45,568 bases of DNA from Spirochaetales bacterium (lineage in GTDB: Bacteria > Spirochaetota > JAAYUW01). Location: assembly GCA_012797605.1 (NCBI GenBank), contig JAAZOT010000015.1, forward strand, positions 1 through 45,568, read 5' to 3'. The notes beneath the pieces are model-generated. The model was not told the DNA's origin. It was given only the letters and a program-made list of their open reading frames with translations, and made no database searches. Position 1 is the first letter of the stretch. The number at the start of each line of letters is the position of its first letter. A program made the position numbers and the translations under genes. This document shows, piece after piece, positions 1-45,568 of this stretch.

Positions 1-22
1 TAACTTAGGTAAAGGAGCCAAG

Positions 23-295
23 ATGGAAATCACCAACATCAAAATTAACAAAGTAACTAGCGAGCGCCCATCAGGTGGAAAGAGAAAGCTGCTTGCGTAC
101 GCTTCAGTAACATTTGACAACTGTTTTGTTGTTCACAACATCGCACTTTATGATGGAGAAGAAGGCAGAAAGATAGTTATGCCTAGAAGGAAAACATCAA
201 AAGGTGATTTTAAGGATGTTGCTCATCCCACAGTAAATGACTTCAGAGAATTTTTAACAAATTCGATCTCTGATGCGTATGATAATGTGGTATAG
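23..295 (+). CDS. spoVG: SpoVG family RNA/DNA-binding regulator
   Basis: SpoVG is a small site-specific nucleic-acid-binding protein; in Borrelia it binds DNA and RNA and tunes expression of other genes. The 90-residue product has the family's usual length. Its N-terminus has the pattern MEITNIKINKV and its middle has the strand-rich LLAYASVTFDNCFVVHNI, followed by a basic patch (MPRRKTSKGDFKDVAHP) that in the family contacts nucleic acid. The ATG follows an AAAGGAG ribosome-binding site at 11-17. It sits directly upstream of rplY-pth-tilS-ftsH, as in Borrelia, but a strong terminator after it suggests its own transcript. Any promoter lies outside the window. Confidence 0.95.
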   Translation: MEITNIKINKVTSERPSGGKRKLLAYASVTFDNCFVVHNIALYDGEEGRKIVMPRRKTSKGDFKDVAHPTVNDFREFLTNSISDAYDNVV

Positions 296-310
296 TATTA
301 AATGAAAAGT

Positions 311-357
311 GGATTGCCAGAAATTAAACTGGCAATCCTATTTAAATAATTTTTTTA
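311..357 (+). terminator. Rho-independent terminator of spoVG
   Basis: A perfect 10-bp stem (GGATTGCCAG at 311-320 with CTGGCAATCC at 329-338) encloses an 8-nt loop and is followed by a T-rich run to 357. It stands out in this AT-rich sequence because the stem contains several GC pairs. It separates spoVG from rplY. Confidence 0.85.
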
Positions 358-471
358 AGAAATATTGATAATTTTCTCTTTTATTATATTTTGGGATCTT
401 TGTTTTATCAAATTATTATATAATCTTCTTATCGTTAAATATATTTATACAGTTAGGGAAGGAAAAATAAC

Positions 472-1104
472 ATGAAAAAAGAACAAGTTTTGATTAGTGC
501 AGAAGAAAGACAGATTTCAACTAAAGCAATATTAAATTCCGCAAGAAAAAACGGATTATTACCAGCTTGTATTTATGGCAAAAGTATTAAACAAAATATA
601 AATATCTTTGTTAAGGAAAATGAGATTATCAAAATACTTGAAAAATATGGTGAATCTCATCCTTTAACAATCAATATAAAGAACAAAAAAATTGATGTAA
701 TTATTAAAGATTTTCAATACAGTATAGTAAACAATAAGATGTCCCATGTCGATTTCTATGCGGTTTCATCTTCAGAAAAAATCAAAACACATGTGCCATT
801 GCATTTTATTGGCCATTCAAAAGGCGAAAAAGTTGGTGGTATAGTTGAGAAATTTCACCTTTCAGTTGAAGTCGAAGGTAACTTAAAAGATATCCCTGAA
901 TCAATTGAAATAAACATTGAGAATATGGATATTGGAACTAGATTCCATGCCTCAGATTTAAAACTTCCAGAAAATCTTCATCTTTTAACCAATCCTCAAG
1001 AAGTCTTATTCATAATTGCTGGAAAGAAAGCGACAGAGACTCAAACAGGTCCTGCTGGAATGACTGCCGAAGAGGCTGAAAAAGCAAAAGAAATATTTGA
1101 CTAA
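472..1104 (+). CDS. rplY: 50S ribosomal protein bL25, CTC (general stress) form
   Basis: bL25 binds 5S rRNA in the large ribosomal subunit. The long CTC form has an N-terminal L25 domain (about residues 1-92, including the typical GLLPACIYGK segment) and a C-terminal TL5/CTC beta domain (about 95-185, beginning VDFYAVSSSEKIKTHVPLHF). The 210-residue length fits the CTC form rather than the 95-residue E. coli form. The tail from about residue 187 (polar, Ala/Glu-rich, AEEAEKAKE) is probably disordered. A strong AGGGAAGGA ribosome-binding site lies at 455-463. A TATAAT hexamer at 419-424 may be the -10 of a promoter in the 176-nt gap after the spoVG terminator, but no good -35 is visible. First gene of the run towards ftsH. 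Confidence 0.95.
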   Translation: MKKEQVLISAEERQISTKAILNSARKNGLLPACIYGKSIKQNINIFVKENEIIKILEKYGESHPLTINIKNKKIDVIIKDFQYSIVNNKMSHVDFYAVSSSEKIKTHVPLHFIGHSKGEKVGGIVEKFHLSVEVEGNLKDIPESIEINIENMDIGTRFHASDLKLPENLHLLTNPQEVLFIIAGKKATETQTGPAGMTAEEAEKAKEIFD

Positions 1105-1127
1105 ATATGGAGTAACTATCCAAAAAA

Positions 1128-1811
1128 ATGAATAAATCGGATAATAATAATCCAATGATATTAGTCGCAGGTTTGGGAAATCCTGGAGAAAATTTTTATA
1201 AACATAGACATAACTTAGGATTTCAATTTGTCGACTATATAGCCAGAAGGGTTACAGGTTCTAAAAAGGTTAATTTTATTACAAAGAAAAAGAAAGCTGA
1301 TTTTATTACTCTTGATTTTGAAGGTAAAGAAGTTACTCTTGTTAAACCTTTAACATTCATGAACAATTCTGGAGAAGGTATCCTCTTTATGGCAGCTTTC
1401 TTAAAGATACATGAAGAAAATATAATAGTTGTTTATGATGATACTGACCTTGAGTTTGGTGACCTTAGATTAAGACATAGTAAAAATGAAACAAATCATA
1501 ATGGTATTATTTCTGTTGAAAAACTGCTTAAAAAAGAGAATTTTACACGACTTAGAATTGGCATTGGAAAACCTAAAGATCCCAATGGTAAAATTTTAAC
1601 AGATTCTGCATCTATACAAGAATATGTTCTTTCTGATTTTTCTCTGGTAGAAGAGTATCAACTTGAAAATATTATTTTTAATTATACTTTCAATGTCATA
1701 AAAGGATTTATTAAAGGTGGCTATGATTCCGCATATGAAGAGTTGGATAAAGCGAGAATCAAGATAAAAGATGAAATTTCTCGAGGACCAAGTATTTCTT
1801 TTTCTGAATAA
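1128..1811 (+). CDS. pth: Peptidyl-tRNA hydrolase
   Basis: Pth cleaves the ester bond of peptidyl-tRNAs that drop off the ribosome, recycling tRNA. Visible family motifs are AGLGNPGENFYKHRHNLGF (residues ~14-32, with the catalytic His in the RHN triplet), KPLTFMNNSG and YDDTDLEFGDLRLR. The usual glycine-rich GGGxGGHNG loop is changed to SKNETNHNG: the His-Asn-Gly end is kept but the glycines are replaced. At 227 residues it is about 30 longer than typical; the extra C-terminus is basic and overlaps the start of tilS by 41 nt. It begins 23 nt after rplY, so co-transcription is likely. Confidence 0.93.
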   Translation: MNKSDNNNPMILVAGLGNPGENFYKHRHNLGFQFVDYIARRVTGSKKVNFITKKKKADFITLDFEGKEVTLVKPLTFMNNSGEGILFMAAFLKIHEENIIVVYDDTDLEFGDLRLRHSKNETNHNGIISVEKLLKKENFTRLRIGIGKPKDPNGKILTDSASIQEYVLSDFSLVEEYQLENIIFNYTFNVIKGFIKGGYDSAYEELDKARIKIKDEISRGPSISFSE

Positions 1812-3183
1812 GTATATTCAAGATTTCCCCAATACCTCAATAACAGTAGCTTTAAGCATGGGTTCTGATTCAATGGCTCTCTTTTATATTTTACTTAAAT
1901 TAAAAAAAAAATATGGATTTGATCTTTCAGCCTGCCATTTGAATCATGGTATTAGAGAAGAATCGGATTTAGAACAAAAAGCATTTATTGAATTGATGAA
2001 TCAAGTTGGTATACAGTATTATACAGATAATCTTAAGATTCCAAATGAGATAAAAAAATCAAATAAATCTTTTGAATTATGGGCTAGAAATGAAAGATTA
2101 AAGTTCTATGAAAGAGCAAAAGAAATATTAAAATCTGATTATATCGCAACAGCCCATAATAAAGATGATATTATTGAGACTTTTTTCTTAAACCTATTTC
2201 GAGGAACAGGTCTTGTTGGCGCTTCTTCAATAAAACCAATGAGATCCTATTTGATCAGACCAGTTATCGAAATATCTAAAAAAGAATTGAAAGAATATTT
2301 GATATATAATAATATTAAATTTTTCGAAGATAAAACTAATAGTGATAATAAAATAAATAGAAATTATATAAGAAATATAGTGATTGAAAATATCTATAAC
2401 AGGTTTACCAATTCATCAAAATCTATTTTTAATTTTATTAAAGAGATAAATTCTACTTTAGATTTTATTGACTCTTTTATTCCTGATTGGTTCTTTAATA
2501 ATTATTGGAATGTGGAAGATTTTTTAACTCTTCAAGATTACCTACAAAGTCACTTTTTATATAAAAAAATTAAAGAACTATGTTCAGCTAATCTTTATGA
2601 CTTTTCCTTATTAAATCTTTCAAAAAAAACAATAGAAGTCGCATTAAAAAAAATCAAGACAATAAAAAATGGTTATATTGAAAAATTTCCTAAATTCGAT
2701 ATTTTTCTTTCATACGGCAACTTATATTTTATTGAAAAAAAATACTCAATAAAAAATAAGGTCGAAATAGATATCGAAGAGTTATCTAGCGTTGAATTTA
2801 CTACGCTTTTATTTGGTGATTTTGAAATAAAAATAAAAATTGGAGACAATTTAAATAATTCCTTCATAAAAGGTATTTTAAAGGAAAACTTCATAATAAG
2901 AAAAGAACTATGTGGAGAAAAACTAGTTTTCTCAAAATGGGAGGAAGGGGATAGGATAAAATTAGCTGGCTATCATAAAAAATTACATGATATTTTTGTG
3001 GATTGGAAGATCCCAAGACCATTAAGAGAAAAAATTATCGTTATAAGAAATTATAAAGAGGTGATTGGCTTTTATATTCCTTTTAATTCTTCCAATAGGG
3101 AAAATTATATCCTATCGAAAGATTATTTTGTTGATTTTAATGAAAAATTTAGTTATATTTTACTGAAAATAGAAAAAATATAA
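1771..3183 (+). CDS. tilS: tRNA(Ile)-lysidine synthetase
   Basis: TilS modifies C34 of tRNA-Ile(CAU) to lysidine, so that it reads AUA rather than AUG. The N-type ATP-pyrophosphatase P-loop appears as SMGSDSMAL (usually SGGxDS; the two glycines are altered but Ser, Asp and Ser remain). It is followed by ACHLNHGIREES and TAHNKDDIIETFFLNLFRG, both diagnostic of TilS. The C-terminal substrate-binding part (GDRIKLAGYHKKLHDIF, near residue 391) is present, giving 470 residues, normal for the long form. The ATG lies inside pth and has only a weak purine-rich leader, so translational coupling is likely. AUA is frequent in this AT-rich genome, which makes the enzyme important here. Confidence 0.93.
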   Translation: MKFLEDQVFLFLNKYIQDFPNTSITVALSMGSDSMALFYILLKLKKKYGFDLSACHLNHGIREESDLEQKAFIELMNQVGIQYYTDNLKIPNEIKKSNKSFELWARNERLKFYERAKEILKSDYIATAHNKDDIIETFFLNLFRGTGLVGASSIKPMRSYLIRPVIEISKKELKEYLIYNNIKFFEDKTNSDNKINRNYIRNIVIENIYNRFTNSSKSIFNFIKEINSTLDFIDSFIPDWFFNNYWNVEDFLTLQDYLQSHFLYKKIKELCSANLYDFSLLNLSKKTIEVALKKIKTIKNGYIEKFPKFDIFLSYGNLYFIEKKYSIKNKVEIDIEELSSVEFTTLLFGDFEIKIKIGDNLNNSFIKGILKENFIIRKELCGEKLVFSKWEEGDRIKLAGYHKKLHDIFVDWKIPRPLREKIIVIRNYKEVIGFYIPFNSSNRENYILSKDYFVDFNEKFSYILLKIEKI

Positions 3184-3213
3184 AATTATCTAGTTTTCTT
3201 TATAAAGATAATT
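3184..3213 (+). repeat. Inverted repeat in the ftsH leader
   Basis: AATTATCT at 3184-3191 and AGATAATT at 3206-3213 form a perfect 8-bp inverted repeat with a 14-nt loop, immediately 5' of the AAGGAAGGG ribosome-binding site of ftsH. The stem is AT-rich and no T-run follows, so it is not a standard terminator. It could be an operator or a weak leader RNA hairpin; function unknown. Confidence 0.4.
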
Positions 3214-3226
3214 GTAAGGAAGGGAA

Positions 3227-5155
3227 ATGAGTAACTTAAATCAAAATCCAAAGAATAAAAAAAATCTATCAGGTGGGTTAACTATCCTCCTGATAGCTGT
3301 AGGTTTTTTAGCAATACTTTTTTTAATGTCAAATCCTTTAACTGATGTTGTTGAAAAGAAAACCTATAGTGAGTTTATTAAATATGTTGAAGAAGGGAAA
3401 GTTGATTCTGTAACCATAGTTGGCAATCAAATAAAGGTTTATATGAAAAAAAGTTCTGAGTCAACTAAAGCAGATCAATATAAAGTTGTTATTCCATATA
3501 TAGATCCAGAACTTTTAACTTATTTAAAGCAACATGATGTAAATATTGAGGGGCAGGAACAGAAGGATACTTCATCCTTTTGGTGGTATATAATACCTCT
3601 TGGTTTGACCATTCTTTCTATATTTTTCTTTATGAATATTACCAAACAGATTGGAGGTGCCAACAATCAAGCATTCTCTTTTGGTAAAGCAAGAGCTAGA
3701 CTTTATGTAAATACCTCAGTAAAATTTACAGATGTTGCTGGAATTGATGAAGCGAAACAAGAGCTTATCGAAGTTGTAGAATACTTAAAAAATCCTATAA
3801 AGTTTTATTCTCTTGGAGCAAAAATTCCTAGGGGTGTACTTTTAGAAGGTCCTCCTGGTTGCGGTAAAACATTGCTCGCCAAGGCAGTGGCTGGAGAAGC
3901 AGGTGTTCCTTTTTTCTCTATTTCAGGATCCGATTTTGTTGAGATGTTTGTAGGAGTAGGTGCATCAAGAGTTAGAGATCTATTCAATCAAGCTAAGGAA
4001 AAAGCCCCATCAATAATTTTCATAGATGAGCTTGATGCTGTTGGTAGATCAAGAGGTGCAGGTCTTGGTGGTGGTCATGATGAAAGGGAACAAACATTAA
4101 ACCAGATCTTAGTTGAAATGGATGGTTTTGAAACACAGGATTCTGTAATAGTCTTAGCCGCAACAAATAGAGCAGATATTCTCGATAGGGCTCTTCTTAG
4201 ACCTGGAAGGTTTGATAGAAAAGTTTATGTTGATTTACCAGATTTGTATGGAAGATACGAAATTCTTCAGATTCATGCCAGAAAAGTTCCTTTAACAAAG
4301 GATGTAGATCTTTTTGCTATAGCAAGAGGAACACCAGGTTTTTCTGGAGCCGATCTCGCCAATATTATTAATGAAGCAGCGATACTAGCTGCTAGAAATA
4401 ATCTATCCGCTGTTGATATGCATTGTCTTGAAGAGGCAAAAGACAAAGTAATTATGGGACCGGAAAGAAAATCACTTGTGCTTTCGGATCAAGAAAAGTT
4501 AGTTACTGCATATCATGAGGCTGGGCATACTCTTGTTGGTGCTCTTATGAAAAATTCAGAACCAGTTTACAAAGTAAGTATAATTCCTAGAGGTGCTGCT
4601 CTTGGCCTAACCGTGAATATACCTTTAGATGACCAACATCACTATTCAAAATCTTATTTGTTTGATAAAATTTGTATTTTATTAGCTGGTAGAGTAGCTG
4701 AAGAATATAAATTTAATGAAATATTTACTGGCGCACAAAATGATATTGAAAGAGCAACTAAGATCGCACATGATATGGTTACAAAGTATGGAATGTCTTC
4801 TTTAGGTCCATTAGGTTTTGGATCAGAAAAAGATGATGTGTTTTTAGGTAAAGATTTGGTTAGAGAAAGAAATTATTCAGAAGATACAGCTAAGAAAATA
4901 GATTCAGAAGTTCATAAAATTATACAGGAAGCTTTTGAGATAACTAAAAAGTTAATTAAAGAAAATATCGTTAAACTTGATTTACTATCTCAAAAATTAG
5001 TGGAAAAAGAATCTTTAGTCGCATCTGAGATCTATGAAATTCTTGGAATAAAAGATCCTCACAAAGATGCTACAATTGAATCTTTTAAGAAAAAGTATAT
5101 AGAAAAAAATAATCATGATGAGGAAAAAGTCTCTGATATAGATCAAGCAAAATAA
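3227..5155 (+). CDS. ftsH: ATP-dependent zinc metalloprotease FtsH
   Basis: FtsH is a membrane-anchored hexameric AAA+ protease that degrades misassembled membrane proteins and selected regulators. The 642-residue product has a first membrane segment (~18-35), a periplasmic domain, a second membrane segment (~115-135), then the AAA module. Visible are Walker A GPPGCGKT (208-215), pore motif MFVGVGASR, Walker [12 protein letters not shown] and the second region of homology (LLRPGRFDR). The zinc-protease site HEAGH is at 430-434. A charged tail (~610-642) ends the protein. Strong AAGGAAGGG ribosome-binding site. It follows tilS by 43 nt, the Borrelia-like order. Confidence 0.97.
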
Positions 5156-5174
5156 AATTGTAAAGAATTGAGCC

Positions 5175-6587
5175 ATGAGAAAAAATATTTTAAGATACAA
5201 TATCTCTGGTTTAAGAGGAATAGTTGGAAATACTTTGAATCCAGAAGTATTATATTACAACCTTGTTGCATTTATTAGGTACCTTGAAAAAAGAAGTTTT
5301 AGTAAAGGTGAGAAAAAGCGCATAAGAGTATTTATTGGTAGAGATGCTAGAAACTCTGGAGAGGCTATTTCTGTTTATATATTAGGATTATTGAATCTTT
5401 TTGGTATAGATGTTGATTTTGGTGGTATTATTCCCACACCGACTGTTTTGCATGAAGTAAAATATGGGAAATATGATGGAGGAATAGCCATAACGGCCTC
5501 TCATAATCCAATTCAATATAATGCTATAAAACTATGTAAATTTGGAGGGTACTTTTTAGACCAACAAGATATTTCTGAAATGAATAAATATATCGATGAT
5601 TTATTAGATGATGAAAATATTGTAAAACCTGGTGATTTTAACAGTATAGGAATTACAAAGTTGTCTTCGAATGCATTTGAAAACCATATAAATGATGCAA
5701 TTGCTAAATTTGACATAGACTTGATAAAAAATCGAAGATTGAAAGTAGCCGTAGATTTTTGCAACTCTACAGCAATAAATGTTTTTCCACCTTTATTTGA
5801 GACACTAAATATAAATTATAAGGCTATATACGATAAAATTACTGGTAATTTTGAAAGAGAACCAGAACCAAATATTAATACGATGAAATATCTTTCAGAG
5901 ATCATGCGCAATTCAGATTTCGATGTTGGTTTTGTCTTTGATCCAGATGCAGATAGAGTAGCTGTGATATTTGAAGATGGTTTTGTTCCTTCGGAGGAGT
6001 ATACTTTAGCATTATCTTACCTTCACTTTTGTAAGAATAAAGGTGGTGGAGATTGCGTTGTAAATCTTTCTACTTCATCGATGGTAAAATATATTGCTGA
6101 AAAATTTGGTTTTAATGTTTACTTTGCACCTGTTGGTGAAATAAATGTTACAAATAAAATGCTTAAAACTAAATCTGTCTTTGGTGGTGAAGGAAATGGT
6201 GGTGTCATATATTTACCAGTATCAAATAGCAGAGATACAATTGTTGCTGTACTATTTATTTTAGAACTTATTTCTAAGGAAGATAAAAAAATTTCCCAAA
6301 TTGCATCTGAAATTCCTAGATTTGAGATGAGAAAATTTAAGTTTGAAAGAAAAAAGGATTTCGAAGTAAATATAAAGGAAAAGTTGAAAGATATATTTGA
6401 AAGGAACTCCTTTGAGATAATTGATTTTAATGATTCTGATGGTATTAGATTTGATTTTTCTTCTGGTTTTTGTCATATAAGACCATCAAACACAGAACCT
6501 GTAATTAGAATAATAATGGAAAATAGTGATAAATCACTTTTAAATAAGATGGAATCTTTATTACCAGAATTTCAAGAGTTTTTATAA
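5175..6587 (+). CDS. glmM: Phosphoglucosamine mutase / phosphohexomutase (archaeal-GlmM-like)
   Basis: This alpha-D-phosphohexomutase should interconvert hexosamine-6- and -1-phosphates, probably for UDP-GlcNAc synthesis. Four signature loops are present: catalytic TASHNP with phosphoserine Ser109; metal-binding DPDADR (Asp256, 258, 260); the sugar-specificity loop GGEGNGGVI; and the phosphate-binding RPSNTEPVIRI near the C-terminus. The specificity loop resembles archaeal GlmM/phosphomannomutase enzymes rather than the bacterial GlmM form (GEqSGH), so the substrate could also be mannose- or glucose-phosphate. Length 470 is normal for the superfamily. It starts 19 nt after ftsH with a poor ribosome-binding site (TTGAG). 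A UDP-hexosamine pyrophosphorylase for the next step is encoded at 18176-19555. Confidence 0.82.
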   Translation: MRKNILRYNISGLRGIVGNTLNPEVLYYNLVAFIRYLEKRSFSKGEKKRIRVFIGRDARNSGEAISVYILGLLNLFGIDVDFGGIIPTPTVLHEVKYGKYDGGIAITASHNPIQYNAIKLCKFGGYFLDQQDISEMNKYIDDLLDDENIVKPGDFNSIGITKLSSNAFENHINDAIAKFDIDLIKNRRLKVAVDFCNSTAINVFPPLFETLNINYKAIYDKITGNFEREPEPNINTMKYLSEIMRNSDFDVGFVFDPDADRVAVIFEDGFVPSEEYTLALSYLHFCKNKGGGDCVVNLSTSSMVKYIAEKFGFNVYFAPVGEINVTNKMLKTKSVFGGEGNGGVIYLPVSNSRDTIVAVLFILELISKEDKKISQIASEIPRFEMRKFKFERKKDFEVNIKEKLKDIFERNSFEIIDFNDSDGIRFDFSSGFCHIRPSNTEPVIRIIMENSDKSLLNKMESLLPEFQEFL

Positions 6588-6592
6588 TATTA

Positions 6593-6620
6593 TATTTATT
6601 TGTTATTGTATTTATTTGTT
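6593..6620 (+). repeat. 12-bp tandem direct repeat upstream of rpiB
   Basis: TATTTATTTGTT occurs at 6593-6604 and again at 6609-6620, a 16-bp period, in the 124-nt gap between the phosphohexomutase and rpiB. A shorter repeat (ATGGCTT) follows. This may be simple low-complexity DNA or part of the rpiB promoter region. Confidence 0.35.
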
Positions 6621-6711
6621 TTACATGGCTTTAATAAATGGCTTGAATATTAGAATGACTTTTGAAAATTTTATAACTTAGTTTAAAATTATGTTATCAA
6701 GGATATTTATA

Positions 6712-7152
6712 ATGATTAAAAAGATAGCCATAGGTTCTGATCATGCAGGATTTATATTAAAATCAGAATTACTAGAATACTTAAGATCAAAAGATTTTGA
6801 TGTGGTTGATTGTGGCACATATTCAACTGAATCCTGTGATTATCCAGATTATGCAGCTATAGTGGCTGAAAAGGTTTCAAAAAAACAAGTAGATGCTGGA
6901 ATTCTTATATGTGGCACTGGTATTGGTGTTTCAATAGCAGCAAATAAAGTTAAAGGAATAAGGGCAGCTAATGTGTGGAATTCTGAAACAGCAGCTTTAG
7001 CTAAACAACATAATGATGCTAATATAATATGTATAGGAGCAAGATTCATTGCGCCTTATTATGCAAAAAAGATTATTGACGCATATTTTAGCTCGGAATT
7101 TGAATATGGGAATCATTTACATAGAGTTGAAAAAATAAGTAAGATGGAATAA
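6712..7152 (+). CDS. rpiB: Ribose-5-phosphate isomerase B
   Basis: RpiB interconverts ribose-5-phosphate and ribulose-5-phosphate in the pentose phosphate pathway. The product begins KKIAIGSDHAGF, carries the catalytic Cys67 in CGTGIGVSIAANK, and ends with the typical HNDANIICIGARFI segment. I prefer the ATG at 6712 over the in-frame ATG at 6691: an AAGGA ribosome-binding site lies at 6699-6703, correctly spaced only for 6712, and the family starts just before the GSDHAG motif. That gives 146 residues, the usual length. It is 18 nt upstream of the HAD-like gene. LacA/B-type isomerases share this fold, but an isolated copy usually is RpiB. Confidence 0.93.
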   Translation: MIKKIAIGSDHAGFILKSELLEYLRSKDFDVVDCGTYSTESCDYPDYAAIVAEKVSKKQVDAGILICGTGIGVSIAANKVKGIRAANVWNSETAALAKQHNDANIICIGARFIAPYYAKKIIDAYFSSEFEYGNHLHRVEKISKME

Positions 7153-7170
7153 ATAATTATAGGCAAAAAA

Positions 7171-7782
7171 ATGCCAGTAAAGGCTTTAATTTACGATATT
7201 GAAATAGATATATTAAAAATTCATTATGATCCAATAATTTTGAAAATAAAAAAAGATTTGCATCTTTCTATATCCAAAATTAAAAGTCTTTTATTTTCTC
7301 CTTATTTTTATTTTTTTACAATAGGAAAAATCAATTTTGAGACTTTTATAAAAACAGCATTTAATGAAATTATACTTGATTCAGATTATATTGAAAAGCT
7401 TGAAAAAAAATATAAGAGATCCTTTGAATATTCAACTAAAAAAAAAGAAGACATTTTGTTTTATAGAGATTTATTAAAAATAGATATTTATTTCTCAGCA
7501 GATATAGATAGTACAATCGCAAATTCAATAATCAAAAAAGATCCTTCTATCAATAAGATATGTTACTTTTCTTCAAAATTAAATTCAGTAAAACAAGAAT
7601 CTTTATTTTTTGAAAATTTACAGAAAAATCTTAAGCTTGAATCTTCTGAAATATTAATAGTAGATGATAATATCGATGTGCTTTTGAATGCGAAAAACAA
7701 AGGATTTTTAACATTGTTTTATGATGGTAAAAGAGATTTCGGAGAATTAATTAAATTAGTATTGGAAAATCAAGAAAAATAA
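7171..7782 (+). CDS. HAD-like protein with degenerate catalytic motif
   Basis: The 203-residue protein has the outline of a haloacid-dehalogenase-superfamily protein. An N-terminal strand ends in IYDIEIDIL (residues ~7-15), where motif I DxD would sit but the second aspartate is Glu11. Next come a helical cap-like region, a motif II candidate (YFSADIDST) and a motif IV-like ILIVDDNIDVLLNAKNKG (~163-180) with two acidic residues. Close relatives would be epoxide-hydrolase-type HAD proteins (HAD-IA). Because motif I is altered it may be a poor phosphatase or a non-enzymatic member. It is 18 nt downstream of rpiB with a weak AGGC leader and is probably co-transcribed. Substrate unknown. Confidence 0.6.
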   Translation: MPVKALIYDIEIDILKIHYDPIILKIKKDLHLSISKIKSLLFSPYFYFFTIGKINFETFIKTAFNEIILDSDYIEKLEKKYKRSFEYSTKKKEDILFYRDLLKIDIYFSADIDSTIANSIIKKDPSINKICYFSSKLNSVKQESLFFENLQKNLKLESSEILIVDDNIDVLLNAKNKGFLTLFYDGKRDFGELIKLVLENQEK

Positions 7783-7787
7783 ATATA

Positions 7788-7820
7788 ATTGATTGACAAA
7801 TCAATAAAATTTATTAACTT
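7788..7820 (+). promoter_or_regulatory. Promoter with overlapping palindrome upstream of the alpha-oxoamine synthase
   Basis: A consensus -35 TTGACA (7793-7798) is followed after 16 bp by TAACTT (7815-7820), a plausible -10. A perfect inverted repeat, ATTGATT-GACA-AATCAAT (7788-7805), covers the -35, a position typical of a repressor site. A further ATTGATTTG copy lies near 7850. Direct sequence observation; the regulator is unknown. Confidence 0.45.
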
Positions 7821-7884
7821 ATTTCAAGTAATAATTCAAATAATTTTTAATTGATTTGATAATTCAACCAATTAAGGGGCTTTT

Positions 7885-9063
7885 ATGGATATTTTTGAAA
7901 AATGTTTTAAGTATGATGAACCAGAAAAAGCAAAGGCAGCAGGTTTTTATCCTTATTTTAGACCTCACCATGCAAAAACAGATACAGTGGTATTAATGGA
8001 AGGAAGAGAAGTTATTATGCTTGGTTCAAACTCATATCTTGGTTTAACCTCACACCCTGAAGTTAAAGAAGCCGCAAAAAATGCTATAGAAATTCATGGG
8101 ACAGGTTGTGCTGGTTCAAGATTTTTAAATGGAACCTTGGATTTGCATGAAGAACTAGAAAAGAAATTGGCTAAATTTGTTGGGAAAGAAGATGCTATAA
8201 TATATTCAACTGGCTTTTTTGCCAATCAAGGAGCTATTTCAGCTCTTATATCAAGAAATGATGTGGTCTTTATTGATAAACTTGACCATGCTTCTATTGT
8301 TGACGGTACAAGATTAGGATTTGGAGAGATTGTCAGATTTAGACATAATGATATAGAACATCTTGATAAACTGCTAGCGAAGTATCCAGATAAAGGGAAA
8401 ATGGTTGTTGTTGATGGTGTTTATTCAATGGATGGCGATATTGCACCTCTACCAGATCTTATCAAAGTATGTAAAAAGTATGGTGCAAGACTCTATGTCG
8501 ATGATGCTCATTCATTGGGAGTTCTTGGTAAAAATGGAAGAGGTACTGCAGATCATTTCAATTGTACAGATGATGTAGATATTATAATGGGAACTTTTTC
8601 AAAATCTCTCGCTGCTCAAGGTGGATTTGTAGCTGGAGATCATAAAGTTATCGATTATATAAGACATCATTCAAGACCATTTATTTTTTCTGCATCATTG
8701 GCTCCAGCTCTTATCGCAACCGTAGATAAAGCTCTAGAGATAATGATAAGGGAACCAGAGAGAATCGAAAATCTTTGGAAGATTACAAAATATGCAGCAG
8801 AAGGCTTTAAGAGGATAGGATTTGATATTGGTAATGCTCAAACACCTATTATACCTATTATTATAGGTCAAACCGAGACGACATTTAAATTTTGGAAACT
8901 AATCTATGATATGGGTGTTTTTGCAAATTGTGTAATTCCTCCAGCTGTTCCTGAAAATAAATGTATAATTAGAACTTCTTATATTGCTACTCATACAATA
9001 GAGCAGATAGATAAGGCTTTGGAAGTTTTTGAAAAAGCTGGTAAACAATTAGGAATAATTTAA
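7885..9063 (+). CDS. PLP-dependent alpha-oxoamine synthase, serine-palmitoyltransferase-like
   Basis: This 392-residue enzyme belongs to the family condensing an amino acid with an acyl-CoA (8-amino-7-oxononanoate synthase, glycine C-acetyltransferase, serine palmitoyltransferase). PLP-binding features are visible: Schiff-base Lys240 in GTFSKSL, VDDAHSLG with Asp206 and His209, and DHASIVDG. Several segments (YPYFRPHH near the start, GSRFLNGTLDLHEELE, GTFSKSLAAQGGF, GVFANCVIPPAVPE) resemble what I recall of Bacteroidetes serine palmitoyltransferases more than E. coli Kbl or BioF. No tdh, biotin or other sphingolipid gene is adjacent. Good AGGGGC ribosome-binding site; own promoter upstream and terminator downstream, so monocistronic. 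Family certain; substrate (serine, glycine, alanine or cysteate) inferred. Confidence 0.8.
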   Translation: MDIFEKCFKYDEPEKAKAAGFYPYFRPHHAKTDTVVLMEGREVIMLGSNSYLGLTSHPEVKEAAKNAIEIHGTGCAGSRFLNGTLDLHEELEKKLAKFVGKEDAIIYSTGFFANQGAISALISRNDVVFIDKLDHASIVDGTRLGFGEIVRFRHNDIEHLDKLLAKYPDKGKMVVVDGVYSMDGDIAPLPDLIKVCKKYGARLYVDDAHSLGVLGKNGRGTADHFNCTDDVDIIMGTFSKSLAAQGGFVAGDHKVIDYIRHHSRPFIFSASLAPALIATVDKALEIMIREPERIENLWKITKYAAEGFKRIGFDIGNAQTPIIPIIIGQTETTFKFWKLIYDMGVFANCVIPPAVPENKCIIRTSYIATHTIEQIDKALEVFEKAGKQLGII

Positions 9064-9142
9064 TTTATTTCTAATTTTATTTTCAAGAAAATTCATTGCT
9101 TTTTTTCAATATTGTGAAATATTTATATAAATTTTAATGATT

Positions 9143-9178
9143 TTGCCTCGCAAATGTTTTGAAAGCGGGGCAATTTTT
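9143..9178 (+). terminator. Rho-independent terminator after the alpha-oxoamine synthase
   Basis: TTGCCTCGC (9143-9151) pairs with GCGGGGCAA (9165-9173) through 9 bp with one G-U pair, and TTTTT follows at 9174-9178. It lies 80 nt after the synthase stop and ends the unit before the aminopeptidase. Confidence 0.8.
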
Positions 9179-9208
9179 ATTAAAAAATATAAGATTTAAG
9201 AGGAAAAT

Positions 9209-10654
9209 ATGGCTGAACAAAAAGAAAAAAAATCAAAATATCAAGTATTAGAAGAAAAACTCCTGTACAAAAATGAATCAATATGGCAATCATTAAGCCA
9301 TAGTGAAGAAAACGAAATGGAAAATATCTGTAGTGAATACATGGATTATATCTCAAAATGTAAATCTGAAAGAGAATCGGTAAAATATCTTCAAAATAAA
9401 GCAATCTCAGCGGGATATAAAAATATTCTAGAATTTAATGGTAAAGCAAAACCAAATGATAAATTTTTTTGGAATTTTAGAGATAAAGTTCTAGCAGTTA
9501 TAAAAATCGGTGAAGATTTCAATTTTTCAAATGGTTTAAATATAGTTGGAGCACATTCTGATGCCCCTAGATTAGATTTGAAACAAAATCCACTTTATGA
9601 AGATTCTGGCTTTGCACTTTTGAAAACACATTATTATGGGGGGATAAAAAAATATCAATGGCTTAGTCTTCCATTAGCATTACATGGTGTTGTAATCCTC
9701 GAAAGCGGTAAAAAAGTCGAAATAAATATTGGTGAAAGTGAAAATGATCCAGTTTTTGTTATATCTGACTTACTTCCTCATTTATCAAAGAATGTCCAAT
9801 CTGATAAAAAATTATCTGAAGCTGTATCTGCTGAAAACATGGTTGTAATTGTTGGTAATAGACCAGTAAAAGATAAAATAGTAAAAGAAAAAGTTAAGTT
9901 ATATGTTTTAGAGTATCTTTTCAATCATTATGGAATTAAGGAAGAAGATTTTATATCAAGTGAAATAGAAGTAGTTCCAGCACTAAAAGCAAGGGAGGTT
10001 GGATTTGATAGATCTATTATTGGAGCATATGGACATGATGATAGAGTATGTTCATATCTTGCGGTATCTTCCTTGATTTCAAATTCCAATATAAAAAAGA
10101 CTGGGGTTGCTCTTATTGTTGATAAAGAAGAGATTGGTTCATCTGGTTCAACAGGATCTGATTCTTACCTGATTCATCATATTTTTTCTATGATTGCAAA
10201 TTCTTTAATTGGTCAAAATCTATCTTTTTCAGATTTAAGAAAATCCTTTTTAAATTCAAATTGCATTTCATCAGATGTTGCAGCAGCCGTAAATCCACCT
10301 TATAAACAAGTTCATGATTTACAGAACGCTGCTAAATTAGGGTATGGAGTCGCAATTACTAAATATACTGGTTCTGGTGGAAAATATAGTGCAAATGATG
10401 CAGATGCAGAATTTGTTGGTAAAATTAGAGGATTTTTAAATTCTCATAAGATACCATGGCAATATGCTATGCTTGGTAAAGTTGATGAAGGTGGTGGTGG
10501 AACTATTGCAAAATATGTTGCTTATTATGGTATTAATACCATCGATGCTGGAGTTCCTGTGGTTGGAATGCATTCACCTTTCGAACTTATTTCAAAGACT
10601 GATTTATATGCTACCAGTAAATTTTACTCTTCTTTCTTTGCAGAGTATGTTTAA
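9209..10654 (+). CDS. M18 family aminopeptidase
   Basis: M18 peptidases are cytoplasmic dodecameric zinc aminopeptidases that remove N-terminal residues (acidic or hydrophobic, depending on the member) from peptides. Metal-ligand motifs of the family are visible: VGAHSDAPRLDLK (His and Asp), YGHDDRVCSYLA (Asp), DKEEIGSSGSTGSDS (catalytic Glu pair) and the C-terminal GMHSPFELIS (His). The intervening LKTHYYGGIKKYQWLSLPLALHGV is typical of the bacterial aminopeptidase-1 subgroup found in Borrelia and Thermotoga. Length 481 is normal for that subgroup. GAGGAAA ribosome-binding site. It is followed 46 nt later by a ZIP transporter, which could supply zinc, though that link is only positional. Confidence 0.9.
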   Translation: MAEQKEKKSKYQVLEEKLLYKNESIWQSLSHSEENEMENICSEYMDYISKCKSERESVKYLQNKAISAGYKNILEFNGKAKPNDKFFWNFRDKVLAVIKIGEDFNFSNGLNIVGAHSDAPRLDLKQNPLYEDSGFALLKTHYYGGIKKYQWLSLPLALHGVVILESGKKVEINIGESENDPVFVISDLLPHLSKNVQSDKKLSEAVSAENMVVIVGNRPVKDKIVKEKVKLYVLEYLFNHYGIKEEDFISSEIEVVPALKAREVGFDRSIIGAYGHDDRVCSYLAVSSLISNSNIKKTGVALIVDKEEIGSSGSTGSDSYLIHHIFSMIANSLIGQNLSFSDLRKSFLNSNCISSDVAAAVNPPYKQVHDLQNAAKLGYGVAITKYTGSGGKYSANDADAEFVGKIRGFLNSHKIPWQYAMLGKVDEGGGGTIAKYVAYYGINTIDAGVPVVGMHSPFELISKTDLYATSKFYSSFFAEYV

Positions 10655-10700
10655 TATATTGAATAAATTAAGGATTTTACAAGTAAAGTAAGGAGAAAAA

Positions 10701-11501
10701 ATGAATTATCAAAATTTTTCTCCTATATTCTTAACTTTTTTAGCAACTTTATTTACCTATGGCATGACTGCTGCTGGTGCAGCAGTAGTATTCTTATTTA
10801 AAACATACAGCAAAAAAACTCTTGATGGTATGCTTGGCTTTGCAGCAGGAGTTATGATTGCAGCAAGTTTTTGGTCATTACTTCAACCATCAATCGAACT
10901 ATCTAGAGAATTGGGAAAAAATCCTATTGTACCTGCTGCAATTGGTTTTATTACTGGTGGTTTTTTTATTCGTTTAATAGATTTCTTATTACCGCATTTA
11001 CATATGGGCGAGGATAAACCCGAGGGTTTATCAAGCAGTTTTAAAAGAGTGGTACTTCTTACTTTAGCTGTGACAATTCATAACATTCCAGAAGGGCTTG
11101 CAGTGGGAGTAGCTTTTGGAGCTTTATCTATTCAAGGCTCTTCAGCAAGTCTTATTGGTGCTATAACTCTTGCTTTAGGTATAGGGATACAAAATTTCCC
11201 CGAAGGTTCAGCTATTTCTTTGCCTTTAAGGGGTGAAGGTTATAGTAAAGTTAAAAGTTTTTTTATAGGTCAACTTTCTGGAATTGTAGAACCTATTTTC
11301 GGTATTTTAGGTGCTATTTTAGTAATTTACATAAAATCCCTTTTGCCTTATGCTCTTTCATTTGCTGCAGGGGCAATGATATATGTCGTCGTAGAAGAAC
11401 TCATACCAGAGTCTCAGAATTCAAAAAATACAGATATTGCAACCGTAGGAACTTTACTTGGTTTTACCATAATGATGATTCTTGATGTAGCTTTAGGTTA
11501 A
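10701..11501 (+). CDS. ZIP family divalent metal transporter (ZupT/GufA-like)
   Basis: ZIP proteins import Zn2+ and other divalent metals across the inner membrane. The 266-residue protein is hydrophobic throughout, with about eight predicted membrane segments. It carries the two metal-site helices HNIPEGLAVGVAFG and NFPEGSAISLPLRGEG, and a third conserved helix ending VVVEELIPES. The small His-containing loop HLHMGEDKPEG between segments 3 and 4 is the short version of the variable ZIP loop. An AAGGAG ribosome-binding site precedes the ATG. It probably shares a transcript with the upstream aminopeptidase (gap 46 nt). Metal specificity cannot be read from the sequence. Confidence 0.9.
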   Translation: MNYQNFSPIFLTFLATLFTYGMTAAGAAVVFLFKTYSKKTLDGMLGFAAGVMIAASFWSLLQPSIELSRELGKNPIVPAAIGFITGGFFIRLIDFLLPHLHMGEDKPEGLSSSFKRVVLLTLAVTIHNIPEGLAVGVAFGALSIQGSSASLIGAITLALGIGIQNFPEGSAISLPLRGEGYSKVKSFFIGQLSGIVEPIFGILGAILVIYIKSLLPYALSFAAGAMIYVVVEELIPESQNSKNTDIATVGTLLGFTIMMILDVALG

Positions 11502-11748
11502 TTAAACTAAATGATTTTAATCAAATAAATAATTTCATCACTCTTTCAATCTTTTATTAAAAAAAATAATCGATATTTCTATATGATTTGCAATTTGTTA
11601 ATTATAAAATATAATAGTTATAAAATGGAAGATAAAATTTATAATATGATAGTTATAAAGCAAAAGTTAAATATTAATACATAATAGATTTAAATTTAAT
11701 TTTAAAATTAAAATATAATAAAATTAAAATAAAATAAAAGGAGAATTT

Positions 11749-12441
11749 ATGGAAACTTTTAAAAGATTTTTTCATTCATTTTTCTTTTGTTTATCTATTT
11801 TATTGTTGATACTGATAGGACTTTTTTCTATCAATATAATTGGGTCAGACCATAACAATATTCCTATTGATTTTCCATTTTCAATAAACTTAGCTTTACC
11901 AATTTTTACTAATATAAATTCGGAGCTATTTAACTCAGTATTATTTGATATGGATTTTTCTTTTATTTATTATACAAAATCAGTCATTTATTTAGGAGTA
12001 TATTTAGAAATGATGTCCAGTGTAATGTTTATGGTCAAATCTTTGGAGACAATTTTTTGGATTGCATGTTCTCCTTTTTTATTACTTTTCTATTTAGTGG
12101 AGGGATATTCACCTTGGCCTTTTCCTACTTTCCCAAAGACGGCACTTGATGTTAATTTTGGACTTATAACTGGAATAAAAGTAGTAGATAAAACAAACCT
12201 AAAGATTAACTTTTCACTAAAATTAGGTCTTGGTTTTTATACAGATGAGTATCTTGATTATGAACAGAATACTGGAGTTTTTTTAATTCCTCAAATTTTG
12301 ATTAAATTTCCATTATCTAAAGGTGGTATAGGTATAAATACAAGCTATAAATTGATATTTGTCAGAAGTGGGAATCATCCAGAAATGATGATATTTTATC
12401 CATATTTAGGAGTTTATTTCTATTTCAATAGTCAATATTAG
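11749..12441 (+). CDS. Hypothetical exported protein, possible outer-membrane beta-barrel
   Basis: I do not recognise this 230-residue protein. A hydrophobic N-terminal stretch (~8-30) could be a signal peptide or anchor, and a second very hydrophobic stretch (~95-120, including FWIACSPFLLLFYLVEGY) interrupts it. The C-terminal 100 residues alternate polar and aromatic/aliphatic residues (LKINFSLKLGLGFY, IGINTSYKLIFV, FYPYLGVYFYFNSQY) and end in an aromatic residue, the pattern of outer-membrane barrel strands. It stands alone, with an AAGGAG ribosome-binding site and a 247-nt AT-rich leader containing a 15-nt near-repeat (11611-11625 and 11646-11660). A spirochaete-restricted porin-like protein is one possibility; an inner-membrane protein is another. 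Confidence 0.5.
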   Translation: METFKRFFHSFFFCLSILLLILIGLFSINIIGSDHNNIPIDFPFSINLALPIFTNINSELFNSVLFDMDFSFIYYTKSVIYLGVYLEMMSSVMFMVKSLETIFWIACSPFLLLFYLVEGYSPWPFPTFPKTALDVNFGLITGIKVVDKTNLKINFSLKLGLGFYTDEYLDYEQNTGVFLIPQILIKFPLSKGGIGINTSYKLIFVRSGNHPEMMIFYPYLGVYFYFNSQY

Positions 12442-12520
12442 AATTACAAAGAGTATAAAAATTTAAATCTAGATAATTAGATAATAAATTTTTTATTATT
12501 AATTTTATTTTATAATAATA

Positions 12521-12593
12521 TGGGTGGTATAGGACTTGAACCTATAGCCCCATGCACGTCAAGCATGTGCTCTGCCAGTTGAGCTAACCACCC
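12521..12593 (-). tRNA. tRNA-Val (anticodon GAC)
   Basis: Read on the minus strand the 73-nt sequence folds as a complete cloverleaf. It has a 7-bp acceptor stem (GGGTGGT/ACCACCC), D stem GCTC/GAGC, anticodon stem CATGC/GCATG with loop TTGACGT (anticodon GAC), a 5-nt variable loop and T arm ATAGG-TTCAAGT-CCTAT. The discriminator base is A and no CCA is encoded. It reads GTC and GTT valine codons. It lies between two convergent genes, downstream of fapA on the same strand. Confidence 0.95.
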
Positions 12594-12601
12594 GTGTACT
12601 T

Positions 12602-12629
12602 ATTGAATCATTAAATCTTTTATTGTCAA
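12602..12629 (-). promoter_or_regulatory. Probable promoter of tRNA-Val
   Basis: On the minus strand a consensus TTGACA (12624-12629) is followed after 16-17 bp by TTCAAT/TCAATA (12602-12607), and the tRNA begins 8 nt further on. The -35 is perfect and the -10 weak. Confidence 0.45.
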
Positions 12630-12654
12630 GATTCAAATAACTATTAAAAGTTAT

Positions 12655-14319
12655 TCAGTTTTTCCCTTCTTCCTTCTTTTTAGATCTCTTTTCAAGAGCC
12701 TGTTCTTTTTCAAATTTTTCATCGATAATCTCTAGAAGTTTTAAGGATTTAAAAACATTCTCTATTCTTTCTTTTATTTTAACTGGAAGACTCATTATTG
12801 CGAAAGCAGGACCCGGTTTATAATAAACAGCAACTTCAGTATAATCCTTTTCTACTTTATGCTCACTTAATGGACCAACTAAAATGTTATCTTGATAAAT
12901 AGTTTTTATAACAAATAAATGACTTTGTAGATTATAAATTTTTGAGTTTACCCTTTTCTCATATTTACTAAGCATATCTAGTTTAAATTTTTTAATCTTT
13001 TCATTTTCAATTTTATGTGTATCGTTTATTAATTTACGAATAACCTGCAAATTTTGTTCAGCTAAATATGAATGTCCTAAATATATTTTATTATTATTTC
13101 CTCTCTCGTTTCCTAGAAATTTTACAATAATATCTTTTGAGCAATGAATTATTGAAGATAAAATCACTCCTTTTTTTGTGTAGCAAATAAGATTTTTATT
13201 AACAAAAAGGGTTGAATTCATTATATCGTCATCTACAATGCAATCTCTCTTAATAAAAAAAGTAGCATTTCTTATGTATTTTGAATATAAAGTCCCTTCA
13301 CAGTTATAGAGCGTTTTGGCTTTTCCTATTATTCCACCTTTACATATTATATTCCCCTTTACTTGCAAAGAATTGCAAGAAGAGATAACTCCATTTACTA
13401 TCAAATCACCTTCGACATATACATCAATATTTTCTAATATATTACCTGTTATTAAAATAGAAGATTTACAATTGATGTTTCCAGTATATAGTGAAGCATC
13501 TCCCGAGATTTTGACAAGAGAATGGATATTTATAACTTTTCCAGCTAAAGAAAGTACGCCATCTGAAGAAGCTACAACAAACCCTTCATTTTTATCTACA
13601 TTAAGACCACAAATAAAAACAGGATCATTATCATATTTGGAAAGAATAGGTTTACCAAAAATATCATAACCATCTTCATTTAATTTTTCTGGAATTATTT
13701 TTGCTATTGTATCACCTTTTTTGAAACTTCTTAAGAAATTCCTCTCAAAAAAGTCAATATTCCCTTTTTCGTCGATCTTCCCAGCAGAAATTTTATCATC
13801 AAAAAGAGGAATAATTTTTTCACAATTTCCATCTATTGGTTCTTTCCCTTTAGCAATAACGAAGATACCACTTTTTTTCTCATTAAATATAGTTTCTATC
13901 AATTTTTTATCTATATATTGGCAATGAAGTTCATCAAGGTCATGGAATAAAAGTTCTTTATCAACTTTAGTAAGTAAAGTCGGTGTCATTATTAAATATA
14001 ATCTCATTAAATCATTGGATACTACGAAAATTGGCTCGATTGTAATAATTGAAGCATTGATTATTAAAAATCCTTGTTTTGAGGCACAAAATGAACTCTC
14101 ATCTGAATTGTAATATACATCTCCTTTCAAAAGATCTGCAAATGATAAATTAGTTGATTCTTTACGATGATCAATTTCGGTATCAAGGATAGCAATTTTT
14201 TGATGAACATTAACAAAAGATCTATTCAATATATCTGGATTAATATTTTCGAGTTTATTTCTTTTAATGTTTTCAAGAATAGATTGAATAGGTAAATTTT
14301 TTTCACATAAAAATTTCAT
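12655..14319 (-). CDS. fapA: FapA/DUF342 domain protein
   Basis: FapA-domain proteins (DUF342, 'flagellar assembly protein A') are widespread in spirochaetes and Firmicutes; in Vibrio a member links glucose signalling to polar flagellum assembly. The 554-residue protein has the usual N-terminal pattern (AKGKEPIDGNCEKI, then GDTIAKIIPEKLNEDGYDIFGKPI). The right-handed beta-helix repeats follow, about residues 260-420, in short turns such as INCKSSILITGNI, VYVEGDLIVNGVI and NSLQVKGNIICKGG. A charged helical tail (~455-554) ends in Lys/Glu-rich sequence. No clear ribosome-binding site precedes the ATG. It lies 118 nt downstream of the adenosine deaminase gene on the same strand. Function in this organism is inferred only from the family. 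Confidence 0.85.
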   Translation of the reverse strand: MKFLCEKNLPIQSILENIKRNKLENINPDILNRSFVNVHQKIAILDTEIDHRKESTNLSFADLLKGDVYYNSDESSFCASKQGFLIINASIITIEPIFVVSNDLMRLYLIMTPTLLTKVDKELLFHDLDELHCQYIDKKLIETIFNEKKSGIFVIAKGKEPIDGNCEKIIPLFDDKISAGKIDEKGNIDFFERNFLRSFKKGDTIAKIIPEKLNEDGYDIFGKPILSKYDNDPVFICGLNVDKNEGFVVASSDGVLSLAGKVINIHSLVKISGDASLYTGNINCKSSILITGNILENIDVYVEGDLIVNGVISSCNSLQVKGNIICKGGIIGKAKTLYNCEGTLYSKYIRNATFFIKRDCIVDDDIMNSTLFVNKNLICYTKKGVILSSIIHCSKDIIVKFLGNERGNNNKIYLGHSYLAEQNLQVIRKLINDTHKIENEKIKKFKLDMLSKYEKRVNSKIYNLQSHLFVIKTIYQDNILVGPLSEHKVEKDYTEVAVYYKPGPAFAIMSLPVKIKERIENVFKSLKLLEIIDEKFEKEQALEKRSKKKEEGKN

Positions 14320-14437
14320 ATTACTGTATTTCTAAAATAAATGAAATTAAAAAATCATTTAATTAACTTATAAATTGTTTATAATATATAATTAAAATAA
14401 TTCAAACAAAGAAACAAGTTAAAATTTTAATTGTACT

Positions 14438-15520
14438 TTAAGATTGTAAATATTTTTTCTCAAATTCCGCAACTTTTTTTTGATATCTTTTAAGAAGTTC
14501 AATTTTTTCATTTTCGCTTAAGAAGGAGCAATTAATCGCTATTTTATTTATTTCAACAAGTTTAGTAAAATCAAATGAAAAATAATTAATTAATTTTAAA
14601 TAATCATCAGTCAAATCAGAATTTTGTATGACTGGATCATCAGTATTGATCGTAACAGGTACTCCATTTTCTATTAATTTGGCGCATGGATGAGTCTTTT
14701 CATCTGGCCAAGATCCAGTTTGTCTGTTTGAGGTTATGCATTGTTCAAGTCCTATTTGCTTTTCTTTTAAGAACTTTTGAAGATTTATATCATGAATAGC
14801 GGCAACCCCATGTCCAATTCTTGATGCATAACATAACATTATTGCTTCCCAAATTGAAGATGGAGGAGTTACTTCTCCTGCATGAATAGTGGCTTTATAA
14901 ATACCATCATTATAGACATTGTTGAAAAATAATGAAAAGTCTTTTGGAGGGAAATTTATTTCGTCTCCAGCAAGATCTATTCCTACTATATCTGGAATAT
15001 TAGATTTAATAATTTTGTTATATAATTCAATCATCTCTTTCTGATTTTGTTTCCCTCTGTTGAAAGTAATAAGATATTTAATATTTAATCCTATTTCTTT
15101 AGCGGCTTTATTGCAAGAATTTATAATTAATTTTGTTACTTCAATTCTATCGAAATTGTTTTCAAGGCAGTAATGTTCAGGGGAAAATCTTAATTCAATA
15201 TAAAATATTGATTCTTTTTCAAGTGATTTTATGGAATCTATACATACTTTTTCTATATCTTCATAACTTTTGTACCAATTGTTTTTAAATTTAGACAAAA
15301 ATAGTAAAAAATCTGGTTTTTCATCTTTTGGAAACTGTATTTGTCTTGAAAAATCTTCTATATTATCAGGATAATTTAATTTATTTTTTTGAGAAAGATA
15401 AAATAGTGTTTCTATAGGCATTGTACCTTCAAGATGCCTGTGTAGTTCAATTTTAGGAAATTTTGACAATATCTCTTTTGAATTTATCTTTATGTTATCT
15501 ATAATTTGTTTTTTTATCAT
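14438..15520 (-). CDS. add: Adenosine deaminase family protein
   Basis: Adenosine deaminase hydrolyses adenosine to inosine plus ammonia in purine salvage. Zinc-ligand and catalytic motifs are present in order: ELHRHLEG (His27, His29), GIDLAGDE (~180), HAGEV (~217), SRIGHG, LEQCITSNRQTGSW and VTINTDDP (~293). The last motif, with its Asp pair, is typical of true adenosine deaminases; some members act on adenine or other aminated nucleosides. Length 360 is normal. An AGGT leader precedes the ATG. It is divergent from serS across a 260-nt AT-rich region that must hold both promoters; no clear consensus boxes are visible there. Confidence 0.88.
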   Translation of the reverse strand: MIKKQIIDNIKINSKEILSKFPKIELHRHLEGTMPIETLFYLSQKNKLNYPDNIEDFSRQIQFPKDEKPDFLLFLSKFKNNWYKSYEDIEKVCIDSIKSLEKESIFYIELRFSPEHYCLENNFDRIEVTKLIINSCNKAAKEIGLNIKYLITFNRGKQNQKEMIELYNKIIKSNIPDIVGIDLAGDEINFPPKDFSLFFNNVYNDGIYKATIHAGEVTPPSSIWEAIMLCYASRIGHGVAAIHDINLQKFLKEKQIGLEQCITSNRQTGSWPDEKTHPCAKLIENGVPVTINTDDPVIQNSDLTDDYLKLINYFSFDFTKLVEINKIAINCSFLSENEKIELLKRYQKKVAEFEKKYLQS

Positions 15521-15780
15521 TGTTTTTACCTATTAAAAATAATAATAAAGCAATTGGAATTAAAAAATTTATTAGTTTTTTAATTTATCGGTAATTGATT
15601 ATTTAAAATGTAGATTTAAAATATTTATATATCGAAATGAAAATGTAAATTGAATATTGAAATATAGATAGTTTTTATTGGAAAATTTTGTTAAAATGTT
15701 AATTTTTTATTAGAAAAATTGGTAATATATTTTAAATATTTCCACCATTAAAAGAATGATTTATAAAATAGGAGTTTAAT

Positions 15781-17061
15781 ATGTTAGATTTGAAATTTAT
15801 CGAAGAAAATAAAGAACTTGTTAAACAAGGGATAATTAAAAAGAACTTTAAGGTCGATATAGATAAATTACTTGAATTAAACAATCAAAGAAAATTGTTA
15901 ACTTCGGAAAGTGAAAAAATTAAGAGTATAAAAAATTCTGTCTCAAAAGAAATTGCAAAACTTAATGTCGAAGAAAAAAAGATAAAACTTTCCGAGATGC
16001 AAAAATTGACTGAAAAAGAAAAAGAACTTGATGATAAACTTAATAAAATAAAGGAAGAAATAAATCAAATTTTGTTAACTGTTCCAAATCCACCGGATGA
16101 ATCTGTACCAGTTGGAAAAGATGATACTGAAAATGTTGAGATTGAAAGAGTTGGGCAAGTAAAAAGAAAGGAAGAATTTGAAGCATTTAAGGATCATATA
16201 GAACTAGGTCTTCTTTTAGATATAGTTGATTTTAATAGGGCATCAAAGATTGCTGGAAGTAGAACCTATTATTTGAAAAACGAAGGTGTTCTATTACAGA
16301 TGGCTATAATGAGATTTGCATTAGATACTTTGATTCAAAAAGGTTTCACTCCTTTTTATCCCCCTTTTTTAGTGAAAGATATAGCCATGACTGGAACAGG
16401 TTATTTCCCCGTTGGCAAAGAGCAAAGTTATTCAATGGAAAAAGATGAATTATACCTAATAGGTACATCAGAAGTACCTCTCGTTTCTTATCACTATGAT
16501 GAAGTATTGGATGAAAACAATTTACCAATAAAATATGCTGGATACTCATCTTGCTTTAGAAGAGAAGCAGGTACTTATGGAAAAGACACCAAAGGCTTAT
16601 ACAGAATTCATCAGTTTGAAAAGATCGAACAAGTAATAATATGTAAAAACAATAAGGAAGAATCAGATTACTTTCATTCTTTTATTTTACAAAATTCTAA
16701 GGAATTATTAGAAAGACTTGAATTGCCTTATAGAGTAGTGAATGTTTGTACTGGTGATCTTGGTCTTGGGCAAGTAAAAAAGAACGATATTGAATGTTGG
16801 ATGCCATCAAGAGATAATTATGGCGAGACTCATTCTTGTTCAAGTTTCTATGATTTTCAATCACGCAGATCTAAAATTAAAGTTAAAGCAAAAGATGGTT
16901 CAACTTATTATCCATACACCTTAAATAATACTTTAATTGCATCGCCAAGAATTTTAATACCTATTCTTGAAATGAATCAACTGCCGGATGGGTCAGTAAA
17001 AATACCAAAGGTTTTAGTACCATATATGAATGGGATTGAATTTATAAAACCTAAAAAATAA
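15781..17061 (+). CDS. serS: Seryl-tRNA synthetase
   Basis: SerS charges tRNA-Ser (and tRNA-Sec where present). The N-terminal ~110 residues form the long antiparallel coiled-coil arm that contacts the tRNA extra arm, rich in Lys/Glu. The class II core follows with TSEVPLVSYH, motif 2 FRREAGTYGKDTKGLYRIHQ and motif 3 ASPRILIPILEMNQ. The family-typical NGS/TGLA of motif 3 is replaced by NNTLIAS, a small variation. Length 426 is normal. Strong TAGGAG ribosome-binding site. A ROK kinase follows 44 nt later and may share the transcript. Confidence 0.96.
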   Translation: MLDLKFIEENKELVKQGIIKKNFKVDIDKLLELNNQRKLLTSESEKIKSIKNSVSKEIAKLNVEEKKIKLSEMQKLTEKEKELDDKLNKIKEEINQILLTVPNPPDESVPVGKDDTENVEIERVGQVKRKEEFEAFKDHIELGLLLDIVDFNRASKIAGSRTYYLKNEGVLLQMAIMRFALDTLIQKGFTPFYPPFLVKDIAMTGTGYFPVGKEQSYSMEKDELYLIGTSEVPLVSYHYDEVLDENNLPIKYAGYSSCFRREAGTYGKDTKGLYRIHQFEKIEQVIICKNNKEESDYFHSFILQNSKELLERLELPYRVVNVCTGDLGLGQVKKNDIECWMPSRDNYGETHSCSSFYDFQSRRSKIKVKAKDGSTYYPYTLNNTLIASPRILIPILEMNQLPDGSVKIPKVLVPYMNGIEFIKPKK

Positions 17062-17105
17062 ATGATGAAAATATGAAATATATAAAAACTTGAAAAAGAG
17101 TAAAG

Positions 17106-18194
17106 ATGAGAAAAACAAGTTTTTATTGTTTTGGGGTTGATATCGGTGGAACTTTCACAAAAATTGGGTTATTTAAAATCGACATTTCAAATTTAATTAA
17201 TAAAAAAGATGAACCTAAAGAAAATTACCCTTTAAATATTTACTTAAATATAGATAATTTTTTTATTAATATAAAGCTAATCGAATCTTTCAAGATAAGA
17301 ACACAGGATCCAGAAAAATCGGAGTATTTTTTTGTAAATAGTTTATATGAATCCTTTAAAAAAATTTTAAGTAAAAATAATATAAACTTAAGAAAACCAA
17401 TTGCTTTTTCATTTGCTACCCCAGGTTTCCCAGATAATAAGGTGAAAAAAGTAGTTGGAGGAGCTTTCAATATACCTTTTTTGGATAAAATAGAATTTGA
17501 AAATTACATAAGCAAATTTCAATCAAGTTATCTATACTTAAATCTGATCAATGATGTTACTTCTCAAGGTTATTATGAACAAAATATAAAAAAAGAAATA
17601 TTTAAAACTGAAGATGATATTGCATTACTTATTGCATTAGGAACAGGAATTGGAGGTGCAATATTTACAAAAGATAAAGTTATTGGTGGGAGTAACGGTT
17701 GGGCTGCTGAATTTGGACATCTTCCTCTTTGGTTTAGTAAATTGGGAGGAAAAAAGAATCTTTGTACATGTGGAAAGATAAATTGTAGTGAAGTGTATGG
17801 TTCCGTTGGTTCTTATGTAAGGATGTTAAAGGGAAAAGGAAAGAATATAAGTGCGGAAGAGGCATTAAATTTATATATTAAAAATGAGGCTGATAGAGAT
17901 ATTATGGAAATAACAGAGTTCTGGATAGATTCTTTATCAGCACTATCTGCAACATTAATAAATATTTTTAATCCTTCTGCTATAATAATATCTGGAGCAA
18001 TATCAAAAGTCGCTGAATTATCAAAAATTATTTATAAAAATACCGAAAAATATGCAAATAAGTACCTATTTGAAGGGGTAAAATTTTATAATGCTACTTC
18101 TTCGGATTTAGCAGGGGCTTTTGGCGCCGTTATCCATGGAATAAAAAGTGAATTTCATGTATTAAAGGAGAAATTATGGAAGAAAGATCAATAA
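17106..18194 (+). CDS. ROK family sugar kinase
   Basis: ROK proteins phosphorylate glucose, N-acetylglucosamine, N-acetylmannosamine and similar sugars, or act as repressors. This one has no N-terminal helix-turn-helix, so it should be a kinase. Visible are the phosphate-binding VDIGGTFTKIG at the N-terminus, LINDVTSQG with the catalytic Asp (~150), GTGIGGAIF, the EFGHLPL glutamate-histidine of the ROK signature and the zinc site CTCGKINCSE (~222-231). Length 362 is slightly above the usual 300-320, from an insertion in the first lobe. It overlaps the UDP-sugar pyrophosphorylase gene by 19 nt, which suggests translational coupling and an amino-sugar substrate (inference). Confidence 0.85.
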   Translation: MRKTSFYCFGVDIGGTFTKIGLFKIDISNLINKKDEPKENYPLNIYLNIDNFFINIKLIESFKIRTQDPEKSEYFFVNSLYESFKKILSKNNINLRKPIAFSFATPGFPDNKVKKVVGGAFNIPFLDKIEFENYISKFQSSYLYLNLINDVTSQGYYEQNIKKEIFKTEDDIALLIALGTGIGGAIFTKDKVIGGSNGWAAEFGHLPLWFSKLGGKKNLCTCGKINCSEVYGSVGSYVRMLKGKGKNISAEEALNLYIKNEADRDIMEITEFWIDSLSALSATLINIFNPSAIIISGAISKVAELSKIIYKNTEKYANKYLFEGVKFYNATSSDLAGAFGAVIHGIKSEFHVLKEKLWKKDQ

Positions 18195-19555
18195 TTGAGG
18201 TGTTAAAAGCAAATAAACAGGAAAAATTGATCAAGTATTTAAAAACATTGGCAGATGAAGAGAGAAATAAATTGATAGAAAACCTTGAGAAACTTGATAT
18301 AGAAAACTATTTTAAAATAATAAATAAAAACAGAGACCAAACAGCAATTTTATTTAATAAAATTGAAAAACCATTTGTTTTTGAACAGGGTAAATGTGAT
18401 ATAAAAAAATATAAAAAAGTAGGTGAAAATGCATTAACTAAAGGGCAAGTTGCTTTTTTTATTGTTGCTGGAGGTCAAGGATCTCGTCTTGGATTTGAAC
18501 ATCCAAAAGGGCTTTATCCTATATCTCCTATTTTACAAAAAAGTTTATTTCAAATTCATACTGAAAAGGTCGCGGCTTTTGGGAAATACTATGATTTTTC
18601 ACCTGAACTTTTTATTATGACGAGTTCTACTAATCATGATGAGACAGTCTCTTTTTTTAATGATATTGGTAAAGATTGGTACGACTTAAATAAAATCCAT
18701 TTTTTCAAGCAGAGAGATTTACCTTCTATTGACTTAAATGGTGATTTAATCTTAAGTGATAAATTAACTATTTTTACTGCTCCAGATGGACATGGTGGCT
18801 CTTTACTAGCCCTCAAAAATAATGGTATGATAGATTTAATGAAAAAAAAAGGTATAAAATATTTTTCGTATTTTCAAGTGGATAACCCTTTGATTAATAT
18901 TGCTGATCCAGTATTCTTAGGACTTCATATTTTTGAGCAAAGTGAAGTTTCATCGAAAGTTTTACCAAAAAGATCTCCCGACGAGAAGGTTGGAGTTGCA
19001 TGTATTATCGATGGGAAAACATCAATAATAGAATATTCAGATTTACCAAAAGATTTAGCTGAAAAAAAAGATGAAAATGGAAGATTGCTTTTCAATTTTG
19101 GTTCTATTGCAATTCATATTTTTTCAGTTGATTTTATTGATAGAATTACGACTGAAAACCTTCAACTTCCCTATCATGTCGCAAATAAAAAGATACCATA
19201 TTATGATTATGAGACAAATACCATAATAAAACCAGAAAAACCAAATGGAATTAAACTTGAACAGTTTGTTTTTGATGCCATACCAATGGCAAAAAATGCA
19301 ATATTTTACGAGACAATTAGAGAAGATGAGTTCGCACCTTTAAAAAATAAAGATGGTGAAGATTCAATCCAAACTTGTAAAGAGGGGATATCAAAACTAT
19401 TTAAAAAATGGTTAAAAAATTCTAATATTAATTTTGATAATGAAAATAAAGCTATTGTTGAAATATCACCTTTATTTGCAGTTAATGAAGAACAATTTGC
19501 CAGTAAAATTAAAAACTATCTTACAAAAGTTCCAAACAAATTGTATTTAGAATAA
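18176..19555 (+). CDS. UDP-N-acetylhexosamine pyrophosphorylase, eukaryote-type (UAP1/UDPGP family)
   Basis: This enzyme should make UDP-GlcNAc or UDP-GalNAc from UTP and the sugar-1-phosphate. The nucleotide-binding FIVAGGQGSRLGF...PKGLYPI (~95-116) and later GHGGSLLAL, FSYFQVDNPL and ADPVFLGLHI match the UAP1/QRI1 branch of the UDPGP family rather than bacterial GlmU or GalU. Length 459 fits. The first ~85 residues form the helical domain typical of UAP. A strong AAAGGAG ribosome-binding site lies at 18166-18172 inside the ROK gene. With the phosphohexosamine mutase at 5175 and the ROK kinase it forms most of a route to UDP-amino sugars. UTP-glucose-1-phosphate uridylyltransferase of the same family is an alternative. 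Confidence 0.82.
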   Translation: MEERSIIEVLKANKQEKLIKYLKTLADEERNKLIENLEKLDIENYFKIINKNRDQTAILFNKIEKPFVFEQGKCDIKKYKKVGENALTKGQVAFFIVAGGQGSRLGFEHPKGLYPISPILQKSLFQIHTEKVAAFGKYYDFSPELFIMTSSTNHDETVSFFNDIGKDWYDLNKIHFFKQRDLPSIDLNGDLILSDKLTIFTAPDGHGGSLLALKNNGMIDLMKKKGIKYFSYFQVDNPLINIADPVFLGLHIFEQSEVSSKVLPKRSPDEKVGVACIIDGKTSIIEYSDLPKDLAEKKDENGRLLFNFGSIAIHIFSVDFIDRITTENLQLPYHVANKKIPYYDYETNTIIKPEKPNGIKLEQFVFDAIPMAKNAIFYETIREDEFAPLKNKDGEDSIQTCKEGISKLFKKWLKNSNINFDNENKAIVEISPLFAVNEEQFASKIKNYLTKVPNKLYLE

Positions 19556-19597
19556 ATTATAAATATTATAACTACTTCTTTTCCTTTATTATTTAAA

Positions 19598-21685
19598 TTA
19601 TTCCACCTTAAATTTATTCATCTCTTGAGCAACTTTAGAGATATTTTCCTTGTTAACTAAAGATAAATCTTGAATTCTACTGATGCTTGAGTTAATCTGA
19701 GAAAGTCCGACACTCATCTCTTCAATGCTTTTATTTACTTCATATGTTACACTCATTAAATTTTCAAAAACATCTTTTATTTTTGTACTATCATTTATCA
19801 TTTTTGAAGAGTCTGATTTTATATTAGATGTAATATTAGAGATTTGTTTTATAGCTTCCAAAATTTGTTTTGAACCAGAGCTTTGCTCTTCCATTGCATT
19901 TTTGATAATAGATTCTTGTTGATTAACGATTTTTGCAAGTTCATAAAAAGATTCAAACAATTTTTGAGTATTTGAGGTAGCTTCCGACACCTGATCTATT
20001 GATTTCTTAAGTTGTCCAAGAACATTTGTTATAGATCTTCCCTTTGTATTAGAATTCTCAGCTAGTTTCCTTATCTCTTCAGCGACGACCGCGAAGCCTT
20101 TACCTGATTCTCCAGCATGAGCAGCTTCTATAGCAGCATTCATTGCAAGTAAATTTATCTGGTCAGCAATGTTTTGTATGGCATTCACAGCCTCCATCAA
20201 GCCTTCGGAGTTTGTTGTAATTTCTTTGACAAGATCTGAGACATCATCCATCCCTTTTTTCCCTTTGTCAGCTCCTATCATCATCTGTTCAACAGTCTCA
20301 TTATTTCTTTGCAAGATATCGTTAGTAGATTGAATATTTCTGACCATCTCCTCTATTGATGAAGAAGACTCTATTAAACTTGCCGATTGATTTTCTATAT
20401 TTTGATTGAGTTTTTCAAGATTCTCTAAAATTGAATCAACATTTTTTTTGGTATTATTTATGAAATCTGTCTGGTTTTCTATTTGTTTTTTTATGCTTGC
20501 CGCATTTGCAGAAATTTCATTTACAGCAGCGGCATTTTCTGTCATTTGATTTGATAAGTCGATACCAATTTTAGAAAGACTATCTGTAGAGTTTCTAATA
20601 GATTTTACCATTTTAGCAAGATTGGAAATAAATTTATTAAAATTATTTGAAAGTTCACCAACCTCATCTTTAGTTGTATGTGTTATCTTTTTAGTAAGAT
20701 CACCTTCTCCTTCAGACATCTGCATAAAAAAGCTTGAAACATTTTTTACCGGTCTTGCTATTAATCTTCCAAAAACTAGAGAAACCAAAACTGTAAGTAA
20801 AATAGCAGTAGAAGAAACTAAAACTATTATTTGAATAACTTTAGTTATAGGAGATCTTAATTCTTCGTCAGCAATAGAAAGTGCTATTTTCCAATTATTT
20901 GAATAGGGAATTTTTGCAAAATTAACTACTTCTTTCTTTTTTTGAGGATTAACAATATTTATCAAACCTTTATCAACCGTTTTAAAAGTCTCAAATGCAG
21001 TTTTAAATCCTTTATAACCCTCTTCATCAAGTTGTTCTATTTTTTTTTGCATAGTAAAATTTTCATTTGGATGAGCGATTATTGTTCCAGCACTATCAAA
21101 AATAAATGCATAACCACTTTTTCCGAATTTGATATTATTTGCTATTTCTGAAAGCTTATTCAAAGTTATTGTGGTAGCAATAATTCCGACTTTTTCTTTA
21201 TTATTATTATAAATAGGAACAGCTATTACAAAAATTTTAGCGCCTGTTGCTCTTGAGATGATAGGATCACTTATAGAATATTCTTTTCCTTTAACAAAAA
21301 TATCAATAAAGTATCCTCTATCCTTAATGTTGGTTATAGTTTTATTTGTTGTGTATGTATCACCATTTGTATCTGCATAAAAAAGCATTTCAAAATCTGG
21401 ATTCATTTTATCAGCAAGATGATCAAGTTCATTTTTTATAAGGTTCCAATCATTATTGTAAAAAGCTTGATTTCTTGATAATAGTCTTAATTCATTTATA
21501 TATCCATTTAAAAGTACTCCAAGTTGATTGCTCCCTTTTTGTGTAACTTCAGAGCCAAGATTCAGTATATAGGAAACGATATTATTTTGAATAAAGGATA
21601 CTATTAAAATCGCAAACGAAATAAAAACTAAAATAGATAATAGGGAAAAGAATAAAAGAATTTTTTGAGAAATACTTGATTTCAT
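19598..21685 (-). CDS. Methyl-accepting chemotaxis protein (dCache type)
   Basis: A transmembrane chemoreceptor of 695 residues. It has membrane segment 1 (~9-31), a periplasmic double-Cache sensor domain (~32-280, with RGYFIDIFVKGKEYSISDPI and IFVIAVPIY), membrane segment 2 (~285-308), HAMP (~308-360) and a long cytoplasmic coiled coil. The signalling hairpin is nearly invariant (MNAAIEAAHAGESGKGFAVVAEEIRKLAENS, ~513-543). No C-terminal CheR-tethering pentapeptide is seen. A strong TTAGGAGGA ribosome-binding site precedes the ATG. No che genes are adjacent, so it is an orphan receptor. Ligand unknown; dCache domains often bind amino acids or other small metabolites. Confidence 0.95.
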   Translation of the reverse strand: MKSSISQKILLFFSLLSILVFISFAILIVSFIQNNIVSYILNLGSEVTQKGSNQLGVLLNGYINELRLLSRNQAFYNNDWNLIKNELDHLADKMNPDFEMLFYADTNGDTYTTNKTITNIKDRGYFIDIFVKGKEYSISDPIISRATGAKIFVIAVPIYNNNKEKVGIIATTITLNKLSEIANNIKFGKSGYAFIFDSAGTIIAHPNENFTMQKKIEQLDEEGYKGFKTAFETFKTVDKGLINIVNPQKKKEVVNFAKIPYSNNWKIALSIADEELRSPITKVIQIIVLVSSTAILLTVLVSLVFGRLIARPVKNVSSFFMQMSEGEGDLTKKITHTTKDEVGELSNNFNKFISNLAKMVKSIRNSTDSLSKIGIDLSNQMTENAAAVNEISANAASIKKQIENQTDFINNTKKNVDSILENLEKLNQNIENQSASLIESSSSIEEMVRNIQSTNDILQRNNETVEQMMIGADKGKKGMDDVSDLVKEITTNSEGLMEAVNAIQNIADQINLLAMNAAIEAAHAGESGKGFAVVAEEIRKLAENSNTKGRSITNVLGQLKKSIDQVSEATSNTQKLFESFYELAKIVNQQESIIKNAMEEQSSGSKQILEAIKQISNITSNIKSDSSKMINDSTKIKDVFENLMSVTYEVNKSIEEMSVGLSQINSSISRIQDLSLVNKENISKVAQEMNKFKVE

Positions 21686-21826
21686 AGTTCCTCCTAATAA
21701 AACAAGATTACTATCTGAAAAAAATTAAATTAATATAGTAAAAATATTTATATGCATAACTTTATTAAACCGAATAAATTCATTGCCTTAAATAAGATAT
21801 TTAATGATTGTTAAAAAGTCAAATTC

Positions 21827-22234
21827 TTAAACTTTTTTTTCAAAGAATCTTGCGTTATTTTCTGAAATTGAATTATTATTTTGAATTTTAATATTATCTA
21901 TTATCTTCTTAATCTGATATTTTTCTTTTGAGAATTTTTCAATAATATGAGAAATTAATTTATCTAATTCATTTTTTATTCTATTTTCTTCTTCAATAAA
22001 ATATTTAATTTCATTTAAAAGTTCTGTATTATTTTTTGTTAATGATAAGAAGACTCTATCATATTCCTTAAATTCATCAAAAATAAAAGATTGCTTTTTA
22101 ATAATTGATTCAACTATGTCTGTAAAGTTATTACTTTCTGAATCTAATGATTTTAATTTATATAAAAGATCCTTATATTGATTTAATAGTTCGATTTTTT
22201 TATTTGTAATTTCAACAATGTAAGATATATCCAA
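21827..22234 (-). CDS. Small coiled-coil protein, possibly FlgN-like
   Basis: I do not recognise this 135-residue protein with certainty. It is almost entirely helical, rich in Lys, Glu, Ile and Asn, with heptad-like spacing from residue 5 to 115, and has no signal peptide or membrane segment. Size, helix-only composition and position between a chemoreceptor and a membrane-GAF gene would suit a FlgN-type export chaperone for flagellar hook-filament proteins, but no diagnostic motif proves it. The start is TTG at 22234, supported by an AAGGA ribosome-binding site 7 nt upstream; no ATG fits. It follows the GAF gene on the same strand after 58 nt. Confidence 0.55.
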   Translation of the reverse strand: MDISYIVEITNKKIELLNQYKDLLYKLKSLDSESNNFTDIVESIIKKQSFIFDEFKEYDRVFLSLTKNNTELLNEIKYFIEEENRIKNELDKLISHIIEKFSKEKYQIKKIIDNIKIQNNNSISENNARFFEKKV

Positions 22235-22292
22235 AATTATTCCTTATTTTTTTATAAAAATTCTTTATCTATATGAAATTTTAAAATTAACC

Positions 22293-23459
22293 TTAATCTT
22301 TACAAGATTGCAAAACAAACTGAACATATTTAGAGAATAAAATTAATAATTCTATCTGGAATTTTTTTATCTTTTCTTTACTTTCTTTTTCAACACCTAT
22401 CAGGGCAATATCCCTTTTATATTTGTCTTTTATTGGGATTCCTAAAAATGATTTTGTACTTATTTTACTTTCATCTAATCTAGCATACATAATATTTGGT
22501 ATTTTAGATATATCTTCAAAATATGTATAATTACTTTTTGATTTAATTGCTAAAGATGAAATTGTATTTTTTAATTTTATTATCTGTGTGTTCAAGATTT
22601 TTCCTTTTTCTATAGCAAAAATAACCTGTAAATCATTTGAATTATTATAAAGTTTTCCAATAAATAAAAGATCGAAATTTAGATATTTTAATAATAAATT
22701 ACTAATTTGTTTAAAGTAATTTTCTTTATCCATACTAATATCTGAATTAAAAGTTAAGTTTAACATGTCTTCTAAAAAATTGCTCTTTTGTTTTTCGATC
22801 TCAGATTTTATATTAAAATAAACATTCAATATATTTATTAAAAATAATAAGAAAAAAGAAAAGATAAAAAATGGCAAATAATAATTCTCTTTTAGTGCTA
22901 AAGTAAAGTAAAGAAAATGAATTGAAATAATAAAAATTGAATAAAACCAAAGAGTGATAGTGTTTGAATAGATGTATTTATCATTGTTGAAATAATTTAA
23001 ATAAAAAGAATTGATAAATAAAATAAGCAAGCAAAAGATGTAACCATAATCCTTAAAATAATACAATGAATAATCGATTAATAAAAAAGATAGAAAAGAA
23101 ATTAAAAGATTATAAAAGGTCCTTTTTTTATTATTATGATTAAAAAGGAAATCAGTTAAATAAGATAAAAATAAAAATGGGAAACCAAATAAAAGATAAG
23201 TAGAAAAATGACATATGAACTCAAAGAAATATGATTTTTCAAGTGAAAAATAATTTTTAACTAAAAGATATATTATTAAAATTGGTAAAATTAGAAAGAA
23301 AAAATAATAGATTTTAGTTAGATTCTTAATCTTAAATAAATTTTGGTTAAAAAAAGAAAAATCCATGTCTAAAAAGACTGGCAAACTTATATAAGCAATT
23401 ATTATAAAAATCAAGCAAATTGATAATATTATAAAAGTTTTCTTTGGTAATACTTTCAT
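22293..23459 (-). CDS. Multi-spanning membrane protein with C-terminal GAF domain
   Basis: The first ~215 of 388 residues are extremely hydrophobic, forming about seven membrane helices. A short charged helix follows (~220-240, IEKQKSNFLEDM), then a cytoplasmic GAF-like domain (~245-385) with LLKYLNFDLLFIGKL, a Ser/Ile-rich middle, and KSFLGIPIKDKYKRDIALIGVEKES. The order resembles a sensory 7TM receptor joined to a GAF module, but there is no kinase, GGDEF or phosphatase output, so it may signal through a partner. A promoter with TTGAAA and TATACT lies just upstream, leaving a leader of only a few nucleotides and no good ribosome-binding site. Confidence 0.6.
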   Translation of the reverse strand: MKVLPKKTFIILSICLIFIIIAYISLPVFLDMDFSFFNQNLFKIKNLTKIYYFFFLILPILIIYLLVKNYFSLEKSYFFEFICHFSTYLLFGFPFLFLSYLTDFLFNHNNKKRTFYNLLISFLSFLLIDYSLYYFKDYGYIFCLLILFINSFYLNYFNNDKYIYSNTITLWFYSIFIISIHFLYFTLALKENYYLPFFIFSFFLLFLINILNVYFNIKSEIEKQKSNFLEDMLNLTFNSDISMDKENYFKQISNLLLKYLNFDLLFIGKLYNNSNDLQVIFAIEKGKILNTQIIKLKNTISSLAIKSKSNYTYFEDISKIPNIMYARLDESKISTKSFLGIPIKDKYKRDIALIGVEKESKEKIKKFQIELLILFSKYVQFVLQSCKD

Positions 23460-23470
23460 CTTCTATTTAC

Positions 23471-23498
23471 AGTATAATTAATTAATTGTATCTTTCAA
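23471..23498 (-). promoter_or_regulatory. Promoter of the membrane-GAF gene
   Basis: On the minus strand TTGAAA (23493-23498) and TATACT (23471-23476) are separated by 16 bp, a good sigma-70-type promoter. The predicted start point would fall about 5 nt before the ATG at 23459, so the message could be almost leaderless. Confidence 0.45.
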
Positions 23499-23572
23499 TG
23501 GTAAAATTTAGGTTATTTAATAAGATTTGAAAAACTAAAAAATTATGTAAATATTTACAAAAAGGTGATAGT

Positions 23573-24058
23573 ATGAAAATTGGAGTCTATCCTGGTTCTT
23601 TTGATCCTATTACTAAGGGACACTTAGATATTATTATTCGCTCTTCAAAGTTATTCGATCACCTAATTGTTTTAATAAGTTCCAACCCTTCTAAAAATAT
23701 GCTTTTTTCTTTAGAGGAAAGGCTTTTTATAGCAAAGGAACTTACGAAAGAAATGCCAAATGTTTCGGTAGAATGTCATAGTGGATTATTAATCGATTTT
23801 CTTATGGATAAAGATATACATTATCTTGTAAGGGGACTTCGTGCTGTCTCTGATTTTGAGTATGAGTTTGAAATGGCTTTAGCAAATAGATGGTTATCTT
23901 CAAAAGGCGTAGACACCATATTTTTAATGACTGATGAAAAATACTTTTATCTATCATCATCTCTAATAAAACAGATTGCAAGTCTAGGGGGAGATGTCTC
24001 TGAAATGGTCCCTGATATTGTAAATAAAAAGTTGAAAGAGAAATGGAAAAAAAAATAA
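23573..24058 (+). CDS. coaD: Phosphopantetheine adenylyltransferase
   Basis: CoaD transfers AMP from ATP to 4'-phosphopantetheine, the penultimate step of coenzyme A synthesis. The nucleotidyltransferase signature GSFDPITKGHLDII (with the T-x-GH active site) is at residues ~8-21, RGLRAVSDFEYEFEMA in the middle, and the C-terminal YLSSSLIKQIASLGGDVSEMVP is standard. Length 161 is exactly typical. AAAGGTG ribosome-binding site. It is divergent from the membrane-GAF gene and followed by a 146-nt AT-rich gap. Confidence 0.96.
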   Translation: MKIGVYPGSFDPITKGHLDIIIRSSKLFDHLIVLISSNPSKNMLFSLEERLFIAKELTKEMPNVSVECHSGLLIDFLMDKDIHYLVRGLRAVSDFEYEFEMALANRWLSSKGVDTIFLMTDEKYFYLSSSLIKQIASLGGDVSEMVPDIVNKKLKEKWKKK

Positions 24059-24138
24059 TATAATGATGTTACAATTTAAAAATTTTTAGTTTTTAGTTGT
24101 AAGTTTTTTAAAATTTATATGTAATTTAATTATTTACA

Positions 24139-24167
24139 ATGTCAAAAACTTAAAAAAATGCTATAGA
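24139..24167 (+). promoter_or_regulatory. Possible promoter of the SLOG-fold gene
   Basis: An extended -10 TGCTATAGA (24159-24167) has ATGTCA (24139-24144) 17 bp upstream of its hexamer. Four of six -35 bases match consensus. The gene starts 38 nt downstream. Weak prediction. Confidence 0.3.
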
Positions 24168-24204
24168 AAGACAGTAGTTTAAAAATATTATAAAAGAATT
24201 ATTT

Positions 24205-24723
24205 ATGAAAAGGGTAAGGAAATTTCAGGTTACCATTATTGGTAGTAGTGAAGCTAGCCATTTGGAATATGATACTGCCTATAAGCTCGGTTACTTCATA
24301 GGAAAAAATAACTGGGTATTAATTAATGGTGGAAGAACTGGCGTTATGGAGGCAAGTTCCAAAGGTGCATATGATGCAAAAGGAATCTGCGTTGCTATAT
24401 TACCTGGTGAACTTATTGATAGTGGGAATATTTATTCTACAATATCTATACCAACTACAATTGGTTATGCTAGAAATTGTATTACTGTGGCCTCTGGGGA
24501 TGTTATAGTGATAGTCGGAGGTAAAAGTGGTACACTTTGTGAACTTACCTATGCTTGGCAATATAATAAACCTATAATCTGTTGTAGTTGGATAGATGGA
24601 GTTAGCAAAGATTATGCCGGGGTTTTTGTAGATGATAAAAGATCTGTGCCAACTATAAAATCTGAGAAAATCGAAGATGTTTATGACTTATTAATTAGGA
24701 TGTATGAGAATTTTCTTGATTAA
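24205..24723 (+). CDS. SLOG-superfamily Rossmann nucleotide-binding protein (TIGR00725-like)
   Basis: The 172-residue protein has the LOG/DprA-like Rossmann pattern: VTIIGSSEAS at the N-terminus, NGGRTGVMEASSKGA (~39-53, phosphate-binding loop), ILPGE, then SGDVIVIVGGKSGTLCELTYAW (~97-118). This is the small 'TIGR00725/DUF4478' type found in many bacteria, distinct from cytokinin-activating LOG enzymes, which carry the motif PGGxGTxxE. A role in nucleotide or molybdopterin binding is suggested for the family but not established. Its stop overlaps the 3' end of the convergent recombinase gene by 4 nt, leaving no terminator space between them. Confidence 0.75.
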   Translation: MKRVRKFQVTIIGSSEASHLEYDTAYKLGYFIGKNNWVLINGGRTGVMEASSKGAYDAKGICVAILPGELIDSGNIYSTISIPTTIGYARNCITVASGDVIVIVGGKSGTLCELTYAWQYNKPIICCSWIDGVSKDYAGVFVDDKRSVPTIKSEKIEDVYDLLIRMYENFLD

Positions 24724-25628
24724 ATATCAAGATTGAAGATAAATGAATCATACATTTTTTTAAGGTGAGTGTAATCTATTTGAGTATATATTTCAGTTGT
24801 CACTATTGAAGCATGTCCTAAAAGTTCCTGAACAAATCTCAAATCAGCACCATTCATTATTAAATGTGTTGCAAAAGAATGTCTTAATATATGGGGATAT
24901 ATATCTTTTTGAATGTTTGCAAGTTTGCTATAATACTTCAATCTCTTCCAGATTCCAACTCGAGATATTGGTTTTTTTAGTCTTGAAATAAAAACAAAGG
25001 CGGTTTTGATATCATAATTTTTTCTTCTAATTTCAAAATATTCTTCCAACTTCTTATCTGCATTTTTTCCAAAAGGGACAAGCCTCTCTTTTCTACCTTT
25101 ACCATAGACTATAAGGAATTTTTCCTCAAAATTTATCTGATTGAATTTTAGTTCACAGCATTCAGAGACTCTAAGTCCGCAAGAGTATAGAATCTCAAAG
25201 ATTGCTAAATCTCTCTTTTTAGTAAATTCATCTAAATCAGCTTCTTCCATTGCTTTGAATAATGATTTAATTTCCTCTACTGTTAAATAATCTGGTAGGT
25301 TTTTAGATATTTTTGGATAATCAATCAAAGACATCGGGTTTGATCTTTTATAATTTTTTAATAGCAAAAATTCAAAAAAATTACTTAAGCTAGAATAATA
25401 TCTTGCAACTGTTGAATTTGTCATATCCTCTTTTTGAATTGAAAATAAGAAAAATATAATATCTTCCTCATCAATTTCAGAAAAATTTTTATTTATTTCT
25501 GAGGAAAATTTAAATATATCATGTTTATATGACTTTATGGTATTAATACTAAAATTTTTTTCACCAAAAAGATAGTCAATATATTCAGAAAAAATAGTAG
25601 AATTATCTTTAATCTTTTGCTTTCCCAT
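24720..25628 (-). CDS. Tyrosine recombinase XerC/XerD-like
   Basis: Site-specific recombinases of this type resolve chromosome dimers at dif. The N-terminal SAM-like DNA-binding domain (FSEYIDYLFGEKNFSINTIKSYKHD) is followed by the catalytic domain, with all six catalytic residues in 302-residue numbering: Arg153 (SCGLRVSE), Lys177 (GKGRKERLVP), His246 and Arg249 (PHILRHSFATH), His272 (LLGHAS) and Tyr281 (TEIYTQ). I prefer the ATG at 25628 because the alternative ATG at 25679 would overlap the upstream gene by 50 nt and add residues unlike the family; neither start has a good ribosome-binding site. The ATG at 25628 lies one base after the upstream stop, suggesting coupling. Housekeeping XerC or XerD; no mobile element surrounds it. 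Confidence 0.9.
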   Translation of the reverse strand: MGKQKIKDNSTIFSEYIDYLFGEKNFSINTIKSYKHDIFKFSSEINKNFSEIDEEDIIFFLFSIQKEDMTNSTVARYYSSLSNFFEFLLLKNYKRSNPMSLIDYPKISKNLPDYLTVEEIKSLFKAMEEADLDEFTKKRDLAIFEILYSCGLRVSECCELKFNQINFEEKFLIVYGKGRKERLVPFGKNADKKLEEYFEIRRKNYDIKTAFVFISRLKKPISRVGIWKRLKYYSKLANIQKDIYPHILRHSFATHLIMNGADLRFVQELLGHASIVTTEIYTQIDYTHLKKMYDSFIFNLDI

Positions 25629-25629
25629 A

Positions 25630-26571
25630 TTAATGCTTTTTATCAAAGAAGACTTCGAATATAAGTTTTGTTCCTTCATTTGTAGAAGATTGCAAATTAA
25701 AGATATCTACAGATTTTTTAATATTAGGGAGCCCCATACCAGCACCAAAACCCAAGTCTCTTGCTATTTGACTTGCCGTGGAATATCCTTCTTCCATGGC
25801 TTTATCAATATCTGGAATACCAGGACCAAAATCGATGAATTCTTCATGAATTCTTTCAGAATTAATATCAATAAGTGCATAACCTCCAACACTATGTATT
25901 AAAACATTTATTTCCGCTTCATAGGTGGCTATTGAAATTCTTCTTACTATTATTCTATCTATGTTCATCTTGGCAAGAATTTTTTTTAATTCCGAAGAAA
26001 GTTTCCCAGCATTCTCAAAATCATTTTGTTTTAATTCCCACTTGAATTTAATTGGCTGATCGATTCTTATTTCATCAAGATTTAGGGCGGAAGCTAATTT
26101 TATCGCTTCTTTTTCTGTCGCTTCACTGAATTTCTCAACCCTTAGAAGAAGACTTTTAAGTATTATACCATTTGTAATTATACCTATAACCTTTCTATCA
26201 TAATCTATAACAGGAATTCTTCCAACTGATTTAGTAGATAGTAAATCAAGAGCTTTGACAATATTCACTTCAGGATGAATAGTATATATTTTAGTAGTCA
26301 TCCAATTTTTAACTAAATCTTGTGCTTTATTTTCATATAATGCGTCTAGGATATCAGACATTGAAATAATACCAACAAGAATATTATCAAAATTGACTAC
26401 AGGGCAGCCTGTAATGTGATATTTTTTGAATATTTCCATGGTTTCTTTAATTGACATATTTTCATTTACGGAAATGACATTTTTTACCATTACTTCACCC
26501 ACTGTTAATGTGTACAATAACTCAATAGCATGGGAGTAATATTCATTGTTATTAAGTTCATTTGAAATCAT
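25630..26571 (-). CDS. Tandem CBS-domain protein with anti-sigma-type ATPase domain
   Basis: The 313-residue protein joins a CBS pair (~20-145; VGIISMSDILDAL and VIGIITNGIILKSLL) to a C-terminal GHKL/HATPase_c domain of the RsbW/SpoIIAB type (~185-313). The ATPase part has GPGIPDIDKAM (G1 box) and GFGAGMGLPNIKK (G2 box), the usual nucleotide-binding loops. CBS pairs bind adenosyl compounds, so the ATPase output could be controlled by energy state or c-di-AMP (inference). It might be a kinase or partner-switch anti-sigma factor; no anti-anti-sigma (STAS) gene is adjacent, though two sigma-factor genes lie in the window. Good AAGGAAA ribosome-binding site. It probably forms an operon with the recombinase. 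Confidence 0.8.
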   Translation of the reverse strand: MISNELNNNEYYSHAIELLYTLTVGEVMVKNVISVNENMSIKETMEIFKKYHITGCPVVNFDNILVGIISMSDILDALYENKAQDLVKNWMTTKIYTIHPEVNIVKALDLLSTKSVGRIPVIDYDRKVIGIITNGIILKSLLLRVEKFSEATEKEAIKLASALNLDEIRIDQPIKFKWELKQNDFENAGKLSSELKKILAKMNIDRIIVRRISIATYEAEINVLIHSVGGYALIDINSERIHEEFIDFGPGIPDIDKAMEEGYSTASQIARDLGFGAGMGLPNIKKSVDIFNLQSSTNEGTKLIFEVFFDKKH

Positions 26572-26661
26572 AAAGTTTCCTTACTTTTATTAAATTTCTT
26601 ATTTTTATTTATAAATTTCTTTTTAACTTATAAATTTTATTTTAATTTCTATTAAAGACAC

Positions 26662-27753
26662 CTACTTATTTTGTTCAAAGTATCCCTCTTTTTCAATAAC
26701 TTTTATTATTTCTATTTCGAGATTATCTATATCCAAATTCTTATTTCTTTCAAGTGTAAAAGCAGCTGCATTGGCATGTCCCCCACCTCCAAAAATATTT
26801 GCTAAATTTGATGCCACCTTTATATTACTTCTAATAGATACTTTTATTTCATTTTCAAGTTCTCTAATAAAGATGGCTATATTTACATTTCGCAGACTCA
26901 TCAAATGATTTATGAAACCCTCAGTTGCTACTACATCCGAAAAATCCTTATACTCCTTTTCAAACTTTATAAATAGATTTCTATTGGCTTTGGCTATTAC
27001 TAGCTTATTTTCAAAGTATAAAGAAATATTTGATAATATTGCACCCCAAAATTTGTAAATAGATGGATTTTGATTTTTGAATAGGTTATTTTTTAGTTTA
27101 TGTAAACTTCCAGTTTTTTCATCTAGTTCAGAACATCTTTTTAATAAAAGAGAATCCACATTTTCAGTATTAAAATAGTAAGTATCAAATAATATACCCA
27201 TAAGTAAGCTTTCATATAAATTATTTATAAGATTTTCTTTTTTATTATTTTGAACTGTTGAACTTAAAAAGGAAAAGAAATTGGGAGATTTCAAAACTTC
27301 GTATATTATCTCTGTAGTTGAACAAAAATAAGGTGCAACGATGTTGCTATTGCAGAAAAATTGGTTATCTATGTGATGATCTATACATAAAGATGGTTTT
27401 TTAAGAGAAAAGTCATTTTTCAAACCACTTCTTTGCAAAGAAGGGGTGTCAACAAAAACTATTCCATCATAATTTTCTTGGTTAAAATTGGAAAGAAAAT
27501 TTAAACTTAAATTCCATTTATTATAATCATAAAAAGGAGGCATATTAAATAAAAAAATATCAGAAGAAATGTTATATATTTCACAAAAAAAGTATATTGA
27601 AGCGAGACTTGCAATTGCATCACCATCCGGGTCTTTATGAGAAATTATTGCTATATTTTTCTTATTTTTAAAAAAGTTGAAAAAAACTTCTCTTTCATTA
27701 TTTTGAAGATGTCTAGTATAATTAAATAATTCTCTACTCATATTTGGCACCAT
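26662..27753 (-). CDS. nrnA: DHH/DHHA1 phosphoesterase (NrnA-like)
   Basis: DHH-DHHA1 proteins of this type hydrolyse nanoRNA, pAp or cyclic-dinucleotide products. The DHH domain shows ISHKDPDGDAIASL (~36-49), VFVDTPSLQRSG and the name-giving CIDHHIDN; the DHHA1 domain ends with GGGGHANAAAFTL (~322-334). All metal-binding Asp/His residues appear intact. At 363 residues it is about 40 longer than B. subtilis NrnA, from an insertion of Asn/Lys-rich sequence in the middle. GGGAGC ribosome-binding site. It is divergent from rsmA over 77 nt. It could be the nanoRNase or pAp phosphatase; the exact substrate cannot be read. Confidence 0.85.
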   Translation of the reverse strand: MVPNMSRELFNYTRHLQNNEREVFFNFFKNKKNIAIISHKDPDGDAIASLASIYFFCEIYNISSDIFLFNMPPFYDYNKWNLSLNFLSNFNQENYDGIVFVDTPSLQRSGLKNDFSLKKPSLCIDHHIDNQFFCNSNIVAPYFCSTTEIIYEVLKSPNFFSFLSSTVQNNKKENLINNLYESLLMGILFDTYYFNTENVDSLLLKRCSELDEKTGSLHKLKNNLFKNQNPSIYKFWGAILSNISLYFENKLVIAKANRNLFIKFEKEYKDFSDVVATEGFINHLMSLRNVNIAIFIRELENEIKVSIRSNIKVASNLANIFGGGGHANAAAFTLERNKNLDIDNLEIEIIKVIEKEGYFEQNK

Positions 27754-27830
27754 AAAAAATGCTCCCTTAATACTATCTTCCTACCGATTCTATATTTTTT
27801 TTATTTTGTGTAAAGAATAAAGGTAAGATT

Positions 27831-28823
27831 TTGATAGAATATGTAATCGCAAATTTCCCTTTCTATAAAGTTGTAATTTTAAAAGATTTATTGATAAAAG
27901 ATAATATATGGTTTAGTAAATCAAAATCTCAAAATTTTTTAGTCGATAAAAACTATATAAAAAAATTCTATAATATAATTTCTCAATTTAAAGGGGCTAA
28001 CTTCATTGAAATTGGCGGGGGAAGTGGAAATTTATCTATTATTTTATCAATAATTGCGAAAGAATTAGTCATAGTTGAACTTGATAGATATTTTTCAAGA
28101 TTATTATCTAAAATATTTGATATAGATGAATTTGAAGATAATAAATTTAATTTTTCTAACAATGATAATATCTTTTTATGTGATATAGACAAGAGTTTTA
28201 TAGATGAATTTCAAAGCTATTTGAATAGAGAAAATAAAAAAATTAAAGTCATAAATAGGGATTTTTTATCGATTGATTTTATTCAAGAAAAAATTTTTGA
28301 AAATAACAAAAACAAAGAAAAAAGTATACTTTTTGGCAATATTCCTTATAATATTTCAAGTCAAATAATTATTAAGATTTCAAAATATAAGGAAATATTC
28401 AATAGAGTTTTTTTAACTACACAAAAAGAGTACTTTGAAAGATTAACAGGGAAATTTGAAAAATCTTTTATAACAATATTTTCTCAATATCACTTTGAAA
28501 TTAATAAGCTTTTCGATATACCTGCCAATGCTTTTTATCCAAAGCCAAAGATCAATTCTACTTTTTTTTGTATGATTCCTAAAGAAAGAATTTTTGATAA
28601 AAATGAAGAAAAGGAATTTTTCGATTTTGTATCACAATCATTTGCAAATAAAAGGAAGAAATTTCTTAATAATTTTAAAGATAATAGTCATATTTATGCG
28701 ATTCTTAGTCTAATACTAGAAAAGGAGAATTTGGATATAAATATTAGAGCTGAAGATTTTGATCTTGAAGATTTTATAAAAATATTTAAGTTGTTGAAAT
28801 ATTATAAGACATATCATATTTAA
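27831..28823 (+). CDS. rsmA: 16S rRNA dimethyladenosine transferase
   Basis: RsmA (KsgA) dimethylates two adjacent adenosines in the 3' loop of 16S rRNA during 30S maturation. The sequence shows KSKSQNFLVDKNYI (~32-45), the SAM-binding EIGGGSGN, VELDRYFS, the catalytic NIPYNISSQI and PKPKINSTFF. Length 330 exceeds the usual 270 because of a ~40-residue Asn/Asp-rich insertion (~100-140) between the SAM-binding acidic loop and NRDFLSIDF. The start is TTG at 27831, with AAAGG about 7 nt upstream; the first in-frame ATG would delete conserved sequence. The N-terminal ~30 residues resemble the B. subtilis form. Confidence 0.9.
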   Translation: MIEYVIANFPFYKVVILKDLLIKDNIWFSKSKSQNFLVDKNYIKKFYNIISQFKGANFIEIGGGSGNLSIILSIIAKELVIVELDRYFSRLLSKIFDIDEFEDNKFNFSNNDNIFLCDIDKSFIDEFQSYLNRENKKIKVINRDFLSIDFIQEKIFENNKNKEKSILFGNIPYNISSQIIIKISKYKEIFNRVFLTTQKEYFERLTGKFEKSFITIFSQYHFEINKLFDIPANAFYPKPKINSTFFCMIPKERIFDKNEEKEFFDFVSQSFANKRKKFLNNFKDNSHIYAILSLILEKENLDINIRAEDFDLEDFIKIFKLLKYYKTYHI

Positions 28824-28871
28824 CTTGCACAAATTTAGCAATCTGTTAAAAAAAAGTAAGAGTTAAATACT

Positions 28872-29552
28872 ATGAAAAAAAGATACTTTTTTATTCATTT
28901 TATAATATTATTTTTCATTATTACTTTAATTATACTTAGTTCATCAAATATCTTTTCTCAAGATACCATTAATTCCATTGTCAATCTGATGAAAAATAGA
29001 TATGCGAATATATCTGATTATCAAGGTAATATAATACTTCAAGTTACCGATAAGGGAACTTTGCAAGAAGGGCAAATTTACTATAAATATCCAGGTAAAT
29101 TTAAGATTGAGATAAATTCACCTGAAAAAAAAGTATATGTTTGTGATGGTAAAACTCTATATATTTACTACCCATCTTTAGCAGTTGTTGCAACTCAGAA
29201 CTTGAAGAAGGGACAAGTTAATATTCAATATGGTCAATCTAAAGAAACATTGGGATATATTTTTGATGCCTATACTTTTAGCTTTACTGAAGGCAAATCT
29301 TTGACTACTTTTAATAATTTTAAGGTATACAAATTAAAAGGATGGGCAAAGAGAGTAGAAGTAGGGTTTAAATCTTTGGAGTTATATGTTGATGAAACTG
29401 GTTTTATTGTTTACCAAGCAGCAGTAAATTTAGAAGGTAAACTTATTAAATACTACTTTACTTCATATAAGGTTAATCAAGATTTGTCAGACCTCTTATT
29501 TAATTTTACTATACCAGACAATGTTCAGGTTATTGAGAATATTTTTGAATAG
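28872..29552 (+). CDS. lolA: Outer-membrane lipoprotein carrier LolA-like
   Basis: LolA shuttles lipoproteins through the periplasm to the outer membrane. A signal peptide covers residues 1 to ~29 (Lys/Arg start, long hydrophobic core, end NIFSQ). The mature part begins with the helix INSIVNLMKNRYANISDYQGNIIL, continues with IYYKYPGKFKIEI and VYVCDGKTLYIYYP, and finishes with beta strands up to residue 226, a normal length for LolA/LolB-fold proteins. Its presence supports a diderm envelope. It is followed by rodZ after 28 nt. A related periplasmic lipid-carrier role (outer-membrane lipoprotein sorting protein family) is equally possible. Confidence 0.8.
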   Translation: MKKRYFFIHFIILFFIITLIILSSSNIFSQDTINSIVNLMKNRYANISDYQGNIILQVTDKGTLQEGQIYYKYPGKFKIEINSPEKKVYVCDGKTLYIYYPSLAVVATQNLKKGQVNIQYGQSKETLGYIFDAYTFSFTEGKSLTTFNNFKVYKLKGWAKRVEVGFKSLELYVDETGFIVYQAAVNLEGKLIKYYFTSYKVNQDLSDLLFNFTIPDNVQVIENIFE

Positions 29553-29580
29553 AAATTTTAATAGATAATTAGGAAATTTT

Positions 29581-30696
29581 ATGAATGGTAGATCAGTAGG
29601 GAAGATAATTGAAGATAAAAGGAAAGAACTAGGTTTAACAATCGAAGAATGCTCAAAAAAAACAAGAATCTCTAAAAAATTTCTTGAAGCAATTGAATCT
29701 GACAACTATGATGCATTTCCAGGGGAAGTTTATTATTTAGGATTTTTACGAAATTACGCACAACTTTTATCATTAGATGCAAATAAGTTGATCCATGATT
29801 ATCATAAGCAAAAAAAGATTGAAGAACCTGCACCAATTGAAGAGTTGACTAAGCCTTTAAAAAAAGAGATTAAATTTCCAAATATTGGCAAAAATGTTAT
29901 CCCTATTGTTATCATATCTCTCATTTTATTAACAATAATTATTGGTATAATTATTATTTCTAATCTACCAAAAAAAGAAAAGGTTGAAATCTCATCAAAT
30001 GAAATAAAGAATAAAACTTTAAAAAATGAAAATGAATTTATACTAAATCAAAGAAAGATTGTAAAAACATTTTTACCTAATCAAATTATAGTAATACCGG
30101 ATGGAGATTATAGGTTCAAAATTAAAATTACAAGTTTGGATAAAGAATCAAAAACTGCTCAAATAAACATTGCAGATCTTATTAACGCTTTTGAGTTAAA
30201 AGAAAAAGATCAGATAAAATTTGATTTTAACGAAAACAATGAATATGATCTTCAAATTTTAGTAAATCAAATAGACTCTTCAGGCATTGTCTTAACAATA
30301 GAAAGATTAACTTTAGAAAAAGGATCAGGGCAGATATCAGAGAAAAATTTTGTTATATTAACTTCTTCTGAATCTCAAGGAAAACAAGAGTCAACTGCAA
30401 ATTCAGTTTCTTCAAATGTTATTTCAGTAGTAATACAGGCTAAACGAAATGGATATGTTAGATTTGAATCAGATACGGAAGGAACAGTTGAAAAATTTTT
30501 AAATGTTGGCGATTCCTTAAAAATTGGTGGGAGTAAACAGGTTATTATTCAGATAACAAATGCAAATTATATGGATGTTATTATAAATAATAATCCAGTT
30601 GATTTACCAAATGATTATGTGGTATATTGTATAGTAAAATGGGTTTATGACCAACAGTTAGATAAATATAACCTTGTTACAGAATTTAAAAAGTAA
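29581..30696 (+). CDS. rodZ: RodZ-like cell-shape protein (HTH, one membrane span, DUF4115)
   Basis: RodZ links the MreB cytoskeleton to the wall-synthesis machinery. The N-terminal Cro/CI-type helix-turn-helix (~5-75) contains the family-typical GLTIEECSKKTRISKKFLEAIE and FPGEVYYLGFLRNYA. A linker is followed by one membrane span (~106-128) and a periplasmic part ending in a DUF4115 beta domain (~275-360) with GYVRFESDTEGTVEKFLNVGD. Length 371 is usual. AGGAA ribosome-binding site. rodZ next to rimO and pgsA is a gene order also seen in other bacteria (rodZ-pgsA in Bacillus). Confidence 0.88.
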   Translation: MNGRSVGKIIEDKRKELGLTIEECSKKTRISKKFLEAIESDNYDAFPGEVYYLGFLRNYAQLLSLDANKLIHDYHKQKKIEEPAPIEELTKPLKKEIKFPNIGKNVIPIVIISLILLTIIIGIIIISNLPKKEKVEISSNEIKNKTLKNENEFILNQRKIVKTFLPNQIIVIPDGDYRFKIKITSLDKESKTAQINIADLINAFELKEKDQIKFDFNENNEYDLQILVNQIDSSGIVLTIERLTLEKGSGQISEKNFVILTSSESQGKQESTANSVSSNVISVVIQAKRNGYVRFESDTEGTVEKFLNVGDSLKIGGSKQVIIQITNANYMDVIINNNPVDLPNDYVVYCIVKWVYDQQLDKYNLVTEFKK

Positions 30697-30814
30697 ATTT
30701 TACTTAAACTTAATATTATATACTTAATTTTATAATAAAAATTTTTTCCATAAAGTTAATAGTATATCTGTTTTTAAAAATAGTAATATTTTGAAATTTT
30801 TTAACTTAAAAAGT

Positions 30815-30828
30815 GGGAGAAAACTATA
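30815..30828 (+). promoter_or_regulatory. Translation initiation site of rimO with AUA start
   Basis: GGGAG (30815-30819), six bases (AAAACT), then ATA (30826-30828). The frame is closed by TAA at 30802-30804; the codons between are CTT AAA AAG TGG GAG AAA ACT ATA, none a standard start. Protein homology begins immediately after ATA. Confidence 0.65.
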
Positions 30829-32121
30829 AATTCTTTTTACATATTAACTCTTGGTTGTTCAAAAAATGAAGTTATATCCTCTAAATTCTCTGAGTTGCTT
30901 ACTAGAAAAGGATATATAGAATCTAAAAACGAACAAGATGCCGATTACATAATAATAAACTCCTGTGGATTTATCGAAGATGCTCTATTGGAGACCATCG
31001 AAGAAACAATAATAATTAGTAAATTAAAAAAAAGAAGTTCAAAGATTATTCTTACAGGTTGTGCTGTCAATTTATATAAAGATCAATTCATAAAAGATCT
31101 ATTTGAAGCAGATTATATTTTTAACTATCAAGATTTTTATCAATTTTTTGAAATAAATAGTTATGAAAATAGCATTTACAGAAGGTTATCTGATAGAAAA
31201 TGGGAATATTTATTAATTTCAGAGGGATGTAGTAAGAAGTGTACTTATTGTACTATCCCTTTAATAAAGGGAAAATATCGTTCTTTTGATATGAATCAAA
31301 TAATAGAAGAGGCAAAAATATTAAAAGAAAGACGAGTTGAGGAAATTATTCTTATTTCTCAAGATACAGCATATTATGGTTTGGATCATAATATAAATAG
31401 AAAGGAGCATCCTCTTGAAAAACTTATTGAAAAGATATATGAACTAGGAATAGAGAAGATAAGGATACTATATTTCAATCTTGATAGTCTTGAAAAGGGA
31501 AACGAAGTTGAATTGTTAGAGAAAATCTATAGTTCTAAAGGGGTGATTCCTTATTTTGAAATCCCATTTCAGCATCTGGTTGATGGGATATTAAAAAAAA
31601 TGGGTAGAAATATTAATTTTGAAACAATAGATTTGATATTAAAATCGATTAAAGAAAAATTTAATGATTCAGTTATAAGAACTTCTATAATTACTGGTTT
31701 TCCTGGCGAGACTGAAAAAGATTATCTTTTGTTAAAAGAAAGATTGCTAAAATTACCTATAGATTATTTAAATGTTTTTGCTTACTGTGATATGCAAAAG
31801 GCTCCCTCTTACAAATTAAAAAACAAAGTAAAATCCGAAATTGCTGTTGAAAGAAGAAATGATCTTATAAACTCATTTGAAGAAACTTCTAAAAATCGAC
31901 TTAAAAGATTTATTGGTACTGAGGATGAAATCTACATAGAAGGAGAAGATGAGAATTATTATATGGGAAGAATTTGGTCACAGACTCCAGATTTAGATGG
32001 CTTGACTTATATTTATAAAGATGATAAATCAAAAAAAATCATAGAATTAAACAAAAATAATAAAGTGAAAGTTAGAATATTAGATACATTTTTTTATGAT
32101 TTTTACGGAGAAATCTTATGA
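30826..32121 (+). CDS. rimO: Ribosomal protein uS12 methylthiotransferase RimO
   Basis: RimO is a radical-SAM enzyme adding a methylthio group to Asp of ribosomal protein uS12. From the ATA at 30826 the protein reads NSFYILTLGCSKNEV, the standard RimO N-terminus with the first cluster Cys. NSCGF and LTGC supply the other two, then radical-SAM CxxxCxxC in EGCSKKCTYCTIP and GFPGETEKDY. A C-terminal TRAM domain ends the protein. This gives 431 residues, normal. The first conventional start (TTG at 30895) would remove the first cluster cysteine, so it cannot be the true start. The stop overlaps the next ATG (ATGA). MiaB is the alternative paralogue, but LGCSKNEV and NSCGFIEDA favour RimO. Confidence 0.88.
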   Translation: MNSFYILTLGCSKNEVISSKFSELLTRKGYIESKNEQDADYIIINSCGFIEDALLETIEETIIISKLKKRSSKIILTGCAVNLYKDQFIKDLFEADYIFNYQDFYQFFEINSYENSIYRRLSDRKWEYLLISEGCSKKCTYCTIPLIKGKYRSFDMNQIIEEAKILKERRVEEIILISQDTAYYGLDHNINRKEHPLEKLIEKIYELGIEKIRILYFNLDSLEKGNEVELLEKIYSSKGVIPYFEIPFQHLVDGILKKMGRNINFETIDLILKSIKEKFNDSVIRTSIITGFPGETEKDYLLLKERLLKLPIDYLNVFAYCDMQKAPSYKLKNKVKSEIAVERRNDLINSFEETSKNRLKRFIGTEDEIYIEGEDENYYMGRIWSQTPDLDGLTYIYKDDKSKKIIELNKNNKVKVRILDTFFYDFYGEIL

Positions 32122-33281
32122 ATTTTGAGAAAAAAATACCCATGATTTTGACTATTTTAAGATTTATTTTAGTCATTCCCTACATAATCTTTTTGTTACT
32201 TGATAAGCCACTATATATGATAATTTCTTTAGTAATCTATATATTAGCTTCAATAACTGATTGGTTGGACGGATTTTTTGCAAGAAAGTTTAATGCTGTA
32301 AGTCAATTAGGTGCTTTTTTAGATCCACTTGCAGATAAGATTTTGACTCTATCAGCTTTTATCATATTTTCTTTGAAACAATATGTTTACCTACCTTTTT
32401 TTCTTGTTTTTATTCTATTTTTTAGAGAATATTTCGTAACAATGATGAGAGTTGAAATAGATATTTCTAATAAATTTGAAAAAGGGATAGAAAAAAAGGA
32501 AGAAAAAGATAAGATAAAATTTGTTACTTCTAAAGAAGCTAAGTTTAAAACAGCTTTTCAGATGTTTACTATTCTAGTATTCTACCTTTTTTATGCAATA
32601 AATAAAAAATATCTTCATATTACTTTTTTAACTGATGCTTTATTTTATCTTTCTTATATACCACTTTTACTTTTTTCTATATCAATAATACTAGCATATT
32701 ATTCAAGTATAAAATATGTATTAAATTATCCTAATTTTGCTTTAGAAACGCTTACTAAAACTGTTTCGACTTTTTTTTATACTGGATATTTTCCTATCGC
32801 AAGTGGAACTTTTACTTCTTTTTTGACATTAATAATCTTTAATCTCTTAAAACCAAGTCTATTGGTTTTACTTCTTTCTATAATAATTTTATTTATTTTT
32901 GGTTTAATTTTTTCTAGTAAACTCGAAAAAAAACTTATGATAAAAGATCCTTCGATAATTGTAATTGATGAAGTTGTAGGAATGCTAATTTCACTTATCC
33001 CATTGGTTCTATTTTTTGAATTTAATTCATTTTTTGTAAATTTACTAAACATAGAAAAATTGGGATTCGATAAATTTATTAATACAAAATATTTTTATAT
33101 TTTTATTTCCTTCATAATCTTTATAATATTTAGATTTTTTGATATTTTAAAACCTTTTGTTATAAAAAAAGTACAAAAGATAAGTGGTGGATTTGGGATA
33201 ATGATAGATGATATTCTTTCTGCATTCGCAACAATTATTAGTTTTTTTATCATATGTGCTATTATCTTATTGTTTAATTAA
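32118..33281 (+). CDS. pgsA: Fused phosphatidylglycerophosphate synthase - phosphatidylglycerophosphatase A
   Basis: Two consecutive steps of phosphatidylglycerol synthesis sit in one 387-residue membrane protein. The N-terminal half (~1-195) is a CDP-alcohol phosphatidyltransferase with the exact D-x2-DG-x2-AR-x8-G-x3-D-x3-D signature (Asp48, Asp51, Asp69, Asp73), making PG-phosphate from CDP-diacylglycerol and glycerol-3-phosphate. The C-terminal half (~225-387) is PgpA-like: FPIASGTFTSF, DPSIIVIDEVVGM (Asp284, Glu285), FRFFDILKPFVIKK and GGFGIMIDDILSAF (Asp364, Asp365), which dephosphorylates the product. Both halves retain their catalytic acidic residues. A charged ~20-residue insertion (GIEKKEEKDK) lies near 118-137. 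It overlaps rimO by 4 nt. Confidence 0.87.
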   Translation: MNFEKKIPMILTILRFILVIPYIIFLLLDKPLYMIISLVIYILASITDWLDGFFARKFNAVSQLGAFLDPLADKILTLSAFIIFSLKQYVYLPFFLVFILFFREYFVTMMRVEIDISNKFEKGIEKKEEKDKIKFVTSKEAKFKTAFQMFTILVFYLFYAINKKYLHITFLTDALFYLSYIPLLLFSISIILAYYSSIKYVLNYPNFALETLTKTVSTFFYTGYFPIASGTFTSFLTLIIFNLLKPSLLVLLLSIIILFIFGLIFSSKLEKKLMIKDPSIIVIDEVVGMLISLIPLVLFFEFNSFFVNLLNIEKLGFDKFINTKYFYIFISFIIFIIFRFFDILKPFVIKKVQKISGGFGIMIDDILSAFATIISFFIICAIILLFN

Positions 33282-33323
33282 ATTATATAATTAAAGTTTT
33301 TCATTTATTTTTATTAAAGTATA

Positions 33324-33336
33324 GGGGGAAACTATA
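33324..33336 (+). promoter_or_regulatory. Translation initiation site of the SigH-like gene with AUA start
   Basis: GGGGG (33324-33328), AAACT, then ATA (33334-33336). An in-frame TAG at 33322-33324 closes the frame just upstream, leaving only GGG GAA ACT ATA. The context matches that of rimO (GGGAG-AAAACT-ATA). Confidence 0.6.
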
Positions 33337-33954
33337 GATTTACAGATAATAGAAAAAGCAAAAAATAAAGATAAAGATGCGATTGAAAGATTATATAATA
33401 AGTATGATTTATACATTACCAAATTAGTGATAATATTTGCAAGTAAAACAAATTTAAACTCTGAAATAGATGATCTTAAGGCAGAAGCAAATATTGCATT
33501 TTTAAATGCAGTTGAAACATATAATCCAGAATTAAAAGTACATTTTTCAGTTTATCTTAGGAATATTATTAAAAATAGATTGATAAATTACCTAAAAGTA
33601 AGAAAAAAAGTAGATTTAGAAAATTTACAATCAATATACGATAAGAATATTGGAGATGATGATAATTTTGATTTTTTTGCCTTTGAGTTTTCTATATTTG
33701 AAAAATTAAAGAAGATAATTTCAAAATTCTCTCCTTTAGAAAGTCAAGTTTTTTCATGTTATATAGATAATATGAAACCTTCCCAAATTTCCGCACTTCT
33801 TAATCTTAATAAAAAGAGTTGTGAAAATGCTTTGACAAGAGTAAAGGGCAAATTCGTTTATGAACTCGAAGAACAAGAAGTTTTAATTTTGATGAGATAC
33901 AACAATTTAAGAGAAATATTAAGACAAATTTACTCTGATTTGGATAAAAAATAA
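33334..33954 (+). CDS. SigH-like sigma-70 family RNA polymerase sigma factor
   Basis: From the ATA at 33334 the protein is 206 residues. Its N-terminus (DLQIIEKAKNKDKDAIERLYNKYDLYITKL) is a normal sigma region 2 start. Region 2 continues with EIDDLKAEANIAFLNAVETYNPELKVHFSVYLRNIIKNRLINYL. Region 4 near the C-terminus reads FSPLESQVFSCYIDNMKPSQISALLNLNKKSCENALTRVKGK, which resembles the KSVDNALQRVKRK recognition helix of Bacillus SigH. Starting at the only standard codon (GTG 33427) would delete 31 residues of region 2 and has no ribosome-binding site. The gene ends in TAATG, sharing a base with the helicase start. Promoter specificity and any anti-sigma factor are unknown. Confidence 0.8.
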   Translation: MDLQIIEKAKNKDKDAIERLYNKYDLYITKLVIIFASKTNLNSEIDDLKAEANIAFLNAVETYNPELKVHFSVYLRNIIKNRLINYLKVRKKVDLENLQSIYDKNIGDDDNFDFFAFEFSIFEKLKKIISKFSPLESQVFSCYIDNMKPSQISALLNLNKKSCENALTRVKGKFVYELEEQEVLILMRYNNLREILRQIYSDLDKK

Positions 33955-36038
33955 TGGAATTAAATGCTAAACAGTTAGAAGCTGTCCAATCGATACAATT
34001 TCCAACACTTGTAATTGCTGTACCAGGCGCTGGAAAAACAAGGGTAATAGTCGAAAAGTACCTTTATCTTCATAGTTTAGGTTTTTCTCCCGAACGTATA
34101 GTTGCAATAACATTTACGAACAAAGCAGCGAATGAGATGTCTGAAAGATTGAAAAGTAAGATTTCAAGATTTATTGATCATCCTTATATTTCTACAATTC
34201 ATTCTTTTGCTTTAAGATTAATGGTTGAAAATCACAATTTATTCGGATTTAAAAAAGGTTCGACAGTTATCGATGAAGAAGATTCAAAACAGATTATAGA
34301 CGAAATAGTTTCAAGAGAAAAATATTTCATTTCCTCTGAACAGGCTTATGGTTTTATAAATTATGTTAAGGAGACATATCAAAAAGATATTATATTTTAT
34401 TGTTACAAAGATGCTCATCACCTTTTAAATAAAGAATTTAAAGCAAAATCTAGCTTCTTAGATGAATTTAATGATATTGATAAACTAAAAATATCGACCT
34501 TTTGTAAGTATCAAAAATACTTATATGAAAGCAATTTATTTGATTATGCCGATTTGATTTTATATCCCTTATTAACTATGGTTTTGAATTCAGAGATAAA
34601 AGAAAAGATAAGAACTCATTTTGATTATATACTTGTAGATGAATATCAGGATGTGAATAACCTTCAAAATAACTTTTTAATAAACTTATCAAATGGAGCT
34701 AATATTACTGCTGTCGGGGATGAAGACCAATCGATATATGGATTTAGAGGTGCATCAATAGAACCTATAATGAACTTTGAAAAGAATTTTAAAAATGCTA
34801 AAATTATATACATGGATCAAAATTATAGGAGTAAGAAAAAAATTATAGAATGTGCAAATCAGGTAATTGCACAAAATAATATCAGAAGAAACAAGAAAAC
34901 GAAACCAATAAGAGATGAAGAGGGAGATGTTGAGTTAACATCGTTTGAATCTGAATCTCAAATGGTGGATTATATTGTAGATAAGATTGAATACTTAAAT
35001 AAAAAAAATGTACCGTATGATAATATAGCCATTTTAGTTAGGGCAGCATGGTTATTATTAAAAATCCAGAATAAGTTCTTAGAAAAATATATTCCATATA
35101 AAATGCTTAGAGGTGTTAATTTTTTCGAAAGAAAAGAAATAAAAAATGCAATTTATTATGTTACTTTTAAGTTAAATCAGGATAATGAATTCTTATTAAA
35201 GAAAATTTGCAATTATCCAAAAAAGGGAATTGGTCCTAAAACTGTTGAAAAAATAATAGAACAGAGAAAAGACTCATCAAAAACCCTATTTGAAACTGCT
35301 TTAGATTTTAATAATGATAAAGTTAAAGAGTTTTTCAAATTCTTAAATAAATTATTTGGTATTAAAAGCATAGTTAAATTTTTAGAATTATTATTAACTG
35401 AAGGTGGATTTTTAGAGGAGTGGCAAAAAGAGAAGGAAGAAGAATTTTTAGAAAGAAAAGAAAATTTTGATTTATTAATAAGTATTGCTAAAAAAATTGA
35501 AGAAGAAAATGCAGAAAAGAATGAAGATATTTTTCAATCTTTCATATCAAGGGTCATACCATTTTTTAAAAATGAAAATGAGGACAATGGAGTTATCCTA
35601 GGAACTTTGCATTCAGCTAAAGGACTTGAATTTAACGCAGTTTTTTTACCTTATGTAAGCGAAACTATTTTACCATATGTTAGGTACAATAAAACATCAA
35701 ATATCGAAGAGGAAAGAAGGCTTCTTTATGTTGGTATGACAAGAGCTAAAGACTATTTATATATAACCCATTCAAAAAGCATAGAATTAAGATCTTCTGA
35801 ATTAGAAATGAGTGAATTCTTAGATCCTATAATCTCAGAGTTTTTAGTAGAAAAAAAGATTGAAACAAAATATAAAATCGGTGATTATATTGGAACAAAA
35901 GAATATGGGTATGGAAGAGTAACAAATATTAAGTTTTTAAGAACTGGGAAAATAGTTTATATTGTTGAAAATGAAAATGGGATTATGCAGTTTATTGAAG
36001 GTATTCATGAAATAATAAAGAAAGAATCAGATTATTAA
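33954..36038 (+). CDS. pcrA: UvrD/PcrA-like superfamily 1 DNA helicase
   Basis: A 3'-5' DNA helicase for repair and replication restart. All SF1A motifs are visible in 694 residues: Q-motif LNAKQLEAV, Walker A VPGAGKT (~23-29), ITFTNKAANEM, ILVDEYQDVN (motif II), VGDEDQSIYGFRGA (III), NYRSK (IV), LGTLHSAKGLEFNAVFLP (V) and RLLYVGMTRAKDYLYITHS (VI). The C-terminal ~50 residues resemble the PcrA/UvrD tail (GDYIGTKEYGYGRVTNI). It starts inside the stop of the SigH-like gene (TAATG), so the two are translationally coupled, an unusual pairing of sigma factor and helicase. UvrD versus PcrA naming cannot be decided from sequence alone. Confidence 0.93.
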   Translation: MELNAKQLEAVQSIQFPTLVIAVPGAGKTRVIVEKYLYLHSLGFSPERIVAITFTNKAANEMSERLKSKISRFIDHPYISTIHSFALRLMVENHNLFGFKKGSTVIDEEDSKQIIDEIVSREKYFISSEQAYGFINYVKETYQKDIIFYCYKDAHHLLNKEFKAKSSFLDEFNDIDKLKISTFCKYQKYLYESNLFDYADLILYPLLTMVLNSEIKEKIRTHFDYILVDEYQDVNNLQNNFLINLSNGANITAVGDEDQSIYGFRGASIEPIMNFEKNFKNAKIIYMDQNYRSKKKIIECANQVIAQNNIRRNKKTKPIRDEEGDVELTSFESESQMVDYIVDKIEYLNKKNVPYDNIAILVRAAWLLLKIQNKFLEKYIPYKMLRGVNFFERKEIKNAIYYVTFKLNQDNEFLLKKICNYPKKGIGPKTVEKIIEQRKDSSKTLFETALDFNNDKVKEFFKFLNKLFGIKSIVKFLELLLTEGGFLEEWQKEKEEEFLERKENFDLLISIAKKIEEENAEKNEDIFQSFISRVIPFFKNENEDNGVILGTLHSAKGLEFNAVFLPYVSETILPYVRYNKTSNIEEERRLLYVGMTRAKDYLYITHSKSIELRSSELEMSEFLDPIISEFLVEKKIETKYKIGDYIGTKEYGYGRVTNIKFLRTGKIVYIVENENGIMQFIEGIHEIIKKESDY

Positions 36039-36067
36039 TAAAAGAGATTAATTATAGGGGATTATTT

Positions 36068-36862
36068 ATGGGAAACTTACAAAAAGAACTTGAAAAGATA
36101 GGAATAACTAAAAATAATAATAATTCAGAATATTCTTTAAATAATATTAAAAGGTCAGATGGAAGGAAATGGAATGAAGTAAGACCAATAATTTTAGAAC
36201 CAAATTATATTAAAAATTCGGATGGATCTTGCTTGATATCTTATGGTAATACAAAAGTTATATGTACTGCCATGATTTCTGAAGAAGTACCTATTTTCGC
36301 AAAAGAAAAAGGGATTGGTTGGTTAACTTCCGAATATAGTATGCTTCCAGGTTCTACCTTGAAAAGAAAATCAAGAGATAGGAATAAAATAGATGGTCGA
36401 AGCGTAGAAATTCAAAGATTAATAGGGAGATCTATCCGGGGTGGAATAGATTTGACATGTTTCCCTGGTTATTCTATTTATATTGATACAGATGTGATAA
36501 ATGCAGATGGAGGAACTAGAACAGCATCAATAACTGGTGGTTTTGTTGCTGCTGCTTTAGCCTTTAAAAAATATTTATTGAAAGGATTAATAAAGGTAAA
36601 TCCAATAAAAAATTATGTTGCAGCAATATCGATAGGGATAGTAGATGGAAATATTTTGCTAGATTTAATGTATGAAGAGGATGAAAAAGCATATTGTGAT
36701 ATGAATGTCGTAGCTACAGATAGTGGAGAACTTATAGATGTTTCTGCTGGAAGTGGGGGAGAGTCTTTTGGGAAAAATCAATTTTTAAAAATGCTTGATG
36801 TGGCTATTGAACAGGTAGTCAGAATTACCCAAATTCAAAAAACAATAGTTGCTGAATCTTAA
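36068..36862 (+). CDS. rph: Ribonuclease PH
   Basis: RNase PH is a phosphate-dependent 3'-5' exoribonuclease that trims tRNA 3' ends. Typical segments are RSDGRKWNEVRPI, VICTAMISEEVP, GWLTSEYSMLPGST, DGRSVEIQRLIGRSIRGGI, DVINADGGTRTASITGGF and the C-terminal GSGGESFG. Length 264 is about 20 above the norm because of an Asn-rich N-terminal extension (~1-26). The GGGG ribosome-binding site 8 nt before the ATG supports this start. The reading frame stays open for a further 51 codons after the TAA stop (see findings). It is convergent with nth. Confidence 0.95.
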   Translation: MGNLQKELEKIGITKNNNNSEYSLNNIKRSDGRKWNEVRPIILEPNYIKNSDGSCLISYGNTKVICTAMISEEVPIFAKEKGIGWLTSEYSMLPGSTLKRKSRDRNKIDGRSVEIQRLIGRSIRGGIDLTCFPGYSIYIDTDVINADGGTRTASITGGFVAAALAFKKYLLKGLIKVNPIKNYVAAISIGIVDGNILLDLMYEEDEKAYCDMNVVATDSGELIDVSAGSGGESFGKNQFLKMLDVAIEQVVRITQIQKTIVAES

Positions 36863-36925
36863 AACTTATTTCATTTTAGTTATTTTTATAAAATTAAATA
36901 TTTTTATAGAAACTTTTATATTTTA

Positions 36926-36969
36926 GTTCGCAGAATCTCTTCTTTGAAATATGGTTTCAAAAAGCGAAT
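36926..36969 (+). other. Nested inverted repeats between rph and nth
   Basis: GTTCGC (36926-36931) can pair with GCGAAT (36964-36969), and inside them TTGAAA (36944-36949) pairs with TTTCAA (36955-36960). The 204-nt convergent gap has a locally higher GC and coding-like texture from about 36925 to 37018. No T-run follows, so it is not a clear terminator. It could be a structured 3' end, a small RNA or a gene remnant; unknown. Confidence 0.3.
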
Positions 36970-37066
36970 CTTTTATAATTCTGAAGTCGAATCAACAGGC
37001 CAGCAAGTAGTTGAATAGTATATTAGAAAAATAAAAATAAATTAAATCAAAGATCAAATTATGATT

Positions 37067-37768
37067 TTACCTAGATTTTTTAACATTAATTCTTTTACAA
37101 TATCGTGTTATGACACATTTAGAACAGAATGGTGAAATGGGAGTACAAATATTTTGACCAAAGGTAACAAGTAGTCTATTGTATATTTCCCAGTAAGATT
37201 TTGGCAAAATCAACCTAAGTGCCATTTCTGTCTCATAAGTACTGCTTGTTTTTACGACTCCAAGACGATTGGAGATTCTATGAACATGAGTATCTACACA
37301 TAAGCCTTCCTTATTAAATCCAACAGCAAGTAAAAGGTTAGCAGTTTTCCTTCCAACACCAGGTAATTTTAAAAGTTCTTCCATTTTTTCTGGTACTTTT
37401 GAGTTATAATTTTCATATAAGATTTGTGAAGTTCTTTTAATATTTTTTGCTTTTACTTTATAAAATCCTGCAGGATAAATAAGTGAAGCAATTTGGTCCT
37501 CATTAAGTAATGATAGTTTTTCTGGATTATTTGCCACAGAGAATAATCTTCTTGAAACTTTATAAGTTACTTCATCTTTTGTTCTTGCGGAAATAATTGT
37601 GGATATGAGTATTTCAAAAACTGATGCTCCTTCCTCTTTTATTTTTGATACAGAAGGGAGGTTTTCATTTTGGAAGTAAGAGGAAAGTTTTTGAATAATT
37701 TCACTGAATAATCGATTGTAATCAATTTTGTTACTTTTGTGTTCCGTAAAGTCTGTCTCCAAAATCAC
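37067..37768 (-). CDS. nth: Endonuclease III
   Basis: Endonuclease III is a base-excision-repair glycosylase/AP lyase for oxidised pyrimidines. Visible are the helix-hairpin-helix [13 protein letters not shown] with the catalytic Lys (~135-147), the catalytic Asp in [14 protein letters not shown], and the 4Fe-4S loop with exact C-x6-C-x2-C-x5-C spacing ([17 protein letters not shown]). Length 233 is slightly above the E. coli enzyme (211). The start is a GTG at 37768, inside upp, giving a 38-nt overlap; a TTG two codons later is possible and no ATG fits. Coupling to upp is likely. Confidence 0.92.
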
Positions 37769-38363
37769 CCAAACCAGGGAGTATGTATTTCTTATAGTTA
37801 AGCTGTCTATCTAAGGATGCAGTGTATATCTTAACATCGGGATAATTTTCTAAAATTAATTTTACTCCTTCAGGGGCAGCAACTATACATATTATTATGA
37901 TTTTTTTGGGTTTGTACTGCTTTATTTCATCTATGGCTTTTTGTAAAGAGCCTCCTGTGGCAAGCATTGGATCAGCGATAAATACCAATTTGTTAGAAAG
38001 ATCTGGAAGTTTAGAATAATATCCCTTAGCAATGGCTGTTGATTCATCTCTTTGAAAACCCATATAGCCGACATTAACATTAGGAAACAATTCTAAAATT
38101 GCGTCTATCATACCAAGACCAGCTCTTAGTATAGGAATTAATACTATTTCGTTATCTATAATGAAGCCTTCAGTTTTTTCTAAAGGGGTTTCCACATTTT
38201 TCTTTTTTAATTCTATTTCTTTAGCAGCTTCAAAACATAAAAGTAATGTTAATTTCTTGGTTAAAGTTCGAAAAAGGGCTGGTTTTGTAGTTTTGTCTCT
38301 TAAATGGTAAAGATAATGATGTACTAATGGATTTGAAACTACTATTAGATTGTCTTCTTGCAT
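37731..38363 (-). CDS. upp: Uracil phosphoribosyltransferase
   Basis: Upp converts uracil and PRPP to UMP in pyrimidine salvage. The product has [16 protein letters not shown] at the start, [14 protein letters not shown], the PRPP-binding [17 protein letters not shown] (~132-148) and the uracil-binding C-terminus [14 protein letters not shown]. Length 210 is standard. An AAGGT ribosome-binding site lies before the ATG. It is first in a two-gene unit with nth, 54 nt after the preceding unknown gene on the same strand. Confidence 0.96.
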
Positions 38364-38417
38364 AAAAGTACCTTAATATAATAAAAATTAATTATATATA
38401 ATTTAATATTTTAATAT

Positions 38418-39950
38418 TTAAGTTTGCATATAGCTTTCTAATATATTTTTCACTAGTTTGATTTTTTCATTATAGTTCTTTAATGTTTTATAGGTATTCA
38501 TATCTATGATTGACAATAGATTTGAAATTTTTGATTGATCTTTACTATCAATCTGGTTAAATATAGTTTCAAATACAAGGTGAAATTGATTAAGGAAAAC
38601 TAAGCCCTCTTGAATTAAATTTTGAACATTTCTATTTGAATTCATTATTACATTAACAACATTGTTTTTTTGCGATGAAGATTTAATTATCGAATCCGGC
38701 TTTTTTTGAAGAAGCGAATAGTACTTTTTCAAATCCTCAAATGAGGCTTCTATATCATTTATTTTATCAACAAATGAGGAACCCTCATGAAATAAGTTAT
38801 TGATACTTTCTCTTAATGATTCATCATCATATTGAGCTTTAAATATAAAGGAATTTAGGTTTGATTTTATTTTGCCTTCCCATATATATATTATAAAAGT
38901 TCTGAAGATTTCAAAAGGTTTTACAAAAATAAGCGAAGGTAGTAGATTGCTTGAAAAAAGAGTAGAAACCTCTTCATTATATACTTCACTTTTAATAAGT
39001 TGCATATCTGAAAATAAGGTTTTTGTTATAAGGTTAATGTTTTTGTTCTTTTCATTATTTTTATATATAATTAAATAGTTTTCAATATTTTTTATTTTTT
39101 CATTTATCATTTTTAAGACATATGTCTCATTATGAGGAATTATCTTGATCTTATAATCAACCTCTTCTTTTAATGCCTTTATAATAATTTCGAATTTTGT
39201 AAAATTAAACTTGTCATTTAATATTTTTATTATTTTTTGAAGTTCTTTCTTAATTTTTGATTCATCAAAAGTAAAGTTCGGATCTTTTTCAGAATATTTT
39301 CTTAAATATGTTGTCAATACAGTAATTATCGATTCATCTATATTGGTATTTGCAATAATAAAACTTAAATCTTCAAATGCCGAGATAAATCTCGGAGAAA
39401 TTTTTATGTCATTGAAATTTAAACTTTTTTTGATTTGAGTAGAATTGAAAGATGGATTAAAAATTAAAAATAGTTCATTATAATTATGATTCACTAACTC
39501 GTAAAGTTGTTTAATTTTATTTATAGAACTATCAATCTCATTTGCAATAGTTGGTTTTAAATAGGACTTAATGTATTGGATCATCTTTTGATAGTATTTT
39601 TCTGCTTTTTCAAAACCATACTTATTAATTACTTCATCAACTCTGTCTTTTTCAAGCATCATTATATATGTGGCGACTTCTTTTGGTAGAAAAATATTGA
39701 GTATTAAAACTATAAAAGTTTCAAATATTTTTTTATTTAAGAAAAGATGATATAATGGTTTTTCGAAGTATTGACATGAGACATATAGTGAATATAAATC
39801 ATGAGCGAAACTTCCATAGAAAATTAATTTGGAAGGGTTGTAGTATTTAGGGATAAAATCTTTAATTTCTTTTTTAATCTTTTTTAGTTTTGCATAAGGA
39901 GTATCAGATTTTGGGGTGAATAAATCAAATAAAAAACTTAAAAAAGGCAT
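38418..39950 (-). CDS. Large cytoplasmic protein of unknown function, possibly spirochaete-specific
   Basis: I do not recognise this 510-residue protein with confidence. It has no signal peptide, no clear membrane span and no enzyme motif. It is mostly helical, rich in Lys, Asn, Ile and Phe. The N-terminal PFLSFLFDLFTPKSDTPYAKLKKIKKEI might be a short amphipathic membrane-associating helix. A middle section (KNYNEK-like, 200-300) is Asn/Lys-rich. Size and character recall the large 'DUF5312'-type hypotheticals I associate with Treponema and relatives, but this is a weak impression. It is the first gene of a minus-strand unit with upp and nth and is divergent from dinB across 45 nt. Confidence 0.6.
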   Translation of the reverse strand: MPFLSFLFDLFTPKSDTPYAKLKKIKKEIKDFIPKYYNPSKLIFYGSFAHDLYSLYVSCQYFEKPLYHLFLNKKIFETFIVLILNIFLPKEVATYIMMLEKDRVDEVINKYGFEKAEKYYQKMIQYIKSYLKPTIANEIDSSINKIKQLYELVNHNYNELFLIFNPSFNSTQIKKSLNFNDIKISPRFISAFEDLSFIIANTNIDESIITVLTTYLRKYSEKDPNFTFDESKIKKELQKIIKILNDKFNFTKFEIIIKALKEEVDYKIKIIPHNETYVLKMINEKIKNIENYLIIYKNNEKNKNINLITKTLFSDMQLIKSEVYNEEVSTLFSSNLLPSLIFVKPFEIFRTFIIYIWEGKIKSNLNSFIFKAQYDDESLRESINNLFHEGSSFVDKINDIEASFEDLKKYYSLLQKKPDSIIKSSSQKNNVVNVIMNSNRNVQNLIQEGLVFLNQFHLVFETIFNQIDSKDQSKISNLLSIIDMNTYKTLKNYNEKIKLVKNILESYMQT

Positions 39951-39995
39951 TTTGCTTTACTCAATCTAAAGATAGGGTAATATTATTTTAGAAAA

Positions 39996-41165
39996 ATGCA
40001 ATATCAAAAGAGAAGAATAGCTCATTTGGATTTAGATGCTTTTTTCGCTTCAGTTGAAATAAGAGATAATCCCTTGTTAAGAGGAAAACCAATTATAATT
40101 GGAAATAAACCACCTGCAAGGGGAGTAGTTTCGACTTGTTCTTATGAAGCAAGGAAGTATGGAGTAAGATCTGGAATGCCAGTAACAACTGCACAAATTT
40201 TATGTCCTCAAGCAATTTTTATTAAACCAGATATTTCAAAATATGTTAATCAATCAAAAGAAATATTTGAAATCCTAAAAAATTTTTCCTCTTGTATAGA
40301 TAAAGTCGGTATAGATGAGGGTTACTTAGATTTAACAGGAATGGTACCTCTTTACAAAAGTTATGAAGAATTAGTAAAGACTATAAAAAAAACAATATTC
40401 GATAAATTTAAGCTAACATGTTCTATAGGAGTCAGTTCATCACCATTTATTTCTAAAATGGCTTCCGATAGATGTAAACCCGATGGTATGTTGATATTAA
40501 AACCAGAAGAAGAAGAAGATTTTTTAATGTCAAGTCCAGTTCAAACCATACCTTTTTTTGGCAAGAAAACAGTATCAATATTAGAAAGTCTTGGAATAAA
40601 ATATTTTAAAGAGATTTATAATTACGATTTACCATTTTTAATAAAAAAATTAGGTTCATTTATAGAATGCTTTTATTTAAAAAAATTTTTAAATGAAAAA
40701 ATTAAAGAAGAAAAGTCTGAAACCAAATCATTTTCAACAGAAACTACCTTTGAGCAAGATATAGATTATAACGAGGATATATTTAACTTGATTTCAAATT
40801 TTGCTGAAGAATTAGCTCAAAAGCTTAGGGATGAAGGTTATAAAGCAACTACAATAACAGCTAAAATAAGAGATGAAAATTTTGAGACATATCAAAAACA
40901 AATTACTATAAAAGAACCTACATTTAATGAGAATGATATTGCAAATTTTGCTTATGTAAATTTAGAAAGTCTTGTGAAATCAAAAATTAAGAATAAAAAG
41001 ATAAGACTAATTGGTATAAAGGTTTCAGGGTTGATTAAAGATAGTTCTAATCTTTTCGATATGATAGGAAAAGATGATATAATTTACAGGAAAATTGATG
41101 AGTTAAATAAAAAGTTTGGGAAACCACTTATAAAAAAAGGGATTATATGGAGAAAAAAAGATTAA
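39996..41165 (+). CDS. dinB: DNA polymerase IV (Y-family)
   Basis: A translesion polymerase of 389 residues. Catalytic motifs are HLDLDAFFASVE (metal Asp, ~10-21) and KVGIDEGYLDLTG (~104-116), where the usual S-x-DEAYLD is GIDEGYLD: the Asp-Glu pair is kept and Ala is Gly. Also visible are RGVVSTCSYEARKYGVRSGMP and CSIGVSSSPFISKMASDRCKPDG, then the helix-hairpin-helix IPFFGKKTVSILESLGI and the little-finger domain. No beta-clamp-binding motif is obvious at the C-terminus. The ribosome-binding site before the ATG is weak. It overlaps the next gene by 19 nt. No SOS box is seen nearby. Confidence 0.93.
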   Translation: MQYQKRRIAHLDLDAFFASVEIRDNPLLRGKPIIIGNKPPARGVVSTCSYEARKYGVRSGMPVTTAQILCPQAIFIKPDISKYVNQSKEIFEILKNFSSCIDKVGIDEGYLDLTGMVPLYKSYEELVKTIKKTIFDKFKLTCSIGVSSSPFISKMASDRCKPDGMLILKPEEEEDFLMSSPVQTIPFFGKKTVSILESLGIKYFKEIYNYDLPFLIKKLGSFIECFYLKKFLNEKIKEEKSETKSFSTETTFEQDIDYNEDIFNLISNFAEELAQKLRDEGYKATTITAKIRDENFETYQKQITIKEPTFNENDIANFAYVNLESLVKSKIKNKKIRLIGIKVSGLIKDSSNLFDMIGKDDIIYRKIDELNKKFGKPLIKKGIIWRKKD

Positions 41166-43315
41166 TAATCCTTGGTGGGTCAATGTTTGAGTTGCCTCTT
41201 TTGTTAAAAGCCAAGGAAATGGGCTATTTTATATATCTTGTCGATATAGATTCCAAGGCGGTAGGTCATAGTGTGTCGGATTTTTCTATAAATTTAAGTA
41301 CAAGAGATATAGAATCTATAAAAAGGTTTATAGATACGCTTTCTCCTTCTGAACTATCTGAGATCCAAGGAATTGGTTCTGTAGACTCTGATGTTCATGC
41401 AACAATCGCAGCTTTATCTAGTCATCTAAACTTAAAGCATTTTAATTACACGATATCAGAATTGATAACTAATAAATATAAACTTTATAATTTAATGAAG
41501 GGGTACAATGAAAAAGGGTTTTTCCCTGGTCTTTCTATAATACCGTCAGAGATATTCTGGTTTTACAATTTGAATCTTGAAAATAAAAGTTCAAATCAGA
41601 TAGTTTTAAAACCAACGGAGAATATGGGGGGACTAGGTGTCATAAAAGCAAAGAATAATGATGTTTATGATTCTTTTATGTACTCAAAAAAGCATTCACC
41701 AACTGGAGAGGTATTAGTACAGCCTTTTATTGAAGGAGATACATATAAAGTTCAATTTTTAATAGGTGAAAAAAATATAGCTATTTTGAACCTTTGGAAA
41801 ATTACAAATATGGATTCCAATTTTTTAATTGAAAGGAAAAGAGAAGATAAAGTCTCAAGAAAAATTGCTCAGCTTCTTATTGATTACTCATTAGATATTA
41901 TTCAAAGGTTAAAAATTCATCATATGCCATGTGAGATAAAATATATTGTAAGTGAAGGGAAATTATATTTTTTAGATATAAATCTTAGACTTGAAGGAGG
42001 ATTCTTTATTGATGATAGATATCATAACTATCTCGATTATGATATTTTAACAAATTATATATCTACGATTATTGGAAAAGAACCAGAGGTTAGATCTTTA
42101 GAAAAATTAGCAAGTTTTCAAAAAGATAGAAGTTGTCTTTCCTTATATAAAATTTATTTTAGAGAGACTCCTATTTTAACAGAAAACAATTTTTATTCTT
42201 TTTCAATTAAAAGAGAATTACCTGATGTCCTTTCTTCGAAATATTATGATAAAATCTATTATTCTTTTTCTAATAAAAAGCAAAAGCTAAAGATAATTTA
42301 TAAGGCAAAAGAGGAATCATATGAAAAGGAGATTCTTGTAAAAGCCGTCAAAAATTTTGCTGGTAGATGTAAAGTTTGTAAGATATGCGATGGATTGGGT
42401 TGCATTGGTGAATTACCAGGCATGGGAGGAGCTTATAGAAATGAAGCATTTATTTCAAATTATTATGATTTAAGAGCAACGCCACTAAAAGTTGAGTTGT
42501 TAAATAATAAAACTTTTAATTTTAAGAACAATTTATTTGGGAAAAATCTTCAAATTCCGATTGGAATTGCCCCTATTTCAGGAGTTGTATCAAATCTTGG
42601 TGGAGTTTTAGACGAAGAGGAATATTATAATTCAATATTACAAGGAGCTATTGAATCTAGAATATTGGGGTTTATTGGTGATGGATCAAGTGATGATAAA
42701 TACTTACAAATGTCAAAAATTCTAGAAAAAGTCAATTATGATGGGATAATTACATTAAAACCAAGATATCCTTTAGATAAAATGATAAAAAAGTTAAAAT
42801 ATTTTGAACAAACTCCTATTAATGCAATCGCAATAGATATAGATTCAGTTATTTTACCTACCATGAAAAAAAGTGACGTAAAGATAGAAAGATATAGTAT
42901 AGAAGATATTGCAATATTAAGAGAGGCTACAAATAAAAAATTAATAATAAAAGGAATAAGTAATACATACGATTGTTTAAAACTTGCAAAGTACGGAATA
43001 AATTCAATAATAATATCAAATCATGGTGGAAGAACTTTGTCTTCGATGCAATCTACGATAAAAATATTGCAAAGTATCGATATAGAATTTATAAAGAGAG
43101 AATTTCCTAATTTCTTAATTGGTTTTGATGGTGGGGTTAGAAATGGCGAAGATATAGTAAAAGTCCTGTTATACAATATAGATTTCGTTTTAATAGGTAG
43201 ACCTTTTGCAATTTATGCGGCAGGAGGGGGTAAAGAAGGGATAAAATTACTTGTAAATAAATATCTTACAGAGTTTAATGATACACTTAAACTAATCCCA
43301 TTTATTCAAAAGTAA
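41147..43315 (+). CDS. ATP-grasp ligase / FMN-dependent alpha-hydroxyacid dehydrogenase fusion
   Basis: A 722-residue two-enzyme fusion. The N-terminal ~390 residues are an ATP-grasp protein: a pre-ATP-grasp Rossmann domain (RLIILGGSMFELPLLLKAKEMGY), IVLKPTENMGGLGV with Lys155 as ATP ligand, LVQPFIEGD, and the metal site in CEIKYI...FLDINLRLEGGF. From ~405 a cysteine cluster (Cys408, 411, 414, 419) leads into an FMN alpha-hydroxyacid oxidase fold: PIGIAPISGVV, SNHGGRTL with catalytic His626, FDGGVRNGEDIVK (Asp661, Arg665) and LIGRPFAIYAAGGG. The second half alone resembles Firmicute/Treponema alpha-hydroxyacid oxidising proteins with the same Cys cluster. The fusion suggests sequential oxidation and ligation on one metabolite (inference). 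AAGGG ribosome-binding site inside dinB. Confidence 0.82.
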   Translation: MEKKRLIILGGSMFELPLLLKAKEMGYFIYLVDIDSKAVGHSVSDFSINLSTRDIESIKRFIDTLSPSELSEIQGIGSVDSDVHATIAALSSHLNLKHFNYTISELITNKYKLYNLMKGYNEKGFFPGLSIIPSEIFWFYNLNLENKSSNQIVLKPTENMGGLGVIKAKNNDVYDSFMYSKKHSPTGEVLVQPFIEGDTYKVQFLIGEKNIAILNLWKITNMDSNFLIERKREDKVSRKIAQLLIDYSLDIIQRLKIHHMPCEIKYIVSEGKLYFLDINLRLEGGFFIDDRYHNYLDYDILTNYISTIIGKEPEVRSLEKLASFQKDRSCLSLYKIYFRETPILTENNFYSFSIKRELPDVLSSKYYDKIYYSFSNKKQKLKIIYKAKEESYEKEILVKAVKNFAGRCKVCKICDGLGCIGELPGMGGAYRNEAFISNYYDLRATPLKVELLNNKTFNFKNNLFGKNLQIPIGIAPISGVVSNLGGVLDEEEYYNSILQGAIESRILGFIGDGSSDDKYLQMSKILEKVNYDGIITLKPRYPLDKMIKKLKYFEQTPINAIAIDIDSVILPTMKKSDVKIERYSIEDIAILREATNKKLIIKGISNTYDCLKLAKYGINSIIISNHGGRTLSSMQSTIKILQSIDIEFIKREFPNFLIGFDGGVRNGEDIVKVLLYNIDFVLIGRPFAIYAAGGGKEGIKLLVNKYLTEFNDTLKLIPFIQK

Positions 43316-43385
43316 AAAGAAAAAACTATAAAATATCAATCTTGAAATTTTACTAAAAATTTATAAATTTCATTTGAGGTAGTAA

Positions 43386-44279
43386 GTGGAACTTAATGAT
43401 AAATTAAATGAAGATAAGGATTTTATAACTGAAGAAGAGAATATTACTAACGAGGATTTTTCATCAACAACAACTGGTTTTATAGGTGGTTTAAAATACT
43501 CTAAGCTTCTTAATGGTTCAAAAAATAGATGGAAAACTTTGATAAGCGAAGTCAAAAAATATGATCCGTCAAACCCAATTATTTCAGCTATATTTAATAC
43601 AATCATATTAGGTTTATATATTCCAAGGTATTATTATCATAAAATTAAAGGTAAAGAAGAGCAATATACATATAAAATAGTAAACAACTGGGGTAAGACT
43701 TTAATTAAAATTGCCAAAATGAATCTTGAACAAATTGGTAAAGTCAATATTGAAAAAGATAGATCCTATGTTTTTATTTCAAATCATACATCTCCATATG
43801 ATATCCCCGTTATTTATGGTACCCTACCCGTCTTGGCGGGATTTGTTGCAAATATTGAGTTATCAAAAATGCCAGTAATGAATTTTTGGATGAAAAAAGC
43901 CCATTCTATATTTGTAGATATCTACAACCAAAAATCTAAAGTATCTACACTCAAAAGGATTCTTGAAAATTTAAAAAATAAACAACATGTTATAATTTTC
44001 CCAGAAGGGAAAATGTCAAAAGATGGGAATCTTCAAGAGTTCAATAGAGGTGGTTTAAAAGCTGCACAGATAGGACAGTCAGTTATTATACCTATTGCTT
44101 TGATAGGGGTAAGAGATGTTATTCCACCTGGTGGTTTTACATTAAAAGTTGATCAAAAGGTTAGAATATGTTTTGGCGAACCTATTGATGTTTTGAATTT
44201 ATCATCTCAAGAGAATAAGGATATAGATAAAATCGCTTTTGATACTATTAATTCTTTAATAAAAAAATATTCATTTTGA
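43386..44279 (+). CDS. plsC: 1-acylglycerol-3-phosphate O-acyltransferase (PlsC family)
   Basis: PlsC acylates lysophosphatidic acid to phosphatidic acid at the inner membrane. The acyltransferase box NHTSPYD (~130-136, H-x4-D), the Arg/Asn-containing second block, FPEGKMSKDG (~205-214) and the late VIIPIALIGVRD are present. Length 297 includes an N-terminal extension of ~90 residues: first acidic and polar (residues 1-30), then a hydrophobic segment around ~60-75 (IISAIFNTIILGLYIPRYYY), which may anchor the protein. The start is GTG at 43386 with GAGGT six nt upstream; a later ATG would cut the extension. The fusion protein gene ends 70 nt upstream. It would feed precursor to the pgsA-pgpA product (known pathway). 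Confidence 0.87.
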   Translation: MELNDKLNEDKDFITEEENITNEDFSSTTTGFIGGLKYSKLLNGSKNRWKTLISEVKKYDPSNPIISAIFNTIILGLYIPRYYYHKIKGKEEQYTYKIVNNWGKTLIKIAKMNLEQIGKVNIEKDRSYVFISNHTSPYDIPVIYGTLPVLAGFVANIELSKMPVMNFWMKKAHSIFVDIYNQKSKVSTLKRILENLKNKQHVIIFPEGKMSKDGNLQEFNRGGLKAAQIGQSVIIPIALIGVRDVIPPGGFTLKVDQKVRICFGEPIDVLNLSSQENKDIDKIAFDTINSLIKKYSF

Positions 44280-44413
44280 TCTCATCTTCTATTTATAATT
44301 TTCATTTTGACTGAATTATTTAAACAATGTATTTTTTTTTCAACAAATATTGTATAAAATTTTATAACAAACATATTTATTAGATATTTAAAATTTCATA
44401 TTTTTCATTTTAT

Positions 44414-44430
44414 ATACAATTCAATTGTAT
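44414..44430 (+). promoter_or_regulatory. Perfect 17-bp palindrome, candidate activator site for the sigma-54 promoter
   Basis: ATACAATT-C-AATTGTAT, arms of 8 bp. Its centre (44422) is about 79 bp upstream of the predicted start point. A related weaker site (ACAA-ATA-TTGT, 44343-44353, ending in the identical heptamer ATTGTAT at 44349-44355) lies 75 bp further upstream. This distance suits a bacterial enhancer-binding protein. Binding is inferred. Confidence 0.5.
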
Positions 44431-44474
44431 TTTGAACTTATAGAATTTATCTATTTCTTATTTTTAAATTTTAA

Positions 44475-44490
44475 TGGCACAAAAATTGCT
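44475..44490 (+). promoter_or_regulatory. Sigma-54 (-24/-12) promoter of the sigma factor gene
   Basis: TGGCAC (44475-44480), five bases, then TTGCT (44486-44490). The GG and GC doublets are separated by exactly 10 bp, as required for RpoN promoters, and nine conserved consensus bases match. The predicted transcript would start near 44501, placing GAGGAG (44503-44508) just inside it and the ATG at 44521. Confidence 0.8.
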
Positions 44491-44520
44491 AAATATTTTA
44501 TTGAGGAGATTTAAAATATT

Positions 44521-45249
44521 ATGATGGCTACGAAGCAGATTATTATTAAAGATTTTTCAAAAATTGAATTATCTTGCTTAGTAGAAATGGCAAAGAATGG
44601 CGATAATTCAAGTTTTCAAAGGGTGTTGGATGTTTTTAAACCTTTAATATATTCTTTGGCAACAAAATTTGCTTCTAATCCATCATATAAAGATGACTTA
44701 ATCCAAGAAGGAATTATAGGTTTATATTGTGCAATAAATAAATATGATATAAATAAAAGTGAAAATTTCGGCATGTATGCATATTTTTGGATAAAACAGG
44801 CCATTTCAAGAATGGCAGACAAATCAAGTTCATTAATTCGAATTCCGATAAGAAAACATCAAAAAATAAGAAAGATGAAAAGAGAAAAAAATAAAAATAA
44901 AGATAATATTAATTCTTTAGTAAATTACAACTTTAGTTTTATATCTATTGATGATTCTGGTTTCAATCAAAAAGACCACTCTCTTATTGAAAAAATACCA
45001 TCTAATGATAATCCAGTATCATATTTAGAAAGTAAAATGAACGAAGAAGATTTTGAATTTTTATTGTCAATATTAAATAAAAGAGAAAGGGATATCATCG
45101 AAAAAAGATATGGCCTTACTTCAACTATCCCTATGACATTAAAAGAAATAGCTCATCAATATAAACTTACTTCAGAATCCATTAGGAAAATAGAAATTCA
45201 AGCTCTTATCAAAATGAAAAAAGCATTTCAGACTTGTATTGACTCATAA
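44521..45249 (+). CDS. Sigma-70 family (RpoS/group 2-3-like) sigma factor
   Basis: The 242-residue protein has sigma region 2 (~20-100: DDLIQEGIIGLYCAINKYD, FGMYAYFWIKQAISR), a region 2.4/3 boundary with LIRIPIRKHQKIRKM, and a complete region 4 (~175-240: REDIIEKRYGL, TLKEIAHQYKLTSESIRKIEIQALIKMKK). Region 1.1 is absent and region 3 is short, so it is not the primary sigma factor. Size and features recall Borrelia RpoS, itself transcribed by RpoN; the sigma-54 promoter immediately upstream strengthens that analogy. Two adjacent ATGs (44521, 44524) follow a GAGGAG ribosome-binding site. Assignment as RpoS versus another alternative factor (for example FliA-like) is not certain; FliA usually has a full region 3. 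Confidence 0.88.
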   Translation: MMATKQIIIKDFSKIELSCLVEMAKNGDNSSFQRVLDVFKPLIYSLATKFASNPSYKDDLIQEGIIGLYCAINKYDINKSENFGMYAYFWIKQAISRMADKSSSLIRIPIRKHQKIRKMKREKNKNKDNINSLVNYNFSFISIDDSGFNQKDHSLIEKIPSNDNPVSYLESKMNEEDFEFLLSILNKRERDIIEKRYGLTSTIPMTLKEIAHQYKLTSESIRKIEIQALIKMKKAFQTCIDS

Positions 45250-45267
45250 AAAATATTTAAAAAACTT

Positions 45268-45568
45268 CTAATATCTTTCAAATAATTCTCTAATAGAAAT
45301 GAATTCATAATTTAGAAAGTAATGCTTGTAAGCTAATTTTTGCAAAAAATTTAAGGTTTGTTCTTTTGTATTGTGCCCAATAATGATTATAAAATCTCTA
45401 GTTTTTAAAAGATTTAATCCTTTTAAGAATTCTTTTTCTGGTAAATCCTCTTCTTCATTATAATCTAAAAAAAGATTATTTTCAAAAATAGGATAACCAA
45501 GACTTTTGCCTATAGAGGGAAAAAGAGAATTATTTATTGTATGAGAATCTATAAATCTTATTCCCTTT
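45268..45568 (-). CDS. Divergent polysaccharide deacetylase family protein (C-terminal part)
   Basis: The window cuts this gene; only the last 100 residues are visible, reading leftwards to the TAG at 45268-45270. The sequence has FIDSHTINNSL, GYPIFENNLFLDYNEEEDLP and IIIIGHNTKEQTLNFLQKL, then EFISIRELFERY. This is the pattern of the YibQ/DUF610 'divergent polysaccharide deacetylase' family (DS-x-T, FLD, IGH). Canonical family members are periplasmic and modify envelope glycans, but the signal peptide would be outside the window. It is convergent with the sigma factor gene; 18 nt separate the stops. No terminator is visible between them. Confidence 0.75.
   Translation of the reverse strand, partial: KGIRFIDSHTINNSLFPSIGKSLGYPIFENNLFLDYNEEEDLPEKEFLKGLNLLKTRDFIIIIGHNTKEQTLNFLQKLAYKHYFLNYEFISIRELFERY

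Follow-up and report, generated by a model that had tools for sequence, protein, structure and literature searches.

Predicted sigma-54 promoters before alternative sigma-70-family genes in an Exilispira-type spirochaete and in other Spirochaetota

The cascade from sigma-54 (RpoN) to sigma-S has been described in the open-access literature for Borrelia, where it is treated as a matter of virulence. In Borrelia burgdorferi, rpoS is said to be the sole gene for which a sigma-54-type promoter is known (PMC11109971), and activation by Rrp2 has been reported to need neither binding nor upstream sequence (PMC1976401). Sigma-54 also controls fliA, the gene for sigma-28, in the flagellar cascades of Geobacter and Vibrio (PMC2725144). 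A 2025 survey of sigma-54 regulons predicted such promoters for chaperone genes, including one for a small heat-shock protein, in Bacteroidota and Planctomycetota, and associated COG0568 sigma factors with sigma-54 in general; it does not name spirochaetes in either connection (PMC12316311).

Here we describe a related arrangement in a window of 45,568 nt (contig JAAZOT010000015.1) from the Exilispira-type draft genome of a free-living spirochaete (G000; 2.07 Mb in 104 contigs, about 90% complete). Exilispira is a spirochaete genus with a single named species, E. thermophila. For comparison we used two congeners of G000 (G001 and G002) and a relative from the same order (G003). The G001 record, DYJT01000026.1, is filed as Brachyspira murdochii; it belongs with the Exilispira-type genomes and is probably mislabelled, because its sigma-54 activators are 88–90% identical to those of G000 (and about 78% to those of G002, an Exilispira record).

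Near the end of the window lies a gene that we call sigA (Table 1). Its product scores above the Pfam cut-offs for both Sigma70_r2 and Sigma70_r4; the orthologues in G001 and G002 are 66% and 55% identical, and the nearest homologue in G003 is 43% identical over part of its length. We counted as a sigma-54 site any TGGCAY-N5-TTGCW upstream of a gene with its GG and GC doublets 10 bp apart. The sequence before sigA, TGGCAC-N5-TTGCT with five A residues as spacer, has these doublets at 44476–44477 and 44488–44489. The window has no other exact match; dinucleotide shuffles of it give an expectation of 0.01. The start codon is 30 nt downstream, transcription is predicted to start near 44501, and GAGGAG then directly follows. 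An exact site is also found shortly 5′ of the orthologues in G001 and G002 and of the nearest homologue in G003. The claim of the sequence-only reading that a sigma-54 promoter precedes a sigma-70-family gene thus holds up: the match is exact and is kept in every close relative examined, and on these sequence grounds we regard it as a real sigma-54 promoter sequence. A scan of the region for sigma-70 promoters returned matches no more numerous than in shuffles.

Table 1. Features in and around the sigA promoter region (window coordinates).
Feature	Position	Strand	Basis
Acyltransferase (PlsC-type) gene, upstream neighbour of sigA	43386..44279	+	PF01553
Block ACAAATATTGTATAAAATTTT following a T tract, conserved upstream of sigA; candidate activator site or second promoter	44343..44363	+	Pattern ACAAANNNNGTATAAAATNTT
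Palindrome ATACAATTCAATTGTAT	44414..44430	.	Shuffle P 0.10–0.18; not conserved; probably chance
Sigma-54 (−24/−12) promoter TGGCACAAAAATTGCT of sigA	44475..44490	+	Exact consensus match; kept at orthologous genes in G001, G002 and G003
Ribosome-binding-site-like GAGGAG	44503..44508	+	Sequence
sigA, 242-aa sigma-70-family factor with regions 2 and 4	44521..45249	+	Pfam PF04542, PF04545
Divergent polysaccharide deacetylase, convergent downstream neighbour, cut by the window end	45268..45567	−	PF04748

The same reading had called the factor RpoS-like, a name that is fair only loosely. As in the Borrelia system, an exact sigma-54 promoter lies directly before an alternative sigma-70-family gene, and the best match of SigA in Borrelia-type genomes is a 267-aa RpoS-type gene and not RpoD, although identity to that protein is only about 35%. 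In a tree of 45 proteins SigA groups with Borrelia RpoS and others (96/91). Its branch is very long (5.6 changes per column), which makes the exact placement uncertain, and the grouping may be a long-branch effect. An NCBIfam scan reached no curated sigma equivalog, and SigA falls below the cut-offs for proteobacterial RpoS (112.7 versus 378.7 and 97.4 versus 394 bits for TIGR02394/PRK05657).

Only three exact sites occur in the 2.07 Mb of G000, all intergenic and close to start codons. They precede sigA, hsp20 and another sigma-70 gene, sigB, whose 331-aa product has regions 1.2, 2, 3 and 4. Each of these genes has an intergenic exact site in G001, G002 and G003 too; many additional exact matches in those three genomes fall within coding sequence, and sites with one mismatch number 124 in G000. 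In G001 and G002, clpB also has an exact site, about 270–330 nt upstream of its start. The Exilispira-type system thus differs from that of Borrelia in having two predicted sigma-54-driven sigma-70 genes plus hsp20 (and clpB in the congeners). It resembles the fliA cascades in that sigma-54 would drive the gene of a sigma-70-family factor, but the fliA product is a flagellar factor encoded within flagellar operons, whereas sigA and sigB do not lie in such operons. An hsp20-type gene under a predicted sigma-54 promoter recalls the chaperone cluster of Bacteroidota and Planctomycetota, which the survey does not tie to a sigma cascade and does not report from spirochaetes (PMC12316311). Control of heat-shock proteins by sigma-54 is a prediction for the Exilispira order.

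Two further sites were seen in single genomes. An lpxC-like gene, in G001 only, has an exact sigma-54-like site within about 10–20 nt of its start codon, which leaves too little room for an ordinary leader unless translation begins further inside the gene. In G003, a YfcC-like transporter gene that has a sigma-54 site follows closely after the gene for a 648-aa sigma-54 activator, and the two are likely a local activator–target pair.

We then used SigA as a query against 296 Spirochaetota genomes, so that promoters played no part in the selection. Of the matches other than RpoD nearly all were scanned, leaving out a few Borrelia-type loci that were near-identical; in all, 93 sigma genes were searched for exact sites from −250 to +60 relative to the first start. 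An exact site was found before 43 of 76 alternative sigma-70 genes. By family, which is the fairer measure since species are not independent, the count was 16 of 25; a binomial value computed over the genes exaggerates the strength of the result for the same reason. None of the 17 control sigma genes had an exact site (0/9 for RpoD and 0/8 for a distinct 258-aa class), and the background was 0.0021 exact sites per region in the same loci and 0.0005 in shuffles. The rpoS loci of Borrelia-type genomes, our positive control, showed the same kind of site; family f36 was taken as Borreliaceae with rpoS from gene position (about 810–840 kb in many) and a length of about 267 aa. A clade of 300–370-aa factors (families f8, f19, f27, f46 and part of f32) had no exact site in the scan. 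Three changes account for the promoter trait on the 45-protein tree, in which sigB lies within a second promoter-bearing group.

Judged by these promoter sequences, alternative sigma-70 genes preceded by a sigma-54 promoter are common in the Spirochaetota, Borrelia RpoN–RpoS included, and the Borrelia cascade seems to be a single instance of an old and widespread circuit. That 16 of 25 families share the arrangement, and that many of these are presumably environmental, suggests a circuit older than parasitism. We see an even chance that a sigma-54-to-sigma-70 relay is ancestral in the phylum, became doubled and linked to chaperones in the Exilispira order, and persists in Borrelia as a single RpoN–RpoS step that was later adapted to the host. 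This pattern weighs more than the single sigA locus, and free-living relatives would be the place to examine which signal and activator the circuit uses and whether it needs an upstream site. We did not find a phylum-wide pattern in spirochaetes stated in the open-access literature searched, and we regard its novelty as provisional.

G000 encodes two full-length sigma-54 AAA+ activators (PF00158 at about 4e-71 and 4e-72), which are 78–90% identical to their counterparts in the congeners. One is GAF-type and the other is a response regulator with a histidine kinase gene about 6 kb away; both carry a Fis-type HTH domain, that of the GAF-type protein scoring just under the Pfam cut-off. Response-regulator activators are thus present as in Borrelia, but Exilispira-type genomes have two or more activators as opposed to the single Rrp2. 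We propose that transcription of sigA is switched on by sigma-54 RNA polymerase at the −24/−12 site. The holoenzyme would stay closed there until an enhancer-binding AAA+ activator, either the GAF-type or the response-regulator one, opened the promoter, and SigA would then direct a second set of genes. SigB and Hsp20, with ClpB in two congeners, would be parallel outputs of the same switch, their transcription likewise depending on the predicted sites. Sigma-54 would then be largely a stress switch in these bacteria, acting on chaperones directly and, by way of sigA and sigB, on a second wave of genes; that the signal is stress is suggested by the chaperone genes. The promoter sequences, their conservation, and the rpoN and activator genes of close relatives are the observed basis of this reading. 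Taken as a whole, with sigA under sigma-54, the stress switch and the phylum-wide relay that includes Borrelia, we give it a probability of roughly 0.85.

Such a switch needs rpoN, whose absence from the genome the sequence-only reading took as a refutation; it also suggested looking for activator genes. The activators are there, but a profile search (Sigma54_DBD, PF04552) did not find rpoN in the G000 draft assembly, a refutation in form only; the gene is present in G001, G002 and G003, and a search of 41 genomes found it in 37. This absence lends something to the view that the −24/−12 match is accidental and that an ordinary sigma-70-type promoter alone drives sigA, for instance one in the conserved block at 44343–44363, which contains the −10-like GTATAAAAT. 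We consider such an accident extremely improbable. The exact site has been kept at the sigA orthologues though the remaining intergenic sequence has diverged, the same genomes have exact sites before sigB and hsp20, and 16 families show such sites; moreover, both promoters may coexist, so the block is no argument against sigma-54. The contrast between G000 and the 37 genomes could also mean that rpoN has truly been lost from the species and that the sigA promoter is a relic. In G001, G002 and G003, however, a concatenated query found the block HprK-HPF-RpoN-KdsD-KdsA-PdxA, and the same six-gene query had no match at all in G000, from which the activator adjoining this block in G001 and G003 is also absent. 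Because HprK, HPF, KdsD, KdsA and PdxA are missing along with RpoN while the relatives keep them, a gap in the assembly is favoured: true loss would have to remove all of them simultaneously, and G000 is more readily explained by a missing stretch than by six unrelated genes being lost. A gene that by eye resembles the Kdo transferase WaaA still adjoins sigB in G000, which also points to a gap, since it would be of little use without KdsA. The close identity of both activators to those of the congeners and the intact state of all three promoters argue against loss as well. We therefore think loss of rpoN very unlikely and infer that the gene probably lies in an assembly gap.

The sequence-only reading pointed to a perfect 17-bp palindrome at about −79 as an activator site, which would be unlike Borrelia. 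Its letters are as described, with perfect 8-bp arms at a distance usual for activator sites, but they do not stand out as a signal: palindromes with 8-bp arms arose in 10% (loop ≤1) to 18% (loop ≤4) of shuffles of the 241-nt, 85% A+T intergenic stretch, and the window holds seven others. Among the four genomes ATACAATTCAATTGTAT has no second perfect copy, and the orthologous promoters of G001 and G002 do not preserve it at the aligned position. The repeats at hsp20 and clpB, moreover, have a different layout. On the shuffles and the lack of conservation we rejected the palindrome as the sigA activator site and give it little chance. The half-similar site noted 75 bp further upstream overlaps the block at 44343–44363, which is conserved in three species. 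The pattern ACAAANNNNGTATAAAATNTT occurred only upstream of sigA in the three congeneric species (181 loci plus the window, about 0.72 Mb with repeats counted), at 132 nt from the sigma-54 site in G000, 119 nt in G001 and 340 nt in G002. The block could serve as an activator site, or it could be a second promoter. At the chaperone genes, tandem GTA-N9-TAC units 18–19 bp apart look like putative activator sites: two at hsp20 in G000, four at hsp20 in G001 (133–187 nt upstream in both) and two at clpB in G001. We defined this motif by eye from these regions before testing it; the paired pattern has no further place in the four genomes, but a reversed control pattern gave three matches in G000, and since chance matches do occur the finding rests on position. 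A GTATA-N5-TATAC site, in tandem at hsp20 (G000 and G001) and clpB (G001) and single at sigB of G000, was rejected as a common site of all sigma-54 promoters, since neither sigA nor the promoters of G002 have it. The tandem repeat was looked for at sigA and is absent there. That sigA has no activator site in common with hsp20 and clpB would fit a variant of the preferred reading in which activation of sigA requires no specific site upstream, as in Borrelia, where activation was reported to depend on neither binding nor upstream sequence (PMC1976401). The Fis-type HTH domains of the activators and the conservation of the upstream block speak against it, and we hold this variant as a tentative possibility.

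Elsewhere in the window, a 510-aa ORF (38418–39950) has no match in Pfam or NCBIfam. A 722-aa protein (41147–43315) joins an ATP-grasp-like N-terminal part to an FMN-dependent dehydrogenase-like C-terminal part, an unusual combination.
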